From Deltaproteobacteria bacterium (GTDB lineage Bacteria; Desulfobacterota; Syntrophobacteria; Syntrophobacterales; Syntrophobacteraceae): a DNA stretch of 61,196 nucleotides. Location of the stretch: the NCBI GenBank assembly GCA_021777755.1, contig JAJYDE010000021.1, forward strand, positions 1-61,196, given 5' to 3'. Positions 1-61,196 of the stretch are shown piece by piece. The position numbers and the translations under genes were made by a program. Position 1 is the first letter of the stretch. Each line of letters begins with the position of its first letter. A model generated the notes under the pieces. That model saw nothing but the letters and a program-made list of their open reading frames with translations, searched no databases and had not been told where the DNA came from.

Positions 1-1
1 G

Positions 2-120
2 CATTTGCAAAAACATGGCACTACATTGAGATTTTTGGCTATGCTCCTCCTGAAATTACTGGCATTTTCTAACGCAGCAAGCGCCAAACGACCATTTCGG
101 GATATCAAAATGTTAAACTT
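2..120 (+). pseudogene. Out-of-frame signal peptide of the downstream sensor kinase
   Basis: Reading frame 2 from the window edge encodes a basic-hydrophobic stretch (…LRFLAMLLLKLLAFSNAASA, ATG at 41) ending in an AxA-like signal peptidase site, then runs to a TAG at 125-127. The kinase sensor domain continues in frame 1, which is closed by a TAA at 70-72. One net base change between about 90 and 120 would join the two. The true start may lie upstream of the window. This is a frameshift fragment or a sequencing error, not a separate gene. Confidence 0.5.
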
Positions 121-189
121 GGGGTAGCGGACGATAACTACCCGCCGTATATCTTTCGCGATTCCCAAGGGAAACTGCGGGGTATCCTG

Positions 190-3100
190 GTGGATCAGTG
201 GAATTTGTGGGAGAAGCAAACCGGGATCGGTGTCAAACTGGTCGGGATGGATTGGGAAAAAGCGCTTCAATTCATGGAGGAAGGAAAAGCGGACGTAATC
301 GATACGATTTTTGCGACGAGCAACCGGGAAAAAAAGTTCGATTTCTCAAAACCATACGCGACGCTGCGAGTTTCAATCTTTTTCCACAAAGATATCAGCG
401 GAATAAGCGGTGTAAATACGCTCAGCGGCTTCACCGTGGGAGTCAAGCAGCGCGATGCCTGCAACGGATACTTGAAAAGCCACTCCATTACGACTCTTAA
501 GGAGTACCCGAGCTATTCGGCGATCGTGGAGGCGGCAAAAGCCGGAAAAATCAGGGTTTTTTGCATGGACGACCCGCCGGCGCTCTATTACTTGAACGAG
601 ATGAACATCGCAAGACAATATCGCCACTCCCCGCCTCTTTACTCCGGACAGTTCCACCGGGCCGTAGCGAAGGGAAATGCGGCTCTTCTCAAGGTCATCG
701 AAGACGGGTTTTCCAAAATTCCGGTCGCCAAATACTCACAGATCAATCGCAAGTGGATGGGAGCCATGGTTGGTATCATCGCTCCGACATATATCAGATA
801 TCTTATGTATGCATCATTAGGTACCGCATTTTTCATATTTATTTTGGCAACATGGAATTATTCGCTTCGAAATAAGGTATCCAACAGGACATCTCAGCTG
901 CAGCGCACACTGGATGCTTTGACGGAGAGCGAAATACAGTACCGTGAATTGGTGGAAAATGCCAACAGTATTATATTGCGAATGAACACTTGTGGCGAAG
1001 TGACTTTTTTTAATGAATTCGCAAGGAGTTTCTTCGATTTCACTGAAAAGGAAATCCTTGGCAAGAGTGTAATAGGCTCGATCGTCCCGGAGATCGAGAG
1101 CACCGGTCGCAACCTTGCGTTAATGATACGGGAGATAGCGCTTAATCCGGAAAAACATAGCGGCAACATCAATGAAAACATGCGCCGAAACGGCGAAAGG
1201 GTGTGGATCGCCTGGACTAATACACCGATTCGTTATAAAGACGGGCAATTCGTCGAAATACTTTGCGTGGGCAATGACATTACCGAGCGAAAACGTGCCG
1301 AAGAGCAGCTCATGCTCAGCGAAAGGCGTCTTAAGAAGGCGGAGATAGCAGCCCGCCTGGGCAATTGGGAGTATATTTTAGAAACCGGTCGCGTGATCGC
1401 CTCAGAGGGCGCAAGAATCATCTACGGTGCGGATGACAGTGATTGGACCATGACGGACGTGCAGGCATTTACCCTTCCGCAATACCGTGAAAAGCTCGAC
1501 ATGGCGCTAAAAGGTCTTCTGGAGGAAAGCAAGCCCTACAACGTGGACTTCAAAATCCGCAGACAAACCGACGGGCGAATCGTCGATATCCACTCGGTAG
1601 CTGAATACTCACCGCAGGGCCGAAGAGTTTTCGGGATCATCCAGGACATCACCGAACGTAAGCTGGCCGAAGAGGCCCTCCAGCAAAGCGAGCGTAATTA
1701 CAGGGAAATCTTCAATGCCGCAAACGACGCCATCTATATTCACGATGCCGATACCGGGGAGATCATCGACATGAACGATTCCGCCGTTCAACTCCACGGC
1801 TACAGCCGCCAGGAAACTTTGGGCGGTCTGCCGGGTGTCACAAGCGGCGGGGTCAGCCCCTACTCGGCCCTCGAGGCGCAACAGTGGATCCGCAAGACGA
1901 TGACCAAAGGCCCGCAAATTTTTGAATGGCATGCGCGCAGGAAAAATGGCGAGTTCTTTTGGGTGGAGGTATCGCTAAAGAGCGCTCAGATCAGCGGGAA
2001 ACGCCGGGTCGTGGCGGTGGTGCGCGAAATCACCGAGCGCAGGCGGGCAGCCGAAGGTCTGCTGGAAGCCGAGAGAAGATATCGCACACTGTTCGAGGGG
2101 GCCAACGACGGCGCCATGATCATAACGCCGGAAGGCACGATAACCGAATGCAACCAGACCGCCCTCAAGCTTTTCGGGCTGGAAAAAGCGGCCGACATAT
2201 GCACATACACCCCGTGGGATCTCAGCCTCCCGACCCAACCCGACGGAGGAAGTTCGCGGGAAAAAGGGCTGGAAATGCTGCGCGCCACAGTCGAAGAAAA
2301 ACCTCAGCGCTTCTATTGGCAACATATCAGAAAAGATGGAACCCCTTTTGACGCCGAGGTTTCCTTGAACTGCATCCGGTTAGGAAATGTGCTGCTCGTT
2401 CAGGCACTGGTAAGGGATATCACACGGATGAAAAAGGCCGAAGAGGAGCGCAGGAGCCTGGCCGAACGCCTGCAGCGGGCCGAAAAGATGGAGGCGCTCG
2501 GAACCCTTGCGGGAGGCGTGGCTCACGATCTCAACAATGTCCTGGGCGTCGTGGTAGGCTATTCGGAGCTGCTGACGCTCGACCTGGACGGCTCCCATCC
2601 CGCAAGAGCCAAGGCGATGCAGGTTCTTAAGGGAGGGCAGAGAGCGGCGGCCATTGTCCAGGATCTGTTGACCCTTGCAAGAAGAGGAGTATCCAACAGA
2701 CGAGTCCTCAACCTCAACAGGATTATCGTCGAGTGTCAAAACTCGCCCGAATTCGCCGCGATTTCTTCCAAACATCCCGGCCTGACGATCGAAACGGACC
2801 TGGAGACCGATCTGTTGAACCTTTCGGGCTCTTCGGTGCACCTGGAAAAATCGTTTATGAACCTTGTCTACAACGCCGTTGAAGCCATGCCCGAAGGCGG
2901 CCGGATAAAGCTTGGCACAAGGAACCAGTATCTGGACAAGCCGGTTTCGGGCTACGATGAGGTAAAGGCCGGAGATTATGTTGTTTTCACCATTTCCGAC
3001 ACCGGTGACGGGATCCCGGCCGAGGATCTCAAGCGCATCTTCGAGCCGTTTTATACGAAAAAGGCGATGGGACGCAGTGGAACGGGTCTTGGCCTGGCCG

Positions 3101-3618
3101 TCGTGTGGGGAACGGTGAAAGATCACCAGGGCTACATAAACGTGGAGAGCACCGAAGGCAAGGGTACAACGCTCACCCTGTATTTTCCCGTAACGCGCGA
3201 AGAAGAGGAATCTGAAACATTGTCGGTCTCGGCCGCCGACTTCATGGGAAAGGGAGAATCCATCCTTGTTGTCGATGACGTCAAGGAGCAACTGGAGCTT
3301 GCCTGTCTCATGCTCAAAAAACTCAATTACTCCGTAACGGGCGTTCGAAGCGGGGAAGAAGCGGTCGAGCACCTGCGGCACAAAAGGGCCGACCTGGTCG
3401 TCCTGGACATGATCATGGACCCCGGCATGGACGGTCTTTCGACCTACGCCGGAATACTCGAAATCCAGCCCGGCCAGAAAGCGATCATCGTGAGCGGATT
3501 TTCCGAAACCCAGCGAGTGGCGAAAGCCCAGGCCCTGGGCGCGGGCACCTACGTGAAAAAGCCCTATATCCTCGAAAAACTCGGGACCGCCGTAAAAAAG
3601 GAACTCGAACGGAACTGA
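190..3618 (+). CDS. Hybrid sensor histidine kinase with periplasmic solute-binding sensor, four PAS domains and receiver
   Basis: Membrane two-component kinase. From the GTG at 190 (the first ordinary start codon in this frame): SBP_bac_3-type periplasmic domain about residues 1-190, one membrane helix about 204-224, four PAS/PAC repeats (about 248-370, 383-495, 500-620, 628-745), HisKA with the phosphorylated His779 in GGVAHDLNN, HATPase with an N box and DTGDGIP/GTGLGL motifs, and a C-terminal receiver with phospho-acceptor Asp1073. Homology does not begin at 190: codons 121-189 of the same frame already read like a binding-protein start (GVADDNYPPYIF), while a signal-peptide-like stretch lies in another frame at 2-90. 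The gene is therefore probably frameshifted or carries a sequence error near 90-120. The ligand is unknown; family members sense amino acids or small organic compounds. Function call is firm, N-terminus is not. Confidence 0.85.
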   Translation: MDQWNLWEKQTGIGVKLVGMDWEKALQFMEEGKADVIDTIFATSNREKKFDFSKPYATLRVSIFFHKDISGISGVNTLSGFTVGVKQRDACNGYLKSHSITTLKEYPSYSAIVEAAKAGKIRVFCMDDPPALYYLNEMNIARQYRHSPPLYSGQFHRAVAKGNAALLKVIEDGFSKIPVAKYSQINRKWMGAMVGIIAPTYIRYLMYASLGTAFFIFILATWNYSLRNKVSNRTSQLQRTLDALTESEIQYRELVENANSIILRMNTCGEVTFFNEFARSFFDFTEKEILGKSVIGSIVPEIESTGRNLALMIREIALNPEKHSGNINENMRRNGERVWIAWTNTPIRYKDGQFVEILCVGNDITERKRAEEQLMLSERRLKKAEIAARLGNWEYILETGRVIASEGARIIYGADDSDWTMTDVQAFTLPQYREKLDMALKGLLEESKPYNVDFKIRRQTDGRIVDIHSVAEYSPQGRRVFGIIQDITERKLAEEALQQSERNYREIFNAANDAIYIHDADTGEIIDMNDSAVQLHGYSRQETLGGLPGVTSGGVSPYSALEAQQWIRKTMTKGPQIFEWHARRKNGEFFWVEVSLKSAQISGKRRVVAVVREITERRRAAEGLLEAERRYRTLFEGANDGAMIITPEGTITECNQTALKLFGLEKAADICTYTPWDLSLPTQPDGGSSREKGLEMLRATVEEKPQRFYWQHIRKDGTPFDAEVSLNCIRLGNVLLVQALVRDITRMKKAEEERRSLAERLQRAEKMEALGTLAGGVAHDLNNVLGVVVGYSELLTLDLDGSHPARAKAMQVLKGGQRAAAIVQDLLTLARRGVSNRRVLNLNRIIVECQNSPEFAAISSKHPGLTIETDLETDLLNLSGSSVHLEKSFMNLVYNAVEAMPEGGRIKLGTRNQYLDKPVSGYDEVKAGDYVVFTISDTGDGIPAEDLKRIFEPFYTKKAMGRSGTGLGLAVVWGTVKDHQGYINVESTEGKGTTLTLYFPVTREEEESETLSVSAADFMGKGESILVVDDVKEQLELACLMLKKLNYSVTGVRSGEEAVEHLRHKRADLVVLDMIMDPGMDGLSTYAGILEIQPGQKAIIVSGFSETQRVAKAQALGAGTYVKKPYILEKLGTAVKKELERN

Positions 3619-3619
3619 T

Positions 3620-3796
3620 TCAGACCTCGATGTCGATATGCCCCGGGAATTGGCTGAAAAGCGTGCTTCTTTTCAATTCCCGCCGAGGAGTGAAAAACCG
3701 CATATTGCCGTCATCGTCACAGAACCAGACTTCCTTGGCGCCCATTTCAAAATGGAGCCCCGCTTTCCATTTCATTGCTCTTTCGCTCTCGCCCGA
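3620..3796 (-). pseudogene. C-terminal remnant of a Uma2/DUF820-type endonuclease gene
   Basis: The minus-strand frame ending at 3620 contains GAKEVWFCDDDGNMRFF and later STLFSQFPGHIDIEV, which match the conserved C-terminal strand pattern of Uma2 family (DUF820) restriction-endonuclease-like proteins ('GA-EVW-cD--G--R-F'). Only about 55 residues are recognisable; a full member has about 190. Upstream of about 3796 the frame runs antisense into the ubiA gene and loses all similarity, so the 5' two thirds are missing. The ubiA stop at 3798 sits right at the edge of the remnant, suggesting a deletion junction. Family assignment is by motif memory only. Confidence 0.5.
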
Positions 3797-3797
3797 T

Positions 3798-4736
3798 TCA
3801 CATGAGCGCGCTAAGCAGGATAACCAAAAACATGGCAAGCGGATAATAGGTGGCCCTGTTGAACAGGGCGCGCGCGCAATCGGGGCTCTTTTGGCAATAG
3901 AGCTTCCAGGCGGGCAAAACCAAAAGAAACAGGGCCGCGGGAATCGAGCCGGCAAAATAAAAGGCACTGAGGCGCGCGGGTGTCAGCCGGAACAACACCA
4001 TACTCATGAAGACCGCCACCGCCAGGCACCACGAAACGATCCGGGCCGACCCCTCGGCTCCGAACCGGACCGGAACCGTTACCGCGCCCGTACGCACGTC
4101 CTCCTCCATGTCGGCCCAATCGTTGGGGATGTTTTGACCTCCGATTTCCCAGAAGAAAAACCACAGAAAAAAGCCGATCACAAAAGCCGCGGAGGTCTTT
4201 GGCGAAACGGCGTAGATCGCGGCCACCCCGCCCGCGCTCTTTACCGCTCCGCTCACGAGCGTTCTTGTCCAACTCAGGCGCAACATCAGGCAGTAGATCG
4301 TTTCCGCAACGCATCCGAGGATGAAGATGACCGCGCAAGCCGGGTTCAAAAGCCAGGCCCCAAGAAGAGCAAGCGCGCCCCAGGCCGCCGTCCAAATGAT
4401 TCCGTCTCCAAGGCTTAGCATGCCGAGCGCCAGAGGATGGCGCACATAGACCGCGTCCAGATCTCCGGGCAAACATTTAAGTTCTCCGCACTCGCCGATC
4501 TTGCGACGATCAGACCTGTAGTCCACAACGTCATTTAGAGCATACACCGCGGTATAGCCGGCAAAAGCGGTGATCAGACCGATAGTCACCACATACAGGG
4601 ACGGAATCGCCCCGAGCCAGAAAAGAGCCGCAAGCGCCGGGGCGGCCATGTCCAAAATGCCGTGGGGCGTTCGCGACAAGGCCATAAAAAGTTTTATGCG
4701 CGATGGATTGGATGCGGTCGAGGCGCCTGTTTCCAT
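3798..4736 (-). CDS. UbiA family prenyltransferase
   Basis: Polytopic membrane enzyme that transfers a polyprenyl chain to an aromatic or other acceptor. Both family Asp-rich motifs are visible: NDVVDYRSD (about residues 68-76) and a second NDWADMEED before the late helices; seven or more hydrophobic segments fill the rest. The ATG at 4736 is preceded by GGAG at good spacing, giving 312 residues; an upstream GTG at 4763 would overlap the aldehyde dehydrogenase stop by four bases (GTGA) but has a weaker ribosome site. Close spacing implies co-transcription with that gene. Substrate is not evident: menaquinone-type MenA, UbiA, or a lipid-related geranylgeranyl transferase are all possible. Confidence 0.8.
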   Translation of the reverse strand: METGASTASNPSRIKLFMALSRTPHGILDMAAPALAALFWLGAIPSLYVVTIGLITAFAGYTAVYALNDVVDYRSDRRKIGECGELKCLPGDLDAVYVRHPLALGMLSLGDGIIWTAAWGALALLGAWLLNPACAVIFILGCVAETIYCLMLRLSWTRTLVSGAVKSAGGVAAIYAVSPKTSAAFVIGFFLWFFFWEIGGQNIPNDWADMEEDVRTGAVTVPVRFGAEGSARIVSWCLAVAVFMSMVLFRLTPARLSAFYFAGSIPAALFLLVLPAWKLYCQKSPDCARALFNRATYYPLAMFLVILLSALM

Positions 4737-4759
4737 AAGAACTCCACTGTCATGAACGA

Positions 4760-6124
4760 TCACTGACCTATAACGACCGTCTTTATGTTGACGAACTCTT
4801 TAAGTCCGTAATGGGAAAGCTCCCTGCCAAATCCCGATTTTTTAACTCCCCCGAAGGGAAGGCGCGGATCGGATTTGACCATGCAGTTTATGGCCACAAA
4901 CCCGGCGTCGATTTCGCGGGCCAGTTTGCGGGCCTTCTCGATATCCCTGGTCCAGATCGCCGCGCCGAGTCCGAGTTGGGTGGCGTTGGCCATCCTGATC
5001 ATTTCCCCCTCGTCCGCGGCGGAGGCCAGAACGGCTATGGGGCCAAAGACCTCCTCGGTCATGACGAGCATGTCGGCGGTTACATCGGTCAAAACGGCCG
5101 GGCGAAAAAAACAGCCCCTCTCGGGAGGCTCGGGCCCCCAAAAGACGCTCGCCCCTTTTTTGATCGCATCGCCCAGTTGTCTTTCAAGGATTTGAAGAAA
5201 TTCTTTTCTGGCCACCGGCCCGAGGTCTGTGGAGCAGTCCAGCGGATCGCCCACTTTCAAACCGTTTAGCGCTTCGACAAATTTTTCTCTGAAGGTCTCG
5301 AAAACCGACCGGGCCACTATGATGCGCTTGGCCGCAATACAGCTTTGGCCCGCATTGCCCATTCTGGACTTTACCGCCACTCGGGCGGCCTTCTCCAGGT
5401 CGGCGTCGGCAAAGACCATGAACGGGTCCGAGCCGCCGAGTTCGAGAACCGATTTTTTGAGTTTGCTTCCGGCCAGCGAACCGATGGCCGAGCCCGCCGC
5501 AACGCTTCCAGTGAGCGAGACCCCGTCGACGAGGTCCTGTTCGATGAGCAGTTCGGCGCTACGCGGCCCGATCAAAAGGGTCTGAAAGACATGCTCCGGG
5601 AAACCGGCTTCCAGGAAAATTTTTTCCATCTCAAGGGCGGTGAGCGGAACATTGGAAGCATGTTTGAGCAAACAGACGTTGCCAGCCGCCAGGGCCGGCG
5701 CCGCCCAGCGGGCGACCTGCCAGAAGGGGTAATTCCAGGGCATGACACCGAGGATGACGCCAAGCGGGTCGAAGACCACGTAGCTTTGGGACGCCTCGGT
5801 CTCCATGGTCTCGGGTCTAAGAACCTGTTCGGCGCTCTGATGATAATAGTCGCAAAGCAAGGCGCATTTTTCCAGTTCAGACTCGGCCTGCCGAACGGGT
5901 TTCCCCATTTCCAGCGCCGCAAGACGCCCGAATTCTTCCTTTTTACGCCTTAGAATCGAGGCAAGCTTTGCCAACGGTTTGATCCGGTCGGAAACCGGGA
6001 GCTTTTTCCATTTTGCCAATGCCCCCCGCGCCTTTAAAACAGCTTCACGGCATGCCTGGTCGGACATGGGATCGAACTCGGCATTGAGTTCGCCGGTGAA
6101 TGGATTGATCGATTTGAGCTTCAT
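4760..6124 (-). CDS. NAD(P)-dependent aldehyde dehydrogenase, succinate-semialdehyde dehydrogenase type
   Basis: Soluble aldehyde oxidation enzyme of 454 residues. Catalytic residues are present: Asn131 in PWNYPFW, general base Glu228 in LELGGSDPF, and nucleophile Cys262 in NAGQSC. The short length and the C-terminal PFGGVKKSGFGRE motif resemble the bacterial Sad/GabD-like succinate-semialdehyde dehydrogenase branch. A strong GGAGG ribosome site precedes the ATG at 6124. It lies 78 bases downstream of sdhB on the same strand and could share the TCA operon transcript, feeding succinate to SdhAB; that link is inference. Other short-chain aldehydes are possible substrates. Confidence 0.85.
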   Translation of the reverse strand: MKLKSINPFTGELNAEFDPMSDQACREAVLKARGALAKWKKLPVSDRIKPLAKLASILRRKKEEFGRLAALEMGKPVRQAESELEKCALLCDYYHQSAEQVLRPETMETEASQSYVVFDPLGVILGVMPWNYPFWQVARWAAPALAAGNVCLLKHASNVPLTALEMEKIFLEAGFPEHVFQTLLIGPRSAELLIEQDLVDGVSLTGSVAAGSAIGSLAGSKLKKSVLELGGSDPFMVFADADLEKAARVAVKSRMGNAGQSCIAAKRIIVARSVFETFREKFVEALNGLKVGDPLDCSTDLGPVARKEFLQILERQLGDAIKKGASVFWGPEPPERGCFFRPAVLTDVTADMLVMTEEVFGPIAVLASAADEGEMIRMANATQLGLGAAIWTRDIEKARKLAREIDAGFVAINCMVKSDPRLPFGGVKKSGFGRELSHYGLKEFVNIKTVVIGQ

Positions 6125-6202
6125 GGTATTCCTCCACCTCAGAGTTATGATCAGCAGAGGAGAAATTTACAAGGGAAATGGGCTGCTGTGCAACCCACTT
6201 AT

Positions 6203-6916
6203 TCACTGAGACTTTTCCGGGAGCCGTTTTTTTATCTCGCGCTTCATGAAATTGATCGATTTGGTGACCGGGATGCTTTTCGGACACACCCGGGTGCATT
6301 CGAAATGATTGACGCAGGGCCACACGCTGTTTGGCTCGTTCAACTTCGCAAGCCGGCTCTCAAAGGCGCAGTCCCTGGAATCGTAGAGATACCTGTAGGC
6401 CCACACCAGGGCGGCCGGGCCGACATAGTCGGGATTTTCACTCATGACCGGGCAGGCCCCCGTGCAGCAGGCGCACAGGATGCATCGTATGACGTCCTCC
6501 ACTTTCGTGTGCTCCTCGGGACTCTGGAGGCTTTCCTTTTCCGGAGGGGCTCCTTCGCGAACCAGGTAGGGACGCATGGAGCGAACCCTGTCAAGAAAAT
6601 CCTCCATGTCCACCATCAGATCTTTTCGCACCTGGAAAAAGGGCAGCGGCTCCAGGGTAATTTCCCGCGCGTCCGCATAGTCCCTCACCAGCTTCTGGCA
6701 CGCCAGAGCGCAGACGCCGTTTATGCGCATTCCGTCCGAGCCGCAAACCCCGTGGGCGCACGACATCCTGTAGCCCAGGGTCCCGTCCTGCTCCCACCTG
6801 ATCTTGTTCAGACAATCCAGGATACGCTCCTCGGGTTTGGCATCGACCTCATAGGTCTTGTACCAGGGCTCTTTGTCGGACTGGGGATCAAACCTGAATA
6901 TCCTGAATTTGAGCAT
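6203..6916 (-). CDS. sdhB: Succinate dehydrogenase/fumarate reductase iron-sulfur subunit
   Basis: Electron-transfer subunit of complex II (237 residues). The N-terminal plant-ferredoxin-type domain holds the [2Fe-2S] ligands Cys53, Cys58, Asp61 and Cys73; the C-terminal domain has CILCACCTGACP for the [4Fe-4S] cluster and CVNHFECTRVCPKS for the [3Fe-4S]/remaining ligands. It starts 16 bases after the sdhA stop and is plainly co-transcribed. The next gene downstream is an aldehyde dehydrogenase, so no membrane anchor (sdhC/D) follows. It passes electrons from the flavoprotein towards quinone; direction (succinate oxidation or fumarate reduction) cannot be read from the sequence. Confidence 0.95.
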   Translation of the reverse strand: MLKFRIFRFDPQSDKEPWYKTYEVDAKPEERILDCLNKIRWEQDGTLGYRMSCAHGVCGSDGMRINGVCALACQKLVRDYADAREITLEPLPFFQVRKDLMVDMEDFLDRVRSMRPYLVREGAPPEKESLQSPEEHTKVEDVIRCILCACCTGACPVMSENPDYVGPAALVWAYRYLYDSRDCAFESRLAKLNEPNSVWPCVNHFECTRVCPKSIPVTKSINFMKREIKKRLPEKSQ

Positions 6917-6932
6917 CGGTCTTTTCCTTATC

Positions 6933-8654
6933 TCAGTATGTTCTCGGTTTGGGTTGGAACCGGGTGATGGTCACCGGTTTTGCGCCGATCAACACGCCCT
7001 GGTCGGTTTTTCGGATCAGCGAGTGCGCCAGCCAATGCTCATCGTCTCGTTGCGGATAGTCCTCGCGGGAGTGCGCCCCGCGGCTTTCCGTCCTGTTAAG
7101 CGCCGAAGCCGCGATGGCTTGGGCAAGAGGCAGCATGTTGAGCAGTTCCAGTCCGTCCATAAGATCCGTATTGAACCGACCGCCCCTGTTGTCGATGGAA
7201 ATGGAACTCGCCCTTTGCTCCAGTTCCGCAATGGTTTGAATGGCCTTTTCGAGCCCCTTTTGCTCCCTGAAAACCGAACAGCAATCCATCATGACCTGCT
7301 GAAGCTCGCGCCGGATAACCACCGGACGCTCGCCCTTACTGTTTTCCAAAAGCCGCCTTATGCGGTCCGCCCAGTCGCGTTGCGGGGCCTCGGGCGGGTC
7401 GATCCAGGGCAGGCGGTCGAGATTTTCGAGAATTTGTTTTCCAGCGCGCCTGCCAAAGACGACCAGATCCAGGAGCGAATTGCAGCCGAGCCTGTTGGCC
7501 CCGTGGAGCGAGATGCAAGAACATTCCCCGGCGGCATAGAGGCCGGGCACGGGGCTGCCTGTCTCATCCTCCACCATGCCCTCGGTACTTACCGGTATGC
7601 CCCCCATCATATAATGGCAGGTGGGATGCACGGGGATGGGCTCCTTGGCCGGATCGATCCCCAGGTAAATCTTTACGAAGGAGGAAATATCCGAAAGCCT
7701 TTCGGCCAATTTTTTTTCACCCAGGTGAGTGAGATCGAGGTGGACGCAGTCCTGGCCGTCGATGCCCCGGCCCTGGGCAATTTCGGTGTAGATGGCCCGC
7801 GAGACCATGTCTCTGGGGGCCAAGTCCTTTATCGTGGGCGCATATCTTTCCATGAAGCGTTCGCCCTCGGAATTGCGAAGGATCCCGCCTTCCCCCCTTG
7901 CCGCCTCCGTTATCAGCACGCCCAGCCCCCGGATGCCGGTCGGATGGAACTGGACGAATTCCATGTCCTCCAGGGGCAGCCCGCGCCTGTAGACCAGGGC
8001 CGGACCATCGCCCGTACTGGCAAAGGCGTTGGAGGTGACCTTGAAGACCTTCCCGAATCCACCGGTGGCAAGCAAAATGGCCCGGGCCTGAAAGAAGTGA
8101 ACTTCCCCGGTGGCAAGTTCATAGGCGACAAGGCCTGCAACCCGCCCGTCCCGCAAGACAAGATCGAGCACGTGGAATTCCGGGTAAATCTTTATGCCCT
8201 TCTTCACCGCTTCGAAATAGAGGGTATCCATGATGACCCGGCCCGAGCGGTCGGCGGCGTAGCATATGCGTTTGACGGGCGCTTCTCCGAAATTTCTGGT
8301 GTGGCCGCCAAAGCAACGCTGGGCGATTTTACCTTCCGGCGTGCGATTGAAAGGAACCCCCATGTGCTCGAGTTCATAAACAGCGCGTATGGCGTCGCCG
8401 GCAAGTATTTGGGCCGCGTTCTGGTCGGTGAGATAATCTCCGCCCTTGACCGTGTCGTACATGTGCCATTCCCAGGAATCGGGCTCCTCGTTTTCAAGCG
8501 CGGCGGCAATGCCGCCCTGTGCCGCCCCGGAATGGGACCGGGTGGGGTAGACCTTGCTAAGCAGGGCCACATCGGCCTTGCCCGCGACCTCGGTGGCCGC
8601 CCTCAGTCCGGCGAGCCCGGCCCCTACGATCAAGACATCGTGTTTAAAAACCAT
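6933..8654 (-). CDS. sdhA: Succinate dehydrogenase/fumarate reductase flavoprotein subunit
   Basis: FAD-containing catalytic subunit of complex II, 573 residues. Dinucleotide-binding [10 protein letters not shown] at residues 11-20; His41 in [10 protein letters not shown] is the expected covalent-FAD residue; active-site motif [13 protein letters not shown] and the [13 protein letters not shown] segment are present. AGGAG stands seven bases before the ATG at 8654. Order on the transcript is acn, gltA, sdhA, sdhB. Interconverts succinate and fumarate. Length and motifs fit the SdhA branch of the family with covalent flavin, not soluble fumarate reductases. Confidence 0.95.
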
Positions 8655-8696
8655 GCAGGTTCTCCTGTCGGGAAACAGCGATGGAATGGAAGCTTA

Positions 8697-9893
8697 TCAG
8701 CCCCTGGCGTCCATGGACTCGTAGGCGCAGCCCACCGCTCCGCAATAGTTGCCGACATATTCGGCTTCCGGTCTGTAGAGGGCGGGTTTTTCCTGCGCCT
8801 CGGCGAATTTTTCCTCGATGATGTGCGCGCACCACCCGGAGATTCTCGATATGGCGAAAATCGGGGTCATGATGTCGACAGGAATTCCCATGGCGGAATA
8901 GACCGAACCGGAGTAGAAATCGACGTTGGTGTTTATGCCGGGTTTTCCCCGGGCGGAGAACTCCTTTATGCCTTCCTCCTCGATTTTTACCAGGTACTCG
9001 TACCATTCGGGATGCCCGGCCTCTCGGGTCAGCCGGCGAGACATCTCCTTGAGTATTTTGGCCCTCGGATCGAAGGTCTTGTAAACCGCGTGCCCCATGC
9101 CCATGATTTTGCGGCCCGAGTCGATGGTATTCTTCACCCAGGGACCGACATCATCGACCGAGGCGAGTTCGGATTCAACCTGGAGAAGCATTTTCATGAC
9201 GCGCTCGTTGGCCCCGCCGTGCAGACTCCCCGAAAGCGCACCCACTCCCGCGGCCACTCCGGCATACATATGGGCGTTGGTAGACACCACCTCGCGGCAG
9301 GCAAAGGTCGAAGCATTGAAGGTATGATCGGCGTGCAGGACCAAACAGATGTCGAGGTCCCGCGCGATCTCCTCCGTCGGCTTTTGGCCGCTCAACTGCC
9401 ACAGAAAATTGGCCGCATGGGACAGGGCGCTCTCGGGGGGCAGGGGCTTTTGCCCGTTCCGGATCCTGTTCCAGGCGGCAATCGTTGCCGGGATGCGGGC
9501 TATCAGCCTGATCGCCTTGCGGACATTGGCTTCCCTGGAATCGTCACTTAGTTCGGGATCCGCCATGGCGAGCATCGGTACGCAGCTTTCGAGCACATCC
9601 ATCGGGTCGGTCCGCCGGGGGAATTTCTCCATGCTTTCCAGGATGAACCCGGGCAACTCGCGCGCCTGCAACACCCGCTCTTCAAAACGTTCCAGTTGAC
9701 TCTTGTCGGGAAGCCGGCCATTTAACAGAAGAAAGGCCGTTTCCATGAAGGTCGACCGCTCGGCCAACTCTTCTATCCTGTAGCCGCGATAGATAAGAAC
9801 CCCGTTTTCGCCGTCTATATAGCTGATTTTCGTATCGGCGACGGTAACTCCCCGCAGCCCGATGTTTTTGAAGCGGACCATCTCAACAGCCAT
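8697..9893 (-). CDS. gltA: Citrate synthase (Si-type)
   Basis: Condenses oxaloacetate and acetyl-CoA to citrate. 398 residues, the shorter form typical of Gram-positive, archaeal and many deltaproteobacterial enzymes rather than the NADH-regulated 425-residue enterobacterial form. The catalytic triad is visible: His in GSLHGGANE, His in GMGHAVYKTF, Asp in TNVDFYSG, plus the binding segment VLHADHTFNASTF. GGGAGG precedes the ATG at 9893. Lies between acn and sdhA in one minus-strand operon, so three consecutive TCA steps are co-encoded. Confidence 0.95.
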   Translation of the reverse strand: MAVEMVRFKNIGLRGVTVADTKISYIDGENGVLIYRGYRIEELAERSTFMETAFLLLNGRLPDKSQLERFEERVLQARELPGFILESMEKFPRRTDPMDVLESCVPMLAMADPELSDDSREANVRKAIRLIARIPATIAAWNRIRNGQKPLPPESALSHAANFLWQLSGQKPTEEIARDLDICLVLHADHTFNASTFACREVVSTNAHMYAGVAAGVGALSGSLHGGANERVMKMLLQVESELASVDDVGPWVKNTIDSGRKIMGMGHAVYKTFDPRAKILKEMSRRLTREAGHPEWYEYLVKIEEEGIKEFSARGKPGINTNVDFYSGSVYSAMGIPVDIMTPIFAISRISGWCAHIIEEKFAEAQEKPALYRPEAEYVGNYCGAVGCAYESMDARG

Positions 9894-9986
9894 TTTTGCC
9901 TCCCGATGCTCTCAAATAGCCGGTATCCATCCGGAACCCCGTGTTACCGGGGTATCGGTCATCCAACCACCTTCGCCGGTTCCATC

Positions 9987-11915
9987 TCAGCCCTTCTTGA
10001 CCATGTTGAGCGCTCCGCCCTCGATCAGCATGCGGCGCATTCTTTCCGACACGTTCAAAAAGGCTCGTATCCGTTTTCCGTCAACTTCGACCGGAAGTTC
10101 CAAAGCCCCGTCCATGATAGTGCGCCGAATATCCCGATAGACCACGGCGACCCCGGGTTTAAACAAACTGTAGTCATCGGGGTTGGCGAACACCAGCGGA
10201 ACTATGCCGTTGTTGCACAGATTGGCCAGGTGAATGCGGGCAAAGCTTTTGGCCAGCACCGCCCGCACGCCCAGAAACCGCGGAGCCAGAGCCGCGTGTT
10301 CCCGGCTCGAGCCCTGACCGTAGTTTTCTCCACCCACGATGGTCACAGATCCGGCCTCTTCGCATTTGCTGGCAAACTCCTCGTCGAGGATGGAAAACAC
10401 AAAGCGGCTTATGGCCGGGATATTGGATCTTAGCGGCAAAACCCTGCTGCCCGCCGGCATGATGGTATCAGTTGAGATATTATCTCCCACCACCAGCACC
10501 ACCCTGGTTTCAAGAGAGTCGGGCAGGGCTTGGAAAACCGGCAGAGGAGCGATGTTGGGTCCGCGAACGACTTCGGTTTTCCTCAGCTCTTCGGTAGGCT
10601 TCAGAATCGAAAATTCGTCCACCATGTACTCTTCGGGGTCTTCAATTTTGGGGTAGGACATCTCCGCGCCCAACTGGCAGGGGTCGGTTATAACGCCCTT
10701 AAGGGCTGCCGCTGCCACCGTTTCCGGCGAACAAAGATAGACCTGGTCGTCTTTTGTGCCCGAGCGGCCGGGGAAATTTCTGGGCATGGTTCTGAGGCTC
10801 ACCTGGCCGGTTCCCGGCGCCTGTCCCATCCCGATGCAGCCAAGGCATCCCGCTTCGTGTATTCTCGCCCCGGCCCTAAGAAGTGAGAGGACCCCGCCGG
10901 CGGCGGCCACATTTTCGATCACCTGCCGGCTCCCCGGATTGACATTCAGAGCCGTCCAGGGGGCCGCGTGCCTGCCTTCGACTATCCGCGCCACGACCAT
11001 GAGATCGCGAAACGAAGAGTTGACACTGCTGCCGACGATTACCTGATCGACTTTAAGGCCTGCTACTTCACGCACCGGGACCACGTTTCCCGGCGAGCTC
11101 GGTTTGGCTATGAGCGGTTCGAGCTTGGACAGATCGATCTCCTCGTATTCGTCATATTCGGCCGAGGGGTCCGCGCTCAAGGGGATCCAGGCGTCGCCAC
11201 GCCCCTGGGCCCGCAAATAAGCTCTCGTGTTTTCATCGGAGGGGAAAATCGAGGTGGTCGCCCCCAGTTCGGTCCCCATATTGCCGATCGTCTCGCGGTC
11301 GGTGGCCGAAAGGCTCGCCACCCCCGGCCCGTAATACTCGACGATCTTGCCCACACAACCCTTCACGTCGTAGCGCCTGAGCATTTCGAGGATAAGGTCC
11401 TTTGCGCTCACCCAGTCGGGAAATTTTCCGGTAAGCTTTACCCCGAGCACCTTGGGGCATGGCAGGTGGTAAGGGTGCCCGGCCAGGGCCAGGGCGACAT
11501 CGAGGCCGCCCGCGCCTATGCCCAGCACCGAAACTCCGGCCGCCCCCGGCGTGTGACTGTCCGAGCCGATCAAGGTCTTGCCGGGAATACCGAACCTTTC
11601 CATGTGAACCTGGTGGGAGACCCCGTTTCCCGCCGGACTGTAATGGAGCCCGTATCTTGCCGAAGCACTCTGAAGATAGACATGGTCGTCGGCGTTCTTG
11701 CTGTCGGTTTGTATGATATTGTGATCGACATATTGAACCGCGAGTTCGGCCTTTATACTGTCGATTCCAAGGGCCTCGAATTCGAGCATGGCCATGGTTC
11801 CAGTAGCGTCCTGGAGAAGGACCTGGTCTATACGGATGGCGATTTCCCGCCCCGGCACCAGGTTTCCTTCGATCAGGTGGGCTTCGAGTATCTTGTGGGT
11901 CAAATTCTTGGACAC
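9987..11915 (-). CDS. acn: Aconitate hydratase
   Basis: Isomerises citrate to isocitrate with a [4Fe-4S] cluster. About 642 residues, shorter than AcnA or AcnB (about 870-890) and matching the compact aconitase seen in deltaproteobacteria. Motifs: DSHTPGAAGV near residue 150, cluster cysteines in the GCLGCIGMGQAP region plus an upstream Cys, and the C-terminal swivel domain with GGENYGQGSSREHAAL. The GTG at 11915 is chosen because GAGGA precedes it at ideal spacing; the frame stays open 11 codons further. First gene of the acn-gltA-sdhA-sdhB run. A 3-isopropylmalate dehydratase role is unlikely because both domains are fused. Confidence 0.9.
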   Translation of the reverse strand: MSKNLTHKILEAHLIEGNLVPGREIAIRIDQVLLQDATGTMAMLEFEALGIDSIKAELAVQYVDHNIIQTDSKNADDHVYLQSASARYGLHYSPAGNGVSHQVHMERFGIPGKTLIGSDSHTPGAAGVSVLGIGAGGLDVALALAGHPYHLPCPKVLGVKLTGKFPDWVSAKDLILEMLRRYDVKGCVGKIVEYYGPGVASLSATDRETIGNMGTELGATTSIFPSDENTRAYLRAQGRGDAWIPLSADPSAEYDEYEEIDLSKLEPLIAKPSSPGNVVPVREVAGLKVDQVIVGSSVNSSFRDLMVVARIVEGRHAAPWTALNVNPGSRQVIENVAAAGGVLSLLRAGARIHEAGCLGCIGMGQAPGTGQVSLRTMPRNFPGRSGTKDDQVYLCSPETVAAAALKGVITDPCQLGAEMSYPKIEDPEEYMVDEFSILKPTEELRKTEVVRGPNIAPLPVFQALPDSLETRVVLVVGDNISTDTIMPAGSRVLPLRSNIPAISRFVFSILDEEFASKCEEAGSVTIVGGENYGQGSSREHAALAPRFLGVRAVLAKSFARIHLANLCNNGIVPLVFANPDDYSLFKPGVAVVYRDIRRTIMDGALELPVEVDGKRIRAFLNVSERMRRMLIEGGALNMVKKG

Positions 11916-12264
11916 CGCTTCCTCCTGCGCCTGCTCCAGCCCGCCCATTCTTCGTGGCTGCGCGGCTTCCTACGAGTTCATCGAGCAATTCGAGTTGATC
12001 GATCGGCCCCGGGATGGCTCTCCGATCGCGCGTAGGACCCGTTTTCAAAGCTTTTCCGCAAACGGCCGGATTTCGGGGCGAACTGCGGCCCCACGCGGTC
12101 CACAGCCCCGCTAAAAACTAAGGGTATGGCCTGATAAAGTCAATTGCCGATTAGTGACCGAAGTAGACCCGGGACTGTAAAGAAAAAGGAAAGGGACCGC
12201 AGTCGATCCATTTTGCACTGACAGCCCCTTCCGAATGTCATATCGAAAGAGCGGACGTGGATAT
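11916..12264. other. Intergenic region between HU gene and acn
   Basis: About 350 bases without a supported gene. On the minus strand TTGACT at 12138-12143 is followed after 17 bases by TAGTTT at 12115-12120, a weak match that could drive the acn operon. No convincing terminator was seen behind the HU gene. Confidence 0.3.
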
Positions 12265-12537
12265 CTACTTGACTTTTTCGCTGAGGGTCTTGCCAGCCTT
12301 GAACTTGACAACTTTTGAAGCAGGGATTTTGATTTTTTCGCCGGTCCGGGGATTACGCCCTTCGCGCTGGGACCTCTCACCGATGCTGAAAGTGCCGAAA
12401 CCAACCAGGGTGATCTTGTCGCCATCCGCCAAGGCGGTGGAAACCGCGGAAACGAAGCCGTCAACGGCCTTTTCGGCCTGAATTTTCGTTATCCCGCCTT
12501 CGTTCGCAATCTTGCCAACCAATTCGGCTTTCGTCAT
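12265..12537 (-). CDS. hup: DNA-binding protein HU
   Basis: Ninety-residue nucleoid protein that bends and compacts DNA as a dimer. Canonical from end to end: N-terminal [11 protein letters not shown] helix pair, VGFGTF beta turn, and the DNA-minor-groove arm with [16 protein letters not shown] strong GAGGAGGAAAG ribosome site precedes the ATG. It has its own promoter about 190 bases upstream, so the message carries a long leader. HU and IHF share this fold; the arm sequence and absence of IHF-specific features favour HU. Confidence 0.95.
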
Positions 12538-12865
12538 TTCTTTCCTCCTCGAAAGTATTAAGTAATAAAAGAACCTCCTCCTTAACTGCCCTCCCCGAAT
12601 CGCCTGTTCTTCATACCTCCTTTGATCAAAAAAAGTGTCTTTACAAGCCCGTTAAACCAGTCGATTTGTCGCCCCTTCGGGCGAACATCCACGCGACCCG
12701 CATCCACACACGTTTTAGCTAAGTTAGGTTCTTATATCTGGAAAAATTCATTTGTCCATAAAAATCGCCTGCGGGAGCAAGAAAAAATGGCGCTGACGCC
12801 TGTTCAGGGACAATATGGCCGGAAAATGAAAAGCGCAAGAGAAATGTTTCCTGGCCGGGCATCGC
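12538..12865. other. HU leader region
   Basis: This 328-base spacer between the HU start and the end of the RelA/SpoT gene holds the HU promoter (12731-12758) and, on the minus strand, a roughly 185-nt untranslated leader. The leader contains a stable GC hairpin at 12668-12686 (arms around a GAAG tetraloop) and two further AGGAGG-like purine runs. No gene was found. Confidence 0.45.
12731..12758 (-). promoter_or_regulatory. Sigma-70 promoter of the HU gene
   Basis: Minus strand: -35 TGGACA (12753-12758), 16-base spacer, -10 TATAAG (12731-12736). Five of six matches in each hexamer. Predicted transcript start near 12724, about 187 bases before the HU ATG. Confidence 0.55.
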
Positions 12866-15022
12866 TCATTCCATGGATCTTTGAACTCTGTAGACGCCTC
12901 TTTCGCTTTTGAGGGCCGACATGACCCGCTGCAGATGCTTTGAATCCTTGACCTCGATTCTCAGGTGACAAACGCTCGAGGTGTCCGCATGACGATCCAC
13001 CCGCAGAGTCATGACATTCACGTCCATATGACCCAGCACCGCGTTCAGGGCGGCAAGCACGTCCCTTTCCCCCGAATAGACAACCCGGATATCCACCGGA
13101 AAAAGCAGCTCTTTTCCCGAATTCCACTGGACGTCTATTCTTCTTCCCTCGGCGTTTCCCCGCTGAAGGTTCCTGCAAGAGGCCCGGTGCACCGTAATCC
13201 CCCGCCCCCTGGTGATGTAGCCCATCACCGGTTCACCCGGAACAGGGTTGCAACACTGGGCCATTCTGATGAGAATGTTATCGAGTCCATCGACCTTTAT
13301 GCCCTCATCTGAAACGGGGGGCTTTTCCTTTTTTACCACCTCCTCCCTGGGATGTTCGACTTCGGGGGGAAGTGCGGCAAGTTTTCCGATGACCTGATTG
13401 GGGGTGATCTTGTGATAGCCGATGCCCGCCAGCAGATCATCGACGCTTTTGAGGGAAAATCCTTTGGCCGCTTCGGCCAGTTCGGTCGAATTGAGATAAT
13501 TGTTGAAATTGAGGCCCTTTTTCCTGAATTCCCTTTCGCAGATCTCCCTGCCACAAGAGATGGACCGCTCCCGTTCCTCGGTTTTGAACCAGTGCCTGAT
13601 GCGGTTTAGCGCCTTGGTGGATTTGACCTGTTTCAGCCAGTCTTTACTGGGCCTGTGACTGGCAGAGGTAAGCACTTCGACCGTGTCCGCGTTTTGGAGT
13701 TCATGGCGAAGGGGAACGAGTTTTCCGTTCACCCTGGCGCCCACACATCGATTGCCCACCTCGGTATGGACCTCGTAGGCGAAATCAACCGGAGTGGCCC
13801 CCTTCGGGAAAGCCTTGACATCTCCGGCGGGAGTGAAAACATAGACTTCATCGGGGTAAAAATCGACCTTGAGGGCTTCGATGACCGCTTTGTGATCGCC
13901 CTTGCCTCCCGCCAGGTCGCGGCCAAGTTCCATTACCTGGCGGAACCAGGAAAAGCGCCGGGTTTCGGCCTGATCGACCTGGCTGACCGGTTTTCCCTCC
14001 TTGTACATCCAGTGGGCCGCTATGCCCTCATCGGCCACCCGGTCCATCTCCCGGGTGCGGATCTGGACTTCCATGCGTTCCCCGTAAGGACCGATGACGG
14101 TCGTGTGAAGCGACTGGTACATGTTGTTTTTGGGCCTTGAGATGTAATCTTTGTACCTTCCGTCCACGGGCTCCCAAAGCGCATGAATGAGGGCCAGGGT
14201 CTCATAGCACGATTTCACCGAGTCCACGATCGCCCGGAAGGCTATCAGGTCGTAGATGCGCGTCAAATCGAGTTTCTGACGTTCCATTTTGAGGTAGATG
14301 GAGTAGATGTGTTTGGGACGCCCGTAGATGCGGCCATTGATGCCGAACTCGCCCATCCGCTCCTTGAGGAGCTGCTCGACTTCCTTGATATATCGGAGCC
14401 TGTCCTCCTGGTTTTTGGCAAGTCCGGCTTCTATCCGCGCATAGGCATCGGGATAGAGGCACTTGAAGGAGAAGTTTTCAAGCTCCTGCTTCATCCAGTC
14501 GATTCCGAGCCTTCCGGCGAGAGGGGCATAGATGTCGAGGGTTTCACGGGCAAGGCCCGAGCCGGAGCGATCCCCGCCGCAAAGCGTTCCCCCGATGCCG
14601 TCCAGACGATCGGCAAGCTTTACAAGAACCACCCGGACGTCACTGGAGATGGCCATGATCATCTTGCGGATGTACTCGGCCTGGCGCTCCTGGCGATTAC
14701 TGTAGGCTATCTGGGTGAGTCGGGCCACGCCCTGCACGATCCGGCAGACATCGGGGCCGAACATCTCGACGAGTTCTTCGGCCGTGGCGTATTGCTTTTC
14801 GAGCGAATCATGGAGCAGCCCCGCGGAGATACTTTCTTCGTCAAGGCGCATTTTTACAAGAATGGCCCCGATGGCCAGCGGATGAGACAAATAGGGCCCG
14901 TCGCCGCCAATTTTTTTGTCCCGGTAGGCCTTGGAGACAAAAACATAGGCTTTTTCCAGAAGCTGTGTGTTTGCCTGCGGCATGTAAGCCAAAATGGCAT
15001 CTATCAATTCATAGAAACGCAC
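12866..15022 (-). CDS. RelA/SpoT family (p)ppGpp synthetase with degenerate hydrolase site
   Basis: Long RSH stringent-response enzyme, 718 residues. Order: HD hydrolase-like domain (about 20-180), synthetase domain (about 220-340, with YKDYISRPKNNMYQSLHTT and EVQIRT), TGS (about 385-450), zinc-finger-like/helical region with QCCNPVPG, and C-terminal ACT. The synthetase core looks intact. The HD domain keeps His47, His71-Asp72 and Glu75, but the next acidic residue is Lys76 and the segment usually reading RLHN is RLDG (Gly142), so two residues generally needed for (p)ppGpp hydrolysis are lost. It is therefore probably synthetase-only. It begins one base after the ispG stop, so the two are co-transcribed. 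Confidence 0.88.
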   Translation of the reverse strand: MRFYELIDAILAYMPQANTQLLEKAYVFVSKAYRDKKIGGDGPYLSHPLAIGAILVKMRLDEESISAGLLHDSLEKQYATAEELVEMFGPDVCRIVQGVARLTQIAYSNRQERQAEYIRKMIMAISSDVRVVLVKLADRLDGIGGTLCGGDRSGSGLARETLDIYAPLAGRLGIDWMKQELENFSFKCLYPDAYARIEAGLAKNQEDRLRYIKEVEQLLKERMGEFGINGRIYGRPKHIYSIYLKMERQKLDLTRIYDLIAFRAIVDSVKSCYETLALIHALWEPVDGRYKDYISRPKNNMYQSLHTTVIGPYGERMEVQIRTREMDRVADEGIAAHWMYKEGKPVSQVDQAETRRFSWFRQVMELGRDLAGGKGDHKAVIEALKVDFYPDEVYVFTPAGDVKAFPKGATPVDFAYEVHTEVGNRCVGARVNGKLVPLRHELQNADTVEVLTSASHRPSKDWLKQVKSTKALNRIRHWFKTEERERSISCGREICEREFRKKGLNFNNYLNSTELAEAAKGFSLKSVDDLLAGIGYHKITPNQVIGKLAALPPEVEHPREEVVKKEKPPVSDEGIKVDGLDNILIRMAQCCNPVPGEPVMGYITRGRGITVHRASCRNLQRGNAEGRRIDVQWNSGKELLFPVDIRVVYSGERDVLAALNAVLGHMDVNVMTLRVDRHADTSSVCHLRIEVKDSKHLQRVMSALKSERGVYRVQRSME

Positions 15023-15023
15023 A

Positions 15024-16169
15024 CTAACGCCTCTCGATCTTTTCTCCCGTCATAAGTTCGACCTCGGATAAGAGCCTTTCGAGCAGTTGAGTTTCGGCAA
15101 CCTTTTCCACCCGGCTGCCCTTTTTAAAAAGGATCCCCAGACCTCTGCCTCCGGCAATGCCCACATCGGCCTCCCTGGCTTCCCCCGGCCCGTTCACCAC
15201 GCATCCCATCACGGCAACCTTAAGAGGGGTCTTCACCTTTTTCAACAAGGTCTCGGCCCGCTCCACCATCGAAATCAGATCGATTTCAGTGCGTCCGCAG
15301 GTGGGACAACTCACCAGTTCCACCCCCCTTTGACGCAGCTTGAGAGCCCTCAGGATGGACCAGGCCACAAACATCTCCTCTTCGGGCGGCGCGGTAAGCG
15401 AGACCCGAAGAGTATCGCCGATCCCTTCGAGAAGCAAAAGACCTATACCCAGGGCCGATTTCACGGCCCCGCTCACCACCGTGCCCGCCTCGGTCACTCC
15501 CAGGTGAAAGGGACAGTCGGTCTTATCGGCCAAGAGCCTGTAGGAACTGATCGTTGTAAGCACATCGCTCGATTTTAGCGAAACCTTGATGAGACCGAAG
15601 TCGTTATCTTCAAAAAACCTTATGTGCCGAAGAGCGCTCTCCACCATGGCCTCGGGGGTCGGATGGCCGTATTTGGCCAAAAGGTCCTTTTCCACCGAAC
15701 CGCTGTTGACCCCGATACGCACCGGGACCTCGCGCTCTTTTGCAACCTCGATGACTTTTATAAGCTTTTCCGGGCCGCCGATATTGCCGGGGTTGATGCG
15801 AATCGCGTCGGCCCCGGCCAGCATGGAGCCTATGGCCAGGCGAAAATCGAAGTGGATGTCGGCTATAACGGGTATGCGCACAGACTTTTTTATCCGCCCC
15901 AGGCTCTCGACAGCCTCCTCGTCGGGAACGGCGACTCTTACGAGTTCACAGCCCGCCTCCCGCAGCCTTTCGATCTGGGCGACCGTGGAAGGGCAGTCGC
16001 GCGTATCCGTGTTGGTCATCGACTGGACGCAAACAGGCGCGTCCCCGCCAATGGGAACATCGCCTATGCGGATTTGCCTGCTCTTGCGACGCTTGTTTTC
16101 CAAAATCAGCCCCCCTGCTTGGTCAAAAACGATACGATTCATAGTTATTTTAAAAAAATCCCGGCGCAT
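15024..16169 (-). CDS. ispG: 4-hydroxy-3-methylbut-2-en-1-yl diphosphate synthase
   Basis: Penultimate enzyme of the MEP isoprenoid pathway; reduces MEcPP to HMBPP using a [4Fe-4S] cluster. About 381 residues. Signature parts: VQSMTNTDTRD at the TIM-barrel start, and the cluster ligands in SCPTCGRTE and CVVNGPGE near the C-terminus. Start is uncertain: ATG at 16169 with a weak GGTG upstream is chosen; TTG at 16175 or ATG at 16142 are alternatives, the last giving an N-terminus closer to the family norm. Upstream gene of a two-gene unit with the RelA/SpoT gene. Confidence 0.93.
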   Translation of the reverse strand: MRRDFFKITMNRIVFDQAGGLILENKRRKSRQIRIGDVPIGGDAPVCVQSMTNTDTRDCPSTVAQIERLREAGCELVRVAVPDEEAVESLGRIKKSVRIPVIADIHFDFRLAIGSMLAGADAIRINPGNIGGPEKLIKVIEVAKEREVPVRIGVNSGSVEKDLLAKYGHPTPEAMVESALRHIRFFEDNDFGLIKVSLKSSDVLTTISSYRLLADKTDCPFHLGVTEAGTVVSGAVKSALGIGLLLLEGIGDTLRVSLTAPPEEEMFVAWSILRALKLRQRGVELVSCPTCGRTEIDLISMVERAETLLKKVKTPLKVAVMGCVVNGPGEAREADVGIAGGRGLGILFKKGSRVEKVAETQLLERLLSEVELMTGEKIERR

Positions 16170-16380
16170 TTCCAATCACCGGAAACCGGGACAAAGGATT
16201 CAATCACATTTTGCCCGGGTTGCCGCGACCACCCGAACCACGGCCCGAAAACACGGAGTTGGGTGTTTAATATGTACCCGAAATGATGTAAATGGAAGAA
16301 TCAATCGCGCAGACTCGGCCCACGGGCGAGCGAAATATTTTCCCACTGTCCCGGATCAAACTCGAAGAGGATCCAGCTTG

Positions 16381-17844
16381 ATGCAAATTCTTTTTTGCAC
16401 TTCCGAAGCAAGCCCCTTTGCAAAGACGGGGGGTCTTGCCGATGTGGCCGGCTCACTGCCCGAGGCACTCCATGAGATGGGCTGCGACGTGAGGATTTTC
16501 ATGCCCCTCTACCGGTGCGTGCGTGAAATGTCTTTTGCCCTGGAGCCCCTTGGCAAGGGGGCCACAATCGCAATAGGGGCCCACGACTATCATGTCAATC
16601 TGTGGCAAAGACGCACCCCGTCGGGCATCCCGGTCTATTTTTTGGAAAAGGACGAATTCTACGACAGATCCTTTCTTTACGGCACACCGGTCCGAGGCGA
16701 CTACGAAGACAACGCCGAAAGGTTCATCGCTTTCAGCCTCTCGGTCCGGCATGTGTGCGAGGCGGCGGGCTGGTTTCCATCAATTTTCCATTTGCACGAC
16801 TGGCAAACCGGGCTGGTAGCCCCCCATTTCAAGACCAACTGGCGCTATGATCCACGGTTCGCCCGCTCGGCCACCGTATTCACAATCCACAACATTGCCT
16901 ACCAGGGGGTGTTTCCGGCCGGATTTTTCCCCCTGCTAAACCTGCCCCCGAGCGAGTGGTCCTTCCAGGGAATCGAATACTGGGGGCAATGCAATTTTCT
17001 AAAAGCCGGCATCACCTACAGCGATTTCATCACGACCGTCAGTCCGCGCTATGCCCGGGAAATTACCACGGGCGATTTCGGCTTCGGACTCGAAGGGGTC
17101 CTCAAGGAGCGCGCCAAGAGCCTCAGCGGCATACTCAACGGGATCGACACGAAACTGTGGGACCCCCGCACCGATCGCTACCTGCCGTCCAATTACGGCA
17201 GCTACGAGCTTAGCGGAAAAAAAACATGCAAAGCGGCCCTGTGCAAACTGGCCGGCTTTGCCCGCGATTGCCGGGAGTTTCCGCTAATCGGCATGATCGG
17301 CCGTCTTGCCGCCCAAAAAGGCTTCGACCTGCTCGAAAAAATTGTGCCCGAACTGATGAAACTCGAGGTCAACCTGGTGATTTTGGGCACCGGAGATGCG
17401 TGGATCGAAGAGAGCCTTCGAGCCATGCAAAGCCGATTTGCCGACCGGCTCAAACTCGCCGACCGCTACGACGAGCAAATGGCGCACCTGATCGAGGCGG
17501 GGGCCGATATTTTTCTCATGCCCTCGCGCTACGAGCCCTGCGGGCTGAACCAGATGTACAGCCTGCGCTACGGGACCATCCCGGTGGTTCACGCCACCGG
17601 CGGGCTGGATGATTCGGTAATCGACGTGTTGCGCCACCCCGATTCCGGGACGGGCTTCAAATTCTACGAGTACACGCCCCGAAGCTTTCTGGAAAAGATA
17701 AAATCGGCTCTGAAGCTCTTTGGAGACCGCGCCAAATGGGAAGAAATCCAAAGGCGGGCCATGGCCCGGGATTTTTCCTGGGCCATGTCCGCAAAACAGT
17801 ACCTGGGGGTCTACGACAAGGTGATCGCCCAAAGACGGCTCTAA
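16381..17844 (+). CDS. glgA: Glycogen synthase (ADP-glucose type)
   Basis: Elongates alpha-1,4-glucan from ADP-glucose; GT5 family, GT-B fold, 487 residues. The N-terminus contains the substrate-binding KTGGLADV motif (Lys15), the C-terminal half has MIGRLAAQKGFDL and the nucleotide-binding PSRYEPCGLNQM segment. The frame is open far upstream, but the ATG at 16381 with GAGGA nine bases before it matches the family N-terminus. It converges on the rpoH gene; the two stop codons overlap. No other glg gene is in the window. Supplies the glucan that TreY would act on. Confidence 0.93.
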   Translation: MQILFCTSEASPFAKTGGLADVAGSLPEALHEMGCDVRIFMPLYRCVREMSFALEPLGKGATIAIGAHDYHVNLWQRRTPSGIPVYFLEKDEFYDRSFLYGTPVRGDYEDNAERFIAFSLSVRHVCEAAGWFPSIFHLHDWQTGLVAPHFKTNWRYDPRFARSATVFTIHNIAYQGVFPAGFFPLLNLPPSEWSFQGIEYWGQCNFLKAGITYSDFITTVSPRYAREITTGDFGFGLEGVLKERAKSLSGILNGIDTKLWDPRTDRYLPSNYGSYELSGKKTCKAALCKLAGFARDCREFPLIGMIGRLAAQKGFDLLEKIVPELMKLEVNLVILGTGDAWIEESLRAMQSRFADRLKLADRYDEQMAHLIEAGADIFLMPSRYEPCGLNQMYSLRYGTIPVVHATGGLDDSVIDVLRHPDSGTGFKFYEYTPRSFLEKIKSALKLFGDRAKWEEIQRRAMARDFSWAMSAKQYLGVYDKVIAQRRL

Positions 17845-18818
17845 ATTTCCACCATGCTTTCCTGCAAGAGTTCGATGTCGGCTATCTCCTCTTCGAGGTA
17901 GGCCTTGAGCTTTTTTTTGAGCCTGCTTTCGATCTGGCGCACCCGCTCGCGGCTGATTCCGAACTTGTCGCCTATTTCCTGCAGCGTCATGGGTTCTTCG
18001 GTAAGAAGCCTCCTGTCGAATATCACGGCCTCCTTGCCCTTGAGCTGCTCTTTGAAAAGCATGAGCTTGTCATGCAGGATGGTTTTGGCCTCCTGGTCGG
18101 CTATCTGATCGTCAACGGGCAGATCGTCGGAAGGCAGAAAGGACTTGTGCGTATCCTCCGAGTCTTCCTTCAAGGGGCTGTCGAGCGAGATCTCCCAACT
18201 GTTGAGCCTCTGGTCCATTTCGATTATCTCGGACTCTTTCACATCGAGGCGGCGGCTGAGCAGTTTGGGGGAAGCTTCGATCCCCTGGGCCTCAAGCCTT
18301 TCCTTTTCCTTTCGAAGGTTGAAAAAAAGCTTTCTCTGCGCCTGGGTGGTACCGATTTTGACCAGCTTCCAGTTGTCCATGATGAACTTGATAATGTAGG
18401 CCTTGATCCAGAAGGATGCATAGTAAGAAAATTTGTATCCCCGGTAGGGATCGAATTTTTTTACCGCCTGCATAAGTCCCACATTGCCTTCCTGGATCAA
18501 ATCCATGAGGTTTTGCATCCAGTATCGCTGAAAATCCATGGCGATTTTCACCACCAGCCTCAGATTGGCGGTAATCAGCTTATAGGCCGAATCGATATCG
18601 CCCTTTTCACGATAGCGAATCGCCAGCTCCATTTCAGCTTCCCGGCTAAGGAGCGGATAGCGCTTGATTTCGTCGAGGTAGAGACGAAACGGGTCGAAGG
18701 AAACCGGCTGATGCCTGTCCGAGTTGTTGCCCGAACCAACTCCTTCGCTTTTGCGTTCGTCTCCGGAATCTTTCCTCTCAACGGCTGAAGACTTTTTTGC
18801 TTTAACTTTTTTAGGCAT
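17841..18818 (-). CDS. rpoH: RNA polymerase sigma-32 (heat-shock) factor
   Basis: Alternative sigma factor, 325 residues. After a charged, low-complexity N-terminus of about 38 residues come regions 2 (NLMDLIQEGNVGLMQAV, SYYASFWIKAYI), 3 and 4 (ISRERVRQIESRLKKKL). The QRKLFFNLRK segment is the RpoH box that distinguishes sigma-32 from RpoD. Its message starts at an extended -10 promoter and has a short hairpin (GGCTC/GAGCC near 18855-18875) in the leader, which could in principle be a thermosensor as in enterobacteria; that is speculation. The stop overlaps the glgA stop from the opposite strand. Confidence 0.92.
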   Translation of the reverse strand: MPKKVKAKKSSAVERKDSGDERKSEGVGSGNNSDRHQPVSFDPFRLYLDEIKRYPLLSREAEMELAIRYREKGDIDSAYKLITANLRLVVKIAMDFQRYWMQNLMDLIQEGNVGLMQAVKKFDPYRGYKFSYYASFWIKAYIIKFIMDNWKLVKIGTTQAQRKLFFNLRKEKERLEAQGIEASPKLLSRRLDVKESEIIEMDQRLNSWEISLDSPLKEDSEDTHKSFLPSDDLPVDDQIADQEAKTILHDKLMLFKEQLKGKEAVIFDRRLLTEEPMTLQEIGDKFGISRERVRQIESRLKKKLKAYLEEEIADIELLQESMVEI

Positions 18819-18893
18819 AAATCCATCATCCCTGTGAAGGCGGGAAAAGAATTATGGCGGCTCGCCAGAGCCATTTGCTTACACCTGATGCAT

Positions 18894-18920
18894 ATTATAA
18901 CATGAGCGGCCGCGATGCAA
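18894..18920 (-). promoter_or_regulatory. Extended -10 promoter of rpoH
   Basis: Minus strand TATAAT (18894-18899) is a perfect -10 with the upstream TGn extension; TTGCAT at 18915-18920 stands 15 bases before it as a poor -35. Start predicted near 18887, about 70 bases before the rpoH ATG. Confidence 0.5.
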
Positions 18921-18937
18921 TTTTTTCCTCGGAATGC

Positions 18938-18966
18938 TTGATTTTTCCACACCTTTTCATTATATA
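18938..18966 (+). promoter_or_regulatory. Sigma-70 promoter of hisC-cmk
   Basis: TTGATT (18938-18943), 17-base spacer, TATATA (18961-18966). It diverges from the rpoH promoter within a 190-base spacer. Predicted start near 18973, about 36 bases before the hisC ATG. Confidence 0.5.
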
Positions 18967-19008
18967 ACGGCAGCAAAAAAATAAGAAGGGACATCGACCC
19001 GCACGCTT

Positions 19009-20154
19009 ATGAAACCCTTTGTCGCCGAGCACATCGCCAACATAAATCCCTACCCTCCCGGTAAGCCCATTGAAGAGCTTGAGCGCGAATACGGCATAAG
19101 CGGTTCGATAAAGCTTGCCAGCAACGAAAACCCCCTGGGGCCGTCGCCAAAAGCGGTGGAAGCCATTTTGGGGGCAACCTCCAAGCTGCATCGCTACCCG
19201 GATGGAAGCGGTTTTTATCTGCGCAAAAAACTGGCGCAAAAGTACGACCTCCCCTTCGACTCGATTCTTCTTGGCAACGGGTCCAATGAAATCATAGAGC
19301 TTGTCATCAGGGCCTTTATGAGCCCGGGCGATGAGGTGATGATGCCCTCGCCCTCCTTTCTTCTCTACCGGCTGGTGGTTCAGTGGATGGGCGGAAGGCC
19401 GGTGCCCGTGCCTCTGAAGGCGGACCTTGGAATAGACCTGGAGAAGATGGCCCGGGCGGTAAGCGATAAAACCAGGGTCATTTTCCTTACCAACCCGAAC
19501 AACCCAACCGGGAAGGTGATCGCCAAGGCGGATTTTGAAGCCTTTCTGGCCGCTTTGCCCGAACAGGTCACGGTCGTCCTGGACGAGGCCTACATAGAAT
19601 TCAGCACCAGCGCGGATACGCCCCGAGGCTTTGATTACCTGGGCGGCCGGGGGCCGGCCGTAATCGCTTTGAGAACCTTTTCAAAGGCCTACGGCCTGGC
19701 CGGGCTTCGCATCGGCTTCGGGGCCATGGACCCCGAGATCGCCGGTTTTTTAAACCGTGTGCGCCAGCCTTTCAATACGGGGTCTTTAGCCCAGATCGCC
19801 GCCCTTGCGGCCCTCGATGACGAAGATTTTTTCGACCGGACCCGGCGGATCACCTGGAGCGGATTGCAATTCCTCTATCGGGAAGTTGAAAAAATGGGCC
19901 TCGAATACGTCCCCACGGAGGCAAATTTCTTTCTGATAGACGTCGCCTGCGAGTCCAAAGCGGTCTATGAGGCGATGCTTCGCCGGGGAGTGATCATCCG
20001 ATCGATGGCCTCCTACGGCCTGGAGCGCCATATTCGAGTAAGCGTGGGACTGCCCGAAGAAAACGCCCGCTTTATCGGCACCCTCAAGGAGGTTTTGGGG
20101 CAAATCGCGGCGGGTCGGCAGGGCAAGCCCCTTTCCAGTGGAGCTCCCCAATGA
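19009..20154 (+). CDS. hisC: Histidinol-phosphate aminotransferase
   Basis: PLP-dependent class I/II aminotransferase of histidine synthesis, 381 residues. Features: N-terminal PYPPGKP and KLASNENPLGPSP, TNPNNPTG, DEAYIEF, and the PLP lysine Lys226 in RTFSKAYGLAGLR. These are the usual HisC signatures. Its last four bases overlap the cmk start (ATGA), so the two are translationally coupled. Not linked to other his genes here. Some HisC-like enzymes also act on aromatic amino acids or arogenate, so the physiological substrate is likely but not certain. Confidence 0.9.
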   Translation: MKPFVAEHIANINPYPPGKPIEELEREYGISGSIKLASNENPLGPSPKAVEAILGATSKLHRYPDGSGFYLRKKLAQKYDLPFDSILLGNGSNEIIELVIRAFMSPGDEVMMPSPSFLLYRLVVQWMGGRPVPVPLKADLGIDLEKMARAVSDKTRVIFLTNPNNPTGKVIAKADFEAFLAALPEQVTVVLDEAYIEFSTSADTPRGFDYLGGRGPAVIALRTFSKAYGLAGLRIGFGAMDPEIAGFLNRVRQPFNTGSLAQIAALAALDDEDFFDRTRRITWSGLQFLYREVEKMGLEYVPTEANFFLIDVACESKAVYEAMLRRGVIIRSMASYGLERHIRVSVGLPEENARFIGTLKEVLGQIAAGRQGKPLSSGAPQ

Positions 20155-20831
20155 TAATCGCCATCGACGGTCCAGCGGGCGCCGGCAAGAGCACGGTGTG
20201 CCAGCTCCTGGCAAGACGACTCGGCTACGTCTACCTCGACACCGGCGCGATGTACCGGGCCGTGGCGTGGGCGCTCGAAATCGCCCCCGGCGCCCCCGGA
20301 AAAACCGCCGGGGCCTTGGACGACGAGTCGGCGGGCAAGGCTCTGGAGCGTATGGAGCTTCGATTTGCCATAGAAAACGACAGTCTGCGAATTTTTTACG
20401 GCCAAATGCCACTCTGCGACGAACTTCGCGGCCCCGGGGCCACCGAGGCCGCTTCAAGACTCTCGCGACTGCCCGCTGTCAGGCAGTTTCTGGTCGCATG
20501 GCAAAGAAGGCTTGCCGGGCAAGGCGGGGGCATAGTCGCCGAGGGACGCGACACGGCCACGGTGGTCTTCCCGCAGGCCGAGCTCAAGGTCTTTCTTACC
20601 GCCGATCTCAAGACACGGGCCGCAAGGCGCTTCGAAGAATATGCGGCAAAGGGCCTCGAGGTGTCGCGCGAACAAATCGAGCGGCTCATCGCCGAGCGCG
20701 ACCGGGCCGATTCGAATCGGGACCACTCCCCCCTGCGCCCCGCGCAGGGCGCCTTCCACCTCGACACCTCGGGCCTTTGCGTGGAGGAGGTGGTGGAGCG
20801 TCTGGCCGGCAAGGCTCGAAATCTGGCTTAA
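20151..20831 (+). CDS. cmk: Cytidylate kinase
   Basis: Phosphorylates CMP/dCMP with ATP; 226 residues. P-loop GPAGAGKST at residues 7-15, YLDTGAMYR, substrate-binding EGRDTATVVFP, and the lid/terminal DSNRDHSPL. ATG overlaps the hisC stop by four bases. Followed 116 bases later by rpsA, an order conserved in many proteobacteria. Confidence 0.93.
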   Translation: MIIAIDGPAGAGKSTVCQLLARRLGYVYLDTGAMYRAVAWALEIAPGAPGKTAGALDDESAGKALERMELRFAIENDSLRIFYGQMPLCDELRGPGATEAASRLSRLPAVRQFLVAWQRRLAGQGGGIVAEGRDTATVVFPQAELKVFLTADLKTRAARRFEEYAAKGLEVSREQIERLIAERDRADSNRDHSPLRPAQGAFHLDTSGLCVEEVVERLAGKARNLA

Positions 20832-20947
20832 AGCCGGTTATGAGGGCTACGCGAGGAACTTTAAGATTGCTTATTAACATTGTCTTTGATAGAGTTCATT
20901 TTTTAGGCGAAATGCCAAAAATCAGGTAAGGGGGCAAGATACGATCG

Positions 20948-22726
20948 ATGACCGTAAAAGATGAAAACGAAAAACAAAACCTTGAACCGGATTCCATGTT
21001 TTCTTCCGACGAACTCGACTTCGATGAAGAAATGGATTCCATGCACGACCTCTATGAGGACAGCTTCCGCAATTTCCAGGAGGGCGAGGTGGTTCGCGGC
21101 ATCATCGTCCAGGTCAGCGATGACTTCGTCATGGTTGACATCGGATACAAGTCGGAAGGCCAGATCCCCATCCATGAATTCCGGGATGAAACCGGAAAGA
21201 TCAGGGCTGTTATAGGCGACGAGATCGACGTCTTGCTCGAGTTCCATGACGACGATGACGGCACGATCCATCTCTCCAAGGAAAAGGCCGCCAAGATCAA
21301 GGTATGGGACGACATAAGCCGAATCTACAGCGACGACTCCATTATCGAGGGCAAGGTCACAGCCAAGGTAAAGGGCGGTCTGGCCGTCGATATAGGGGTA
21401 CAGGCCTTCTTGCCCGGCTCCCAGGTCGATTTGCGGCCGGTTAGAAACCTCGAGTCGCTGATAGGGCATACTTTCGCCTTCAAGGTGCTAAAATATAACA
21501 AGAAAAGAAGAAACGTCGTTCTATCTCGCCGGGCGCTTCTGGAAAAAGAGCGCGAGGAGATGAAGTCCACCACTTTGTCAACGCTTGAAGACAACAAGGT
21601 GGTCGAGGGTATCGTCAAAAATATCACCGACTACGGCGTCTTCGTCGACCTTGGCGGTATCGACGGTCTTCTTCACATCACCGATATGAGTTGGGGCCGG
21701 GTTGGCCATCCCTCCGAGATGTTCCAGATCGGCGACAAGATAAACGTAAAGGTCCTGAGCTTCGACCGGGCAAGCGAAAGAGTTTCCCTGGGGCTCAAGC
21801 AGCTCATAAGTGATCCTTGGACGAAGGCCGAGGGCAAGTACCCGGTTGGCGCCAAGGTGCAGGGCAAGGTTGTGAGCCTGACCGATTACGGTGCCTTCAT
21901 AGAAATCGAAGAAGGTGTCGAAGGCCTCATCCACGTCTCCGAGATGTCCTGGACCAAGAAGGTGCGACATCCCTCCAAGTTCCTCTCGGTTGGCGACGAG
22001 GTCGAGGCGGTGGTGCTCAGCATCAATCCGGAGAGCAAGCGCATCTCCCTTGGCATGAAACAGCTCGAATCCAACCCCTGGGATGTGATTGCCCAGAAAT
22101 ACCCGGTTGGAACCACAATCGCCGGCAAGATCAAAAACATCACCGATTTCGGCATCTTTATCGGCATCGATGAAGGCATTGACGGCCTGGTGCATATTTC
22201 GGACATATCCTGGACAAAACGGGTCAAGCATCCTTCCGAGATCTTCCGCAAAAATCAGGAAGTCCAGGCGATCGTGCTAAATATCGACAAGGACAACGAA
22301 AGATTTTCCCTTGGCATCAAGCAGCTCGAATCCGACCCCTGGGAAAGCATTCCGTACCGCTTCCCGATCGGAAGCATGGTCTCGGGTCCCATTACCAATG
22401 TGACCGATTTCGGCCTTTTTGTCGAACTCGAGGAAGGCATCGAAGGGCTTGTCCATGTCTCCGAAATCAGCAAGGAGAAGGTCAAGTCTCCCGTCGGGCA
22501 GTTTAAACCCGGGGACAGCATAACGGCCAAGGTGATCAATATATCGTCCAAGGACAGAAAGATCGGCCTTTCGATCAAAAAACTCGAAGAGCAGGATGAC
22601 CGGTCCAATTACGACGAATACATGAACACCAGCCGGGCGGCAACCTCCAACCTTGGAGAATTGCTCAAAGAAGAACTTGAGGCCAAGGCACAGAGTGCGG
22701 CCAACGCGAACCCGGATAAGAGCTGA
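20948..22726 (+). CDS. rpsA: 30S ribosomal protein S1
   Basis: Binds mRNA and brings it to the 30S subunit. 592 residues with six S1 (OB-fold) repeats: the two N-terminal ones (about residues 40-110 and 125-200) are divergent, as expected for the ribosome-docking repeats, and the last four carry the standard ITDYGVFVDL/GLLHITDMSW pattern. An acidic N-terminal extension of about 35 residues precedes repeat 1. Lies in a cmk-rpsA-sppA order. The spacer before it has a purine run rather distant from the ATG, so the start is slightly uncertain. Confidence 0.95.
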   Translation: MTVKDENEKQNLEPDSMFSSDELDFDEEMDSMHDLYEDSFRNFQEGEVVRGIIVQVSDDFVMVDIGYKSEGQIPIHEFRDETGKIRAVIGDEIDVLLEFHDDDDGTIHLSKEKAAKIKVWDDISRIYSDDSIIEGKVTAKVKGGLAVDIGVQAFLPGSQVDLRPVRNLESLIGHTFAFKVLKYNKKRRNVVLSRRALLEKEREEMKSTTLSTLEDNKVVEGIVKNITDYGVFVDLGGIDGLLHITDMSWGRVGHPSEMFQIGDKINVKVLSFDRASERVSLGLKQLISDPWTKAEGKYPVGAKVQGKVVSLTDYGAFIEIEEGVEGLIHVSEMSWTKKVRHPSKFLSVGDEVEAVVLSINPESKRISLGMKQLESNPWDVIAQKYPVGTTIAGKIKNITDFGIFIGIDEGIDGLVHISDISWTKRVKHPSEIFRKNQEVQAIVLNIDKDNERFSLGIKQLESDPWESIPYRFPIGSMVSGPITNVTDFGLFVELEEGIEGLVHVSEISKEKVKSPVGQFKPGDSITAKVINISSKDRKIGLSIKKLEEQDDRSNYDEYMNTSRAATSNLGELLKEELEAKAQSAANANPDKS

Positions 22727-22755
22727 TCGCCTTATTTGCGGGCGAAGGTAAAGTG

Positions 22756-23631
22756 ATGAAAGTACGCGGCTGCCTGCTTGGGCTTGTAATCGGCATTGTT
22801 TTGACAACAGTGATCGCCTTGCTCTCTTCGGGCTCGGAAATGTTCAAAGGCAACCGTGTGGGGGAAATCGACATAACGGGAACCATTCTTGGTTCCCGTT
22901 CCACCCTCACAGAACTCAAGAAGTTTAGAAAAGACTCCTTCGTCAAATCGATTTTGATTAGAATCGACTCGCCCGGAGGGGCGGTCGGACCATCGCAGGA
23001 AATCTTCAGGGAAGTTCGGCGCACGGTAAAGGTCAAGCCCGTTGTGGTATCGATGGGCAGTGTTGCGGCCTCGGGCGCCTACTACATCGCATCGGCGGCA
23101 TCTCGCATCCTGGCCGACCCTGGCACCCTTACCGGCAGCATCGGCGTCATAGTCCACATCCCCAATATGGAGGGGCTGTTCAACAAGATCGGCTACAAGA
23201 CGGTAACCATCAAGAGCGGACCATTCAAAGACATCGGCGACCCCGGCCGGCAGATGACTCCGGCGGAACAGGCGCTGCTCCAGACGACCATAGACTCCAC
23301 CTACAATCAATTCGTGCGGGATGTTTCGCGCGCCCGCAACCTTCCCGAAGCCGATGTGCGCAAGGTCGCCGACGGCCGCGTAATCATCGGCGAAGACGCT
23401 CTTAAGTTGAAGCTCATCGACCAGATCGGCAATTACGAAGATGCCATTTTGGAGGCGGGGCGACTTGGAGGCTTAAAGGGCGAGCCCGAAGTGGAGAGGG
23501 CCAAAAAATCGAAGTCTTCCCTTCTGGGTTTACTCATCGGAGGCAAGGCCGACCAGAGGCTCGAAGAATTGATGGCCGACTCTTCCTCCTGTCTGATGTA
23601 CAAACTTCCGGGTTTTGGCCCCAACCCTTGA
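22756..23631 (+). CDS. sppA: Signal peptide peptidase SppA (short form)
   Basis: Membrane-anchored serine protease that degrades cleaved signal peptides. About 291 residues, the short single-domain form. One N-terminal helix (about residues 5-25), then a ClpP-like fold with IDSPGG, nucleophile Ser in GSVAASGAYY (about residue 106) and base Lys in KSGPFKDIG (about residue 158). A GTG codon directly precedes the ATG and either could start; the ribosome site fits the ATG. Downstream of rpsA and probably co-transcribed; convergent with yciO. Confidence 0.9.
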   Translation: MKVRGCLLGLVIGIVLTTVIALLSSGSEMFKGNRVGEIDITGTILGSRSTLTELKKFRKDSFVKSILIRIDSPGGAVGPSQEIFREVRRTVKVKPVVVSMGSVAASGAYYIASAASRILADPGTLTGSIGVIVHIPNMEGLFNKIGYKTVTIKSGPFKDIGDPGRQMTPAEQALLQTTIDSTYNQFVRDVSRARNLPEADVRKVADGRVIIGEDALKLKLIDQIGNYEDAILEAGRLGGLKGEPEVERAKKSKSSLLGLLIGGKADQRLEELMADSSSCLMYKLPGFGPNP

Positions 23632-23638
23632 CAGAGCC

Positions 23639-23668
23639 TTTCGCCCCTCTAGACCCTGAAGGGCGAAA
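23639..23668. terminator. Hairpin between convergent sppA and yciO
   Basis: Perfect inverted repeat TTTCGCCC (23639-23646) and GGGCGAAA (23661-23668), 14-base loop, between two converging genes and overlapping the 3' end of yciO. No U-tract on either side, so an intrinsic terminator is only a possibility. Confidence 0.3.
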
Positions 23669-24263
23669 CATCGCCGGCACCTTCCCGAAGGATCTCCGGC
23701 ACATCGTTTACAAGGGAGATGACGCTGGAGGGCACTCCAGCAACATTGCCCCCGTCCACGATGAGATCGATGGCATGGCCGATTTTGTCCTGAATTTCCC
23801 GCGGTGTGGACAAGATCTCGTTTGTTTGCGGATCGGTGGCGCTCGTGCTGATCACGGGGTGGCCGAGAGCCTGGACAATGGCCAGGCAGACGGGATTGTC
23901 GGGCACGCGAATACCCACGGTCTGCCTTTTGGTGAGCATTATGCGGGGCACCATGCGGGAGCCTTCCAGAACGAAGGTGTAAGGCCCGGGCAGATGCCGC
24001 TTCATGTTTTTGTAGGCATAATTGGTCACCTGGGCGTATTCGCTCAGATTCTTGAGATCGCTGCAGATGAAACTGAAGGGCTGCTGCTTGCTGCGGCGCT
24101 TGAGAAGATAAATCTTTTCGATGGAAGCCTTATTTAACAGGTCACAGCCGATGCCGTAATAGGTGTCGGTGGGGTAGGCGATTATTCCGCCCGATTGCAG
24201 AACTTCCACAATTTTTTTGATTTTTCGAGGCTCGGGGTGGTTCGGGTTTATTTCCTGGATCAT
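23649..24263 (-). CDS. yciO: YciO/YrdC/Sua5 family protein
   Basis: Single YrdC-fold protein of 204 residues. Conserved parts are the N-terminal IIAYPTDTYYGIGCD, KRRSKQQPFSFIC, and PGPYTFVLEG, and the C-terminal REGAGDVSPF, which follow E. coli YciO almost motif by motif. The family binds ATP, threonine and bicarbonate to make threonylcarbamoyl-AMP for tRNA t6A; YciO proteins are the paralogues whose role in t6A synthesis is weaker or uncertain, so TsaC activity should not be assumed. Divergent from the ppx gene with only 36 bases between starts. Confidence 0.85.
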   Translation of the reverse strand: MIQEINPNHPEPRKIKKIVEVLQSGGIIAYPTDTYYGIGCDLLNKASIEKIYLLKRRSKQQPFSFICSDLKNLSEYAQVTNYAYKNMKRHLPGPYTFVLEGSRMVPRIMLTKRQTVGIRVPDNPVCLAIVQALGHPVISTSATDPQTNEILSTPREIQDKIGHAIDLIVDGGNVAGVPSSVISLVNDVPEILREGAGDVSPFRV

Positions 24264-24299
24264 CCGCGGTCATCTCCTGCGTAAGGTTGATCGAACATA

Positions 24300-25367
24300 A
24301 TGACAACCCAAAGCCGATGTCAAGCAAGGAAAACAGTCGAGCCCGATTCCGGGACAGAAAACCTTTTCGCGGCCCTCGACATCGGTTCTCATACAACGCG
24401 CCTTTTGATTGTTCGAAAATCCGGGCGGGAACTCATACCGGTTCGCGCGGAGAGAAGCGTCACACGGCTTGCCGAGGGGTTCCAGCGGGAGGGCGCGCTA
24501 ACAGAAGAAGCTCAAAAGAGAAACATCCAGGCTCTAAGGGAATATGCCGACCTCCTTGGGCGATTGCGGGTCGAGAAAGTCCGCTGCGGGGCCACGGGGG
24601 TCGTAAGGCGTGCGCAAAACCGCGCCTCGGCCCTCCAGCGCATCGAGGCCCAAACGGGTATCGAGTGCCGGATTTTATCCGAGCGGGAAGAAGCCGCCTT
24701 AGCCGCGAAAGGGATCCTGAGCGTCATTGACACCGGGGCAAAAGAGCCCCTCCTGTTCGATATCGGCGGAGGGAGCACGGAATTCGTCCTGCCCGGGGCC
24801 CGGGGACTTCTTGCGTGCGCCAGCCAACCCCTGGGGGCGGCCACTCTCAGCGATTCGTTTCTACGCGATGACCCGCCCGGAATGGAAGCCGTAAACCTGG
24901 CCGCGGCCGCCGCCAGGCGGCAGATCGATTCGGCAAGGCGCCAGCTTTGTGAAGAGGCTCGCTCTTCATTATCCCCGGACACACTCGGCCTGGCGGGAAC
25001 GGCTGGTACGATCACCACCCTTGCGGCCATGAAACTCGGGCTGAAGCATTACAGCCCCTATCTGGTAAACGGAGAGATACTGTTCGCGGAGTGGATTTCA
25101 AGCCTGATCGGCTCACTGGCGCGGATGCCCCTTGCCGAGCGACGCCAAATGGAAGGCCTGGAAGCCGGACGGGAAGACATCATCCTTGGCGGGGCGGTTA
25201 TACTTCAGGAAGTCCTCCTGGGTTTTGGATGCGACAGGGTTGTTGTTAGCGATGCCGGCCTTATCGAGGGGCTGGTGATCGAGCTGGCGCAAAGTCAGTC
25301 CGGACTGCCCGGGGAAGGTGGCGCCCGCCCTAGAACGGACTTGACATGGCGGCTCCCGAAGAGATAA
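24300..25367 (+). CDS. Ppx/GppA family exopolyphosphatase/pppGpp phosphohydrolase
   Basis: Actin-like ATPase-fold phosphatase, 355 residues, acting on polyphosphate and/or pppGpp. Motifs: phosphate-1 loop LDIGSHTTRLLI near residue 27, LSEREEAALAAKG, and phosphate-2 loop FDIGGGSTEFV, then LAGTAGTITTLAA and SDAGLIEGL. This is the short two-domain form without the C-terminal HD extension of E. coli enzymes. The ATG at 24300 has no strong ribosome site. The window also encodes a RelA/SpoT synthetase, but not next to it. Confidence 0.85.
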   Translation: MTTQSRCQARKTVEPDSGTENLFAALDIGSHTTRLLIVRKSGRELIPVRAERSVTRLAEGFQREGALTEEAQKRNIQALREYADLLGRLRVEKVRCGATGVVRRAQNRASALQRIEAQTGIECRILSEREEAALAAKGILSVIDTGAKEPLLFDIGGGSTEFVLPGARGLLACASQPLGAATLSDSFLRDDPPGMEAVNLAAAAARRQIDSARRQLCEEARSSLSPDTLGLAGTAGTITTLAAMKLGLKHYSPYLVNGEILFAEWISSLIGSLARMPLAERRQMEGLEAGREDIILGGAVILQEVLLGFGCDRVVVSDAGLIEGLVIELAQSQSGLPGEGGARPRTDLTWRLPKR

Positions 25368-25405
25368 TGGCGCTGCGGCGTATCCCCGCCCGCGGCTTGC
25401 CAGAC

Positions 25406-25445
25406 ACCCATCCGCCCGACCGGCCGCGACGCCGGGCGGATGGGT
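25406..25445. terminator. GC-rich hairpin between ppx and guaB
   Basis: Perfect 13-bp inverted repeat ACCCATCCGCCCG (25406-25418) and its complement (25433-25445) around a 14-base loop. No T-tract follows on either strand. It could be a Rho-assisted stop for ppx or a structure in the guaB leader. Confidence 0.4.
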
Positions 25446-25509
25446 CGCAAATTTCATCGTCTTCAAGGCGGTTTAATCGCAAGACCTTTATTTGACTCGG
25501 AGAAAATTG

Positions 25510-26988
25510 ATGGAACCCAGGACCCCTTTCGAGATACCCGAAGCCCTCACCTTCGATGACATTTCACTCGTTCCCGGCTATTCCGAGGTGCTGCCCGTCG
25601 AAACAAATGTCGAGACCACGCTGACCAGGGAAATCAAGATGAAGATTCCGCTGGTGAGCGCGGCCATGGATACTGTGACCGAAGCCGATACGGCCATCAG
25701 CATGGCCCGGGAAGGCGGGATAGGCTTTATTCACCGCAATATGAGCGTCGAAGCCCAGGCCCAGGAGGTCTACAAGGTCAAAAAGTCCGAAAGCGGCATG
25801 ATAGTCGATCCGATAACGGTGGACCCCGACCAGCAGATCGGAGATGTCTTGGACCTCATGTCCAAATACCGCATTTCGGGCGTCCCGGTGGTGAAGACAG
25901 ACCAGTTGGTTGGAATCATAACCAACAGGGACCTCAGGTTTGAAACCGACAAGACGATAAAGGTGGCCGACATCATGACCAGGGAAAATCTGGTCACAGC
26001 CCCGCTGGGAATATCTCTGGACGACTCCAAGAGACTTCTTCAGAAAAGCAGGATCGAAAAGCTGCTGGTGGTCGATGAAGCCGGGCGTCTGCAAGGGCTC
26101 ATAACCATAAAAGACATCATGAAGATCAAGCAGTATCCCAACTCCTGCAAAGACCAGTTCGGAAGGCTGCGGGTAGGGGCGGCCGTTGGCATCGGCAGGG
26201 ACATGATGCCCCGGGTAAGGGCTCTGCGGGCAGCGGGGGCCGACCTCATCGCGGTCGATTCCGCTCACGGCCATTCCCGTAACGTCCTGGAGGCCGTAAA
26301 AGCGATCAAGGCCGAATTTGGCGACCTGCAGCTGCTGGCCGGAAACGTGGCCACCCCCGAGGGGACCCAAGCCCTTATCGAAGCCGGGGTTGACGGCGTC
26401 AAGGTCGGCGTTGGCCCGGGATCGATCTGCACGACCAGAATCGTGGCCGGAGTGGGGGTTCCGCAGGTGAGCGCCATAATGGAGTGCGCTCGGGTGGCTC
26501 GGGCAAGCGGGATACCGATCATTGCCGACGGCGGGATAAAGTACAGCGGAGATGTTGTCAAGGCGCTGGCCGCGGGCGCGGATTCGGTCATGATCGGGGG
26601 CCTTTTCGCGGGCACCGACGAAAGTCCGGGCGAGTCCATTTTGTACCAGGGCCGAAGCTACAAGGTTTATCGCGGCATGGGCTCTCTTGGCGCCATGCGC
26701 CAGGGCAGCAGGGACCGCTATTTCCAGGACGACGTGTTCGAGCCCAAAAAGCTCGTTCCCGAAGGAATTGAAGGCAAGGTGCCTTACCGCGGGCCGGTCT
26801 CCGATATTTTGCACCAACTGATCGGCGGGCTTCGCGCCGGAATGGGTTATCTCGGGTGCGCCACGCTGAGCGAGCTTCGCGTCAAATCGCGAATGGTTCG
26901 CATCACCAGCGCGGGCCTTCGTGAAAGTCACGTCCATGACGTCATAATCACCAAGGAAGCGCCCAATTACCAGGTGGATTTAAAATAG
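25510..26988 (+). CDS. guaB: IMP dehydrogenase
   Basis: First committed step of GMP synthesis: IMP to XMP with NAD. 492 residues from the ATG at 25510, which has GGAGA at proper spacing (the frame is open to 25492). TIM barrel interrupted by two CBS domains (about residues 92-205) that regulate by adenine/guanine nucleotides; catalytic Cys307 in [11 protein letters not shown]; mobile flap with the GMGSLGAM and Arg-Tyr segment. guaA follows 23 bases later in the same operon. Confidence 0.96.
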
Positions 26989-27011
26989 AAAACCACAGGA
27001 ACGGACAAGAC

Positions 27012-28565
27012 ATGCTGGACAATTTGCACCAGGAGCGGGTACTGATCCTCGATTTCGGCTCGCAGACCACCCAGTTGATCGCCCGAAGGGTCAGAGAAAG
27101 CCACGTCTATTGTGAAATCCACCCCTACAATATGACGGCCGAAAAAATTAAAGACTTTCATCCCAAGGGGCTGATCCTTTCGGGCGGGCCGTCGAGCGTC
27201 CATGACGAAGGGGCGCCCATGGCCGCCCCCGAAATCTATACCCTGGGCATCCCGATCCTTGGCATCTGCTACGGCATGCAACTGATGGCCCTCCAACTGG
27301 GCGGGGCGGTCGAAAAGGCGCCCATGCGCGAATACGGCCCCGCCGAAATCGACATCGACCTTCCGGGAGATATTTTCAACGCCATCGAAAAAGTTGGCTC
27401 GCGGGTCTGGATGAGTCATGGAGACCGCATCCTCACCCTTCCGCCGGGTTTTCTCACAATGGCCCGCAGCGGCAATTCCCCGGCCGCGGCCATGGCAGAT
27501 CCCAACCGCAATTTCTACGGCGTGCAGTTTCACCCCGAAGTGGCCCACACGCCTTGCGGAAAAGACATCCTGGAAAATTTTCTCTTTCGCATCTGCCGGT
27601 GCCGTCCCGCCTGGACAATGAAATCCTTTGTCGAATCCGAAATCGACGCGATTCGGCAAAAGGTGGGAGACAGGCGGGTAATTTGCGCCCTGAGCGGAGG
27701 CGTGGACTCCTCTGTTGTGGCCGTGCTTCTCCATAAGGCCATCGGCGAGCAGCTTCACTGTATTTTCGTAAACAACGGGCTTCTTCGAAAAGGCGAGGCG
27801 GAAACCGTCCAAAGGGTCTTTCAGGATCATTTCGAGATAAACCTGATCTATGTTGACGCTTCCGACGAGTTTCTCGGCCGCCTCCATGGCGTAACCGACC
27901 CGGAGCGTAAGCGCAAGATCATCGGAAACCTCTTTATCGAGGTCTTCGAACGCGAGGCGGCAAAAATCGGCGGCGCTCATTATCTTGCCCAGGGAACCCT
28001 TTACCCGGACGTTATCGAATCGGTCTCCTTCAAGGGCCCTTCGGCCACGATCAAGACCCATCACAATGTGGGGGGGCTGCCCGAGCGGATGCAGATGGAG
28101 CTGATCGAGCCCCTTCGCGAGCTTTTCAAAGACGAAGCGCGGCTGGTTGGACGCGAACTCGGGCTGCCCGAGCGGATCATAATGCGTCACCCTTTCCCGG
28201 GCCCGGGCCTGGCAATCAGGATCATCGGGGAACTTACGGCAAAAAACCTCGAAATCCTTCGAGAAGCCGATGCGGTGATTCAGGAGGAGATCGAGGCCTC
28301 GGGCTGGTACGAACACGTATGGCAGGCTTTTGCCGTGCTGCTGCCGGTAAGATCGGTGGGCGTCATGGGCGATGAGCGCACCTACGACCAGGTGGTGGCC
28401 CTGCGAGCCGTCGAGTCCGTGGATGCCATGACCGCCGACTGGGCAAGACTTCCCTACGACGTGCTGGCGCGGATTTCAAACCGTATCATAAATGAAGTCA
28501 AGGGCGTCAACCGGGTGGTCTACGACATTTCCTCGAAACCCCCGAGTACGATTGAATGGGAATAG
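27012..28565 (+). CDS. guaA: GMP synthase (glutamine-hydrolysing)
   Basis: Converts XMP to GMP. 517 residues: N-terminal class I glutamine amidotransferase (Cys86 in LGICYGMQ, His-Glu in [10 protein letters not shown]), ATP-pyrophosphatase domain with PP-loop [10 protein letters not shown], and the C-terminal dimerisation domain ending in [11 protein letters not shown]. Immediately downstream of guaB; its 3' end overlaps the start of the UPF0280 gene by ten bases. Confidence 0.97.
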
Positions 28566-29302
28566 GCAACTACACCGAAACCCACCGTTTTTACCGCTAC
28601 CAGCATCGAAGGCCGCAAGGCTGGGAGACCTTCCGGGTAAAATTCAGGGAAACAGACCTCTGGATCCGGGCACGAAAAAACCTGGAAAAAGAGGCGATGG
28701 AGGCGGTCCTCAACTCCCGGCTCCAACTGGAGCGATACATAGCCTCGAACGAAAATTTCCTGCGCTCCCTCACACCCCTTCCCGACGACCCTCTCGCCCC
28801 GCCCCTTATCCGAGGCATGCTCGATGCCGCCGGCAGCGCACAAGTTGGCCCCATGGCCGCTGTGGCCGGTGCCGTGGCCGAAGCGGTGGGAAAGGCCCTC
28901 GAGCGGTTTTCCGATTCCGTGATTGTCGAAAACGGCGGCGACTGCTACCTCAACCTGCCCGGGGAGACAACCGTTGGCGTCTTCGCCGGCCCCGCCTCCC
29001 CCTTTACCGGCAAGATCTCCATCAAGCTTGGTCCGCAACGCTTTCCGCTTGGCGTTTGCACCTCTTCGGCAACCGTTGGCCCCTCCTTGAGCTTTGGCCG
29101 AGCCGATGCCGTCGTGGTCCTTTCGAAAAACACGGCCCTTGCCGACGCCGCGGCAACCCGGCTGGGAAACATGGTCAAAACTCCGGCCGATATCGACTCC
29201 GCACTGGCACTCGCCCCCTCCATCGCCTCGCTCGAAGCGGTGCTGATCTTGATCGGAGACAAAATCGGAATTTGGGGAAACGTTGAAATCGCACCCCTTT
29301 GA
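28556..29302 (+). CDS. UPF0280 family protein
   Basis: 248-residue protein with the UPF0280 landmarks: [26 protein letters not shown] and [15 protein letters not shown] followed by ADAVVVLS. The family resembles the ApbE (FAD:protein FMN transferase) fold and occurs in methanogens and anaerobic bacteria; its reaction is not established. The ATG lies inside the end of guaA (ten-base overlap), so it belongs to the guaBA transcript. A flavin- or redox-related role is inference from fold only. Confidence 0.85.
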
Positions 29303-29615
29303 TTGTTGCCCTACCCTGGAAAAAGTTGAAAAATCAAGATGTCTTCGAACACCGGCGCGATCAATGATCGCCGCAAGGCCCGAATTCCGCGGGGATCAAA
29401 TTCTTCGACCCTGTGATTTCGACGAGGAATTCCTGTTGGTTTTTTTGAGTTGTTTGCACTATCATTTCAAGTCGATATCAATTCATGCATTCTGAATCAT
29501 TCGCGGCTCTTGGCAGCGGAGTTGTCCCCCGATGAAACGGGTGACAGGTGGATGGTGAAACCGGTTCGACAGTCCTTTTCTTCCTATTTGTTTTTCCCAT
29601 CAATTATGGCGGATT
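29303..29615. other. Leader region upstream of the exosortase gene
   Basis: 313 bases without a gene. A sequence resembling a sigma-54 site, TTGGCAG then four to five bases then TTGT (29510-29526), lies about 90 bases before the exosortase ATG, but the -12 GC is GT. Nothing else stands out. Confidence 0.3.
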
Positions 29616-30506
29616 ATGAACAACAAACTCGAAGTTTCCGATGCGAATAAGTCGCGTGAAAGCCATTTGCCGTCGATCCGACTGGCACTTTACTTCGGCC
29701 TCGTTCTGATCCTTTATTTTCCGGTCTTGGTTTCACTGGTCCATGACTGGCTAAACGATCCCGACTTCTCCCATGGTTTTCTGGTTGCTCCGATAAGCCT
29801 GTACCTGGTATGGCAAAAAAGAGAAAAGCTCAAGGCGCCGCCACTTCCAAGCAACTGGGGGCTGCTCTTTCTGGCTTCGGGACTGCTTTTTTTCCTGCTC
29901 GGCAAGATCGCCGAGGAACCCTTTCTCCAGCAGTTCTCGTTTCTGATGGTGATCGCGGGAATTATCCTTTTCGTCCTGGGAAAGGATCATCTTAAGACGA
30001 TCGCATTTCCCGTCGCATTTCTTATCTTCATGATTCCGATTCCAACAATCGTCATTCAGAAGATAACTTTTCCAATGCGGCTCTTTGCATCACGTTATGC
30101 CTCGGACATTTTGGACTATCTGGCGGTCCCGGCCATTCGCAAAGGCAACGTGATCCATCTTCCGAACACGGCGCTCAATGTGGCGGAAGCATGCAGCGGA
30201 ATACGCTCCATAATCTCGCTTCTGACCATCGGCACACTCATTGCCTATTTCAATAACAAGACCTTGTGGCAAAGGCTCCTGGTGATTTTGACAACCGTTC
30301 CGGTGGCCATTGCAGTCAATGTTTTCCGAATTTCGCTTACGGCCTTTCTCGTTTTCAATTTCGGCCCGGAGGCGGCCAGGGGACTCTTCCATGAATTGAT
30401 CGGAGCGGCCCTTTTCTTGGGGGCGGCCGCCTTTTTCTATCTCTTTAGCTCCATACTTTCGCGGCTCGTTCAGGTCTACAAAGGAAAGTTTGAAAAAAGG
30501 GGCTGA
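29616..30506 (+). CDS. Exosortase (PEP-CTERM sorting transpeptidase)
   Basis: Polytopic inner-membrane cysteine protease/transpeptidase that recognises PEP-CTERM tails on exported proteins. 296 residues, about eight hydrophobic helices. The three catalytic signatures are present: Cys193 in AEACSGIRS, Arg238 in NVFRIS and His259 in LFHELIG. N-terminal DPDFSHGFLVAPI is typical of EpsH/Xrt proteins. Length is that of the core enzyme, without the C-terminal EpsI-type (DUF3485) extension, and no EpsI gene follows. The visible substrate, a VPEP-tailed protein, and the matching exopolysaccharide genes are at 50-56 kb. Confidence 0.92.
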   Translation: MNNKLEVSDANKSRESHLPSIRLALYFGLVLILYFPVLVSLVHDWLNDPDFSHGFLVAPISLYLVWQKREKLKAPPLPSNWGLLFLASGLLFFLLGKIAEEPFLQQFSFLMVIAGIILFVLGKDHLKTIAFPVAFLIFMIPIPTIVIQKITFPMRLFASRYASDILDYLAVPAIRKGNVIHLPNTALNVAEACSGIRSIISLLTIGTLIAYFNNKTLWQRLLVILTTVPVAIAVNVFRISLTAFLVFNFGPEAARGLFHELIGAALFLGAAAFFYLFSSILSRLVQVYKGKFEKRG

Positions 30507-31216
30507 CAGACAGGGGGCAGGGGCGGCAATGCCGACGCCTTCGCACGTGGACATTAGACCGATCGCGGGGATATCGCCCGCAAGGTGGAGGAGCAAAACG
30601 AAAGCCCGGCCGCGTGGAGTTCCCTTGCCGGCGAGCGCCACCGGCTATGAGAGCCATGCACCGGAGCCGCGCAACTCCGCGAGCAGATCGCTAAAAAGCG
30701 GGCCACCCCCGCGGAGCTTACCAGGCGCGGCGGGCGGCTGTGCTTTGCGCTCAGCTCGAACCGGGGCGTTGAGCACGGCACTCCGCTCCACATCCGGATC
30801 GGCGGTTACATTCCAATTCAAGAACGCCGTAAGGACCCTGGCTTCGCAAGCCGCCGTGCTCGTTCCCGACGACCCCGATAGGGCCATTGAGATCTTTTCT
30901 CAGCTTCTCAAAGCAATCAAACGAGTCAGGTACTACAGATCGGAAATTACCAGGGCCTCACAGCCCGGGATCACCCAAAGACCACCCAATAAATGGTGTT
31001 CCGGGAGGCAGGAGAAGCTCAAAAATGCTTAATTCAACAACATCGGCCCCGGGGCTCGGCCTGATCGATCACAAAACCCGGGAACGGGGTGTTGCCGGCC
31101 TTCGCCTGGCCAGTGGCCAAGACGGCGTCTTCCGCTATACTTTCTTTAAAGCCATGGCCTTTAAATGAAACACAGGATACCACGGCAGAGATGGACGCAA
31201 GATTTTGAAGAATGCT
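30507..31216. other. Gene-poor stretch between exosortase and treY
   Basis: About 710 bases, GC-rich in the first half. Frames are open on both strands but none has a recognisable domain, ribosome site plus sensible composition. A 47-codon frame at 31025-31168 (plus) follows GGAGAAG but resembles nothing known. The tract may be decayed coding sequence; some frames look locally protein-like and are broken by stops. Confidence 0.35.
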
Positions 31217-34111
31217 TCAGTGATCGGAGTCGGACTGCCGCGCAGTTTGCACCCGAGCCTTTCCGCCTGCCAGCAATGCCACCGGAAACCGGGCGAATAT
31301 ACGGTCCAAGGGAATATTTCCTCCCTCTTCGACCCCTTCCAGCGTCTGCGCGGTAAAGACATCGGTCCATGAAACGGGAGCGCCCGAAGGAACATTCAAA
31401 AAACCATCTTTCCACACGCTTTGGCCGATGGGCGCGCCCGGAGCGACCAGACCGGCCGTAAGCCTTGGCACCGCCACCAGCGCCCATCGGTCCTCTTTTC
31501 TCCTCATGAAGGCGACCACGTTGTTTTTTCTCGTCCCCGAGCAGGACAACGGAAGGTATTCGCCCTCCAGGAAAAGCTCCCGGTGATTCCTGCGAAAGTT
31601 TAACGCCTTGCAGGTCACGTAAAGTTTCATCCGTCCGTCCTCCCAATCGGCCAGAAGCTCGGGCACAAGGGTGTCGGGGTTTTTTTGTTCCCTCTTCCTC
31701 AGGGCTTTGAGCAGGCGCACCCGTTTCCTGAACTCCACCGGGCGGCGGTTGTCGGGATCGACCAGGCGGAAGTCCCACAGTTCGGCTCCCTGATAGAAAT
31801 CGGGCACACCGGGCGAGCCGATTTTGAGAAGAAGCTGGGAAAGCGAGTTTAGCGCCCCACAATAGGCCAGGCGTAAACGGGCCTCAAGGAAATTGTCCAA
31901 AAACTCATTTTCGCCCGTATCGTCGAGAATGGACTCGCAAAAGCTTAGCAAAGCATTCTCATACCCGGTGTCGGGAGCGGTCCACATGGTGTGCGCCTTG
32001 GCTTCCCGCGCGGCCTTGACAATATAGGCCCTGAGGCGCCTGCGAAAAGCGGGGACCTCGTTTGCCTGAAGGGGCCAGGCGCCGATAAGCGTCTGGTATA
32101 AAAAAACCTCCTCGTTTGCGTCCGGGATCTCCAATCCGGCCACCCGAACCTTTTTGGGCGCATTCAAGCGCCTCCATCGCTCGAGCCAATCCTGCCATTC
32201 CTCGGCGATTTCGGAAAGTGTATTGATGCGGGCGCGCACATCCTCGCTTCGCTTGGTGTCGTGAGTCGACGAGGCGTTCATGGCATGTGGCCAGTGGTAC
32301 TGTCTTTGCCTGTTGAATTCGTGGAACGTTTCCACGGAGACGGGCGTGAAATTTGTCCCCACCTCACTTAACGAAATCAGCGGATTGTAGATGTAGAGCG
32401 CGGTGTCTTCGAGCCCCTTCGCCATTATGGGGCCGGTGAACTGCTGCCAGCGCATGACGAAATTGAGCCGTTCGCTCTTTTGCTCCTCGCTTAGATAAGC
32501 CGGAAAATCCATGAGCAGCAAACGACGCAGGAAGCAAACCGCCATGGGATTTATGAACGGGTTTCTGCTGTCAACCTCGGCCAGGGCCTGCTCGATTATC
32601 CGCCTGTCACTTGCGCAAACCTCATAGCTGTTGATATAGGTCCTGTAGACGGGCAAGCAGGCGGTAGCCTCCACGAGCGATTTTGTCATGTCTTTGCGCG
32701 ACACGTCCCGGGCCAGCCTGTCCTGGTTGGCCAAAAGCCCCAAATAGAAGCCCAGGTTTTCCACCTCTCCGCCGAAAAGACTTTCCATGACCGCCGTCTT
32801 GCTTTCATAGACAATGTCGCTGGCCTTGGATTCCATCGCGGTGAAAGAAGCATAGAGCTTCTCAAGCTTTCGGTAGCCCGTCTCGTCAACAAACAAGCCG
32901 TTCACCATGTTGAGGTGATCGTATCCGGTGGTGCCCGATACCGGCCAGCCGTCGGGCAGGCTCTCACCCGGGGCGAGAATCTTTTCAACCACTGTGTAAT
33001 GTGAGGCCAAGCCGGTCGGGTGCGAAGAATTATCAGTCGTTCCGGCCCGCAGGCGCTCAAGGTATTCCTGCGGATTGTAGAGCCCGTCTATGTGATCGAT
33101 CCTTGTCCCGGTAACCTTGCCCTCCCGCACCAGATCGAATTGGAGGGCGTGGTTGAGGCCTTCGAAAACCTTCGGATCCTCGATCCGAATGCCGATCAGA
33201 TCGTTGATGCTGAAAAAACGACGATAGTTGATCATCTCCAGGGCCACTTTCCAGAATGCCAGGCGGTAGGGCTGATCGCAAAGAAGCCTGTCCAAAAGAT
33301 CGAAGCTCGCAGGGTCTTCTTTTTGGCCATTGTAGATTTTCAGGTTCCCGTCGAGGAAATCCTTTACCGCGGGTGCGTCCCGATAGAGCAGCCAAAGGCT
33401 TTTCTTGATGATTTCCTTGAGGCGCTGCCTTTCCCTCAACTTCTTGCGGCTGCTAAGCGAGCGCCCCGGAAGGTGCTCGCTCAGCGAAACCAGCCCCTTT
33501 AGCCCCAAGACCCCCGGGTCCTCTTCTCCCAGGGCTTCTTCCAGTTCGCTTAGCCGCCGGGAAAGAATTTCCCCATAGGAATTGGGGTCCAGAGGAAAGC
33601 TCAGGTCGAAATACCTGATCGAAAATCCGCGTTCGTCGATAAACAGCTCGAACTCGCCCCCTTCGAGGACTTCATTGTAGTGTTTGCCCAAAACAGGCAG
33701 GAGAACTTTTCCTTCCAGGACCTTGCTCGGCGGGTGCCAGTCTATGTCGAAAAAGACCGCGTAGGGGGACCCCGGCCCGCTTTCCAGCACGTCCTCCCAC
33801 CAGGGATTGTCCCGGCTGAGGGCCATGTGGTTGGGGACAACGTCGACAATGAGTCCCATACCGCGCGACTTGAGCCTTTGGGCCAGGGAATCGAAGGAAG
33901 CGCGCGAACCCAGCACCGGATCGATTTCGGTCGGATTGGCCACCGAATAGCCGTGAAGACTTCCCCTTCGGGCGTGGCAAATAGGAGAGGCGTACAAGTC
34001 CGAAATGCCCAATTCGTGGAGGTAGGGCACCAGGCTGCGGGCGGAGCTGAAAGTGAAATTGCGGTTGAGCTGGAGGCGGTAGGTTGCCGATGGAGGCCTC
34101 AAGGCTTTCAT
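31217..34111 (-). CDS. treY: Malto-oligosyltrehalose synthase
   Basis: GH13 intramolecular transglycosylase that turns the reducing-end alpha-1,4 linkage of maltodextrin into an alpha,alpha-1,1 linkage. 964 residues. TreY signatures: N-terminal PSATYRLQLNRNFTF, YLHELGISDLYASPI, DVVPNHMA (GH13 region I), GTRIDHIDGL with the nucleophile Asp, and SSTHDTKRSEDVRAR. Starts 21 bases after the glycosyltransferase gene. Its usual partner, trehalohydrolase TreZ, is not in the window. It would act on glucan of the type made by GlgA at 16-18 kb. Confidence 0.94.
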   Translation of the reverse strand: MKALRPPSATYRLQLNRNFTFSSARSLVPYLHELGISDLYASPICHARRGSLHGYSVANPTEIDPVLGSRASFDSLAQRLKSRGMGLIVDVVPNHMALSRDNPWWEDVLESGPGSPYAVFFDIDWHPPSKVLEGKVLLPVLGKHYNEVLEGGEFELFIDERGFSIRYFDLSFPLDPNSYGEILSRRLSELEEALGEEDPGVLGLKGLVSLSEHLPGRSLSSRKKLRERQRLKEIIKKSLWLLYRDAPAVKDFLDGNLKIYNGQKEDPASFDLLDRLLCDQPYRLAFWKVALEMINYRRFFSINDLIGIRIEDPKVFEGLNHALQFDLVREGKVTGTRIDHIDGLYNPQEYLERLRAGTTDNSSHPTGLASHYTVVEKILAPGESLPDGWPVSGTTGYDHLNMVNGLFVDETGYRKLEKLYASFTAMESKASDIVYESKTAVMESLFGGEVENLGFYLGLLANQDRLARDVSRKDMTKSLVEATACLPVYRTYINSYEVCASDRRIIEQALAEVDSRNPFINPMAVCFLRRLLLMDFPAYLSEEQKSERLNFVMRWQQFTGPIMAKGLEDTALYIYNPLISLSEVGTNFTPVSVETFHEFNRQRQYHWPHAMNASSTHDTKRSEDVRARINTLSEIAEEWQDWLERWRRLNAPKKVRVAGLEIPDANEEVFLYQTLIGAWPLQANEVPAFRRRLRAYIVKAAREAKAHTMWTAPDTGYENALLSFCESILDDTGENEFLDNFLEARLRLAYCGALNSLSQLLLKIGSPGVPDFYQGAELWDFRLVDPDNRRPVEFRKRVRLLKALRKREQKNPDTLVPELLADWEDGRMKLYVTCKALNFRRNHRELFLEGEYLPLSCSGTRKNNVVAFMRRKEDRWALVAVPRLTAGLVAPGAPIGQSVWKDGFLNVPSGAPVSWTDVFTAQTLEGVEEGGNIPLDRIFARFPVALLAGGKARVQTARQSDSDH

Positions 34112-34132
34112 TTCGGCTCCCGCTCCTTTTGG

Positions 34133-35374
34133 CTAAAGCACGACCGTCCGGTCGGGCCGACCCCGGTCGCCCGCACTTCGGAACAGGATCATCATGGAGA
34201 GGTAGTCTCTGAGGTTTCGAGTCACCAGGAAATGGTTGCGGACAAATTCCCTGGCAAATTTACCCATGCGTTTTCCCACGTCGGGATGCCTCAAAAGATA
34301 GCGAATTCGAAGAGCGCAGCCCTCCGGCGAGTAGACAAGAAAACCGGTGCGAAAATTTCGGAGCTGTAGCACTATTCCTCCGGCGGCCCCGCCGATTACC
34401 GGTTTGCCTTTCCACATGGCCTCGGTCACCGTCAGCCCGAACCCCTCGCGCACCGACTTCTGCACGATGATATCGGCGGCCCGCTGCAGGGCGTTGATTT
34501 CATAGTGGCTCTCCGGGGGAAGGAGCAGAAGATTGATGTCGGCTAGTCCGTGGGCCGCTTCCTGGACCTCGGCATAGATCCTGGGACCCTCCGGATCGTC
34601 TGTGGCCTCGCCTCCCACAAGCACCAGCCGGCAGGGTGTATGGGCGTGCACCATTCGAAACGCCTCGATGACCCCGAGAGGATCCTTGAAGGAATCGAAC
34701 CGAGATACCTGCAAGATGATCGGTTTGTCTCTTTCGATCCCGAGCCGGTCCATCACCGCGGTAACTTCTTCGGCGGAAAGCTCGCGGTTTTTGTCGCTTA
34801 GCGGATCAATCGAAGGGTAGAGCAGGTATTGGGGGTGGGGCAGGTTGCGGGCAAAACCGGGCATTGAAAAAATGGAGGCATCGTATTGCTTTACCGCCTC
34901 GCGCAAAAATCTCCACACTTTTCGATCGGGCCGCGAAGCATCTATGTGACACCGCCATATCCATTTTTTCCCCCTCTTACGCATGAACTCGATCAGATAA
35001 GCCGGCTGGGGGTCGTTTACCACCACGAAATCGGCCTCGAAATCAAGCTCTTCGGCGTTGCGGCGATTTATCTCGATGTAGTGATCGAGAAGCGGCTTTC
35101 CCAGATTGGCCCTGAAACCCTGCAGAGCGTTGTGCATCGCCTTGGTGACTTCGAAAAACGCCTGGTCGCCCTGGATAACTTCCCAGCGCGCATCGATTCC
35201 CAGCTCGTTCCAAAGGGGAATGATCCCGTTTAGCAATTCGGCCACTCCGCCGCCGATGCGGGTGGAATTGATGTGCACCAGGCTCATGGGCTTCAGCCGC
35301 TCGGCCATGCGGCGCAACTGGTCGATAACCATGGAACCCGCGATCGGATCGAGTGCTTCCAGGCGCGTGGTCAC
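34133..35374 (-). CDS. Trehalose-forming GT4 glycosyltransferase (TreT-like)
   Basis: 413-residue GT-B glycosyltransferase of family GT4. N-terminal domain has VHINSTRIGGGVAELL and ends VVNDPQPA; C-terminal domain has ILQVSRFDSFKDPLGVI, VGGEATDDPEG and the donor-binding VREGFGLTVTEAMWKG motif. This combination matches TreT, which makes trehalose from NDP-glucose and glucose, and related trehalose phosphorylase/synthases. Its start overlaps the preceding gene stop by four bases, and treY follows. Direct assignment rests on motif similarity and the trehalose context. Confidence 0.8.
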   Translation of the reverse strand: MTTRLEALDPIAGSMVIDQLRRMAERLKPMSLVHINSTRIGGGVAELLNGIIPLWNELGIDARWEVIQGDQAFFEVTKAMHNALQGFRANLGKPLLDHYIEINRRNAEELDFEADFVVVNDPQPAYLIEFMRKRGKKWIWRCHIDASRPDRKVWRFLREAVKQYDASIFSMPGFARNLPHPQYLLYPSIDPLSDKNRELSAEEVTAVMDRLGIERDKPIILQVSRFDSFKDPLGVIEAFRMVHAHTPCRLVLVGGEATDDPEGPRIYAEVQEAAHGLADINLLLLPPESHYEINALQRAADIIVQKSVREGFGLTVTEAMWKGKPVIGGAAGGIVLQLRNFRTGFLVYSPEGCALRIRYLLRHPDVGKRMGKFAREFVRNHFLVTRNLRDYLSMMILFRSAGDRGRPDRTVVL

Positions 35375-36051
35375 GGGGCGCTCTCCACATAATGGTCAAT
35401 CAGCTCCAGGATGGTTTTTCGAACCCCTTCGAGGGTGAAAAACCACACATCCATGCCATGGAGGGCCGACACCAGTTCGGGCAAACCGAAAGAGTCCCGG
35501 ATCCAGTTGGAAAAATCGTCGGTTTTCATCTCTCTTAGCCGCCAGCGCGCATCCACGAAGTGATAGTAGATCGAATCGATCCCCGCGTCGGCAAGCCCCG
35601 AACGAAATTCGGCCAGCGTTCCGGCCACTATGCGCGGGCGGACCAGCACGACGGTGGAAGCCTCGCAGAAGTGGAATTCGAACCCCGGTCTTGCCCAGGG
35701 CACCGATGGAAGATTCCACATGTACTCTTCGATGATCTCGGCCAGCGCCTCCCGGACCTCCTCCATATCCTCGAAGACGAAGGGGTCGATAACGCTGAGC
35801 TTTTCAGCCAGCCGACCGTCCTGCAAAGAATTGGCGGCCCAGGCGGCGAAGTCGTTCGGATATTCGACCTCCGGATGAGCGATGGCCATGCGCGATTGCC
35901 ACAAGTGATAGGACAATACCGATGGATCGACCTCCCGGACAATTTGCAGCATCTCCCGCAGGTTTACCGCGGTTCTTCCCGTGGGCATGGTCAAAATGAC
36001 GCATTCATGAAACAAAAAAGGGTTCAGAGCGGGCTGATTGGCATAGACCAT
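35371..36051 (-). CDS. Conserved protein of unknown function (DUF5752-like) in trehalose operon
   Basis: 226 residues, soluble, no signal or membrane segment. It reads as the DUF5752 type I associate with trehalose synthase genes, but this family call is from memory. Notable features are a His/Trp-rich central part (SYHLWQSRMAIAHPEVEYPNDF), an acidic helical middle and a C-terminal ELVSALHGMDVWFF segment. The ATG at 36051 has AGGA upstream; its stop overlaps the glycosyltransferase start (ATGA). First gene of a three-gene operon, so it probably assists or regulates trehalose synthesis; the mechanism is unknown. Confidence 0.65.
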   Translation of the reverse strand: MVYANQPALNPFLFHECVILTMPTGRTAVNLREMLQIVREVDPSVLSYHLWQSRMAIAHPEVEYPNDFAAWAANSLQDGRLAEKLSVIDPFVFEDMEEVREALAEIIEEYMWNLPSVPWARPGFEFHFCEASTVVLVRPRIVAGTLAEFRSGLADAGIDSIYYHFVDARWRLREMKTDDFSNWIRDSFGLPELVSALHGMDVWFFTLEGVRKTILELIDHYVESAP

Positions 36052-36099
36052 ATATTTATCGTCCTGCAGATTTGGATGCGGCCGATGACTATTGGGTCA

Positions 36100-36127
36100 A
36101 ATATAATCAGAAGAAGGCGGTACACAA
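36100..36127 (-). promoter_or_regulatory. Sigma-70 promoter of the trehalose operon
   Basis: Minus strand TTGTGT (36122-36127), 16-base spacer, TATATT (36100-36105, five of six). Predicted start near 36093, about 42 bases before the DUF5752-like ATG. Confidence 0.5.
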
Positions 36128-36194
36128 GGGCGCAAGGACGGGACCGGGTCGGTTCCCCCTTGGTTGGTCCACTAGTCACTGGAAGAGCGCGGTT

Positions 36195-36217
36195 TTAAAA
36201 AAGCGGGATTTTTCCCG
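36195..36217 (-). terminator. Intrinsic terminator of the DUF945 gene
   Basis: Minus strand: CGGGA-AAAA-TCCCG hairpin (36204-36217) followed by CTTTTTT. A second hairpin, GGGTCCG/CGGACCC with a T6 loop (36221-36240), lies between it and the gene stop and can extend with outer CCGGC/GCCGG arms. Confidence 0.7.
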
Positions 36218-36260
36218 GCCGGGTCCGTTTTTTCGGACCCGCGCCGGAAAACAATGGCTT

Positions 36261-37649
36261 TCAGTGCAGATTGGAAAGCCCCAACCTGTTGCCGTTAATG
36301 GTGAGAGCCCCTTGCTGGTATGAGGCGCTGGCTTTAAAGGAGCCGGAGGCGCTGACCATGTATTTGGCGGAAATAAGGCGGTCGGCTAGCTGCCGGGCGT
36401 CGGTTTTCGCCTGGTCCAAACCGGATTTTTCGTCTTTGGCAAGCATATTTTCGGCAACGAAGAAAAAGAGTGCCTGCGACATGGACAAGTCCGTGCTTGC
36501 ATCCACACTTGTCAGGATCGCCAGGGGGTTGTGCAAAAGATCCTTGCCTTGACTGTCAAAAGCCAACCTGGCTTTGCCGTTCAGATCTCCCTTGCTTGTC
36601 CTGAGGTCCAATTGCTTCAGCTCAAACACCGGGCGCGCGGCGATCAGGTCGTTTCCGAGTTTGGCCAGGGATTTCATGAGCTTGCCGCTTTTGGAATCGT
36701 TTTTCAGCAATTTCTCCCCTTGCAGGGCCGGAGCGAGTTTTTGAATTTTGGCGAGAACGGCCGCATCGAGATTTTTAAGCTCCATATCCATGGTGAAAGG
36801 TCCCATTGCGATCACAGCCGTATCGATTTTTTTGAAGCCCATTCGGATGGAGCCGTTTATTTTCCCGCCATCAAGCCCGGATTGAGCCTTCATGTCCAGT
36901 GACTCCATCTTGAAGATGTTTTGCCCGTTTTGAACGGCTTCGATATCGCGTATCGAAAAAACACTGGCTCCCACCCCGAGTCCTTTCATCCCGGCATGTG
37001 AATCAAAACGTCCCCGCATGCCGTCCATCCGCACTTGACCATTGCGTCCGGTGATAAGCAGCAAAGGGCAGTCCATGACTCCGGAACCGTCTCCCGACCG
37101 CCCTCCGAGATGGAAATTGCTGGTGAGACCGCCCCATTTGATCTCTATGGGTTCGCCCTTTCGGGTTGTGAACTTACTTTGAAAAGAGGGTATATCGACA
37201 TGGGAGACGACGCCGCCGCCGCCGAGCGACAGTACTGTCAGCATCTCGGAAGATGCAAGCGCCGGGACTTTTTCCAGCGCTTTTTTCAAACCGGGGTCGT
37301 CGGGCGCAAGCTGTGTGCGGATGACCGCCTTGACGGGCGTGAGGCCGCCTTTAAAAAACTTGTCATGCAGGAAAACAAAGGGCCCGTAGTAGATCGTATC
37401 GACCACATTGAAACTTATCGAACGGTCATGCCGCAGAGGGAAAAGCGTCAGTTTAATAAGCGCCCTGGAGCGGAACAGACCTTGGTTGAAGCTTACGACC
37501 GAAGCCTCCAGGTCGTTTATACCATTGAGTTGCGTAACAGCCGCATAGTGGAACTCGAGCGCCTGCTGCCCCGCATAGTAGCCGGCCCCCAAATAGGCGA
37601 GAATCAGCACTAAGACAACGGGCAAACCAATCATCAAGGTTTTCTTCAT
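36261..37649 (-). CDS. DUF945 (YdgA/YihF) family protein
   Basis: 462 residues. One N-terminal membrane helix (about 5-27, IGLPVVLVLILAYLGAGYYAG), then a large predicted periplasmic beta-rich region containing the family pattern GINDLEASVVSFNQGLFRSRA and a C-terminal ASGSFKASASYQQGALTINGN. The family is widespread in Gram-negative bacteria; function is not established. AAGGA seven bases before the ATG fixes the start. It has its own terminator and diverges from the phosphoesterase gene. Confidence 0.85.
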   Translation of the reverse strand: MKKTLMIGLPVVLVLILAYLGAGYYAGQQALEFHYAAVTQLNGINDLEASVVSFNQGLFRSRALIKLTLFPLRHDRSISFNVVDTIYYGPFVFLHDKFFKGGLTPVKAVIRTQLAPDDPGLKKALEKVPALASSEMLTVLSLGGGGVVSHVDIPSFQSKFTTRKGEPIEIKWGGLTSNFHLGGRSGDGSGVMDCPLLLITGRNGQVRMDGMRGRFDSHAGMKGLGVGASVFSIRDIEAVQNGQNIFKMESLDMKAQSGLDGGKINGSIRMGFKKIDTAVIAMGPFTMDMELKNLDAAVLAKIQKLAPALQGEKLLKNDSKSGKLMKSLAKLGNDLIAARPVFELKQLDLRTSKGDLNGKARLAFDSQGKDLLHNPLAILTSVDASTDLSMSQALFFFVAENMLAKDEKSGLDQAKTDARQLADRLISAKYMVSASGSFKASASYQQGALTINGNRLGLSNLH

Positions 37650-37801
37650 GGGAATTCCTTTCAGGACTCGAAAAGTACCTTAAAAGCGGGCTTGAAGCTC
37701 CCCGCTCACTGCTTGTAAGGCCTTCGGGAAACGAACAATCAATAGCCGAAATCAAAGAGGAAGGAAATCAAAATGATAAGACCGCGGATGGAAGGAAGTG
37801 A

Positions 37802-37817
37802 AATGATTAAAATCATT
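37802..37817. promoter_or_regulatory. Palindrome upstream of the phosphoesterase gene
   Basis: Perfect dyad AATGATT-AA-AATCATT, overlapping a TTGACT (37817-37822) and located 65 bases before the phosphoesterase ATG in a divergent spacer. The shape suits a repressor or activator site; no regulator is identified. Confidence 0.3.
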
Positions 37818-37881
37818 GACTTGATTTGGCTGGTAAAGCAAAAAGATGACTTTAATGTTCTTTTTTGGAGGACGATCCGCC

Positions 37882-39963
37882 ATGAGGCGATTGAAAAAAT
37901 CCATTCCGGTAATCTTATTGGTCGCCGGGTTGCTGCAGTGGACTCAGATGCCCGCAGCCTCTGGCGCTGCAAGACTTGGACGCCCGGAGCTCACGGCTCA
38001 GCCCGACTCAAGCCGCGATGAGGCCGGATACTTCATCGACCCGGCCAGGGAGCCGCGCCTGTCGCGAAAAGCGCTCGTACGACTGCTTCGCAAACGGATC
38101 AAATATGTGTTTGTCATTTTCAATGAAAACCACTCCTTTGATAATGAATACGGTACGTTCCCTGGCGCCAACGGCATCTACTCGGACGGCCTGAAACGCC
38201 GCTCTCCCGAAGCCACTCCCGGCTTTACACAGACTTACACGGACAATCTCACCGGCCAAACCGTTACGGTACGCCCCTTTCGCCTGGGCCCCGGGCAGAA
38301 TTCGACCGTTGTGGACAGCGTCGATCACTCGAACCCCGGTATGATTGCAAAATTTGACGTGGTAAAGGGCGTGCCGCGAATGGACGGATTTGCAAAGCGC
38401 GAATACCAGCGGTTCGCCGGCCCTCCCGGCTCGACTCCCACCCCCGCAAGGCAGGAGGAAGGCACGCAGTTCGCCCGCCTTGTCATGTCGCACATAGACT
38501 GCGACACCATTCCGTTTTTCTGGTGGTACGCGAGCCGCTTCACCCTGTTCGACAATATCTTCGCAACCGAAGACGGCCCCTCAACCCCGAATGCCATCGC
38601 GATGATCTCCGGCCAAGTGGGCCAGACCCAATGGGTGAAGCATCCTTCCAGCTCCGGCGGCCTGGCGGCAAAAGTCGGCCCGAATTCGGCAACATTGAAC
38701 GGAGCCCCCGTCACAAAGGATTGCCAGCCCTTCTGGGGCTCCCAGTTCGACACAACCCGAGTTGGCAGGCAACCTGCCGGGACAATGGAATACTACGCAA
38801 ACGACAACATCTCCATGAATCTCACCTTTGCCACCCTGCCTCTTACCTTCCAGGGAAAAGAGGTCTTGAAGACAATGCGGGGAAATCTCAACCCCCGGTC
38901 CGACCTTTCCGATATCCGGCAGGACATCCCTTACATCGACCATGTGGGAGCGGCTCCCGTAAACTGGGGCTGGTACCAGGAGGGCTACGACCACGAGGCG
39001 AGCGACCCCCCGGGGGTGGCCTCGCACCGCTCCTATGTGAGCCATCACAATGGGCCGCAATACTTTGGCTATATTTCCGATACGCCGGCAGTGAGCGCTC
39101 ATATGCATGGCCTGACGGATTTTTTCGACGCCATGGCGAACAACTCGCTGCCGCGGGGTGGAGTATTCTACATTCGAGGAGGCTATGCCAACCTGACAGG
39201 AAAAAAACCTGTGATTACAGATCCGAAGACTCCCGCCGATGAAGTCGCGGTGATCCGGGGCGCCAAGGCCGGCGACGACGATCATCCCGTCTACTCCGAC
39301 AGGCAGTTGAGCGAAGCCATGGCGGCCCGCGTCATAAACGCCATCGCCTCAAATCCCGCCATCTGGGGCCAGTGCGCCATCATCATCACATACGACGAAT
39401 CCGACGGGCAGTGGGATCACGTCCCGCCGCGCATTCTTTCCTACGGTCCAAACGGGTTGATTTCGCGCGGAGCCCGCGTTCCACTTATCCTCATTTCCCC
39501 CTATGCCAGAACCCATGCGGTTTCACACGTGGAAGGCGATCATAATTCAGTGATCGAAACCATCAACTCCATCTTCGGGCTACCCGCCCTTGCCAGCCTG
39601 CCCGATGAGGCCAGTGCGATGAAAAAGGGCAATTCGCCCCGCTTCAACCGGTTTGCTCCCGCCGGGTTCAAGCAAAAGCACCTGGGGCCCGATGACATCG
39701 AGTCGCCCATATCCGGCAGCCTGCTGTCGGGTTTTGATCCCCTGCGGTTGACCGCAAAGGCGCCGCCCCTTCCGGCCTCCTTTGCCCTGATTGACGAAAA
39801 GGTGGTGAACTCTTTTCCGCACTACAACGGTCGGGGCTGCAAGGCGATCGGAGTTGTCCCCGAGGATGTCCGGCAGGCAATCGGAAACAAAATTCCCGAG
39901 GGCTTCAACCCTCTGCCCGCCACCTGTCCGGCCACCTCCTATCCGGACGTGGAAAGGTATTAG
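37882..39963 (+). CDS. Secreted acid phosphatase/phospholipase C-type phosphoesterase
   Basis: 693-residue exported hydrolase of the alkaline-phosphatase-like phosphoesterase family (AcpA/PLC group). Signal peptide about residues 1-29 (MRRLKKSIPVILLVAGLL… then AASGA). Metal and active-site motifs: VIFNENHSFDNEYGTFPG, with the Glu-Asn-His metal cluster, and IITYDESDGQWDHVPP near the C-terminus, plus SPYART and a final EGDHNSVIETINSIF. The ATG at 37882 follows GGAGGA; the frame is open 12 codons upstream. Cleaves phosphate mono- or diesters in the periplasm or outside; lipid versus monoester preference is undecided. Possibly bounded downstream by the 40.0 kb hairpin. Confidence 0.85.
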   Translation: MRRLKKSIPVILLVAGLLQWTQMPAASGAARLGRPELTAQPDSSRDEAGYFIDPAREPRLSRKALVRLLRKRIKYVFVIFNENHSFDNEYGTFPGANGIYSDGLKRRSPEATPGFTQTYTDNLTGQTVTVRPFRLGPGQNSTVVDSVDHSNPGMIAKFDVVKGVPRMDGFAKREYQRFAGPPGSTPTPARQEEGTQFARLVMSHIDCDTIPFFWWYASRFTLFDNIFATEDGPSTPNAIAMISGQVGQTQWVKHPSSSGGLAAKVGPNSATLNGAPVTKDCQPFWGSQFDTTRVGRQPAGTMEYYANDNISMNLTFATLPLTFQGKEVLKTMRGNLNPRSDLSDIRQDIPYIDHVGAAPVNWGWYQEGYDHEASDPPGVASHRSYVSHHNGPQYFGYISDTPAVSAHMHGLTDFFDAMANNSLPRGGVFYIRGGYANLTGKKPVITDPKTPADEVAVIRGAKAGDDDHPVYSDRQLSEAMAARVINAIASNPAIWGQCAIIITYDESDGQWDHVPPRILSYGPNGLISRGARVPLILISPYARTHAVSHVEGDHNSVIETINSIFGLPALASLPDEASAMKKGNSPRFNRFAPAGFKQKHLGPDDIESPISGSLLSGFDPLRLTAKAPPLPASFALIDEKVVNSFPHYNGRGCKAIGVVPEDVRQAIGNKIPEGFNPLPATCPATSYPDVERY

Positions 39964-40011
39964 AGAAAATGAGATCCCCAAAAAGGAGGCTACCGATGGA
40001 GCCAAAGAATG

Positions 40012-40046
40012 AAAAAGCCCCGGTTTCAAGTCTTGAAACCGGGGCT
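40012..40046 (-). terminator. Intrinsic terminator of the tRNA-Ser transcript
   Basis: Near-perfect 15-bp inverted repeat AGCCCCGGTTTCAAG (40016-40030) and its complement (40032-40046). On the minus strand the hairpin is followed by TTTTTC, just past the tRNA genes. It may also stop the phosphoesterase message from the other side, though with no U-tract there. Confidence 0.8.
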
Positions 40047-40059
40047 CGCTTATAGTCTG

Positions 40060-40153
40060 TGGCGGAGAGAGAGGGATTCGAACCCTCGGTAGAGGTTTAC
40101 CCCCTACACTCGCTTAGCAGGCGAGCGCCTTCAGCCGACTCGGCCATCTCTCC
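40060..40153 (-). tRNA. tRNA-Ser (GCU anticodon)
   Basis: Class II tRNA with a long variable arm. Acceptor GGAGAGA pairs with TCTCTCC; anticodon loop CTGCTAA gives GCT, reading AGC/AGU; T-loop GGTTCGAATCC present. The 3' CCA is encoded (TGG on the plus strand at 40060-40062). Sixteen bases downstream of tRNA-Ser(UGA), same transcript. Confidence 0.96.
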
Positions 40154-40169
40154 TAAATATGTCAATAGC

Positions 40170-40262
40170 TGGCGGAGGGAGTAGGATTCGAACCCACGGT
40201 TCCGCTACTAACGGAACAACGGTTTTCAAGACCGCCGCCTTAAACCACTCGGCCATCCCTCC
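40170..40262 (-). tRNA. tRNA-Ser (UGA anticodon)
   Basis: Class II tRNA: acceptor GGAGGGA pairs with TCCCTCC, anticodon loop CTTGAAA gives TGA (reads UCA and relatives), long variable arm GTTCCGTTAGTAGCGGAAC, T-arm GGGTTCGAATCC, encoded CCA. First of two serine tRNAs behind a strong promoter. Confidence 0.96.
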
Positions 40263-40296
40263 AAAAAGGGAGTAAAATCTCCGACCAGGGTAGCCT

Positions 40297-40325
40297 ACTT
40301 TAGCGTTACGCCTCTCATCTGTCAA
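40297..40325 (-). promoter_or_regulatory. Promoter of the tRNA-Ser operon
   Basis: Minus strand: consensus -35 TTGACA (40320-40325), exact 17-base spacer, -10 TAAAGT (40297-40302). Start predicted near 40290, 28 bases before the first tRNA. Confidence 0.7.
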
Positions 40326-40349
40326 GATGAGACCTTTTGGAAATATCCA

Positions 40350-40378
40350 TTGCTGAGCGCAAGCTGGAATTTTATAAT
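40350..40378 (+). promoter_or_regulatory. Promoter of the cinA-recA cluster
   Basis: TTGCTG (40350-40355), 17-base spacer, perfect -10 TATAAT (40373-40378); start near 40385, 45 bases before the cinA ATG. Diverges from the tRNA promoter. Confidence 0.55.
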
Positions 40379-40429
40379 CACCGGCGTCATTCCCGTCATG
40401 CTTAGATTAAAACCGAAGGAAAAGGAATT

Positions 40430-41704
40430 ATGGCCGATAAGCCTTCTCACATAACAGGAAGCCTGATCACCATAGGCGATGAAATCCTGCTCGGGGACAT
40501 ACTCAACGGCAATGCCAGACATATTGCCGCGGAACTGCGCGCCCGGGGCTTTCTCCTTGACCGGATCATCACGGTGGGAGACATCGAGGATGATATTGTC
40601 GAAAATCTTGGCCGGTGCCTTAGCGGGTCTCGTTTCGTCATTGTAACCGGAGGACTTGGCCCCACCGACGACGACAGGACGTGCGCCGCGGTTTCCAGGG
40701 CCATGGAAAGGCCTCTTATCCGCAACCGCGATTACGCGCAATGGCTGAGGGACCGTCTGGGCGAACGGGGCCTCAACTGGTCGAGCGAACTTGAAAGGAT
40801 GGCCGCACTGCCCCAAGGGGCTGTCAAGCTGGGGATGGATTCGGCGGGCTTTTCGCTCGTCCACGAAGATATTCCCTGCTATTTTCTTCCCGGCGTGCCC
40901 GAGGAAGTGGCGCTGCTGCTGGGTAAAGAGGTAATTCCCGACCTGGAGGCGAGATTTCCGAACCGGTGCGCCTACCTAAAGCACATCATCCGTATCCAGG
41001 GTCTTCTGGAGGCGCAGATAAACGAAAGACTGCGGTCCCTTGCCCCCGTCGCCGGGGTGGCGATCGGCTATTACCCCCAAGGGGGGGAAAACTGGGTGTC
41101 CATATTCGTAGCGGCCCGAAACGAGCGGGAATGCCTCGATCTTATAAAGAGCGCAAAGGACGAGGTGGTCGCCTTGATCGGTACGCGCCATGTAAGCGGC
41201 CACAATGACGACTGCCTGGAAAAAGTCGTCGGGCGCCTTTTGCGCGAGCGCTCATGGAAGCTCGTTCTGGCCGAATCATGCACCGGAGGCCTCCTGGCCA
41301 GAAAGATAACGGGCATCCCCGGCGCGTCCGATTATCTCGACCGGGGCCTTGTCACCTACAGCAACCGGGCAAAAAGTGAACTGCTGGGGGTATCCGAAGA
41401 TCTTCTGAGCGCTCACGGCGCGGTAAGCGGGCAGGTGGCGCGGGCCATGGCCCGGGGGGCCGCGAAAAACGCGGGGGCCGAAGTGGCCGTGGCCATCACC
41501 GGGATAGCCGGTCCGGGAGGTGGAAGCGCCGAAAAACCCGTTGGCACCGTTTTCATCGCCTGCGTGACACCGACCGGGGAAAAAGTCGAAAAGTACTGCT
41601 TCGGGACGGGGACCCGCGAACAAATCCAGGAAAACTCGGCCCAGGCGGCCCTTGCGATGCTCTGGAAGCTTCTGGCCGAAAATGGGCCCCTTGTTTGTGA
41701 TTAG
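40430..41704 (+). CDS. cinA: CinA family protein: ADP-ribose pyrophosphatase/NMN amidohydrolase
   Basis: 424 residues, full-length two-domain form. N-terminal MoCF/COG1058 domain (GDEILLGDILNGNA, VTGGLGPTDDD) hydrolyses ADP-ribose-type substrates; C-terminal PncC domain (LAESCTGGLLARKITGIPGAS, AITGIAGPGGGS) deamidates nicotinamide mononucleotide for pyridine-nucleotide salvage. AAGGAATT precedes the ATG. First of four genes running cinA, thpR, recA, alaS; the cinA-recA linkage recurs in many bacteria. Confidence 0.92.
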   Translation: MADKPSHITGSLITIGDEILLGDILNGNARHIAAELRARGFLLDRIITVGDIEDDIVENLGRCLSGSRFVIVTGGLGPTDDDRTCAAVSRAMERPLIRNRDYAQWLRDRLGERGLNWSSELERMAALPQGAVKLGMDSAGFSLVHEDIPCYFLPGVPEEVALLLGKEVIPDLEARFPNRCAYLKHIIRIQGLLEAQINERLRSLAPVAGVAIGYYPQGGENWVSIFVAARNERECLDLIKSAKDEVVALIGTRHVSGHNDDCLEKVVGRLLRERSWKLVLAESCTGGLLARKITGIPGASDYLDRGLVTYSNRAKSELLGVSEDLLSAHGAVSGQVARAMARGAAKNAGAEVAVAITGIAGPGGGSAEKPVGTVFIACVTPTGEKVEKYCFGTGTREQIQENSAQAALAMLWKLLAENGPLVCD

Positions 41705-41745
41705 CCCCGTGTCCCCGAAATATCTTCTTTGAGGGGAATACTTCC

Positions 41746-42339
41746 ATGGAACCGTCCATCCGCTGCTTCATTGCGATCGATCTTTCGGCTTCGGCTCGCG
41801 GGCAGATTGAGGCGCTCGTCGAGGAGTTGAGGAAAAGCGATGCCCGGGTTTCCTGGGTGAGGCCCCAGGCAATCCACCTGACGCTCAAATTCCTGGGAAA
41901 TGTGGCACAGGAACTCATCGAGAGGATAAAGCCCGAGATTGTGCGGGCGGCCGGGCAAACCGGCCCCATACACATCGAGCCCGCAGGTTGCGGGGCTTTC
42001 CCCACGCCAGGCTCTCCCCGGGTGATCTGGGTGGGGCTTGGCGCCCGAAGCGGCCCGCTTTCCGATCTCGCCCGGACTCTCGAAGAGTTGCTGGTTCCGC
42101 TCGGTTTCAAACCCGAGGAGCGGTCCTTCAAACCCCACCTCACCGTTGGCCGCGTCAAAGGCAAAGCGAGGCTGCGGTCGTTGCAAAATATGCTCCTTTC
42201 GCATTCGCACTTTGCCGCCGAACCCTTTGACGCCTCTGAAATTGTATTGTATAAAAGCGAATTGAGGCCGGATGGCGCTCGATATACTCCGTTATTTAAA
42301 ACGCCATTCTCGGGGAACCCCGCCACAGCGGACGAATAA
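41746..42339 (+). CDS. thpR: RNA 2',3'-cyclic phosphodiesterase
   Basis: 2H-phosphoesterase of 197 residues, formerly 2'-5' RNA ligase. Both HxT motifs are present: HLTLKFLG near residue 45 and HLTVGRVK near residue 130. Begins 41 bases after cinA with a GAGGGG ribosome site, ends 49 bases before recA. Opens 2',3'-cyclic phosphate RNA ends; this is chemically related to RtcB repair encoded at 57 kb, though the genes are unlinked. Confidence 0.9.
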   Translation: MEPSIRCFIAIDLSASARGQIEALVEELRKSDARVSWVRPQAIHLTLKFLGNVAQELIERIKPEIVRAAGQTGPIHIEPAGCGAFPTPGSPRVIWVGLGARSGPLSDLARTLEELLVPLGFKPEERSFKPHLTVGRVKGKARLRSLQNMLLSHSHFAAEPFDASEIVLYKSELRPDGARYTPLFKTPFSGNPATADE

Positions 42340-42388
42340 CCTTATCCCTCGTGTATTGACCATAATCGTTTAGCAGGGAGGCCCCTTA

Positions 42389-43414
42389 ATGGGACTTGAA
42401 GACGACCGGCAAAGAGCAATTGACGCAGCGGTTTCCCAAATAGAGCGCATGTGCGGCAAAGGCGCCATCATGCGGCTTGGGGAAGGCGCAAACGTGGAGG
42501 TTTCAGTCATATCGACCGGGTCTTTGTCGCTCGATATCGCGCTGGGAATTGGCGGAATCGCCCGCGGCCGCATCATCGAGATATTCGGCCCCGAGTCTTC
42601 CGGAAAGACCACCCTGGCGCTCCATATTATCGCCGAAGCGCAAAAGCTCGGGGGGCTGGCCGCCTTCATAGACGCCGAGCACGCCCTCGATACCATGTAT
42701 GCCCGAAAACTCGGCGTGGTGGTCGAAGACCTGCTGGTCAGTCAGCCCGACTACGGCGAACAGGCCCTGGAAATCGCCGAGGTCCTGGTAAGAAGCAACG
42801 CCATTGACGTTATCGTCATCGATTCGGTTGCGGCCCTTGTCCCCAAGGCCGAAATCGAAGGCGATATGGGCGACCCCCACGTCGGACTCCAGGCGCGTCT
42901 TATGAGCCAGGCGCTTCGAAAACTTGTCTCCGCGATCAGCAAATCCAAGACCTGCGTGATCTTCACCAACCAGATCCGAATGAAAATCGGGGTGATGTAC
43001 GGTTCGCCCGAGACCACGACGGGAGGAAACGCTCTAAAGTTCTACTCCACGATGAGACTGGACATTCGCCGGGTCGGCCCCATCAAGGAGGGCCAGGACA
43101 TCATCGGAAACCGCACCCGGGTGAAAGTGGTCAAAAACAAGATCGCCCCTCCCTTTCGTGAAACCGAATTCGATATCATTTACGGACGCGGCATCTCCAA
43201 GGAAGGCGAGATTCTCGACCTGGGGGTGGAATCAAACATCATCGAAAAGTCCGGGACCTGGTATTCCTACAGTGGAGAACGGCTGGGGCAGGGAAGGGAA
43301 AATGCGAAAAATTTCCTTCGGGAACACTCTGAACTGATCGCCGATATCGAGGCGAGGATTCGGTCCTCCTGCAACCTCAGGCCTTCTGCCGCAACCGCGG
43401 TGGCGGCGGATTGA
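42389..43414 (+). CDS. recA: Recombinase A
   Basis: 341-residue strand-exchange ATPase and SOS co-protease. Walker [14 protein letters not shown], Walker [15 protein letters not shown]1/L2 DNA-binding loops ([19 protein letters not shown] and the [19 protein letters not shown] region). GGGAGG precedes the ATG. No clear LexA box could be picked out upstream. Third gene of the cinA-thpR-recA-alaS cluster. Confidence 0.97.
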
Positions 43415-43475
43415 AGGAGTCGGAAGCCTTGACGGCGTCCGGCGGCCTCCGATATCCGATATGGAGATTGTATTG

Positions 43476-46148
43476 ATGAAAGCAAGTGAAATCCGGCAGG
43501 CATTCCTCGAATTTTTCAAAAAGTACGGCCATACCATCGTCAAGAGTTCCTCGGTAATTCCCCGCGACGATCCGACCCTGCTTTTTACCAACGCGGGCAT
43601 GGTGCAGTTCAAGAGGACCTTTCTCGGCGAGGAAAAACGCCGGTATTCACGCGCCACAACGAGCCAGAAATGCATGCGTGCGGGCGGCAAGCACAACGAC
43701 CTGGAAAATGTCGGGCGCACCGCCCGGCATCACACCTTTTTTGAAATGCTCGGCAATTTTTCCTTCGGCGATTATTTTAAAGAGGATGCGATCAGGTTCG
43801 CATGGGAGTTTTTGACCGGTGAGTTGGGTCTGCCCGAAGACAAGCTCTACGCCACAATTCACGAAGGCGATAGTGAAATGGGCCTTGGCCCTGATGAAGA
43901 AGCGCGCGGCTTCTGGGCGAGATATCTTCCCGATGAGCGGATTTTGACCTTTCCCACCAAGGATAATTTCTGGTCGATGGGCGACACGGGTCCCTGCGGA
44001 CCCTGCTCGGAAATCATTATCGACCAGGGGCCGGGCATAGGGTGCGGGCAGCCCGATTGCCGGCCGGGCTGCGACTGCGACCGTTATCTGGAACTGTGGA
44101 ACCTGGTGTTCATGCAGTTTAACCGCTCCGGTGAAGGCACCCTTGCACCCCTGCCCAAACCCAGCATCGACACCGGAATGGGGCTCGAAAGAATCGCGGC
44201 CGTGCTTCAAAAGGTGCCCTCAAATTACGACACCGATATCTTCTCACCCATGATGGCCTCGATCGAACAACTGACCGGCTGCAAGTACGGGGCTTCGGCC
44301 GAAAAGGATGTTTCCTTCAAGGTCATTGCCGATCACAGCCGCTCGGCGGCTTTTCTGATCGGAGACGGCGCCCTGCCGGGAAACGAAGGCCGCGGCTACG
44401 TCTTGCGGCGTGTTATTAGGCGCGCCCTAAGGCACGGCCGCTTCCTTGGCCTCAACCGGCCCTTTTTGTCCGAAGTCGCCCGGTCGGTCATGGAATCCAT
44501 GTGCGACGCTTATCCCGAACTCATGGAAAACCGAAGCTTCATAACCCGCGTCATCCTCAACGAAGAAGAACGTTTCAATGAAACGCTCGATAACGGCCTG
44601 AAACTCCTGCAAACCGAGATCAAACGGTTAACTGACCAAAATGCCCGCGCAATTCCCGGCTCACTCATCTTCAAGCTCTATGACACCTACGGCTTTCCGA
44701 TCGATATTATCACGGACATGTCCAGGGATTCGGGTTTTCAGGTCGATGAGGCCGGTTTCCATGAATTGATGGAAAAGCAGCGCGATCAGTCCAGGGCCGC
44801 GTGGAAAGGCTCCGGAGAGCGTGAGGTGCCCGAAGCTCTTCGCCGGATTTCCGCCAGAGGCATGAACATGGATTTCCTGGGGTATGAAACCACACAAGCC
44901 GATTCCGAAGTTATCGCCATGATCAGCGGCGGTGAAGAAATCGGCTCGGCCTCCGATGGAATGGATGTCGAACTGATCGCTTCCGCCACACCCTTTTACG
45001 GCGCCTCCGGCGGCCAGGTGGGCGACAAGGGAGTGATCACCGGACCGAGTGGCAAAATCACAGTTTCGGATACCTTGAAGCTGCATCCCAGCCTGATCGT
45101 TCACGTCGGCAGGGTCGAAAGTGGAACCATCCATGTCGGAGATCCGGTGAGCCTGACAGTCGATGCCCGGCTTCGAAAAGACACCGAAATTCATCACACC
45201 GCAACCCATATTCTCCACGCCGTTTTGCGCACGGTGCTCGGAGACCATGTCAAGCAGGCGGGCTCTCTGGTCGCCCCCGATCGCCTGAGGTTCGACTTCA
45301 CTCATTTTAGCGCCTTGAGCGCCGAGGAACTGGCCACTGTCGAACAGCTCGCCAATGATGAAATCCGAAAAAGCCTGCAACTCCACGTTCGGGTGATGGA
45401 GCTGGAAGAGGCGCTCAAAACGGGCGCCATGGCCCTTTTTGAAGAAAAATACGGCGATCGCGTGCGCATGGTCGAAATCCCGGGCTTCAGCCGAGAACTC
45501 TGCGGAGGCACCCACACCAGGGGAACCGGCGAACTGGGGCTTTTCATCATCTTGCAGGAGACCGGAATTGCCGCCGGGGTCCGAAGGATCGAAGCTCTGG
45601 CCGGCAGGCATGCGGTGGCATACATGAACAAACAGAGGCAAGCTCTAAGCCGGGCCGCCGCCGCCCTTCGCGTGGGGCCGCTTGAGGTTGGAGAAAGAGT
45701 TGAAAAAATTTTACTCCAGCAGCGCCAAATGGAAAGGGAAATCGAGGCACTGAAGGCCTCCGCCGCAGGCAGACGATCGGCCGATCTCTTCGACCAGGCC
45801 GCAGAAATAAATGGCGTTGGAGTTCTCGTCGCCAGGATCGAAACCGATGATCCCAAGGCGCTCCGGGAAATAAACGACAAGTTCAAAGAAAAATTTGCAA
45901 AGGGAGTGACGGTCCTGGGCGCGGTTTCGGGCCCCAAGGTCTTTTTGCTCGTGGGCGTTACCGGTGAACTCACCGCCCGATTGCACGCCGGAAATCTGAT
46001 CCGGGAGATCGTAAAAGAGGTGGGCGGCTCAGGAGGTGGCAGACCCGATATGGCTCAAGCCGGTGGAAACAGGCCCGACAAGATCGAGGACGCCCTGCGG
46101 TTGGCCGAAAAATTGATCCGCGAAAAGCTGGAGTCAACCCCTCGATGA
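43476..46148 (+). CDS. alaS: Alanyl-tRNA synthetase
   Basis: Charges tRNA-Ala and edits Ser/Gly mischarging. About 890 residues: class II catalytic core starting MKASEIRQAFLEFF with RTARHHTFFEMLGNFSFG, tRNA-recognition helices, editing domain with HHTATHILHA and CGGTHTRGTGE, and the C-terminal Gly-rich DHHA1 domain (GGSGGGRPDMAQAGG). ATG at 43476 has GGAG nine bases upstream and matches the family N-terminus; the frame is open to 43461. The final 18 bases, including the stop, form one arm of an inverted repeat shared with the opposing selenoprotein gene. Confidence 0.97.
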   Translation: MKASEIRQAFLEFFKKYGHTIVKSSSVIPRDDPTLLFTNAGMVQFKRTFLGEEKRRYSRATTSQKCMRAGGKHNDLENVGRTARHHTFFEMLGNFSFGDYFKEDAIRFAWEFLTGELGLPEDKLYATIHEGDSEMGLGPDEEARGFWARYLPDERILTFPTKDNFWSMGDTGPCGPCSEIIIDQGPGIGCGQPDCRPGCDCDRYLELWNLVFMQFNRSGEGTLAPLPKPSIDTGMGLERIAAVLQKVPSNYDTDIFSPMMASIEQLTGCKYGASAEKDVSFKVIADHSRSAAFLIGDGALPGNEGRGYVLRRVIRRALRHGRFLGLNRPFLSEVARSVMESMCDAYPELMENRSFITRVILNEEERFNETLDNGLKLLQTEIKRLTDQNARAIPGSLIFKLYDTYGFPIDIITDMSRDSGFQVDEAGFHELMEKQRDQSRAAWKGSGEREVPEALRRISARGMNMDFLGYETTQADSEVIAMISGGEEIGSASDGMDVELIASATPFYGASGGQVGDKGVITGPSGKITVSDTLKLHPSLIVHVGRVESGTIHVGDPVSLTVDARLRKDTEIHHTATHILHAVLRTVLGDHVKQAGSLVAPDRLRFDFTHFSALSAEELATVEQLANDEIRKSLQLHVRVMELEEALKTGAMALFEEKYGDRVRMVEIPGFSRELCGGTHTRGTGELGLFIILQETGIAAGVRRIEALAGRHAVAYMNKQRQALSRAAAALRVGPLEVGERVEKILLQQRQMEREIEALKASAAGRRSADLFDQAAEINGVGVLVARIETDDPKALREINDKFKEKFAKGVTVLGAVSGPKVFLLVGVTGELTARLHAGNLIREIVKEVGGSGGGRPDMAQAGGNRPDKIEDALRLAEKLIREKLESTPR

Positions 46149-46159
46149 GGGGTTGACTC
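46131..46159. terminator. Inverted repeat spanning the alaS and selenoprotein stops
   Basis: Perfect 13-bp arms GAGTCAACCCCTC (46131-46143) and its complement (46147-46159) with only GAT between them. Both stop codons of the converging genes lie in it. On the minus strand CAGCTTTTC follows; no T-tract on the plus strand. Possible bidirectional terminator. Confidence 0.5.
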
Positions 46160-46325
46160 AAATCTGGTCCACACGGCAAAAAGATAGCTCTCGTTCTATC
46201 TCGTCGGTGAGTTCCTCGCGAAAATCGTAGATGCTGTATGTCGCGCCGCATTCCCGGCAGCGCAGGGAGGCCGTGCGTCAGCCCTTCACTATTTCGACCT
46301 CTTTGTTGCACTTTTTACAAAGCAA
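46158..46325 (-). CDS. Small zinc-ribbon-like selenoprotein (dual CXXC, UGA as Sec)
   Basis: A 55-codon frame interrupted only by TGA at 46280-46278 (codon 16). Reading it as selenocysteine gives MLCKKCNKEVEIVKG-U-RTASLRCREC… then GATYSIYDFREELTDEI and ends SFCRVDQI: two CxxC pairs (Cys3/Cys6 and Cys23/Cys26) flanking Sec16. Coding continues past the TGA, with the second CxxC and an amphipathic acidic helix, so a plain stop is unlikely. The TTG start has AAGGAG eight bases before it; a GTG at 46334 is also in frame. A stem-loop suited to a bacterial SECIS follows the TGA. It matches my recollection of the 'dual CXXC motif small (seleno)protein' group in deltaproteobacteria, whose function is unknown. 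Convergent with alaS. Confidence 0.8.
46242..46264 (-). promoter_or_regulatory. Candidate bacterial SECIS element
   Basis: Thirteen bases after the in-frame UGA the minus-strand RNA can form an 8-bp stem, UGCGCUGC with GCGGCGCG (two G-U pairs), closed by the loop CGGGAAU. The loop starts 21 bases after UGA and has G at its second position, both as expected for SelB recognition in bacteria. Folding was done by eye. Confidence 0.6.
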
Positions 46326-46480
46326 TTTTGTCACTCCTTAGGTCCGGACGAAATATCGTTATTGGATTTATATCCAATTCGGGCTTGAATTCAAGACCAA
46401 ATCCCGTCAGGCAAGGGACTGCGGGGCTAATTTTTCCGGCGGGCATGGCAATTTACTCTTAGAACAGCAAGCGTCAGTTA

Positions 46481-46509
46481 TTGACTAACCGCCTTAAATA
46501 TCTTAATTT
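46481..46509 (+). promoter_or_regulatory. Candidate promoter of the sigma factor gene
   Basis: TTGACT (46481-46486), 17-base spacer, TAATTT (46504-46509). The -35 is good, the -10 poor. A start near 46516 would leave a leader of about 118 bases. Confidence 0.4.
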
Positions 46510-46587
46510 ATTTAATGTTGAAGGCTGTCTCTGCGAGCTGCGTAAGCTCACGGGATGGCTGGCATTTTGCATATGGCCGGGGCGGGG

Positions 46588-46618
46588 GCGGCAGCAGGCC
46601 GACATTCCCGGCTGCCGC
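46588..46618 (+). promoter_or_regulatory. Hairpin adjoining the sigma factor ribosome site
   Basis: GCGGCAGC (46588-46595) pairs with GCTGCCGC (46611-46618) around a 15-base loop. It ends a few bases before AAGGAG, so folding could affect ribosome access. Confidence 0.45.
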
Positions 46619-46634
46619 AATTAAGGAGAATGAA

Positions 46635-47942
46635 ATGAAATCGTACGGCTCTGAAAAGTGCCTTCCGCTGGAATATTATTTTAAGAAGCCCAATTCGGAG
46701 GAAGATATTGAAAGCCTTCTGCAAGGGCGGGCAACAGAGGGCCGTTTTGAAAGAACCGAGCTCGATCTGGAGCAAATCGACCGGGAAGCTTCGGACCGGG
46801 AAGCTCCGATTCCGGCCCTGGGCGAAATGGAAGTCGACGAAGAAGACGAGCGCGCTGAGACTGAGACCGCTTCGGCGGCCGTGGAAGACTTCGAAGAAGA
46901 CCACATCACCTGTTACCTGAAGGAAGTGTCCAGCTATCCACTTCTTACCCAGGAGCGGGAAACCCAGCTGGCACAGATAATCAGGCACGGCCAGGACGAA
47001 CTGGTGCAAATCATCTGCGAACACGTCGATCAGGCCGGGGTAGTGGCCGATCTGAGCGAAAAAGTTAAAAAGCTCCTCGAACACGAAAAAACCTTTCCCG
47101 GAGTAAGGGACAAGGTGCTGAAGGTCATTGTGCGCACCCTTGAACGGGCCGTTTCCGACCATCCCGAAAACCCGCTTTTCCCGGTCATGCTGAATAGGGT
47201 CAGGGCAATCATGAGGGCGGTCGATACGGCAAAACAGGAGATGGTCAGGGCCAACCTGAGGTTGGTCTTGAGCATAGCCAAACGCTACAGGGGCCGGGGG
47301 ATGACTTTCGACGACCTCATCCAGGAAGGAAACCTGGGGTTGCTCAAGGCGGTGGGGCGGTTCGACCACACCAAGGGCAACCGCTTCAGCACCTACGCCA
47401 CCTGGTGGGTTCGCCAGAGCATCATTCGCGGAATTTACGACAAGACCAGAACCATACGCTTGCCCGTGCATTTTATCGAATTGAAGAACCTTTTTTTCAA
47501 GGTTTATTACGAACTGCTAAAGGAACTGGGACGCGAACCGACGGCTGCCGAAATTGCCGAACACTCCAAGCTGCCCGTGGAAAAAGTGCAGATGGTTCTT
47601 ACCCTGGCCGCCCAGCCCATATCCCTCGAAACTCCCGTAGGCGAGGATGAGCAGAGGCTGGGAGATTTTCTCGAAGATGAAAAGGCGCTCTCGCCTGTCG
47701 ATGAATGTTCGGACCGGGAATTGGCGGAGGTGACCAGGGCGCTTCTTTCCACACTCCAGCCAAGGGAGGAAAAAATTCTGCGGCTAAGATTCGGCCTTGA
47801 CGGCCAGCCGGCGGAAACTCTCGAAAAAATCGGCAAGATTTTTAACGTCTCGAAGGAAAGAATACGCCAGATTGAGAAAAAAGCGCTCCGAAAGCTGAAA
47901 AACCCCAACAGGCAGGCATGTTTGAAAAATTTTATCGACTAG
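46635..47942 (+). CDS. RNA polymerase sigma-70 family factor (RpoD/RpoS group)
   Basis: 435 residues from the ATG at 46635, which has AAGGAG seven bases upstream; the frame is open 40 codons further but without similarity. Acidic N-terminus (about 1-95) without a clear region 1.1, then region 1.2 (ITCYLKEVSSYPLLTQERE), a roughly 110-residue non-conserved insertion, region 2 (GMTFDDLIQEGNLGLLKAV, FSTYATWWVRQSI), region 3, and region 4 ending SKERIRQIEKKALRKLK. The N-terminus and length fit an RpoS-like/group 2 factor better than the housekeeping RpoD (about 580-620 residues in this lineage). Its stop overlaps that of rimO. Confidence 0.85.
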   Translation: MKSYGSEKCLPLEYYFKKPNSEEDIESLLQGRATEGRFERTELDLEQIDREASDREAPIPALGEMEVDEEDERAETETASAAVEDFEEDHITCYLKEVSSYPLLTQERETQLAQIIRHGQDELVQIICEHVDQAGVVADLSEKVKKLLEHEKTFPGVRDKVLKVIVRTLERAVSDHPENPLFPVMLNRVRAIMRAVDTAKQEMVRANLRLVLSIAKRYRGRGMTFDDLIQEGNLGLLKAVGRFDHTKGNRFSTYATWWVRQSIIRGIYDKTRTIRLPVHFIELKNLFFKVYYELLKELGREPTAAEIAEHSKLPVEKVQMVLTLAAQPISLETPVGEDEQRLGDFLEDEKALSPVDECSDRELAEVTRALLSTLQPREEKILRLRFGLDGQPAETLEKIGKIFNVSKERIRQIEKKALRKLKNPNRQACLKNFID

Positions 47943-49264
47943 CAAATGGTCCCTTCCAGATCATAGTCGTGCGAAGCGGTGATGCGCACCGGCTTTATTT
48001 GCCCCGCCTGCCCGTGGCCATCGGTGATTATGACGCATCCATCGACCTCCGGCGCCTGGGTGGCCAGGCGCCCGGAAGCAAGAAGATCGCTTTCGGGGTG
48101 AGGCCCTTCAATCATAACCTCCAGAGTGCGGTCCACCAGCTTTTGCAGTTTTTGTCTCGAAATCTCCCGTTGCAGTTCCAAAAGGGCCGCGCGTCTGCTT
48201 TGTGCGGTCTTCGGGGCTGGTCTTTCGCCCAGACGGGCGGCCCTGGTTCCGGGCTCGGGCGAAAAGACGAAGACCCCCAGGTGATCGAAACGCACTCGCT
48301 CGACAAATGCGAGAAGCGATTTGAAATGAGCCCTCGTCTCACCGGGAAATCCCACAATGATCGAGGTGCGAAGGGCAATTGCCGGAACCATTGAGCGGAT
48401 TTTATCAATAATCGGCTCCGGTGAACGGGCCGGACGCCCCATTGCCTCAAGCACCGATGGAACACAGTGCTGGATGGGTATGTCGAGGTAGGGAACGATT
48501 CTCGCCGAATGGGCCATTACATGGAGAAGCCGCTCGGAGATGCGCTCCGGATAGGAGTAGAGAAGCCTTATCCAGGCAGGCGGCCGGGGCATTCCGTCGA
48601 GCTTTTCAAGAAGGTTTGGCAGGGCCTGCGGCTCGCCCCGGTCAACTCCAAAGGCGGTCGTGTCCTGGGCAATGAGATTGATTTCCTTTATCCCCAGGGT
48701 GACGAGGCGGTTGGCCTCGGCGAGTAGAGCCGATTCGCCGACGCTTCGTAGAGGTCCGCGCAGGTGGGGGATGATGCAAAAACTGCAGGAATTGTCACAG
48801 CCTTCCGCAATTTTCAGGTACCCTGAATGGGCTCCGGTTGAAATCACCCGTCCCGGCCCGCTGCCGGAAAGCGCCGCCGGCCTTCCGATCCAAAGCCGTT
48901 TGGGATTTCCTCCCAGTTTGGATTCCACCGCGGTACGCAAAGCGTCGTAATGTGAGGTCCCCAGAAAAATGTCAACCTCGGGCAGTTCTGTCAGGAGCTT
49001 TTTCCCATACCTTTGCACCATGCAACCGGCGGCGACGAGCAGGGAGCACTTACCGGCCACCTTTTGCACGGCCGCCTCGAGGATTGCCTCTATGGCCTCG
49101 CCAACCGCGTTTTCCAAAAATCCGCACGTATTGACAACAATGAGATCGGCCTCGCCGCTCTCCCCGGTCATCCGGTAGCCCATCTCGGCCAGTTGCCCCA
49201 CCATGGTCTCGCTGTCCACAAGATTTTTTGCACATCCCAGACTAATCAGGCAGGCCTTTTTCAT
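47939..49264 (-). CDS. rimO: Ribosomal protein S12 methylthiotransferase
   Basis: Radical-SAM methylthiotransferase that modifies a conserved Asp of ribosomal protein S12. 441 residues: N-terminal UPF0004 domain starting ACLISLGCAKNLVDSE with cluster cysteines, radical SAM motif GCDNSCSFCIIP, and a C-terminal TRAM domain. The LGCAKNLVDSE start is diagnostic of RimO rather than MiaB. ATG at 49264 is preferred over the adjoining TTG. Tail-to-tail with the sigma factor gene, stops overlapping. Confidence 0.94.
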   Translation of the reverse strand: MKKACLISLGCAKNLVDSETMVGQLAEMGYRMTGESGEADLIVVNTCGFLENAVGEAIEAILEAAVQKVAGKCSLLVAAGCMVQRYGKKLLTELPEVDIFLGTSHYDALRTAVESKLGGNPKRLWIGRPAALSGSGPGRVISTGAHSGYLKIAEGCDNSCSFCIIPHLRGPLRSVGESALLAEANRLVTLGIKEINLIAQDTTAFGVDRGEPQALPNLLEKLDGMPRPPAWIRLLYSYPERISERLLHVMAHSARIVPYLDIPIQHCVPSVLEAMGRPARSPEPIIDKIRSMVPAIALRTSIIVGFPGETRAHFKSLLAFVERVRFDHLGVFVFSPEPGTRAARLGERPAPKTAQSRRAALLELQREISRQKLQKLVDRTLEVMIEGPHPESDLLASGRLATQAPEVDGCVIITDGHGQAGQIKPVRITASHDYDLEGTIC

Positions 49265-49486
49265 CAAAAATATTGCATCCTGTTTCCACTGTGAATTATG
49301 ATCGGAACGGATTGTAACAGAGCAAGAGAACTGTGGCCCTTAAAAACTTGAGTCATCTGGAATTGAGATCGGGACTTTCCGCCAACCGGGGATGACCCTC
49401 AACGCAAAACACGGTTTCCCCCTCGACTCCGCTCTTTTCCCTCGGTCCACAGCCCCCAACCCGCCGTCTTGGAGGAAAACAACGCA

Positions 49487-50230
49487 ATGTTAAGGTTATC
49501 GCCAAGTGCTCTGCGGTTAAGAAAAATGGTTGCCCGCGGTGAGCTTACCATTATTCCGGTAGGCTTTCGATGTCACACGAAAATCGAATTGTCAAAACAA
49601 CTCGGGCTCAAGGGAAAAAGCCTTCCTTTTGACAATGGTTTTTTTCCGCCTCAATCGGTTGCCAGCATTATGAGAAATCCACAAATCAATTTGCATTCAA
49701 ATCATAGAGTTTGCATCAAATATGAATCATATTCCGATCCTGCACATGGAAACGGAATTAAATTCGAGGGATCTACATATGACGAAATTGACGAGTTTGC
49801 AACAGATCCAAATAATAGCGACATAAATATGTATCTTGATGCGACTTATGGATACTATACCCGCGATTTAACCCATAACTTTGTCCTGGCCCATTATAAT
49901 TGGCATAAATTCGCGGATGCCAAATATCACCGCCACATTGATGAAAGATCAAACGTAATAAATGATATCAACGATGTGCTGAATCGAAGAGTAACCAGGA
50001 TGTTCGAGGCATGCAACGCTTCGCGCCATATTATTTTTGTATATGCGGAATGTCAACAGTACAATTATATGGCCGTTGACAATATCCATCTGGATCTGAA
50101 AAACCTGGCCGTTATCAGGACCGAGGTAGATCGCATATTCCCTTCAAAGTCCCTTGTGGTCAATATGGCTGATGTGGACAGCCCCAAAAAAATCTTACGG
50201 CTCCTTAATATTAAAGGTATTTGTAAATAG
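49487..50230 (+). CDS. DUF1796-type putative papain-like cysteine peptidase
   Basis: 247 residues from the ATG at 49487, with GGAGG upstream. The N-terminal third shows the DUF1796 pattern: IPVGFRCHTKIELSKQLGL with the presumed nucleophile Cys29, then SLPFDNGFF, and later ADVDSPKKILRLL. A candidate catalytic His lies in LAHYNWHKF. Function is not established; relatives often sit in surface-polysaccharide or glycosylation islands, which fits the exopolysaccharide locus next door. The gene is clearly more AT-rich than its neighbours, with many ATA/AAT/TAT codons, suggesting recent acquisition. Its end overlaps the end of the converging kinase-like gene by 20 bases. Confidence 0.7.
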   Translation: MLRLSPSALRLRKMVARGELTIIPVGFRCHTKIELSKQLGLKGKSLPFDNGFFPPQSVASIMRNPQINLHSNHRVCIKYESYSDPAHGNGIKFEGSTYDEIDEFATDPNNSDINMYLDATYGYYTRDLTHNFVLAHYNWHKFADAKYHRHIDERSNVINDINDVLNRRVTRMFEACNASRHIIFVYAECQQYNYMAVDNIHLDLKNLAVIRTEVDRIFPSKSLVVNMADVDSPKKILRLLNIKGICK

Positions 50231-50945
50231 ACTGGGGGATGTAGTAGCGCCTCTTGTTGAGAACGACTCCCAGGATATTTCCGCCCACCCTGGCAATACT
50301 GTCCCTCATGGTTTTGACCGCCTGCCACCTGGTTTTTTCGGCCTCCACCACCAGGACTATTCCATCGACCTTGGCCGCGATCGCAAGGCCGTCGGGGGAG
50401 ATCAACAGGGGCGCCGAATCGATTGCCACCAGGTCGAACTGACCTCTGAAATCGCTGCACATATGCTCGAATTTTGAATTGAAGACCTCCGGGGTGGAAA
50501 CGGCGGAGTTGCAGCCGGGGCTGATGAACAGCTTGGAATCGCCGACGCGGTGAAAGGCGTTGCCGCTGGGCTCCCCGCTTCTCAAAGCCTCCAACCATCC
50601 GATTTTATCTTGAACATCAAAGAAATTGACCTGGCTCGGATGATGGCGATCCGCATCAAAAAGGAGAACGGAAAGCCCTACCAACTGCGCGCAGACCCTG
50701 GCGAACTCGCGAATTATCGTGGAGGTTCCCTCCCCCTCTTTTGCGCCGATGAACTGGATCACGCGCGATTTCTGATGGGGCAGAAGGGTCTCGATAAGCT
50801 TATAGAGGCTTAGCATTTCGTCTTCGAGTCCAAACCCGGACGATCCCGCGGCGGCAAGGGGCGCCAGCACGGGCGCGGTTACCAGAGTTCCTCCACCTTT
50901 TTTCTCCTGCTCTATATTTTGCAATGCTTCGTAGAACTTGCTCAT
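50211..50945 (-). CDS. CpsD/CapB-like exopolysaccharide tyrosine-kinase-type ATPase
   Basis: 244-residue cytoplasmic P-loop protein of the BY-kinase fold. Walker A region is GAKEGEGTS (residues 67-75), with Thr74 where most members have Lys; Walker A' LLFDADRHHPS and Walker B LVAIDSAP are normal. The C-terminal tail has a small Tyr cluster (RRYYIPQSIYKYL) like the autophosphorylated tails of BY-kinases. It is the last gene of the PEP-CTERM/exopolysaccharide operon and presumably partners the chain-length protein at 52.6-54.1 kb. Kinase activity is uncertain given the altered loop. Confidence 0.8.
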   Translation of the reverse strand: MSKFYEALQNIEQEKKGGGTLVTAPVLAPLAAAGSSGFGLEDEMLSLYKLIETLLPHQKSRVIQFIGAKEGEGTSTIIREFARVCAQLVGLSVLLFDADRHHPSQVNFFDVQDKIGWLEALRSGEPSGNAFHRVGDSKLFISPGCNSAVSTPEVFNSKFEHMCSDFRGQFDLVAIDSAPLLISPDGLAIAAKVDGIVLVVEAEKTRWQAVKTMRDSIARVGGNILGVVLNKRRYYIPQSIYKYL

Positions 50946-51045
50946 GGCTGCACTCTTTTTCTTTAGAAGGTCTTGGGCAACTCGAGCTTTGCCCGATTAA
51001 ACGTCATTTTCAATCCGCACCCATGCACGCGAGGAGAAATGATTT

Positions 51046-52581
51046 CTACCGCGCAGAAGGCTCAACCCGCGGAAGAAACACTTTTCCCCCGGCCTCGATC
51101 TTGTTGATGTCCTTGACTTGAGGATTAAGACTCCGGAAAGAGGCCAAAATGTCCCGGTTCACCTTGCCGTAAACATCAAAAAGCAGCTTGCGCACGCTAT
51201 CGCCTTTTTTAACCACGAGAAAAAACGAGGGCCTTTCATTTTGTATGGTCTCGACGACAAGAGAGTTGCCGGGAGATGACGAACTCCCGGCTTTTTTTTG
51301 CAAAGCGGTTTGGGCTCCAGCCGGGGGAGCCACCACGGCGGCAGAACCGGATTTGACCGCGGGCCCACTCGAGCCACCGGAGCCCGGCTCAGAGCCTCCC
51401 CGCATCTTTTTTCCCAAAGGCGCGCCGGCTGCCCGAACGGCTTCTGGGGCGGTGGGCGCGGCTTTAAGGGGGGCAATCGGGGCAACGGTTTTTCCTGAAG
51501 CGGCGGCAGGAGCGGATTTGGCCATGGGCGCCCCCGAAGCCTCCGGCCCCGGATCGACGCCTGCAGCCTTCGTTTTTCCCGAAGACAGGCTGCTTGCCGA
51601 AACTGCTTTTTCCGCCGGCGGCTCTTTTGGCACCTTGGCCACGAAACTTTGCCTGCTTGAGGCGGTGGTTTCGATCCGGGTCGAGACCTTCCGGGCTACA
51701 TAGACGGCCATCAGCAGACCGGCTGCCAGGGCGGGAATCCAAACTCTTCTCCACACGAAGCCGGACCGGGGTTGTCCTCCCCTGAAATCTTTTATCACCT
51801 CTTTTACGATCATGTGATCCACGGGCTTGCGCTGATATCCGAATGCGGTAACAAGCGCATTGTCGCACAGTATGTTAATCGTGCGCGGAATCCCTTCGGC
51901 CTTTTTGACGATCAAGGCGAGCGCCTTTTTGGTGAAAACCGGATTATGAAAAAGCGAGGCCCGCATCAGCCGGTGGTTGATATAGGCCAGGCTTTCCTCG
52001 TGACTAAGGGCCTTGATGCGCGACCGAATGGCAATCCGCTGTTTCAATTGGCGCAATTCAGGCAGCTCGAGCCTGGCATCGAACTCGGGCTGGCCGACAA
52101 GAACTATCTGAATCAGCTTGTCCAGGGAGGTCTCAAGATTTGAGAGCATCCTCAGCCGCTCGAGGGTTACAATCGGTATATTCTGCGCCTCGTCGATTAT
52201 CAGGACGACATTGCAGTCCTTCTTGTATTCGGCGATAAGAAAGTGGAAAAGCAGCTCAACGAGTTCCGAGGGGCCTTTTCCCCAGGACTCGATGCCAAGC
52301 TCGGTGCAAATTTGCTTTAAAAGCCTGTGAAAGGAAACAGCCGTATTGAAAATATAGACGATCCTGATCTTTTTCGGGTCGGTCCCCTCCAGGTAGGATC
52401 TCAAAATAGTCGTCTTTCCGACTCCGACTTCTCCGGTAACGGCGATGAAGCCCTTTCTGGTTTCAATGCCATAGAAAATCGAGGCCGAGGCCTCCTTATG
52501 GCTCGGACTGAGAAAAAGGAAATCCGGGTCGGGCGTAATATGGAAAGGACTTTTCTTGAATTTGAAAAAGTCGAGGTACAT
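51046..52581 (-). CDS. ExeA/GspA-like AAA ATPase with C-terminal LysM domain (PEP-CTERM locus ATPase)
   Basis: 511 residues. N-terminal MYLDFFKFKKSPFHITPDP is typical of ExeA-like secretion ATPases; Walker A GEVGVGKTT (50-58), Walker B VVLIIDEAQ (125-133). A single membrane helix (about 280-297) is followed by a long Ala/Pro/Ser/Gly-rich linker (about 300-450) and a LysM peptidoglycan-binding domain (about 455-507). Such ATPases recur in exosortase/exopolysaccharide loci. Topology implies cytoplasmic ATPase and periplasmic wall binding. ATG at 52581 has GAGG seven bases upstream. Nine bases separate it from the chain-length gene. Confidence 0.88.
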   Translation of the reverse strand: MYLDFFKFKKSPFHITPDPDFLFLSPSHKEASASIFYGIETRKGFIAVTGEVGVGKTTILRSYLEGTDPKKIRIVYIFNTAVSFHRLLKQICTELGIESWGKGPSELVELLFHFLIAEYKKDCNVVLIIDEAQNIPIVTLERLRMLSNLETSLDKLIQIVLVGQPEFDARLELPELRQLKQRIAIRSRIKALSHEESLAYINHRLMRASLFHNPVFTKKALALIVKKAEGIPRTINILCDNALVTAFGYQRKPVDHMIVKEVIKDFRGGQPRSGFVWRRVWIPALAAGLLMAVYVARKVSTRIETTASSRQSFVAKVPKEPPAEKAVSASSLSSGKTKAAGVDPGPEASGAPMAKSAPAAASGKTVAPIAPLKAAPTAPEAVRAAGAPLGKKMRGGSEPGSGGSSGPAVKSGSAAVVAPPAGAQTALQKKAGSSSSPGNSLVVETIQNERPSFFLVVKKGDSVRKLLFDVYGKVNRDILASFRSLNPQVKDINKIEAGGKVFLPRVEPSAR

Positions 52582-52590
52582 CGCCAAACC

Positions 52591-54138
52591 TCAGTCCTTG
52601 ATCGGGATCGTGATCAGCACCGGGAGTTCCAATCGCTTTTCCGCCTCCATGGGTGTGCTCATCACCTGTTTGTTACTTTCCAAAACGAAGGCGATCCCGA
52701 GGCTGGCAAATAAGGCGAAGCAAATGGTCACGGCAAACAAAAGGAAAAGAGGCTTGGGCGGGTTTGCCGGCAATAGCGGGGCTCCCGCCGGTTCGATCAC
52801 GCTCACACTGGTCATCTTGTCGCGACCAAGCTCATTATAGACATTGGCCGCTTCAAGTTTGCGCTGGTAATCGGCATATACTTGCTTATTGGAGGATACG
52901 GCGGCCTCCAACATTCGGTATTGGTTTTCGTTGGATTCGAAGGCCTGAAGTTCATTGTTCATTTCAACAAGTTGATTCTGTTTATCGGTAAACCTTACAC
53001 TCAGGGCGCTAAGTTTGGCCTTGTTGGCCAGGACCTGTTTTTGAATTTCCTGATATACCGGGTCTGCCGGAGCTGCTTTGGGATTATCGGACGAATTTGT
53101 CTTTATGTAATTTTCAACAGTGGCGATTTGAGCGCGCACACCATCAATCAGGGGATTATCCCCCTTGTACTTGGCCGTCAACTGCTGTTCCTGAAGACGA
53201 AGCCCGAGCAATTTGGAGTTCGCGTCTCCCGCCCGATCGGAAGCCGCCGCAGTCAAAACCGACGGAGGAATCGCTTTCAATTCCTTTTCCAGTTCGGCCA
53301 TCGACTGTTGCACTTCCTGAATTTCATTCGAGGTGCTGCTCAGTGCGACCTTGAGGTCGGAGCGTTGCTGCAAGAGCATGTTTCGCTGCTTATCAAATTC
53401 AATTATTTTGGTCTTCTCGGAAAAGGCCCTCAAATTGTTAAGCGCTTCGGCAAGTTTCTGTCGATAGTAATGGACTTTGTTTTGGAGAAAGAGCGCCGAC
53501 TTGGGATCCTTGTAAATCTCGCTGCGCTTGTCGATGTAGTCGCTTACCAGCTGATTGACCACCGCGGCGGCGCTTTGAGGATTGTCCCCTTCGAAGATGA
53601 CATTGATAATGCCGCTTCCCGCAACCGGCGTCACCTTCATGGATTTGTCAAGAAGCAGCAGCGCCTCGTCATATTTGCTGATGCTGGAGGGCTTCCCGGT
53701 GGCAAGGCGGGGGAAAATGGCCTCCGGGGTCAAAGCGCTGATGACTTTCTCCTTAAGATCTCGGCTTTGAAGAATGCTGACTTCGGCCCCAAGCATCTGG
53801 GACTCATCCACGGCCGGACTGTCGCGTTTTCCAAGCGAGGGGTCCGGATAATAATTTTCCCAGCCGAATTTGACCAGAATGGAGGACTTGGCCTCGAACT
53901 TCGGGGCGTAGAGAAATTTCTGGTACACAACGGCCAGAACGCACCCCAAAAAGCTCAAAACGCAAAAGGCCACGAGGATGGTCTTTTGATGCTTGAAAAA
54001 TATGGATAGATAGTCTCTAAGGTTACTTGCCGGCCGAATCTCCCGCACCAAAAGCATCCGCTCGGCCAGAGGCGCCGGCGCAGCGGCCGCATTGGAAACA
54101 GCCGGAAGGCCCGGATTCGGATTTTCAAATTCGCTCAT
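52591..54138 (-). CDS. Polysaccharide chain-length determinant/co-polymerase (GumC/Wzz type)
   Basis: 515-residue inner-membrane protein. First membrane helix about residues 52-72 (TILVAFCVLSFLGCVLAVVY), then a Wzz domain, a long periplasmic coiled-coil-prone segment (about 210-420), and a second helix near residue 475 after the Pro-rich PANPPKPLF signature. No fused kinase domain; the ATPase is a separate gene. It sets polymer length and connects to the outer-membrane export channel encoded just upstream. Sits between the export protein (9-base gap) and the ExeA-like ATPase. Confidence 0.9.
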   Translation of the reverse strand: MSEFENPNPGLPAVSNAAAAPAPLAERMLLVREIRPASNLRDYLSIFFKHQKTILVAFCVLSFLGCVLAVVYQKFLYAPKFEAKSSILVKFGWENYYPDPSLGKRDSPAVDESQMLGAEVSILQSRDLKEKVISALTPEAIFPRLATGKPSSISKYDEALLLLDKSMKVTPVAGSGIINVIFEGDNPQSAAAVVNQLVSDYIDKRSEIYKDPKSALFLQNKVHYYRQKLAEALNNLRAFSEKTKIIEFDKQRNMLLQQRSDLKVALSSTSNEIQEVQQSMAELEKELKAIPPSVLTAAASDRAGDANSKLLGLRLQEQQLTAKYKGDNPLIDGVRAQIATVENYIKTNSSDNPKAAPADPVYQEIQKQVLANKAKLSALSVRFTDKQNQLVEMNNELQAFESNENQYRMLEAAVSSNKQVYADYQRKLEAANVYNELGRDKMTSVSVIEPAGAPLLPANPPKPLFLLFAVTICFALFASLGIAFVLESNKQVMSTPMEAEKRLELPVLITIPIKD

Positions 54139-54147
54139 GTCAAACTC

Positions 54148-54852
54148 TTACTGTTTAAGATAATAGTACATTATAATGTCATTGCCAAAAGCACCCACCG
54201 TATCGCCAAGGTATTGCTGCATCCACAGGTCGACATTGGCGATGTTGCTCCTGGGCACGATCACCATATCATAAGGCTCAAGGTAGATATCCTGAGACAT
54301 GTCGGCGCCCTTCATCGCTTTTTCCGCATTCAGCGCGATTTGGAACGGTTTGTTATTTGCGCCCCGGCGAAGAACGATCACCTCGTCAAGCCGGGCGGTG
54401 GGCAAAAAGCCTCCCGCCATATCCACCGCCTGCAAAACCGTTGTGGGGCCGTTTAAGACTTCCAGTGCGGGCTTGCCCACCTCCCCGCCAACAAAGACCT
54501 TGTTTCCAACAGCACTCACCACCACCACGGAAATCTCGGGTTGCTGCAAATACTTGCCGTAGTCCTTGGAGAGCCGCTTTCGCAGTTGCTCGCTTGTCAG
54601 CCCCGAAGCCTTGACCTCATGCACCAGCAGAAGGGAGATGTTCCCGTCGGGTTGCACGGTGACCTCCTGGTTCAGGTCCGGATTATAAAACAACTTGACG
54701 CTGAGCTTGTCTCCGATGTCGATCCTGTATTGGTGGGGCGAAGGAGGGGCGGTTGTGCCCGGCGAGCCAACCTTCACGGCGCTCTTGCTGTAGGGTCCGC
54801 AACTGCAAAGACACAGCGGAATAAGACATACGATCAGAAGCCTGTTTTTCAT
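54148..54852 (-). CDS. Polysaccharide export lipoprotein (Wza/BexD type)
   Basis: 234-residue outer-membrane export protein. Lipoprotein signal with lipidated Cys18 in CLCSCGPYSKS, then the Poly_export domain (YRIDIGDKLSVKLFYNP, VQPDGNISLLL) and SLBB repeats (VFVGGEVGKPA, VLQAVDMAGGFLPTA). Shorter than E. coli Wza (379), like the EpsE-type proteins of PEP-CTERM loci. GGAG directly before the ATG. Co-transcribed with the chain-length gene. Confidence 0.9.
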   Translation of the reverse strand: MKNRLLIVCLIPLCLCSCGPYSKSAVKVGSPGTTAPPSPHQYRIDIGDKLSVKLFYNPDLNQEVTVQPDGNISLLLVHEVKASGLTSEQLRKRLSKDYGKYLQQPEISVVVVSAVGNKVFVGGEVGKPALEVLNGPTTVLQAVDMAGGFLPTARLDEVIVLRRGANNKPFQIALNAEKAMKGADMSQDIYLEPYDMVIVPRSNIANVDLWMQQYLGDTVGAFGNDIIMYYYLKQ

Positions 54853-54910
54853 TTTCTCCTGCCGGTAAGCTGTTGCAATATTTAAAAATATTCCTCAAAC
54901 AAATAGAATT

Positions 54911-55408
54911 TCAATGCCCTGGCGTAATGAACCCAAACGGGAGATGGTAGGCATATCCAATACCGATCGGGCTGACCGCCGATTGGCTGAAAGTCGCCCA
55001 TTCGGAGGTCTTGCTTCCGGTGCGGAGCCGCACCGACCAATGATAGCAGGTTTTAGGCTTTAAAGGTTTACTGATTTTGAAATAATTTTGGCTGACAGCC
55101 TGGACATAATATACCTGCTTGCCCCATTTTCTGGGTTTTATCGGCGTTCCGGTTATGGATTCATCGGGCGCCTCGGAGGGCGACTCCCAGACGGCCACAT
55201 CATAGGTTTGGCCTTCGGACTTTATGTCACTCCAGCGCAGGACCGGGGTCAACGTGTCGATGGTCTGATAAAAATTGCTCACCGAATCGCCAAGCTTCGG
55301 ATAGAGCGGGCGCACCTTCGTGCTGTAACTTTTGGGAAGCGACACGCACCCGGCCACGCCTGCACAAAACGCCAGCCATATAATCAACCCGAGCTTGCCC
55401 ACTCTCAT
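54911..55408 (-). CDS. Small lipoprotein of the exopolysaccharide locus
   Basis: 165 residues. Lipobox VAGC with Cys21 after a clean signal sequence. The rest is beta-rich: LTPVLRWSDIKSEGQTYDVAVWE and KPKTCYHWSVRLRTGSKTSEWATFS read like one fibronectin-type-III-like fold found in carbohydrate-binding or sensor lipoproteins. No specific family recognised. Lies between the PEP-CTERM gene and the export gene and is presumably part of the same transcript; a structural or accessory role in polymer export is inference. Confidence 0.7.
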   Translation of the reverse strand: MRVGKLGLIIWLAFCAGVAGCVSLPKSYSTKVRPLYPKLGDSVSNFYQTIDTLTPVLRWSDIKSEGQTYDVAVWESPSEAPDESITGTPIKPRKWGKQVYYVQAVSQNYFKISKPLKPKTCYHWSVRLRTGSKTSEWATFSQSAVSPIGIGYAYHLPFGFITPGH

Positions 55409-55487
55409 TGCAGCACCCGATCACTTTCATTTGCCCAAGCCATTTGCGCGCCATCCGCCCGCGGAGCCGTCTTCGGCATTTCAGCCC

Positions 55488-56411
55488 TTATCCAGCCTTG
55501 CGCCGCATTGGTAGAATGACCGCCAGGGCCAAGATAAGCAAAACCAGACTGGAAGGCTCGGGAACAGTACTGTGCTTTCCACCCGGTCCGCCCCCGCCGC
55601 CGGGGATGTAGAGCAGTGGGGGAATGAACGCCCGGCTGGCAAATCCTCCCACCGAGGCAAACGGGGCGGGAAAAATCGCGCCTTTTACCACCGGCGGCTT
55701 TCCTGCCGGGACTTTGAATTCCAGAAAAAGCGGCTGCTCCTTATGCACCGACGCACAGACAACAGCAACAAGATCTCCCGCGGCCGGCGTGTAGTCTTTT
55801 CCCTTGAGATTGGCCTCTCTTAGAAGCCGAGCCGCCCCGGGGCTGATTCTCCTGGGTTCTGGGCTTTTTGCCAGCCGCCAGATCGCCTCCTGGAGGTCGA
55901 GCTTGGAACCCTTCTTGTGATTTATCAGATAGTTGATCTTGCGCCATTCCATCTTCTTGAATTCAGGCGGCAAATTGGGATCTGCCGTGTTGTACACTCT
56001 TACTTGGTGAGTCGTTCCGCTGGGCAGGGGCAAACCCTTTCTCAGGCACCATGCATTGTAGAATTGGAAATCGGACAGATCATAGCCGTATTTGACATTG
56101 AGAAAGAACAACTCGAAGCGGCTGCTCGTCCCCTGCCTGACATACATCTGGACGGGAAACTTGGGAAGCTTGGCCACCCCGGTGCTCGCTCCAGACGCCT
56201 TTATGATCGGATCTTCCGACGGAACACTCGAAGAGGCAACAGCTGCCGGAGAGGCCTTTCCCGGCGGGGTGGAAGCAGCAGGACCCGAGACGATCAATAC
56301 GGAATCATTATTTGAAACGACCGATCCGGGCACTGAGCCAAGCGGTGCGGCCAAACCCATGCAGGACGGTCCCAAAACCAAAAGGAATATCAAAACGGTA
56401 GTTGCACGCAT
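55488..56411 (-). CDS. PEP-CTERM surface protein with putative internal-thioester domain
   Basis: 307 residues. Signal peptide (about 1-22), Ser/Ala/Pro-rich linker (about 25-82), a globular domain (about 83-230), Gly-rich spacer, then a PEP-CTERM tail: VPEPSS at 283-288, hydrophobic helix, and basic end RRKAG. In the globular domain YNAWCLRKG (Cys122) and LDLQEAIWRL (Gln174), with WRKINYLINHK between, match the two halves of thioester domains of Gram-positive adhesins, in which a Cys and a Gln side chain form an internal thioester that bonds covalently to host or surface amines. The thioester assignment is by motif only; the sorting tail is clear. First gene of the exopolysaccharide operon; GGAG precedes the ATG. 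Confidence 0.8.
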   Translation of the reverse strand: MRATTVLIFLLVLGPSCMGLAAPLGSVPGSVVSNNDSVLIVSGPAASTPPGKASPAAVASSSVPSEDPIIKASGASTGVAKLPKFPVQMYVRQGTSSRFELFFLNVKYGYDLSDFQFYNAWCLRKGLPLPSGTTHQVRVYNTADPNLPPEFKKMEWRKINYLINHKKGSKLDLQEAIWRLAKSPEPRRISPGAARLLREANLKGKDYTPAAGDLVAVVCASVHKEQPLFLEFKVPAGKPPVVKGAIFPAPFASVGGFASRAFIPPLLYIPGGGGGPGGKHSTVPEPSSLVLLILALAVILPMRRKAG

Positions 56412-56788
56412 CGTCTTTAGCTCCAGGCAGCACCCGCAACGGCTATTGCAAACCCGTCAGGGAGCCGTCAATTCATTTTGCATGCTATACTCAGGCGTCA
56501 AATTGAAGTCGGAAAACCGGGATCGCCAACCTCCCGACAGGACGCGTCCAAAATGCAAGCAGCTCTGGTGCTGAATTTCATTGAAAAAAATGGCCCTTTC
56601 GGGTAGGTTTTTTTCAGTCTCGCGGGCTTTTCCCTTTTTTTAAAACCGACTTTCGAAAACTTTTTGAAGGAAAAGCCTTTTGTTCAATCCAGGACCTTTT
56701 CGCAGCGTTATTTTGATCTTCGCCACTCTGCCGTACTAATATTAGAATAAATATTGAAAAAGCAAGAAGAAAATCGCAGCCTCGAAAA

Positions 56789-56832
56789 GGTAACCGCCAT
56801 ACCCAAATCAAGGTTAAAATATTGAGGTTACC
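56789..56832. repeat. GGTAACC/GGTTACC inverted repeat
   Basis: Seven-base arms at 56789-56795 and 56826-56832, separated by 30 bases; a direct half-copy AGGTTA lies at about 56810. About 290 bases upstream of rtcB. It could be an activator site; nothing identifies the binder. Confidence 0.3.
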
Positions 56833-57042
56833 AATGGTTGTGTATCTAAAACAATGAATATCAAAAGTGAAAAGCTCCCCCCAAAAACTCATTTCGCCGA
56901 ACTCGACCCGTTTTCCACCATCGAGAGGGTTCCAGGGGAAAGCGAAGCCACTTTCGACCTCAAAATCGTTTTCCCTCGCTTCCGCGGCCTTCGGGACCGG
57001 TGCCCGGGGTTTGCTTTTGCCGGTGTTGAAATGCAATGGAAG

Positions 57043-57070
57043 TGGACAATTTGAATTTTGAGCCTAGATT
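57043..57070 (+). promoter_or_regulatory. Candidate sigma-70 promoter of rtcB
   Basis: TGGACA (57043-57048), 16-base spacer, TAGATT (57065-57070); start near 57077, 44 bases before the ATG. No convincing sigma-54 site was found, although a sigma-54 activator gene lies downstream. Confidence 0.45.
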
Positions 57071-57120
57071 GTTTCCATCTCAAAGTAAACTGATAAACCA
57101 AAAGGTGAGCCGGGCAAAAT

Positions 57121-58578
57121 ATGGCCGCAATATCAAAACTAAAAAAAATCTCGGATACGGTTTGGGAAATCCCGACCGACTACAAGGAGGGAATGCGTGT
57201 TCCAGCGCGCATCTACGCCACCGAAAAACTGGTTTCGCAGATGGACGAAGGGGTCTTTGACCAGGTGAGCAATGTCGCCACTCTTCCCGGTATTCAAAAC
57301 TATGCCCTTTGCATGCCCGACGGTCACTGGGGATACGGTTTCCCGATAGGAGGGGTGGCGGCTATGGACGAGCGCTCCGGAGTCATCTCCCCGGGTGGAA
57401 TCGGATTCGATGTGAACTGCGGCATGCGGCTTGTGCTCACAAATCTGACCCATGACGAGATAAGGCCACATTTGAAAGAGCTGGTCGACCGGCTTTTCCA
57501 GCGGGTGCCCGCCGGGGTGGGGGCAAGCGGCTTTGTGAAGATCTCTCAGGACGAGTTCCGCACCATGGTCGAAAAGGGTGCCCGGTGGTGCATCGAGAAG
57601 GGCTACGGGTGGGAAGAGGACCTGGAGCGGACGGAAGAATTCGGCCGGGTGGAGGGCGCCGACGCCTCCAAAATCAGCCGCAAAGCCGTAGAGCGCGGCT
57701 ACAGGCAAATCGGTACCCTGGGCTCGGGCAATCATTATCTCGAAATCCAGGTGGCGCGGTCCCGAAACATCTTCGATCCCGATCTTGCCAAGGCTCTGGG
57801 GCTGACCATCCCCGACCAGGTGGTCATCATGTTTCACTGCGGCAGCAGAGGTTTTGGCCACCAGGTCGCAACCGATTATCTGCAAACATTTTTGAAAGTG
57901 ATGCAGTCCCGCTACGCCATCCGGGTGCTCGACCGCGAGCTTGCCTGCGCTCCTTTCTTATCTCCCGAGGGGCAGGACTATTTCGCCGCCATGAAATGCG
58001 CGATCAATATGTCTTTTGCCAACAGGCAGATAATTTTGCATCGAGTCCGCGAAGTGTTCTCGGAAGTGTTGCGAAAGGACCCCCTCGATCTGGGGATGCA
58101 CCAGGTCTACGATGTGGCCCATAACACGGCTAGACTTGAAGTGCACAACGTCGAAGGACGACCAAAGCGTTTGCTTGTCCATCGCAAAGGCGCCACAAGA
58201 GCCTTGGGGCCCGGCGCCGAAGCCCTTCCCGCCCTCTATCGCCAAACCGGCCAGCCGGTAATCATTGGCGGAAGCATGGAGACCGGTTCCTACCTGCTGA
58301 CGGGGGTAAGCTCGGGCGAGCAGACCTTTTTTAGCACCGCTCACGGCAGCGGCCGCGCCATGAGCCGGCATCAGGCAAAGAAATTGTTTCGCGGCAAAGC
58401 GCTCCAACAGGATATGGAGCGCAGGGGCATCTACGTTCGCACCGCTTCCCTGGCGGGTCTTGCCGAAGAGGCCGGCCCGGCCTACAAAAATATCGACGAA
58501 GTGGTGCAGGCCACCGAAGAGGCCGGTCTAAGCAGAAGGGTCGCGCGCTTTGTTCCGGTGGGAAACGTCAAGGGATAA
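57121..58578 (+). CDS. rtcB: RNA-splicing ligase RtcB
   Basis: GTP- and Mn-dependent ligase joining 2',3'-cyclic phosphate/3'-phosphate RNA ends to 5'-OH ends. 485 residues, the long form. Metal ligands Asp97 and Cys100 in GFDVNCGMR, His in GSGNHYLE, FHCGSRGFGHQ, HNTARLEVH, VHRKGATRALGPG, and the guanylylated His408 in TAHGSGRAMSR. Five bases after its stop comes the archease gene, so ligase and activating factor are an operon. Role: RNA repair or tRNA maturation. Confidence 0.96.
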   Translation: MAAISKLKKISDTVWEIPTDYKEGMRVPARIYATEKLVSQMDEGVFDQVSNVATLPGIQNYALCMPDGHWGYGFPIGGVAAMDERSGVISPGGIGFDVNCGMRLVLTNLTHDEIRPHLKELVDRLFQRVPAGVGASGFVKISQDEFRTMVEKGARWCIEKGYGWEEDLERTEEFGRVEGADASKISRKAVERGYRQIGTLGSGNHYLEIQVARSRNIFDPDLAKALGLTIPDQVVIMFHCGSRGFGHQVATDYLQTFLKVMQSRYAIRVLDRELACAPFLSPEGQDYFAAMKCAINMSFANRQIILHRVREVFSEVLRKDPLDLGMHQVYDVAHNTARLEVHNVEGRPKRLLVHRKGATRALGPGAEALPALYRQTGQPVIIGGSMETGSYLLTGVSSGEQTFFSTAHGSGRAMSRHQAKKLFRGKALQQDMERRGIYVRTASLAGLAEEAGPAYKNIDEVVQATEEAGLSRRVARFVPVGNVKG

Positions 58579-58583
58579 AAACG

Positions 58584-59015
58584 ATGCCCTTTGAATATGT
58601 CGATGAAATCGCCATGGCCGACGTCGCGTTCAAGGCCCGGGGGGAAACCCTCGAAGAGATGTTCATCGCCTCGGCCGATGCCACGATGAACACCATGGTC
58701 GCAGCCCTTGAATCCATCGAGGCCCGGCAGAGCCGCCACATCGAGATTCGCTCCGAGGCTCTGGACATGCTCCTGTTCAACCTGCTCCAGGAAATCATTT
58801 TCTTTAAAGACGCCCAACAACTCCTGCTTCGAATCCAAACCATCCAAATCACATCCTCTCACGGCGAGTTTGTCGCCACGGCGACCGCCCGGGGTGAGCC
58901 AATCGCCCCCGACCGTCATGAAATGATCGTCGACGTCAAGGCCGTCACACTCCACAGATTCCTTGTGCAACAAACTCGGCGCGGCTGGGAGGCCTTTGTG
59001 GTCCTGGATATCTAA
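58584..59015 (+). CDS. Archease
   Basis: 143-residue protein-activating chaperone for RtcB. Family pattern: metal-binding acidic N-terminus around IAMADVAFKARGETLEEMF, LLFNLLQEIIFFKDA, and the C-terminal DVKAVTLHRFLVQQ… VVLDI with the final conserved Asp. Immediately follows rtcB; archease speeds guanylylation and multiple turnover of the ligase in known systems. Confidence 0.92.
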   Translation: MPFEYVDEIAMADVAFKARGETLEEMFIASADATMNTMVAALESIEARQSRHIEIRSEALDMLLFNLLQEIIFFKDAQQLLLRIQTIQITSSHGEFVATATARGEPIAPDRHEMIVDVKAVTLHRFLVQQTRRGWEAFVVLDI

Positions 59016-59129
59016 TCCCGCCTTCCTGGAACTTTTCCACATTAAATTAGTGACAATTTTGTTCATATTTGTTATGAGCAGCTTTTCTTGCAAAAAACAG
59101 ATGCACTACAACATCGACACAGGTTGACC

Positions 59130-60656
59130 ATGCCCGATGATTTTAGCCTGATTGAGCTCAGGGCCCTGCATGATATAGCCAGGGTCCTTTGCCGCTCGAA
59201 CGAATTGAAAGATCAGCTCCAGCAAACCCTCGACGTTCTAAGTGCGCGTCTTGGAATGGAAAGAGGCATGATCTCGGTGCTGGATTTGCAAACCGGCGCT
59301 GCCTGGCTCGATGTGGCCAGGGGAGTCGATTTTGAATCCGGTCAAATCAGCTACCGCCCGGGCGAAGGCATTACGGGGAAAGTGGCCCAAACCGGCCGCC
59401 CCATGGCAATAGCCAACCTGGGCAAGGAAGCCCTTTTTCTCGACCGCACGGGAGCGCGAAAATCTTTAAACAGGGCCGAACTGGCCTTCTTGTGCGTTCC
59501 GATTTTCTACCAGGGCCGCTGCGTGGGGATTCTTTCGGCCGACAAACTTGCTCACCAGGTCGAAGAGATCGGCCAGGAGCTGGCCATTCTGAGTGCGGTT
59601 GCCGAACTGCTTGGCAAGGTGGTCCATTTTCGCGCGGTCGAAGAGGAAAACAGGCGGTTGCGACGCATGCTGGCGGAAGCCAGGCGCCCGACCACCAACA
59701 TCATCGGCCGATCGAAGGTGATCCAGGAAGTCTTGCGCCTCATAGACCAGGTTGCCGATTCGAACACCACCGTGCTCATATCGGGTGAAACCGGCACGGG
59801 CAAGGAACTTGTTGCCAAGGCGATTCACGAAAACAGTCGCAGGGCTCGAGGGCCCCTGGTGCAGGTAAACTGCGCGGCAATGCCCGACACGCTTTTGGAA
59901 AGTGAGCTGTTCGGCCACGAAAAAGGTGCCTTTACCGGGGCGATAACCCGGCGACGGGGCCGATTCGAGGAGGCCCAGGGCGGCACCATCTTCCTCGACG
60001 AAGTGGGGGAACTTTCCCCGATCGCCCAGGCGAAGCTTCTGCGCGTTTTGCAGGAAAGGGAGTTTCAACCCCTGGGCTCCTCGCGGACCGTAAAGGTTGA
60101 CGTGCGGGTTATTACCGCCACCAATAAAGATCTTGAATCGGAAATATCCCAGGGCGCCTTCCGCCAGGATCTGTTCTACCGGCTGAATGTGTTCCCCATA
60201 TACCTGCCGCCGTTGCGCGAACGCGGCCCCGATATCCTGCTTCTCGCCGACTACTTCGTCCTCAAGTATGCCCGGGAGTTCGGCAAGGATATAAAAAGAA
60301 TCACCACGAGCGCCATCGACATGCTGATGTCCTACCATTGGCCCGGAAACGTTCGCGAGCTTGAAAACTGCATAGAACGCTCAGTACTTCTGTCGCAGGA
60401 AAACTCGATAGATTCCTGGCATCTGCCACCCACTTTGCAAATGAAACCCGAAGGCAACCAAAACGTCAGCCGGGGAAAACTCGAGGCCCTTACCAGCGCC
60501 TTCGAACGCGATCTCATTACCGACGCTTTGAAAGACGTTCGCGGCAATCAGTCCCAGGCCGCCCGCCTGCTGGGGACCACCAAGAGGATTGTTCAGTACA
60601 AGGTGGAAAAATACGGGATAGATCCGAGAAGATTTCGGCTCAAACAGCCGGCGTGA
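59130..60656 (+). CDS. Sigma-54-dependent activator with GAF sensor (NifA-like architecture)
   Basis: 508 residues from the ATG at 59130 (the frame is open to 59088). GAF domain about 25-165, AAA+ domain about 185-420 with Walker [13 protein letters not shown], sigma-54 contact loop GAFTGA, and Walker [12 protein letters not shown], then a Fis-type helix-turn-helix at the end (about 465-500). Architecture is that of NifA, FhlA-type or related regulators; nitrogenase control is not implied because no nif gene is present. It lacks the RtcR CARF-type domain, so it is not an RtcR orthologue despite lying behind rtcB. Signal and targets unknown. Confidence 0.9.
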
Positions 60657-60895
60657 TGTTTTTCGGCCCCCGTTGGGCCTCGAAAGGATTTGGATGTTTA
60701 CAGCCATGGGAAATGGCGCAAGAAGGAAATTTTCCCGACCTTTTCCGATTGCTGTTTTCAATGGCTGGACTTAAAAGGCGATATGGGTAATAATTTTAAT
60801 TCTGGCGCAAGCGCGTGTGTGCCTTGACGGCTGCCGGGCAGAAAGTTGCAATCTCCCGATAGCCGTGAAAATTGTTTTATCAGGAGGCTTTCCAA

Positions 60896-61196
60896 TTGAG
60901 TCCATTTTATAAGAACCTGGCTCTCTGGCTGGTCATCAGCCTGATGGTCATTCTTCTTTTCAAGATGTTCAACCAGTCCAAGCAGCCGAGCACCGAGACC
61001 ACCTACAGTCAATTCATCAGTTCGGTGGAAAAGGGTGATGTGGCAAAGGTGACCATCCAGGGCCAAAACGTGGCGGGCGCCTTCACCAGCGGCGCCAAGT
61101 TCAAAACCTATGCCCCGCACGACTCCGGCTTGATCAAAATCCTGAGGGATCACAAGGTCGATATTCAGGCCAAACCGGCGGAAGAATCCCCCTGGT
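60896..61196 (+). CDS. ftsH: ATP-dependent zinc metalloprotease FtsH, 5' part
   Basis: Window ends after 100 codons. TTG start with AGGAGG eight bases upstream. N-terminus MSPFYKNLALWLVISLMVIL is the first membrane helix, followed by the FtsH extracellular region with TTYSQFISSVEKGDVAKVTI and the usual VTIQGQNV…F strand pattern. AAA and protease domains lie beyond the window. Membrane quality-control protease; in many bacteria it degrades RpoH, which is also encoded here. Confidence 0.88.
   Translation, partial: MSPFYKNLALWLVISLMVILLFKMFNQSKQPSTETTYSQFISSVEKGDVAKVTIQGQNVAGAFTSGAKFKTYAPHDSGLIKILRDHKVDIQAKPAEESPW

Follow-up and report, generated by a model that had tools for sequence, protein, structure and literature searches.

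A probable single-selenocysteine gene of the NF041197 (OS_HP3) family beside alaS in a Syntrophobacteraceae-like genome

Introduction

The closest described counterparts of the gene reported here are small proteins that a 2026 review lists as 'Dual CXXC motif small protein (hypothetical protein OS_HP3)', with the motif RxU, and that it credits in its table to Zhang and Gladyshev 2007 (PMC13188914). OS_HP3 also stands in the list of a 2022 review (PMC9312934), and the deep-Sep paper names OS_HP3 of Desulfosarcina widdelii as one that its own program overlooked (PMC12013277). Neither the family name nor the passages that list the family in the two reviews give a function (PMC13188914, PMC9312934). 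In NCBIfam the family is represented by the model NF041197 (CxxC_Se_CxxC), named "dual CXXC motif small (seleno)protein", with a cut-off of 40 bits.

Two CxxC pairs are likewise present in the FmdB zinc ribbon (TIGR02605), the LysW carriers, the HypA zinc domain and the Rpb9/TFIIS-type zinc ribbons, all of which show a weak resemblance in profile or fold to the protein described below. Their NCBIfam models nevertheless score far under their cut-offs with it (e.g. 11.8 versus 31.3 bits for TIGR02605 and 15 versus 75 bits for LysW), and to our knowledge none of these proteins has a selenocysteine (Sec) column.

The window, that is, the whole 61,196-nt stretch of DNA analysed here, was the subject of a preliminary description that had pointed to a 55-residue minus-strand frame near alaS as an unannotated selenoprotein. 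The gene is a further member, in a Syntrophobacteraceae-like genome, of a family already catalogued as a selenoprotein. The implied novelty does not hold, because NF041197/OS_HP3 is already listed as such.

Gene and surroundings

When TGA is translated as U, positions 46158–46325 of the minus strand give the 55-residue protein LLCKKCNKEVEIVKGURTASLRCRECGATYSIYDFREELTDEIERELSFCRVDQI, with a TTG start and a TGA stop. Codon 16 (46278–46280, minus strand) is the only in-frame TGA; it lies between CKKC and CREC, and an acidic stretch comes after it, so that translation bears out the frame as first described. The ribosome site that had been noticed before the start is also there: a Shine-Dalgarno motif AAGGAG at 46334–46339 (minus strand), 8 nt upstream of the TTG (46325–46323). 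Among nine same-genus sequences, that of the window included, eight have such a motif (AAGGAG in six, GAGGAG in two), and one of the same-genus sequences (L006) starts with ATG where the window has TTG.

The gene had been placed opposite alaS. This is not exact, as the two do not overlap: alaS (43461–46148, plus strand) ends at 46148, and the gene is convergent with it, sitting just beyond its 3′ end in the gap that precedes a divergent plus-strand ORF (46515–47942). The label alaS comes from the sequence, here as in the preliminary description, and the second ORF is, to judge from its sequence, presumably that of an RpoD/RpoS-type sigma factor; AlaS and sigma-factor matches were found in 12 and 11, respectively, of 19 related loci. 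The interval 46515–47942 is the longest form of the sigma-factor ORF, whose real start probably lies further inside. A perfect 13-nt inverted repeat with a 3-nt loop (46131–46159) spans the convergent ends of the selenoprotein gene and alaS, and is possibly a terminator shared by both; neither a consensus promoter nor a T-tailed terminator was found within 46050–46640. Elsewhere in the window there are seven gaps of more than 250 bases between ORFs of at least 150 codons, the longest being 11969–12866 (897 bases) and 56456–57109 (653 bases).

Family membership

The translated protein matches NF041197 with 52.2 bits against the curated cut-off of 40 (E = 4.9e-14), covering profile positions 1–53 of 53. 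A six-frame search of the genome, in which the same gene scores 43.2 bits, returned it as the only match to the model. C3, C6, residue 16 (Sec counted as Cys), C23 and C26 are invariant in alignments of 18 and 19 sequences. The gene thus shares with NF041197/OS_HP3 the whole 53-position profile, the Sec between two CxxC pairs, the R/K-x-U motif and the small size; nothing essential differs, and what the gene adds is a position next to alaS that many members of its order have kept. Its membership of the family is, in our judgement, as good as certain. Other collections gave little: every Pfam match was below its cut-off (best 18.3 versus 29.8 bits), the best PHROGs match (E 0.0012) was to a family of unknown function, the best PADLOC match had an E-value of 0.032, and tblastn against plasmids returned zero matches.

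NF041197 also includes a second branch, which we describe by the motif CxxCGGxAxI-x-GKU-xxARVVC and which was seen at L121, L122, L124, L125, L129 and L132 (position 5001 in each) and at L133 (position 3918). The Cys/Sec framework is common to both branches, but the second forms a separate clade in the tree and has another C-terminal half. Four of its seven sequences score 42.3–47.7 bits with NF041197 (cut-off 40) and three score 36.4–38.1 bits; six have Sec and one (L125) has Cys. The two branches co-occur in some genomes, e.g. G252 and G108.

Decoding of the UGA codon

All of the genes for Sec insertion that the preliminary description had proposed to look for (selA, selB, selC and selD) are represented in the genome, with matches of 605 bits for selA, 357.9 bits for selB and 372.6 bits for selD, and a tRNA-Sec on contig C74 that scores 74 bits with the Rfam model and has the anticodon TCA according to ARAGORN. 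The selD gene (L078; G000 C50:63628–64548) carries one in-frame TGA of its own, and because of this the SelD of the genome is probably itself a selenoprotein. The Rfam tRNA-Sec cut-off (47 bits) was passed at four places in the genome. Within the window, 40174–40262 reached 48.4 bits and was rejected as a tRNA-Sec, given that ARAGORN calls it tRNA-Ser(tga); the segment 40060–40262 (minus strand) holds two adjacent tRNA-Ser genes (gct and tga), the second of which is the one slightly above that cut-off. At gathering scores Rfam found only two tRNAs in the window.

A protein search over 59 genomes, the window's own included, gave 44 matches, 43 of which have exactly one TGA; the 44th (in G033) is a partial match with an E-value of 0.0086 within a 346-codon frame, and we took it as probably spurious. 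At the level of the class, NF041197 matches occur in 45 of 55 genomes (over the cut-off in 42), and every one of the 47 matches has one TGA. In a sample of the phylum, 112 of 395 genomes have a family match at E ≤ 0.001 and 88 of 395 have one over the cut-off, and 14 control genomes have none. The residue between the two CxxC pairs was then read in 60 homologues, 30 loci from the 59-genome protein search and 30 from the profile search of the phylum, allowing one residue of spacing on either side: it is encoded by TGA in 35 and is Cys in 25, which supplies the Cys homologues at position 16 that the preliminary description had wanted to see. The 30 loci from the phylum search are biased to Cys forms, because these score highest.

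In the phylum sample, selA occurs in 110 of the 112 family-positive genomes and in 245 of the other 283 (Fisher p 1.7e-4, from lists compared by hand and with relatedness ignored), although such a test is weak by nature because 355 of the 395 genomes have selA. The two family-positive genomes lacking selA are G059, which is 79% complete and has selB, and G095, which is 67% complete and has no selB match at 1e-60.

If the UGA were a true stop, the product would be a 15-residue peptide, or the gene would be decaying with an accidental open frame beyond the stop. Such a reading would agree with translation table 11, under which the frame ends at codon 16 and the conventional ORF list holds no ORF at this place, and with the window's own hairpin, which is not significant against shuffles (see below). 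The 39 codons downstream of the UGA argue against it, as dN is smaller than dS in all seven pairs formed with the window's sequence. Upstream of the UGA the same holds in six of seven pairs; for the remaining one (L008) dS could not be computed. In the codons downstream of the TGA, eight same-genus sequences differ by 0.150, 0.174 and 0.344 at the first, second and third codon positions, and in the alignments conservation runs on to the stop codon, so that it does not break off at the TGA, a point the preliminary description had marked for checking. The retention of TGA in 35 of 60 members, with Cys forms that align throughout, also speaks against a true stop, and we consider this explanation very improbable. 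An even more remote reading is that UGA is translated as Trp or another residue through a changed code or a suppressor: the frame is indeed open when TGA is sense, but the gene's own stop is TGA, the 25 homologues without TGA all have Cys and none has Trp at the position, and the Sec machinery of the genome is complete.

These lines of evidence support the selenoprotein reading of the preliminary description, and Sec is almost certainly inserted at UGA codon 16. From sequence comparison, the gene as a whole very likely encodes a selenoprotein of the NF041197 (OS_HP3) family with a single Sec, and its UGA would be read via SelB and a downstream hairpin. That is, SelB would bring Sec-tRNA-Sec to codon 16, a hairpin just downstream of the UGA would direct this decoding, and the 55-residue protein would result. 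Inspection of raw sequence by eye can thus bring to light a selenoprotein of the sort that programs may overlook.

The downstream hairpin

A putative bacterial SECIS hairpin lies at 46242–46264 (minus strand); its stem has 8 bp, and its 7-nt loop, CGGGAAU, begins 21 nt after the UGA. The criteria for such elements given in the 2026 review's passage on them are a 3–9-nt loop that has G in its first two positions, a distance of 16–37 nt from the UGA and an energy of −7.5 or lower (PMC13188914). The window's hairpin lies within these limits, with its 7-nt loop, its distance of 21 nt and a stem energy of −11.8, as calculated with our own script for unbroken stems only. Stems at or below the energy limit were found in 28 of 35 Sec genes versus 2 of 25 Cys genes. 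Compared with synonymous recoding, the hairpin has a mean z of −1.93 in the 35 Sec genes and −0.26 in the 25 Cys genes (Mann-Whitney p 5.5e-5, a value that is too small since the sequences are related), the contrast being slighter for the whole 48-nt fold (z −1.05 for Sec versus −0.64 for Cys). Across 30 Sec sequences the stem pairs in 92.9% of its 240 cells, a figure equalled in 1 of 500 shuffles, whereas the slid controls reached 18.8–57.9%.

These differences speak against the alternative that the hairpin is only a by-product of LRCRECG being encoded in G+C-rich codons, with the SECIS elsewhere or of another form. Several observations would nevertheless fit a by-product. The codons of the CxxC pair yield TGC...TGC; the window's fold taken alone is unremarkable (z −0.99 against shuffles, p 0.10 for synonymous recoding); and in 7 of the 35 Sec genes the stem does not reach the energy limit. 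In the 30 Sec sequences, 11 cells show a two-sided change (equalled in 2 of 500 shuffles), but only two pairs do so (equalled in 108 of 500 shuffles and in two slid controls), and the control slid by +1 has the same two pairs and 11 cells as the hairpin. The nine closest sequences contain zero two-sided changes in the hairpin. On balance we regard the by-product explanation as improbable.

Structure and possible role

An AlphaFold2 model of modest confidence (pLDDT 74.4, pTM 0.53) has strands at residues 9–14, 19–23 and 29–31 and helices at 32–35 and 41–48, and places residue 16 in the turn that joins the first strand to the second. The CxxC pairs C3/C6 and C23/C26 would be the knuckles, with the spacing C6-x9-U16-x6-C23. 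Foldseek found no match at E ≤ 0.001, and zinc ribbons were among its best weak matches (best E 0.14), as they were in a fold comparison with 610 chains (best Z 4.1, not significant). A large share of both lists consists of Rpb9-type RNA polymerase ribbons, which probably reflects no more than the shape that ribbons have in common. PDB sequences searched by profile yielded no convincing match (best E 0.0023, with no stretch passing alone), and a literature search found no paper joining Sec, zinc ribbon and Desulfovibrio. Both the zinc ribbon and the Sec site are weakly backed, because the model is modest and no PDB match is significant.

Very small as it is, a protein of the NF041197 family is probably metal-binding. 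The redox or metal-binding role put forward in the preliminary description is at present a guess, as is the more specific picture, derived from the model, of a zinc-ribbon-like protein whose selenol would lie close to the tip of the hairpin and apart from the metal. Because residue 16 is in the turn and the knuckles are at C3/C6 and C23/C26, the Sec would be exposed near the tip and would not be a metal ligand. The two CxxC pairs would form one zinc-ribbon-like metal site, the Sec of the R/K-x-U-R motif would sit at the β-hairpin turn at a distance from the metal end, and its exposed selenol could take part in redox chemistry or capture a soft ligand. Within the first branch, a Cys occurs in the last nine residues of 48 of 53 Sec forms versus 15 of 26 Cys forms (p 0.002, relatedness ignored), and this tail Cys of most Sec forms, though not universal, would perhaps fit a residue that resolves the Sec. 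We put forward this mechanism in its entirety (metal site, exposed tip selenol, tail Cys perhaps resolving) only tentatively.

It may alternatively be that the Sec of this selenoprotein is itself a metal ligand, or a redox switch at the CxxC site that releases zinc, and not an exposed tip selenol. Its position between the two CxxC pairs in the sequence and its replacement by Cys only, in 60 members, would be in keeping with this, while the spacing C6-x9-U16-x6-C23 and the predicted strands put residue 16 towards the distal end of the hairpin, albeit in a model of modest confidence; we consider the metal-ligand reading rather unlikely. A zinc-ribbon-like protein with its Sec at the tip could hold a free-standing selenol (for redox or soft-ligand capture) outside any thioredoxin-like fold or UxxC/CxxU motif, later replaced by Cys in several lineages, a reading that we think doubtful. 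The passages of the two reviews that treat the family contain no description of such a tip setting for Sec (PMC13188914, PMC9312934).

Relatives and history

The nearest named relatives, 19 loci, are from Syntrophobacteraceae and 'Deltaproteobacteria' MAGs. The CxxC-stop-CxxC motif is present in 18 of them, the exception being L100 (Acidobacteria), and 10 of the 19 are flanked by both alaS and the sigma factor, several loci being cut by contig ends. In a wider set of 47 loci, which omits 9 of the 19 nearest loci and 3 of 40 others (L123, L134 and L139), alaS is a neighbour in eight, all from the window's order. Outside that order no widely shared operon partner was seen in this set, and no neighbour suggests a function or pathway. 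Sixteen neighbour proteins were inspected by eye, some of them presumably PyrE-, FabD- or TopA-like; the largest neighbour cluster (13 loci) was disregarded, as it looks like a mixed single-linkage group.

Two congeners, G004 (91% complete) and G009 (88% complete), have selB but zero matches to the NF041197 family, and another gene follows alaS in both; for this reason the gene seems dispensable. The alaS match of G009 (L141, G009 C40:143924–144562) has one in-frame TAG, the frame ending at 2136 of the locus, within the matched range; the TAG is most likely simply where that gene ends.

In the sampled phylum the family is widespread and has both Sec and Cys forms, and a comparison of the two could reveal the contribution of selenium to so small a protein. 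Three changes between Sec and Cys are required by a quick tree of 86 members (59 with Sec and 27 with Cys, over 54 columns), in which 47 of 82 inner branches are drawn open for low support; starred branches force two or more of these changes. If this weak tree is rooted on the second branch, in which six of seven sequences have Sec, the changes are most simply from Sec to Cys, a direction that the 2026 review calls rare in the passage on such replacements (PMC13188914).
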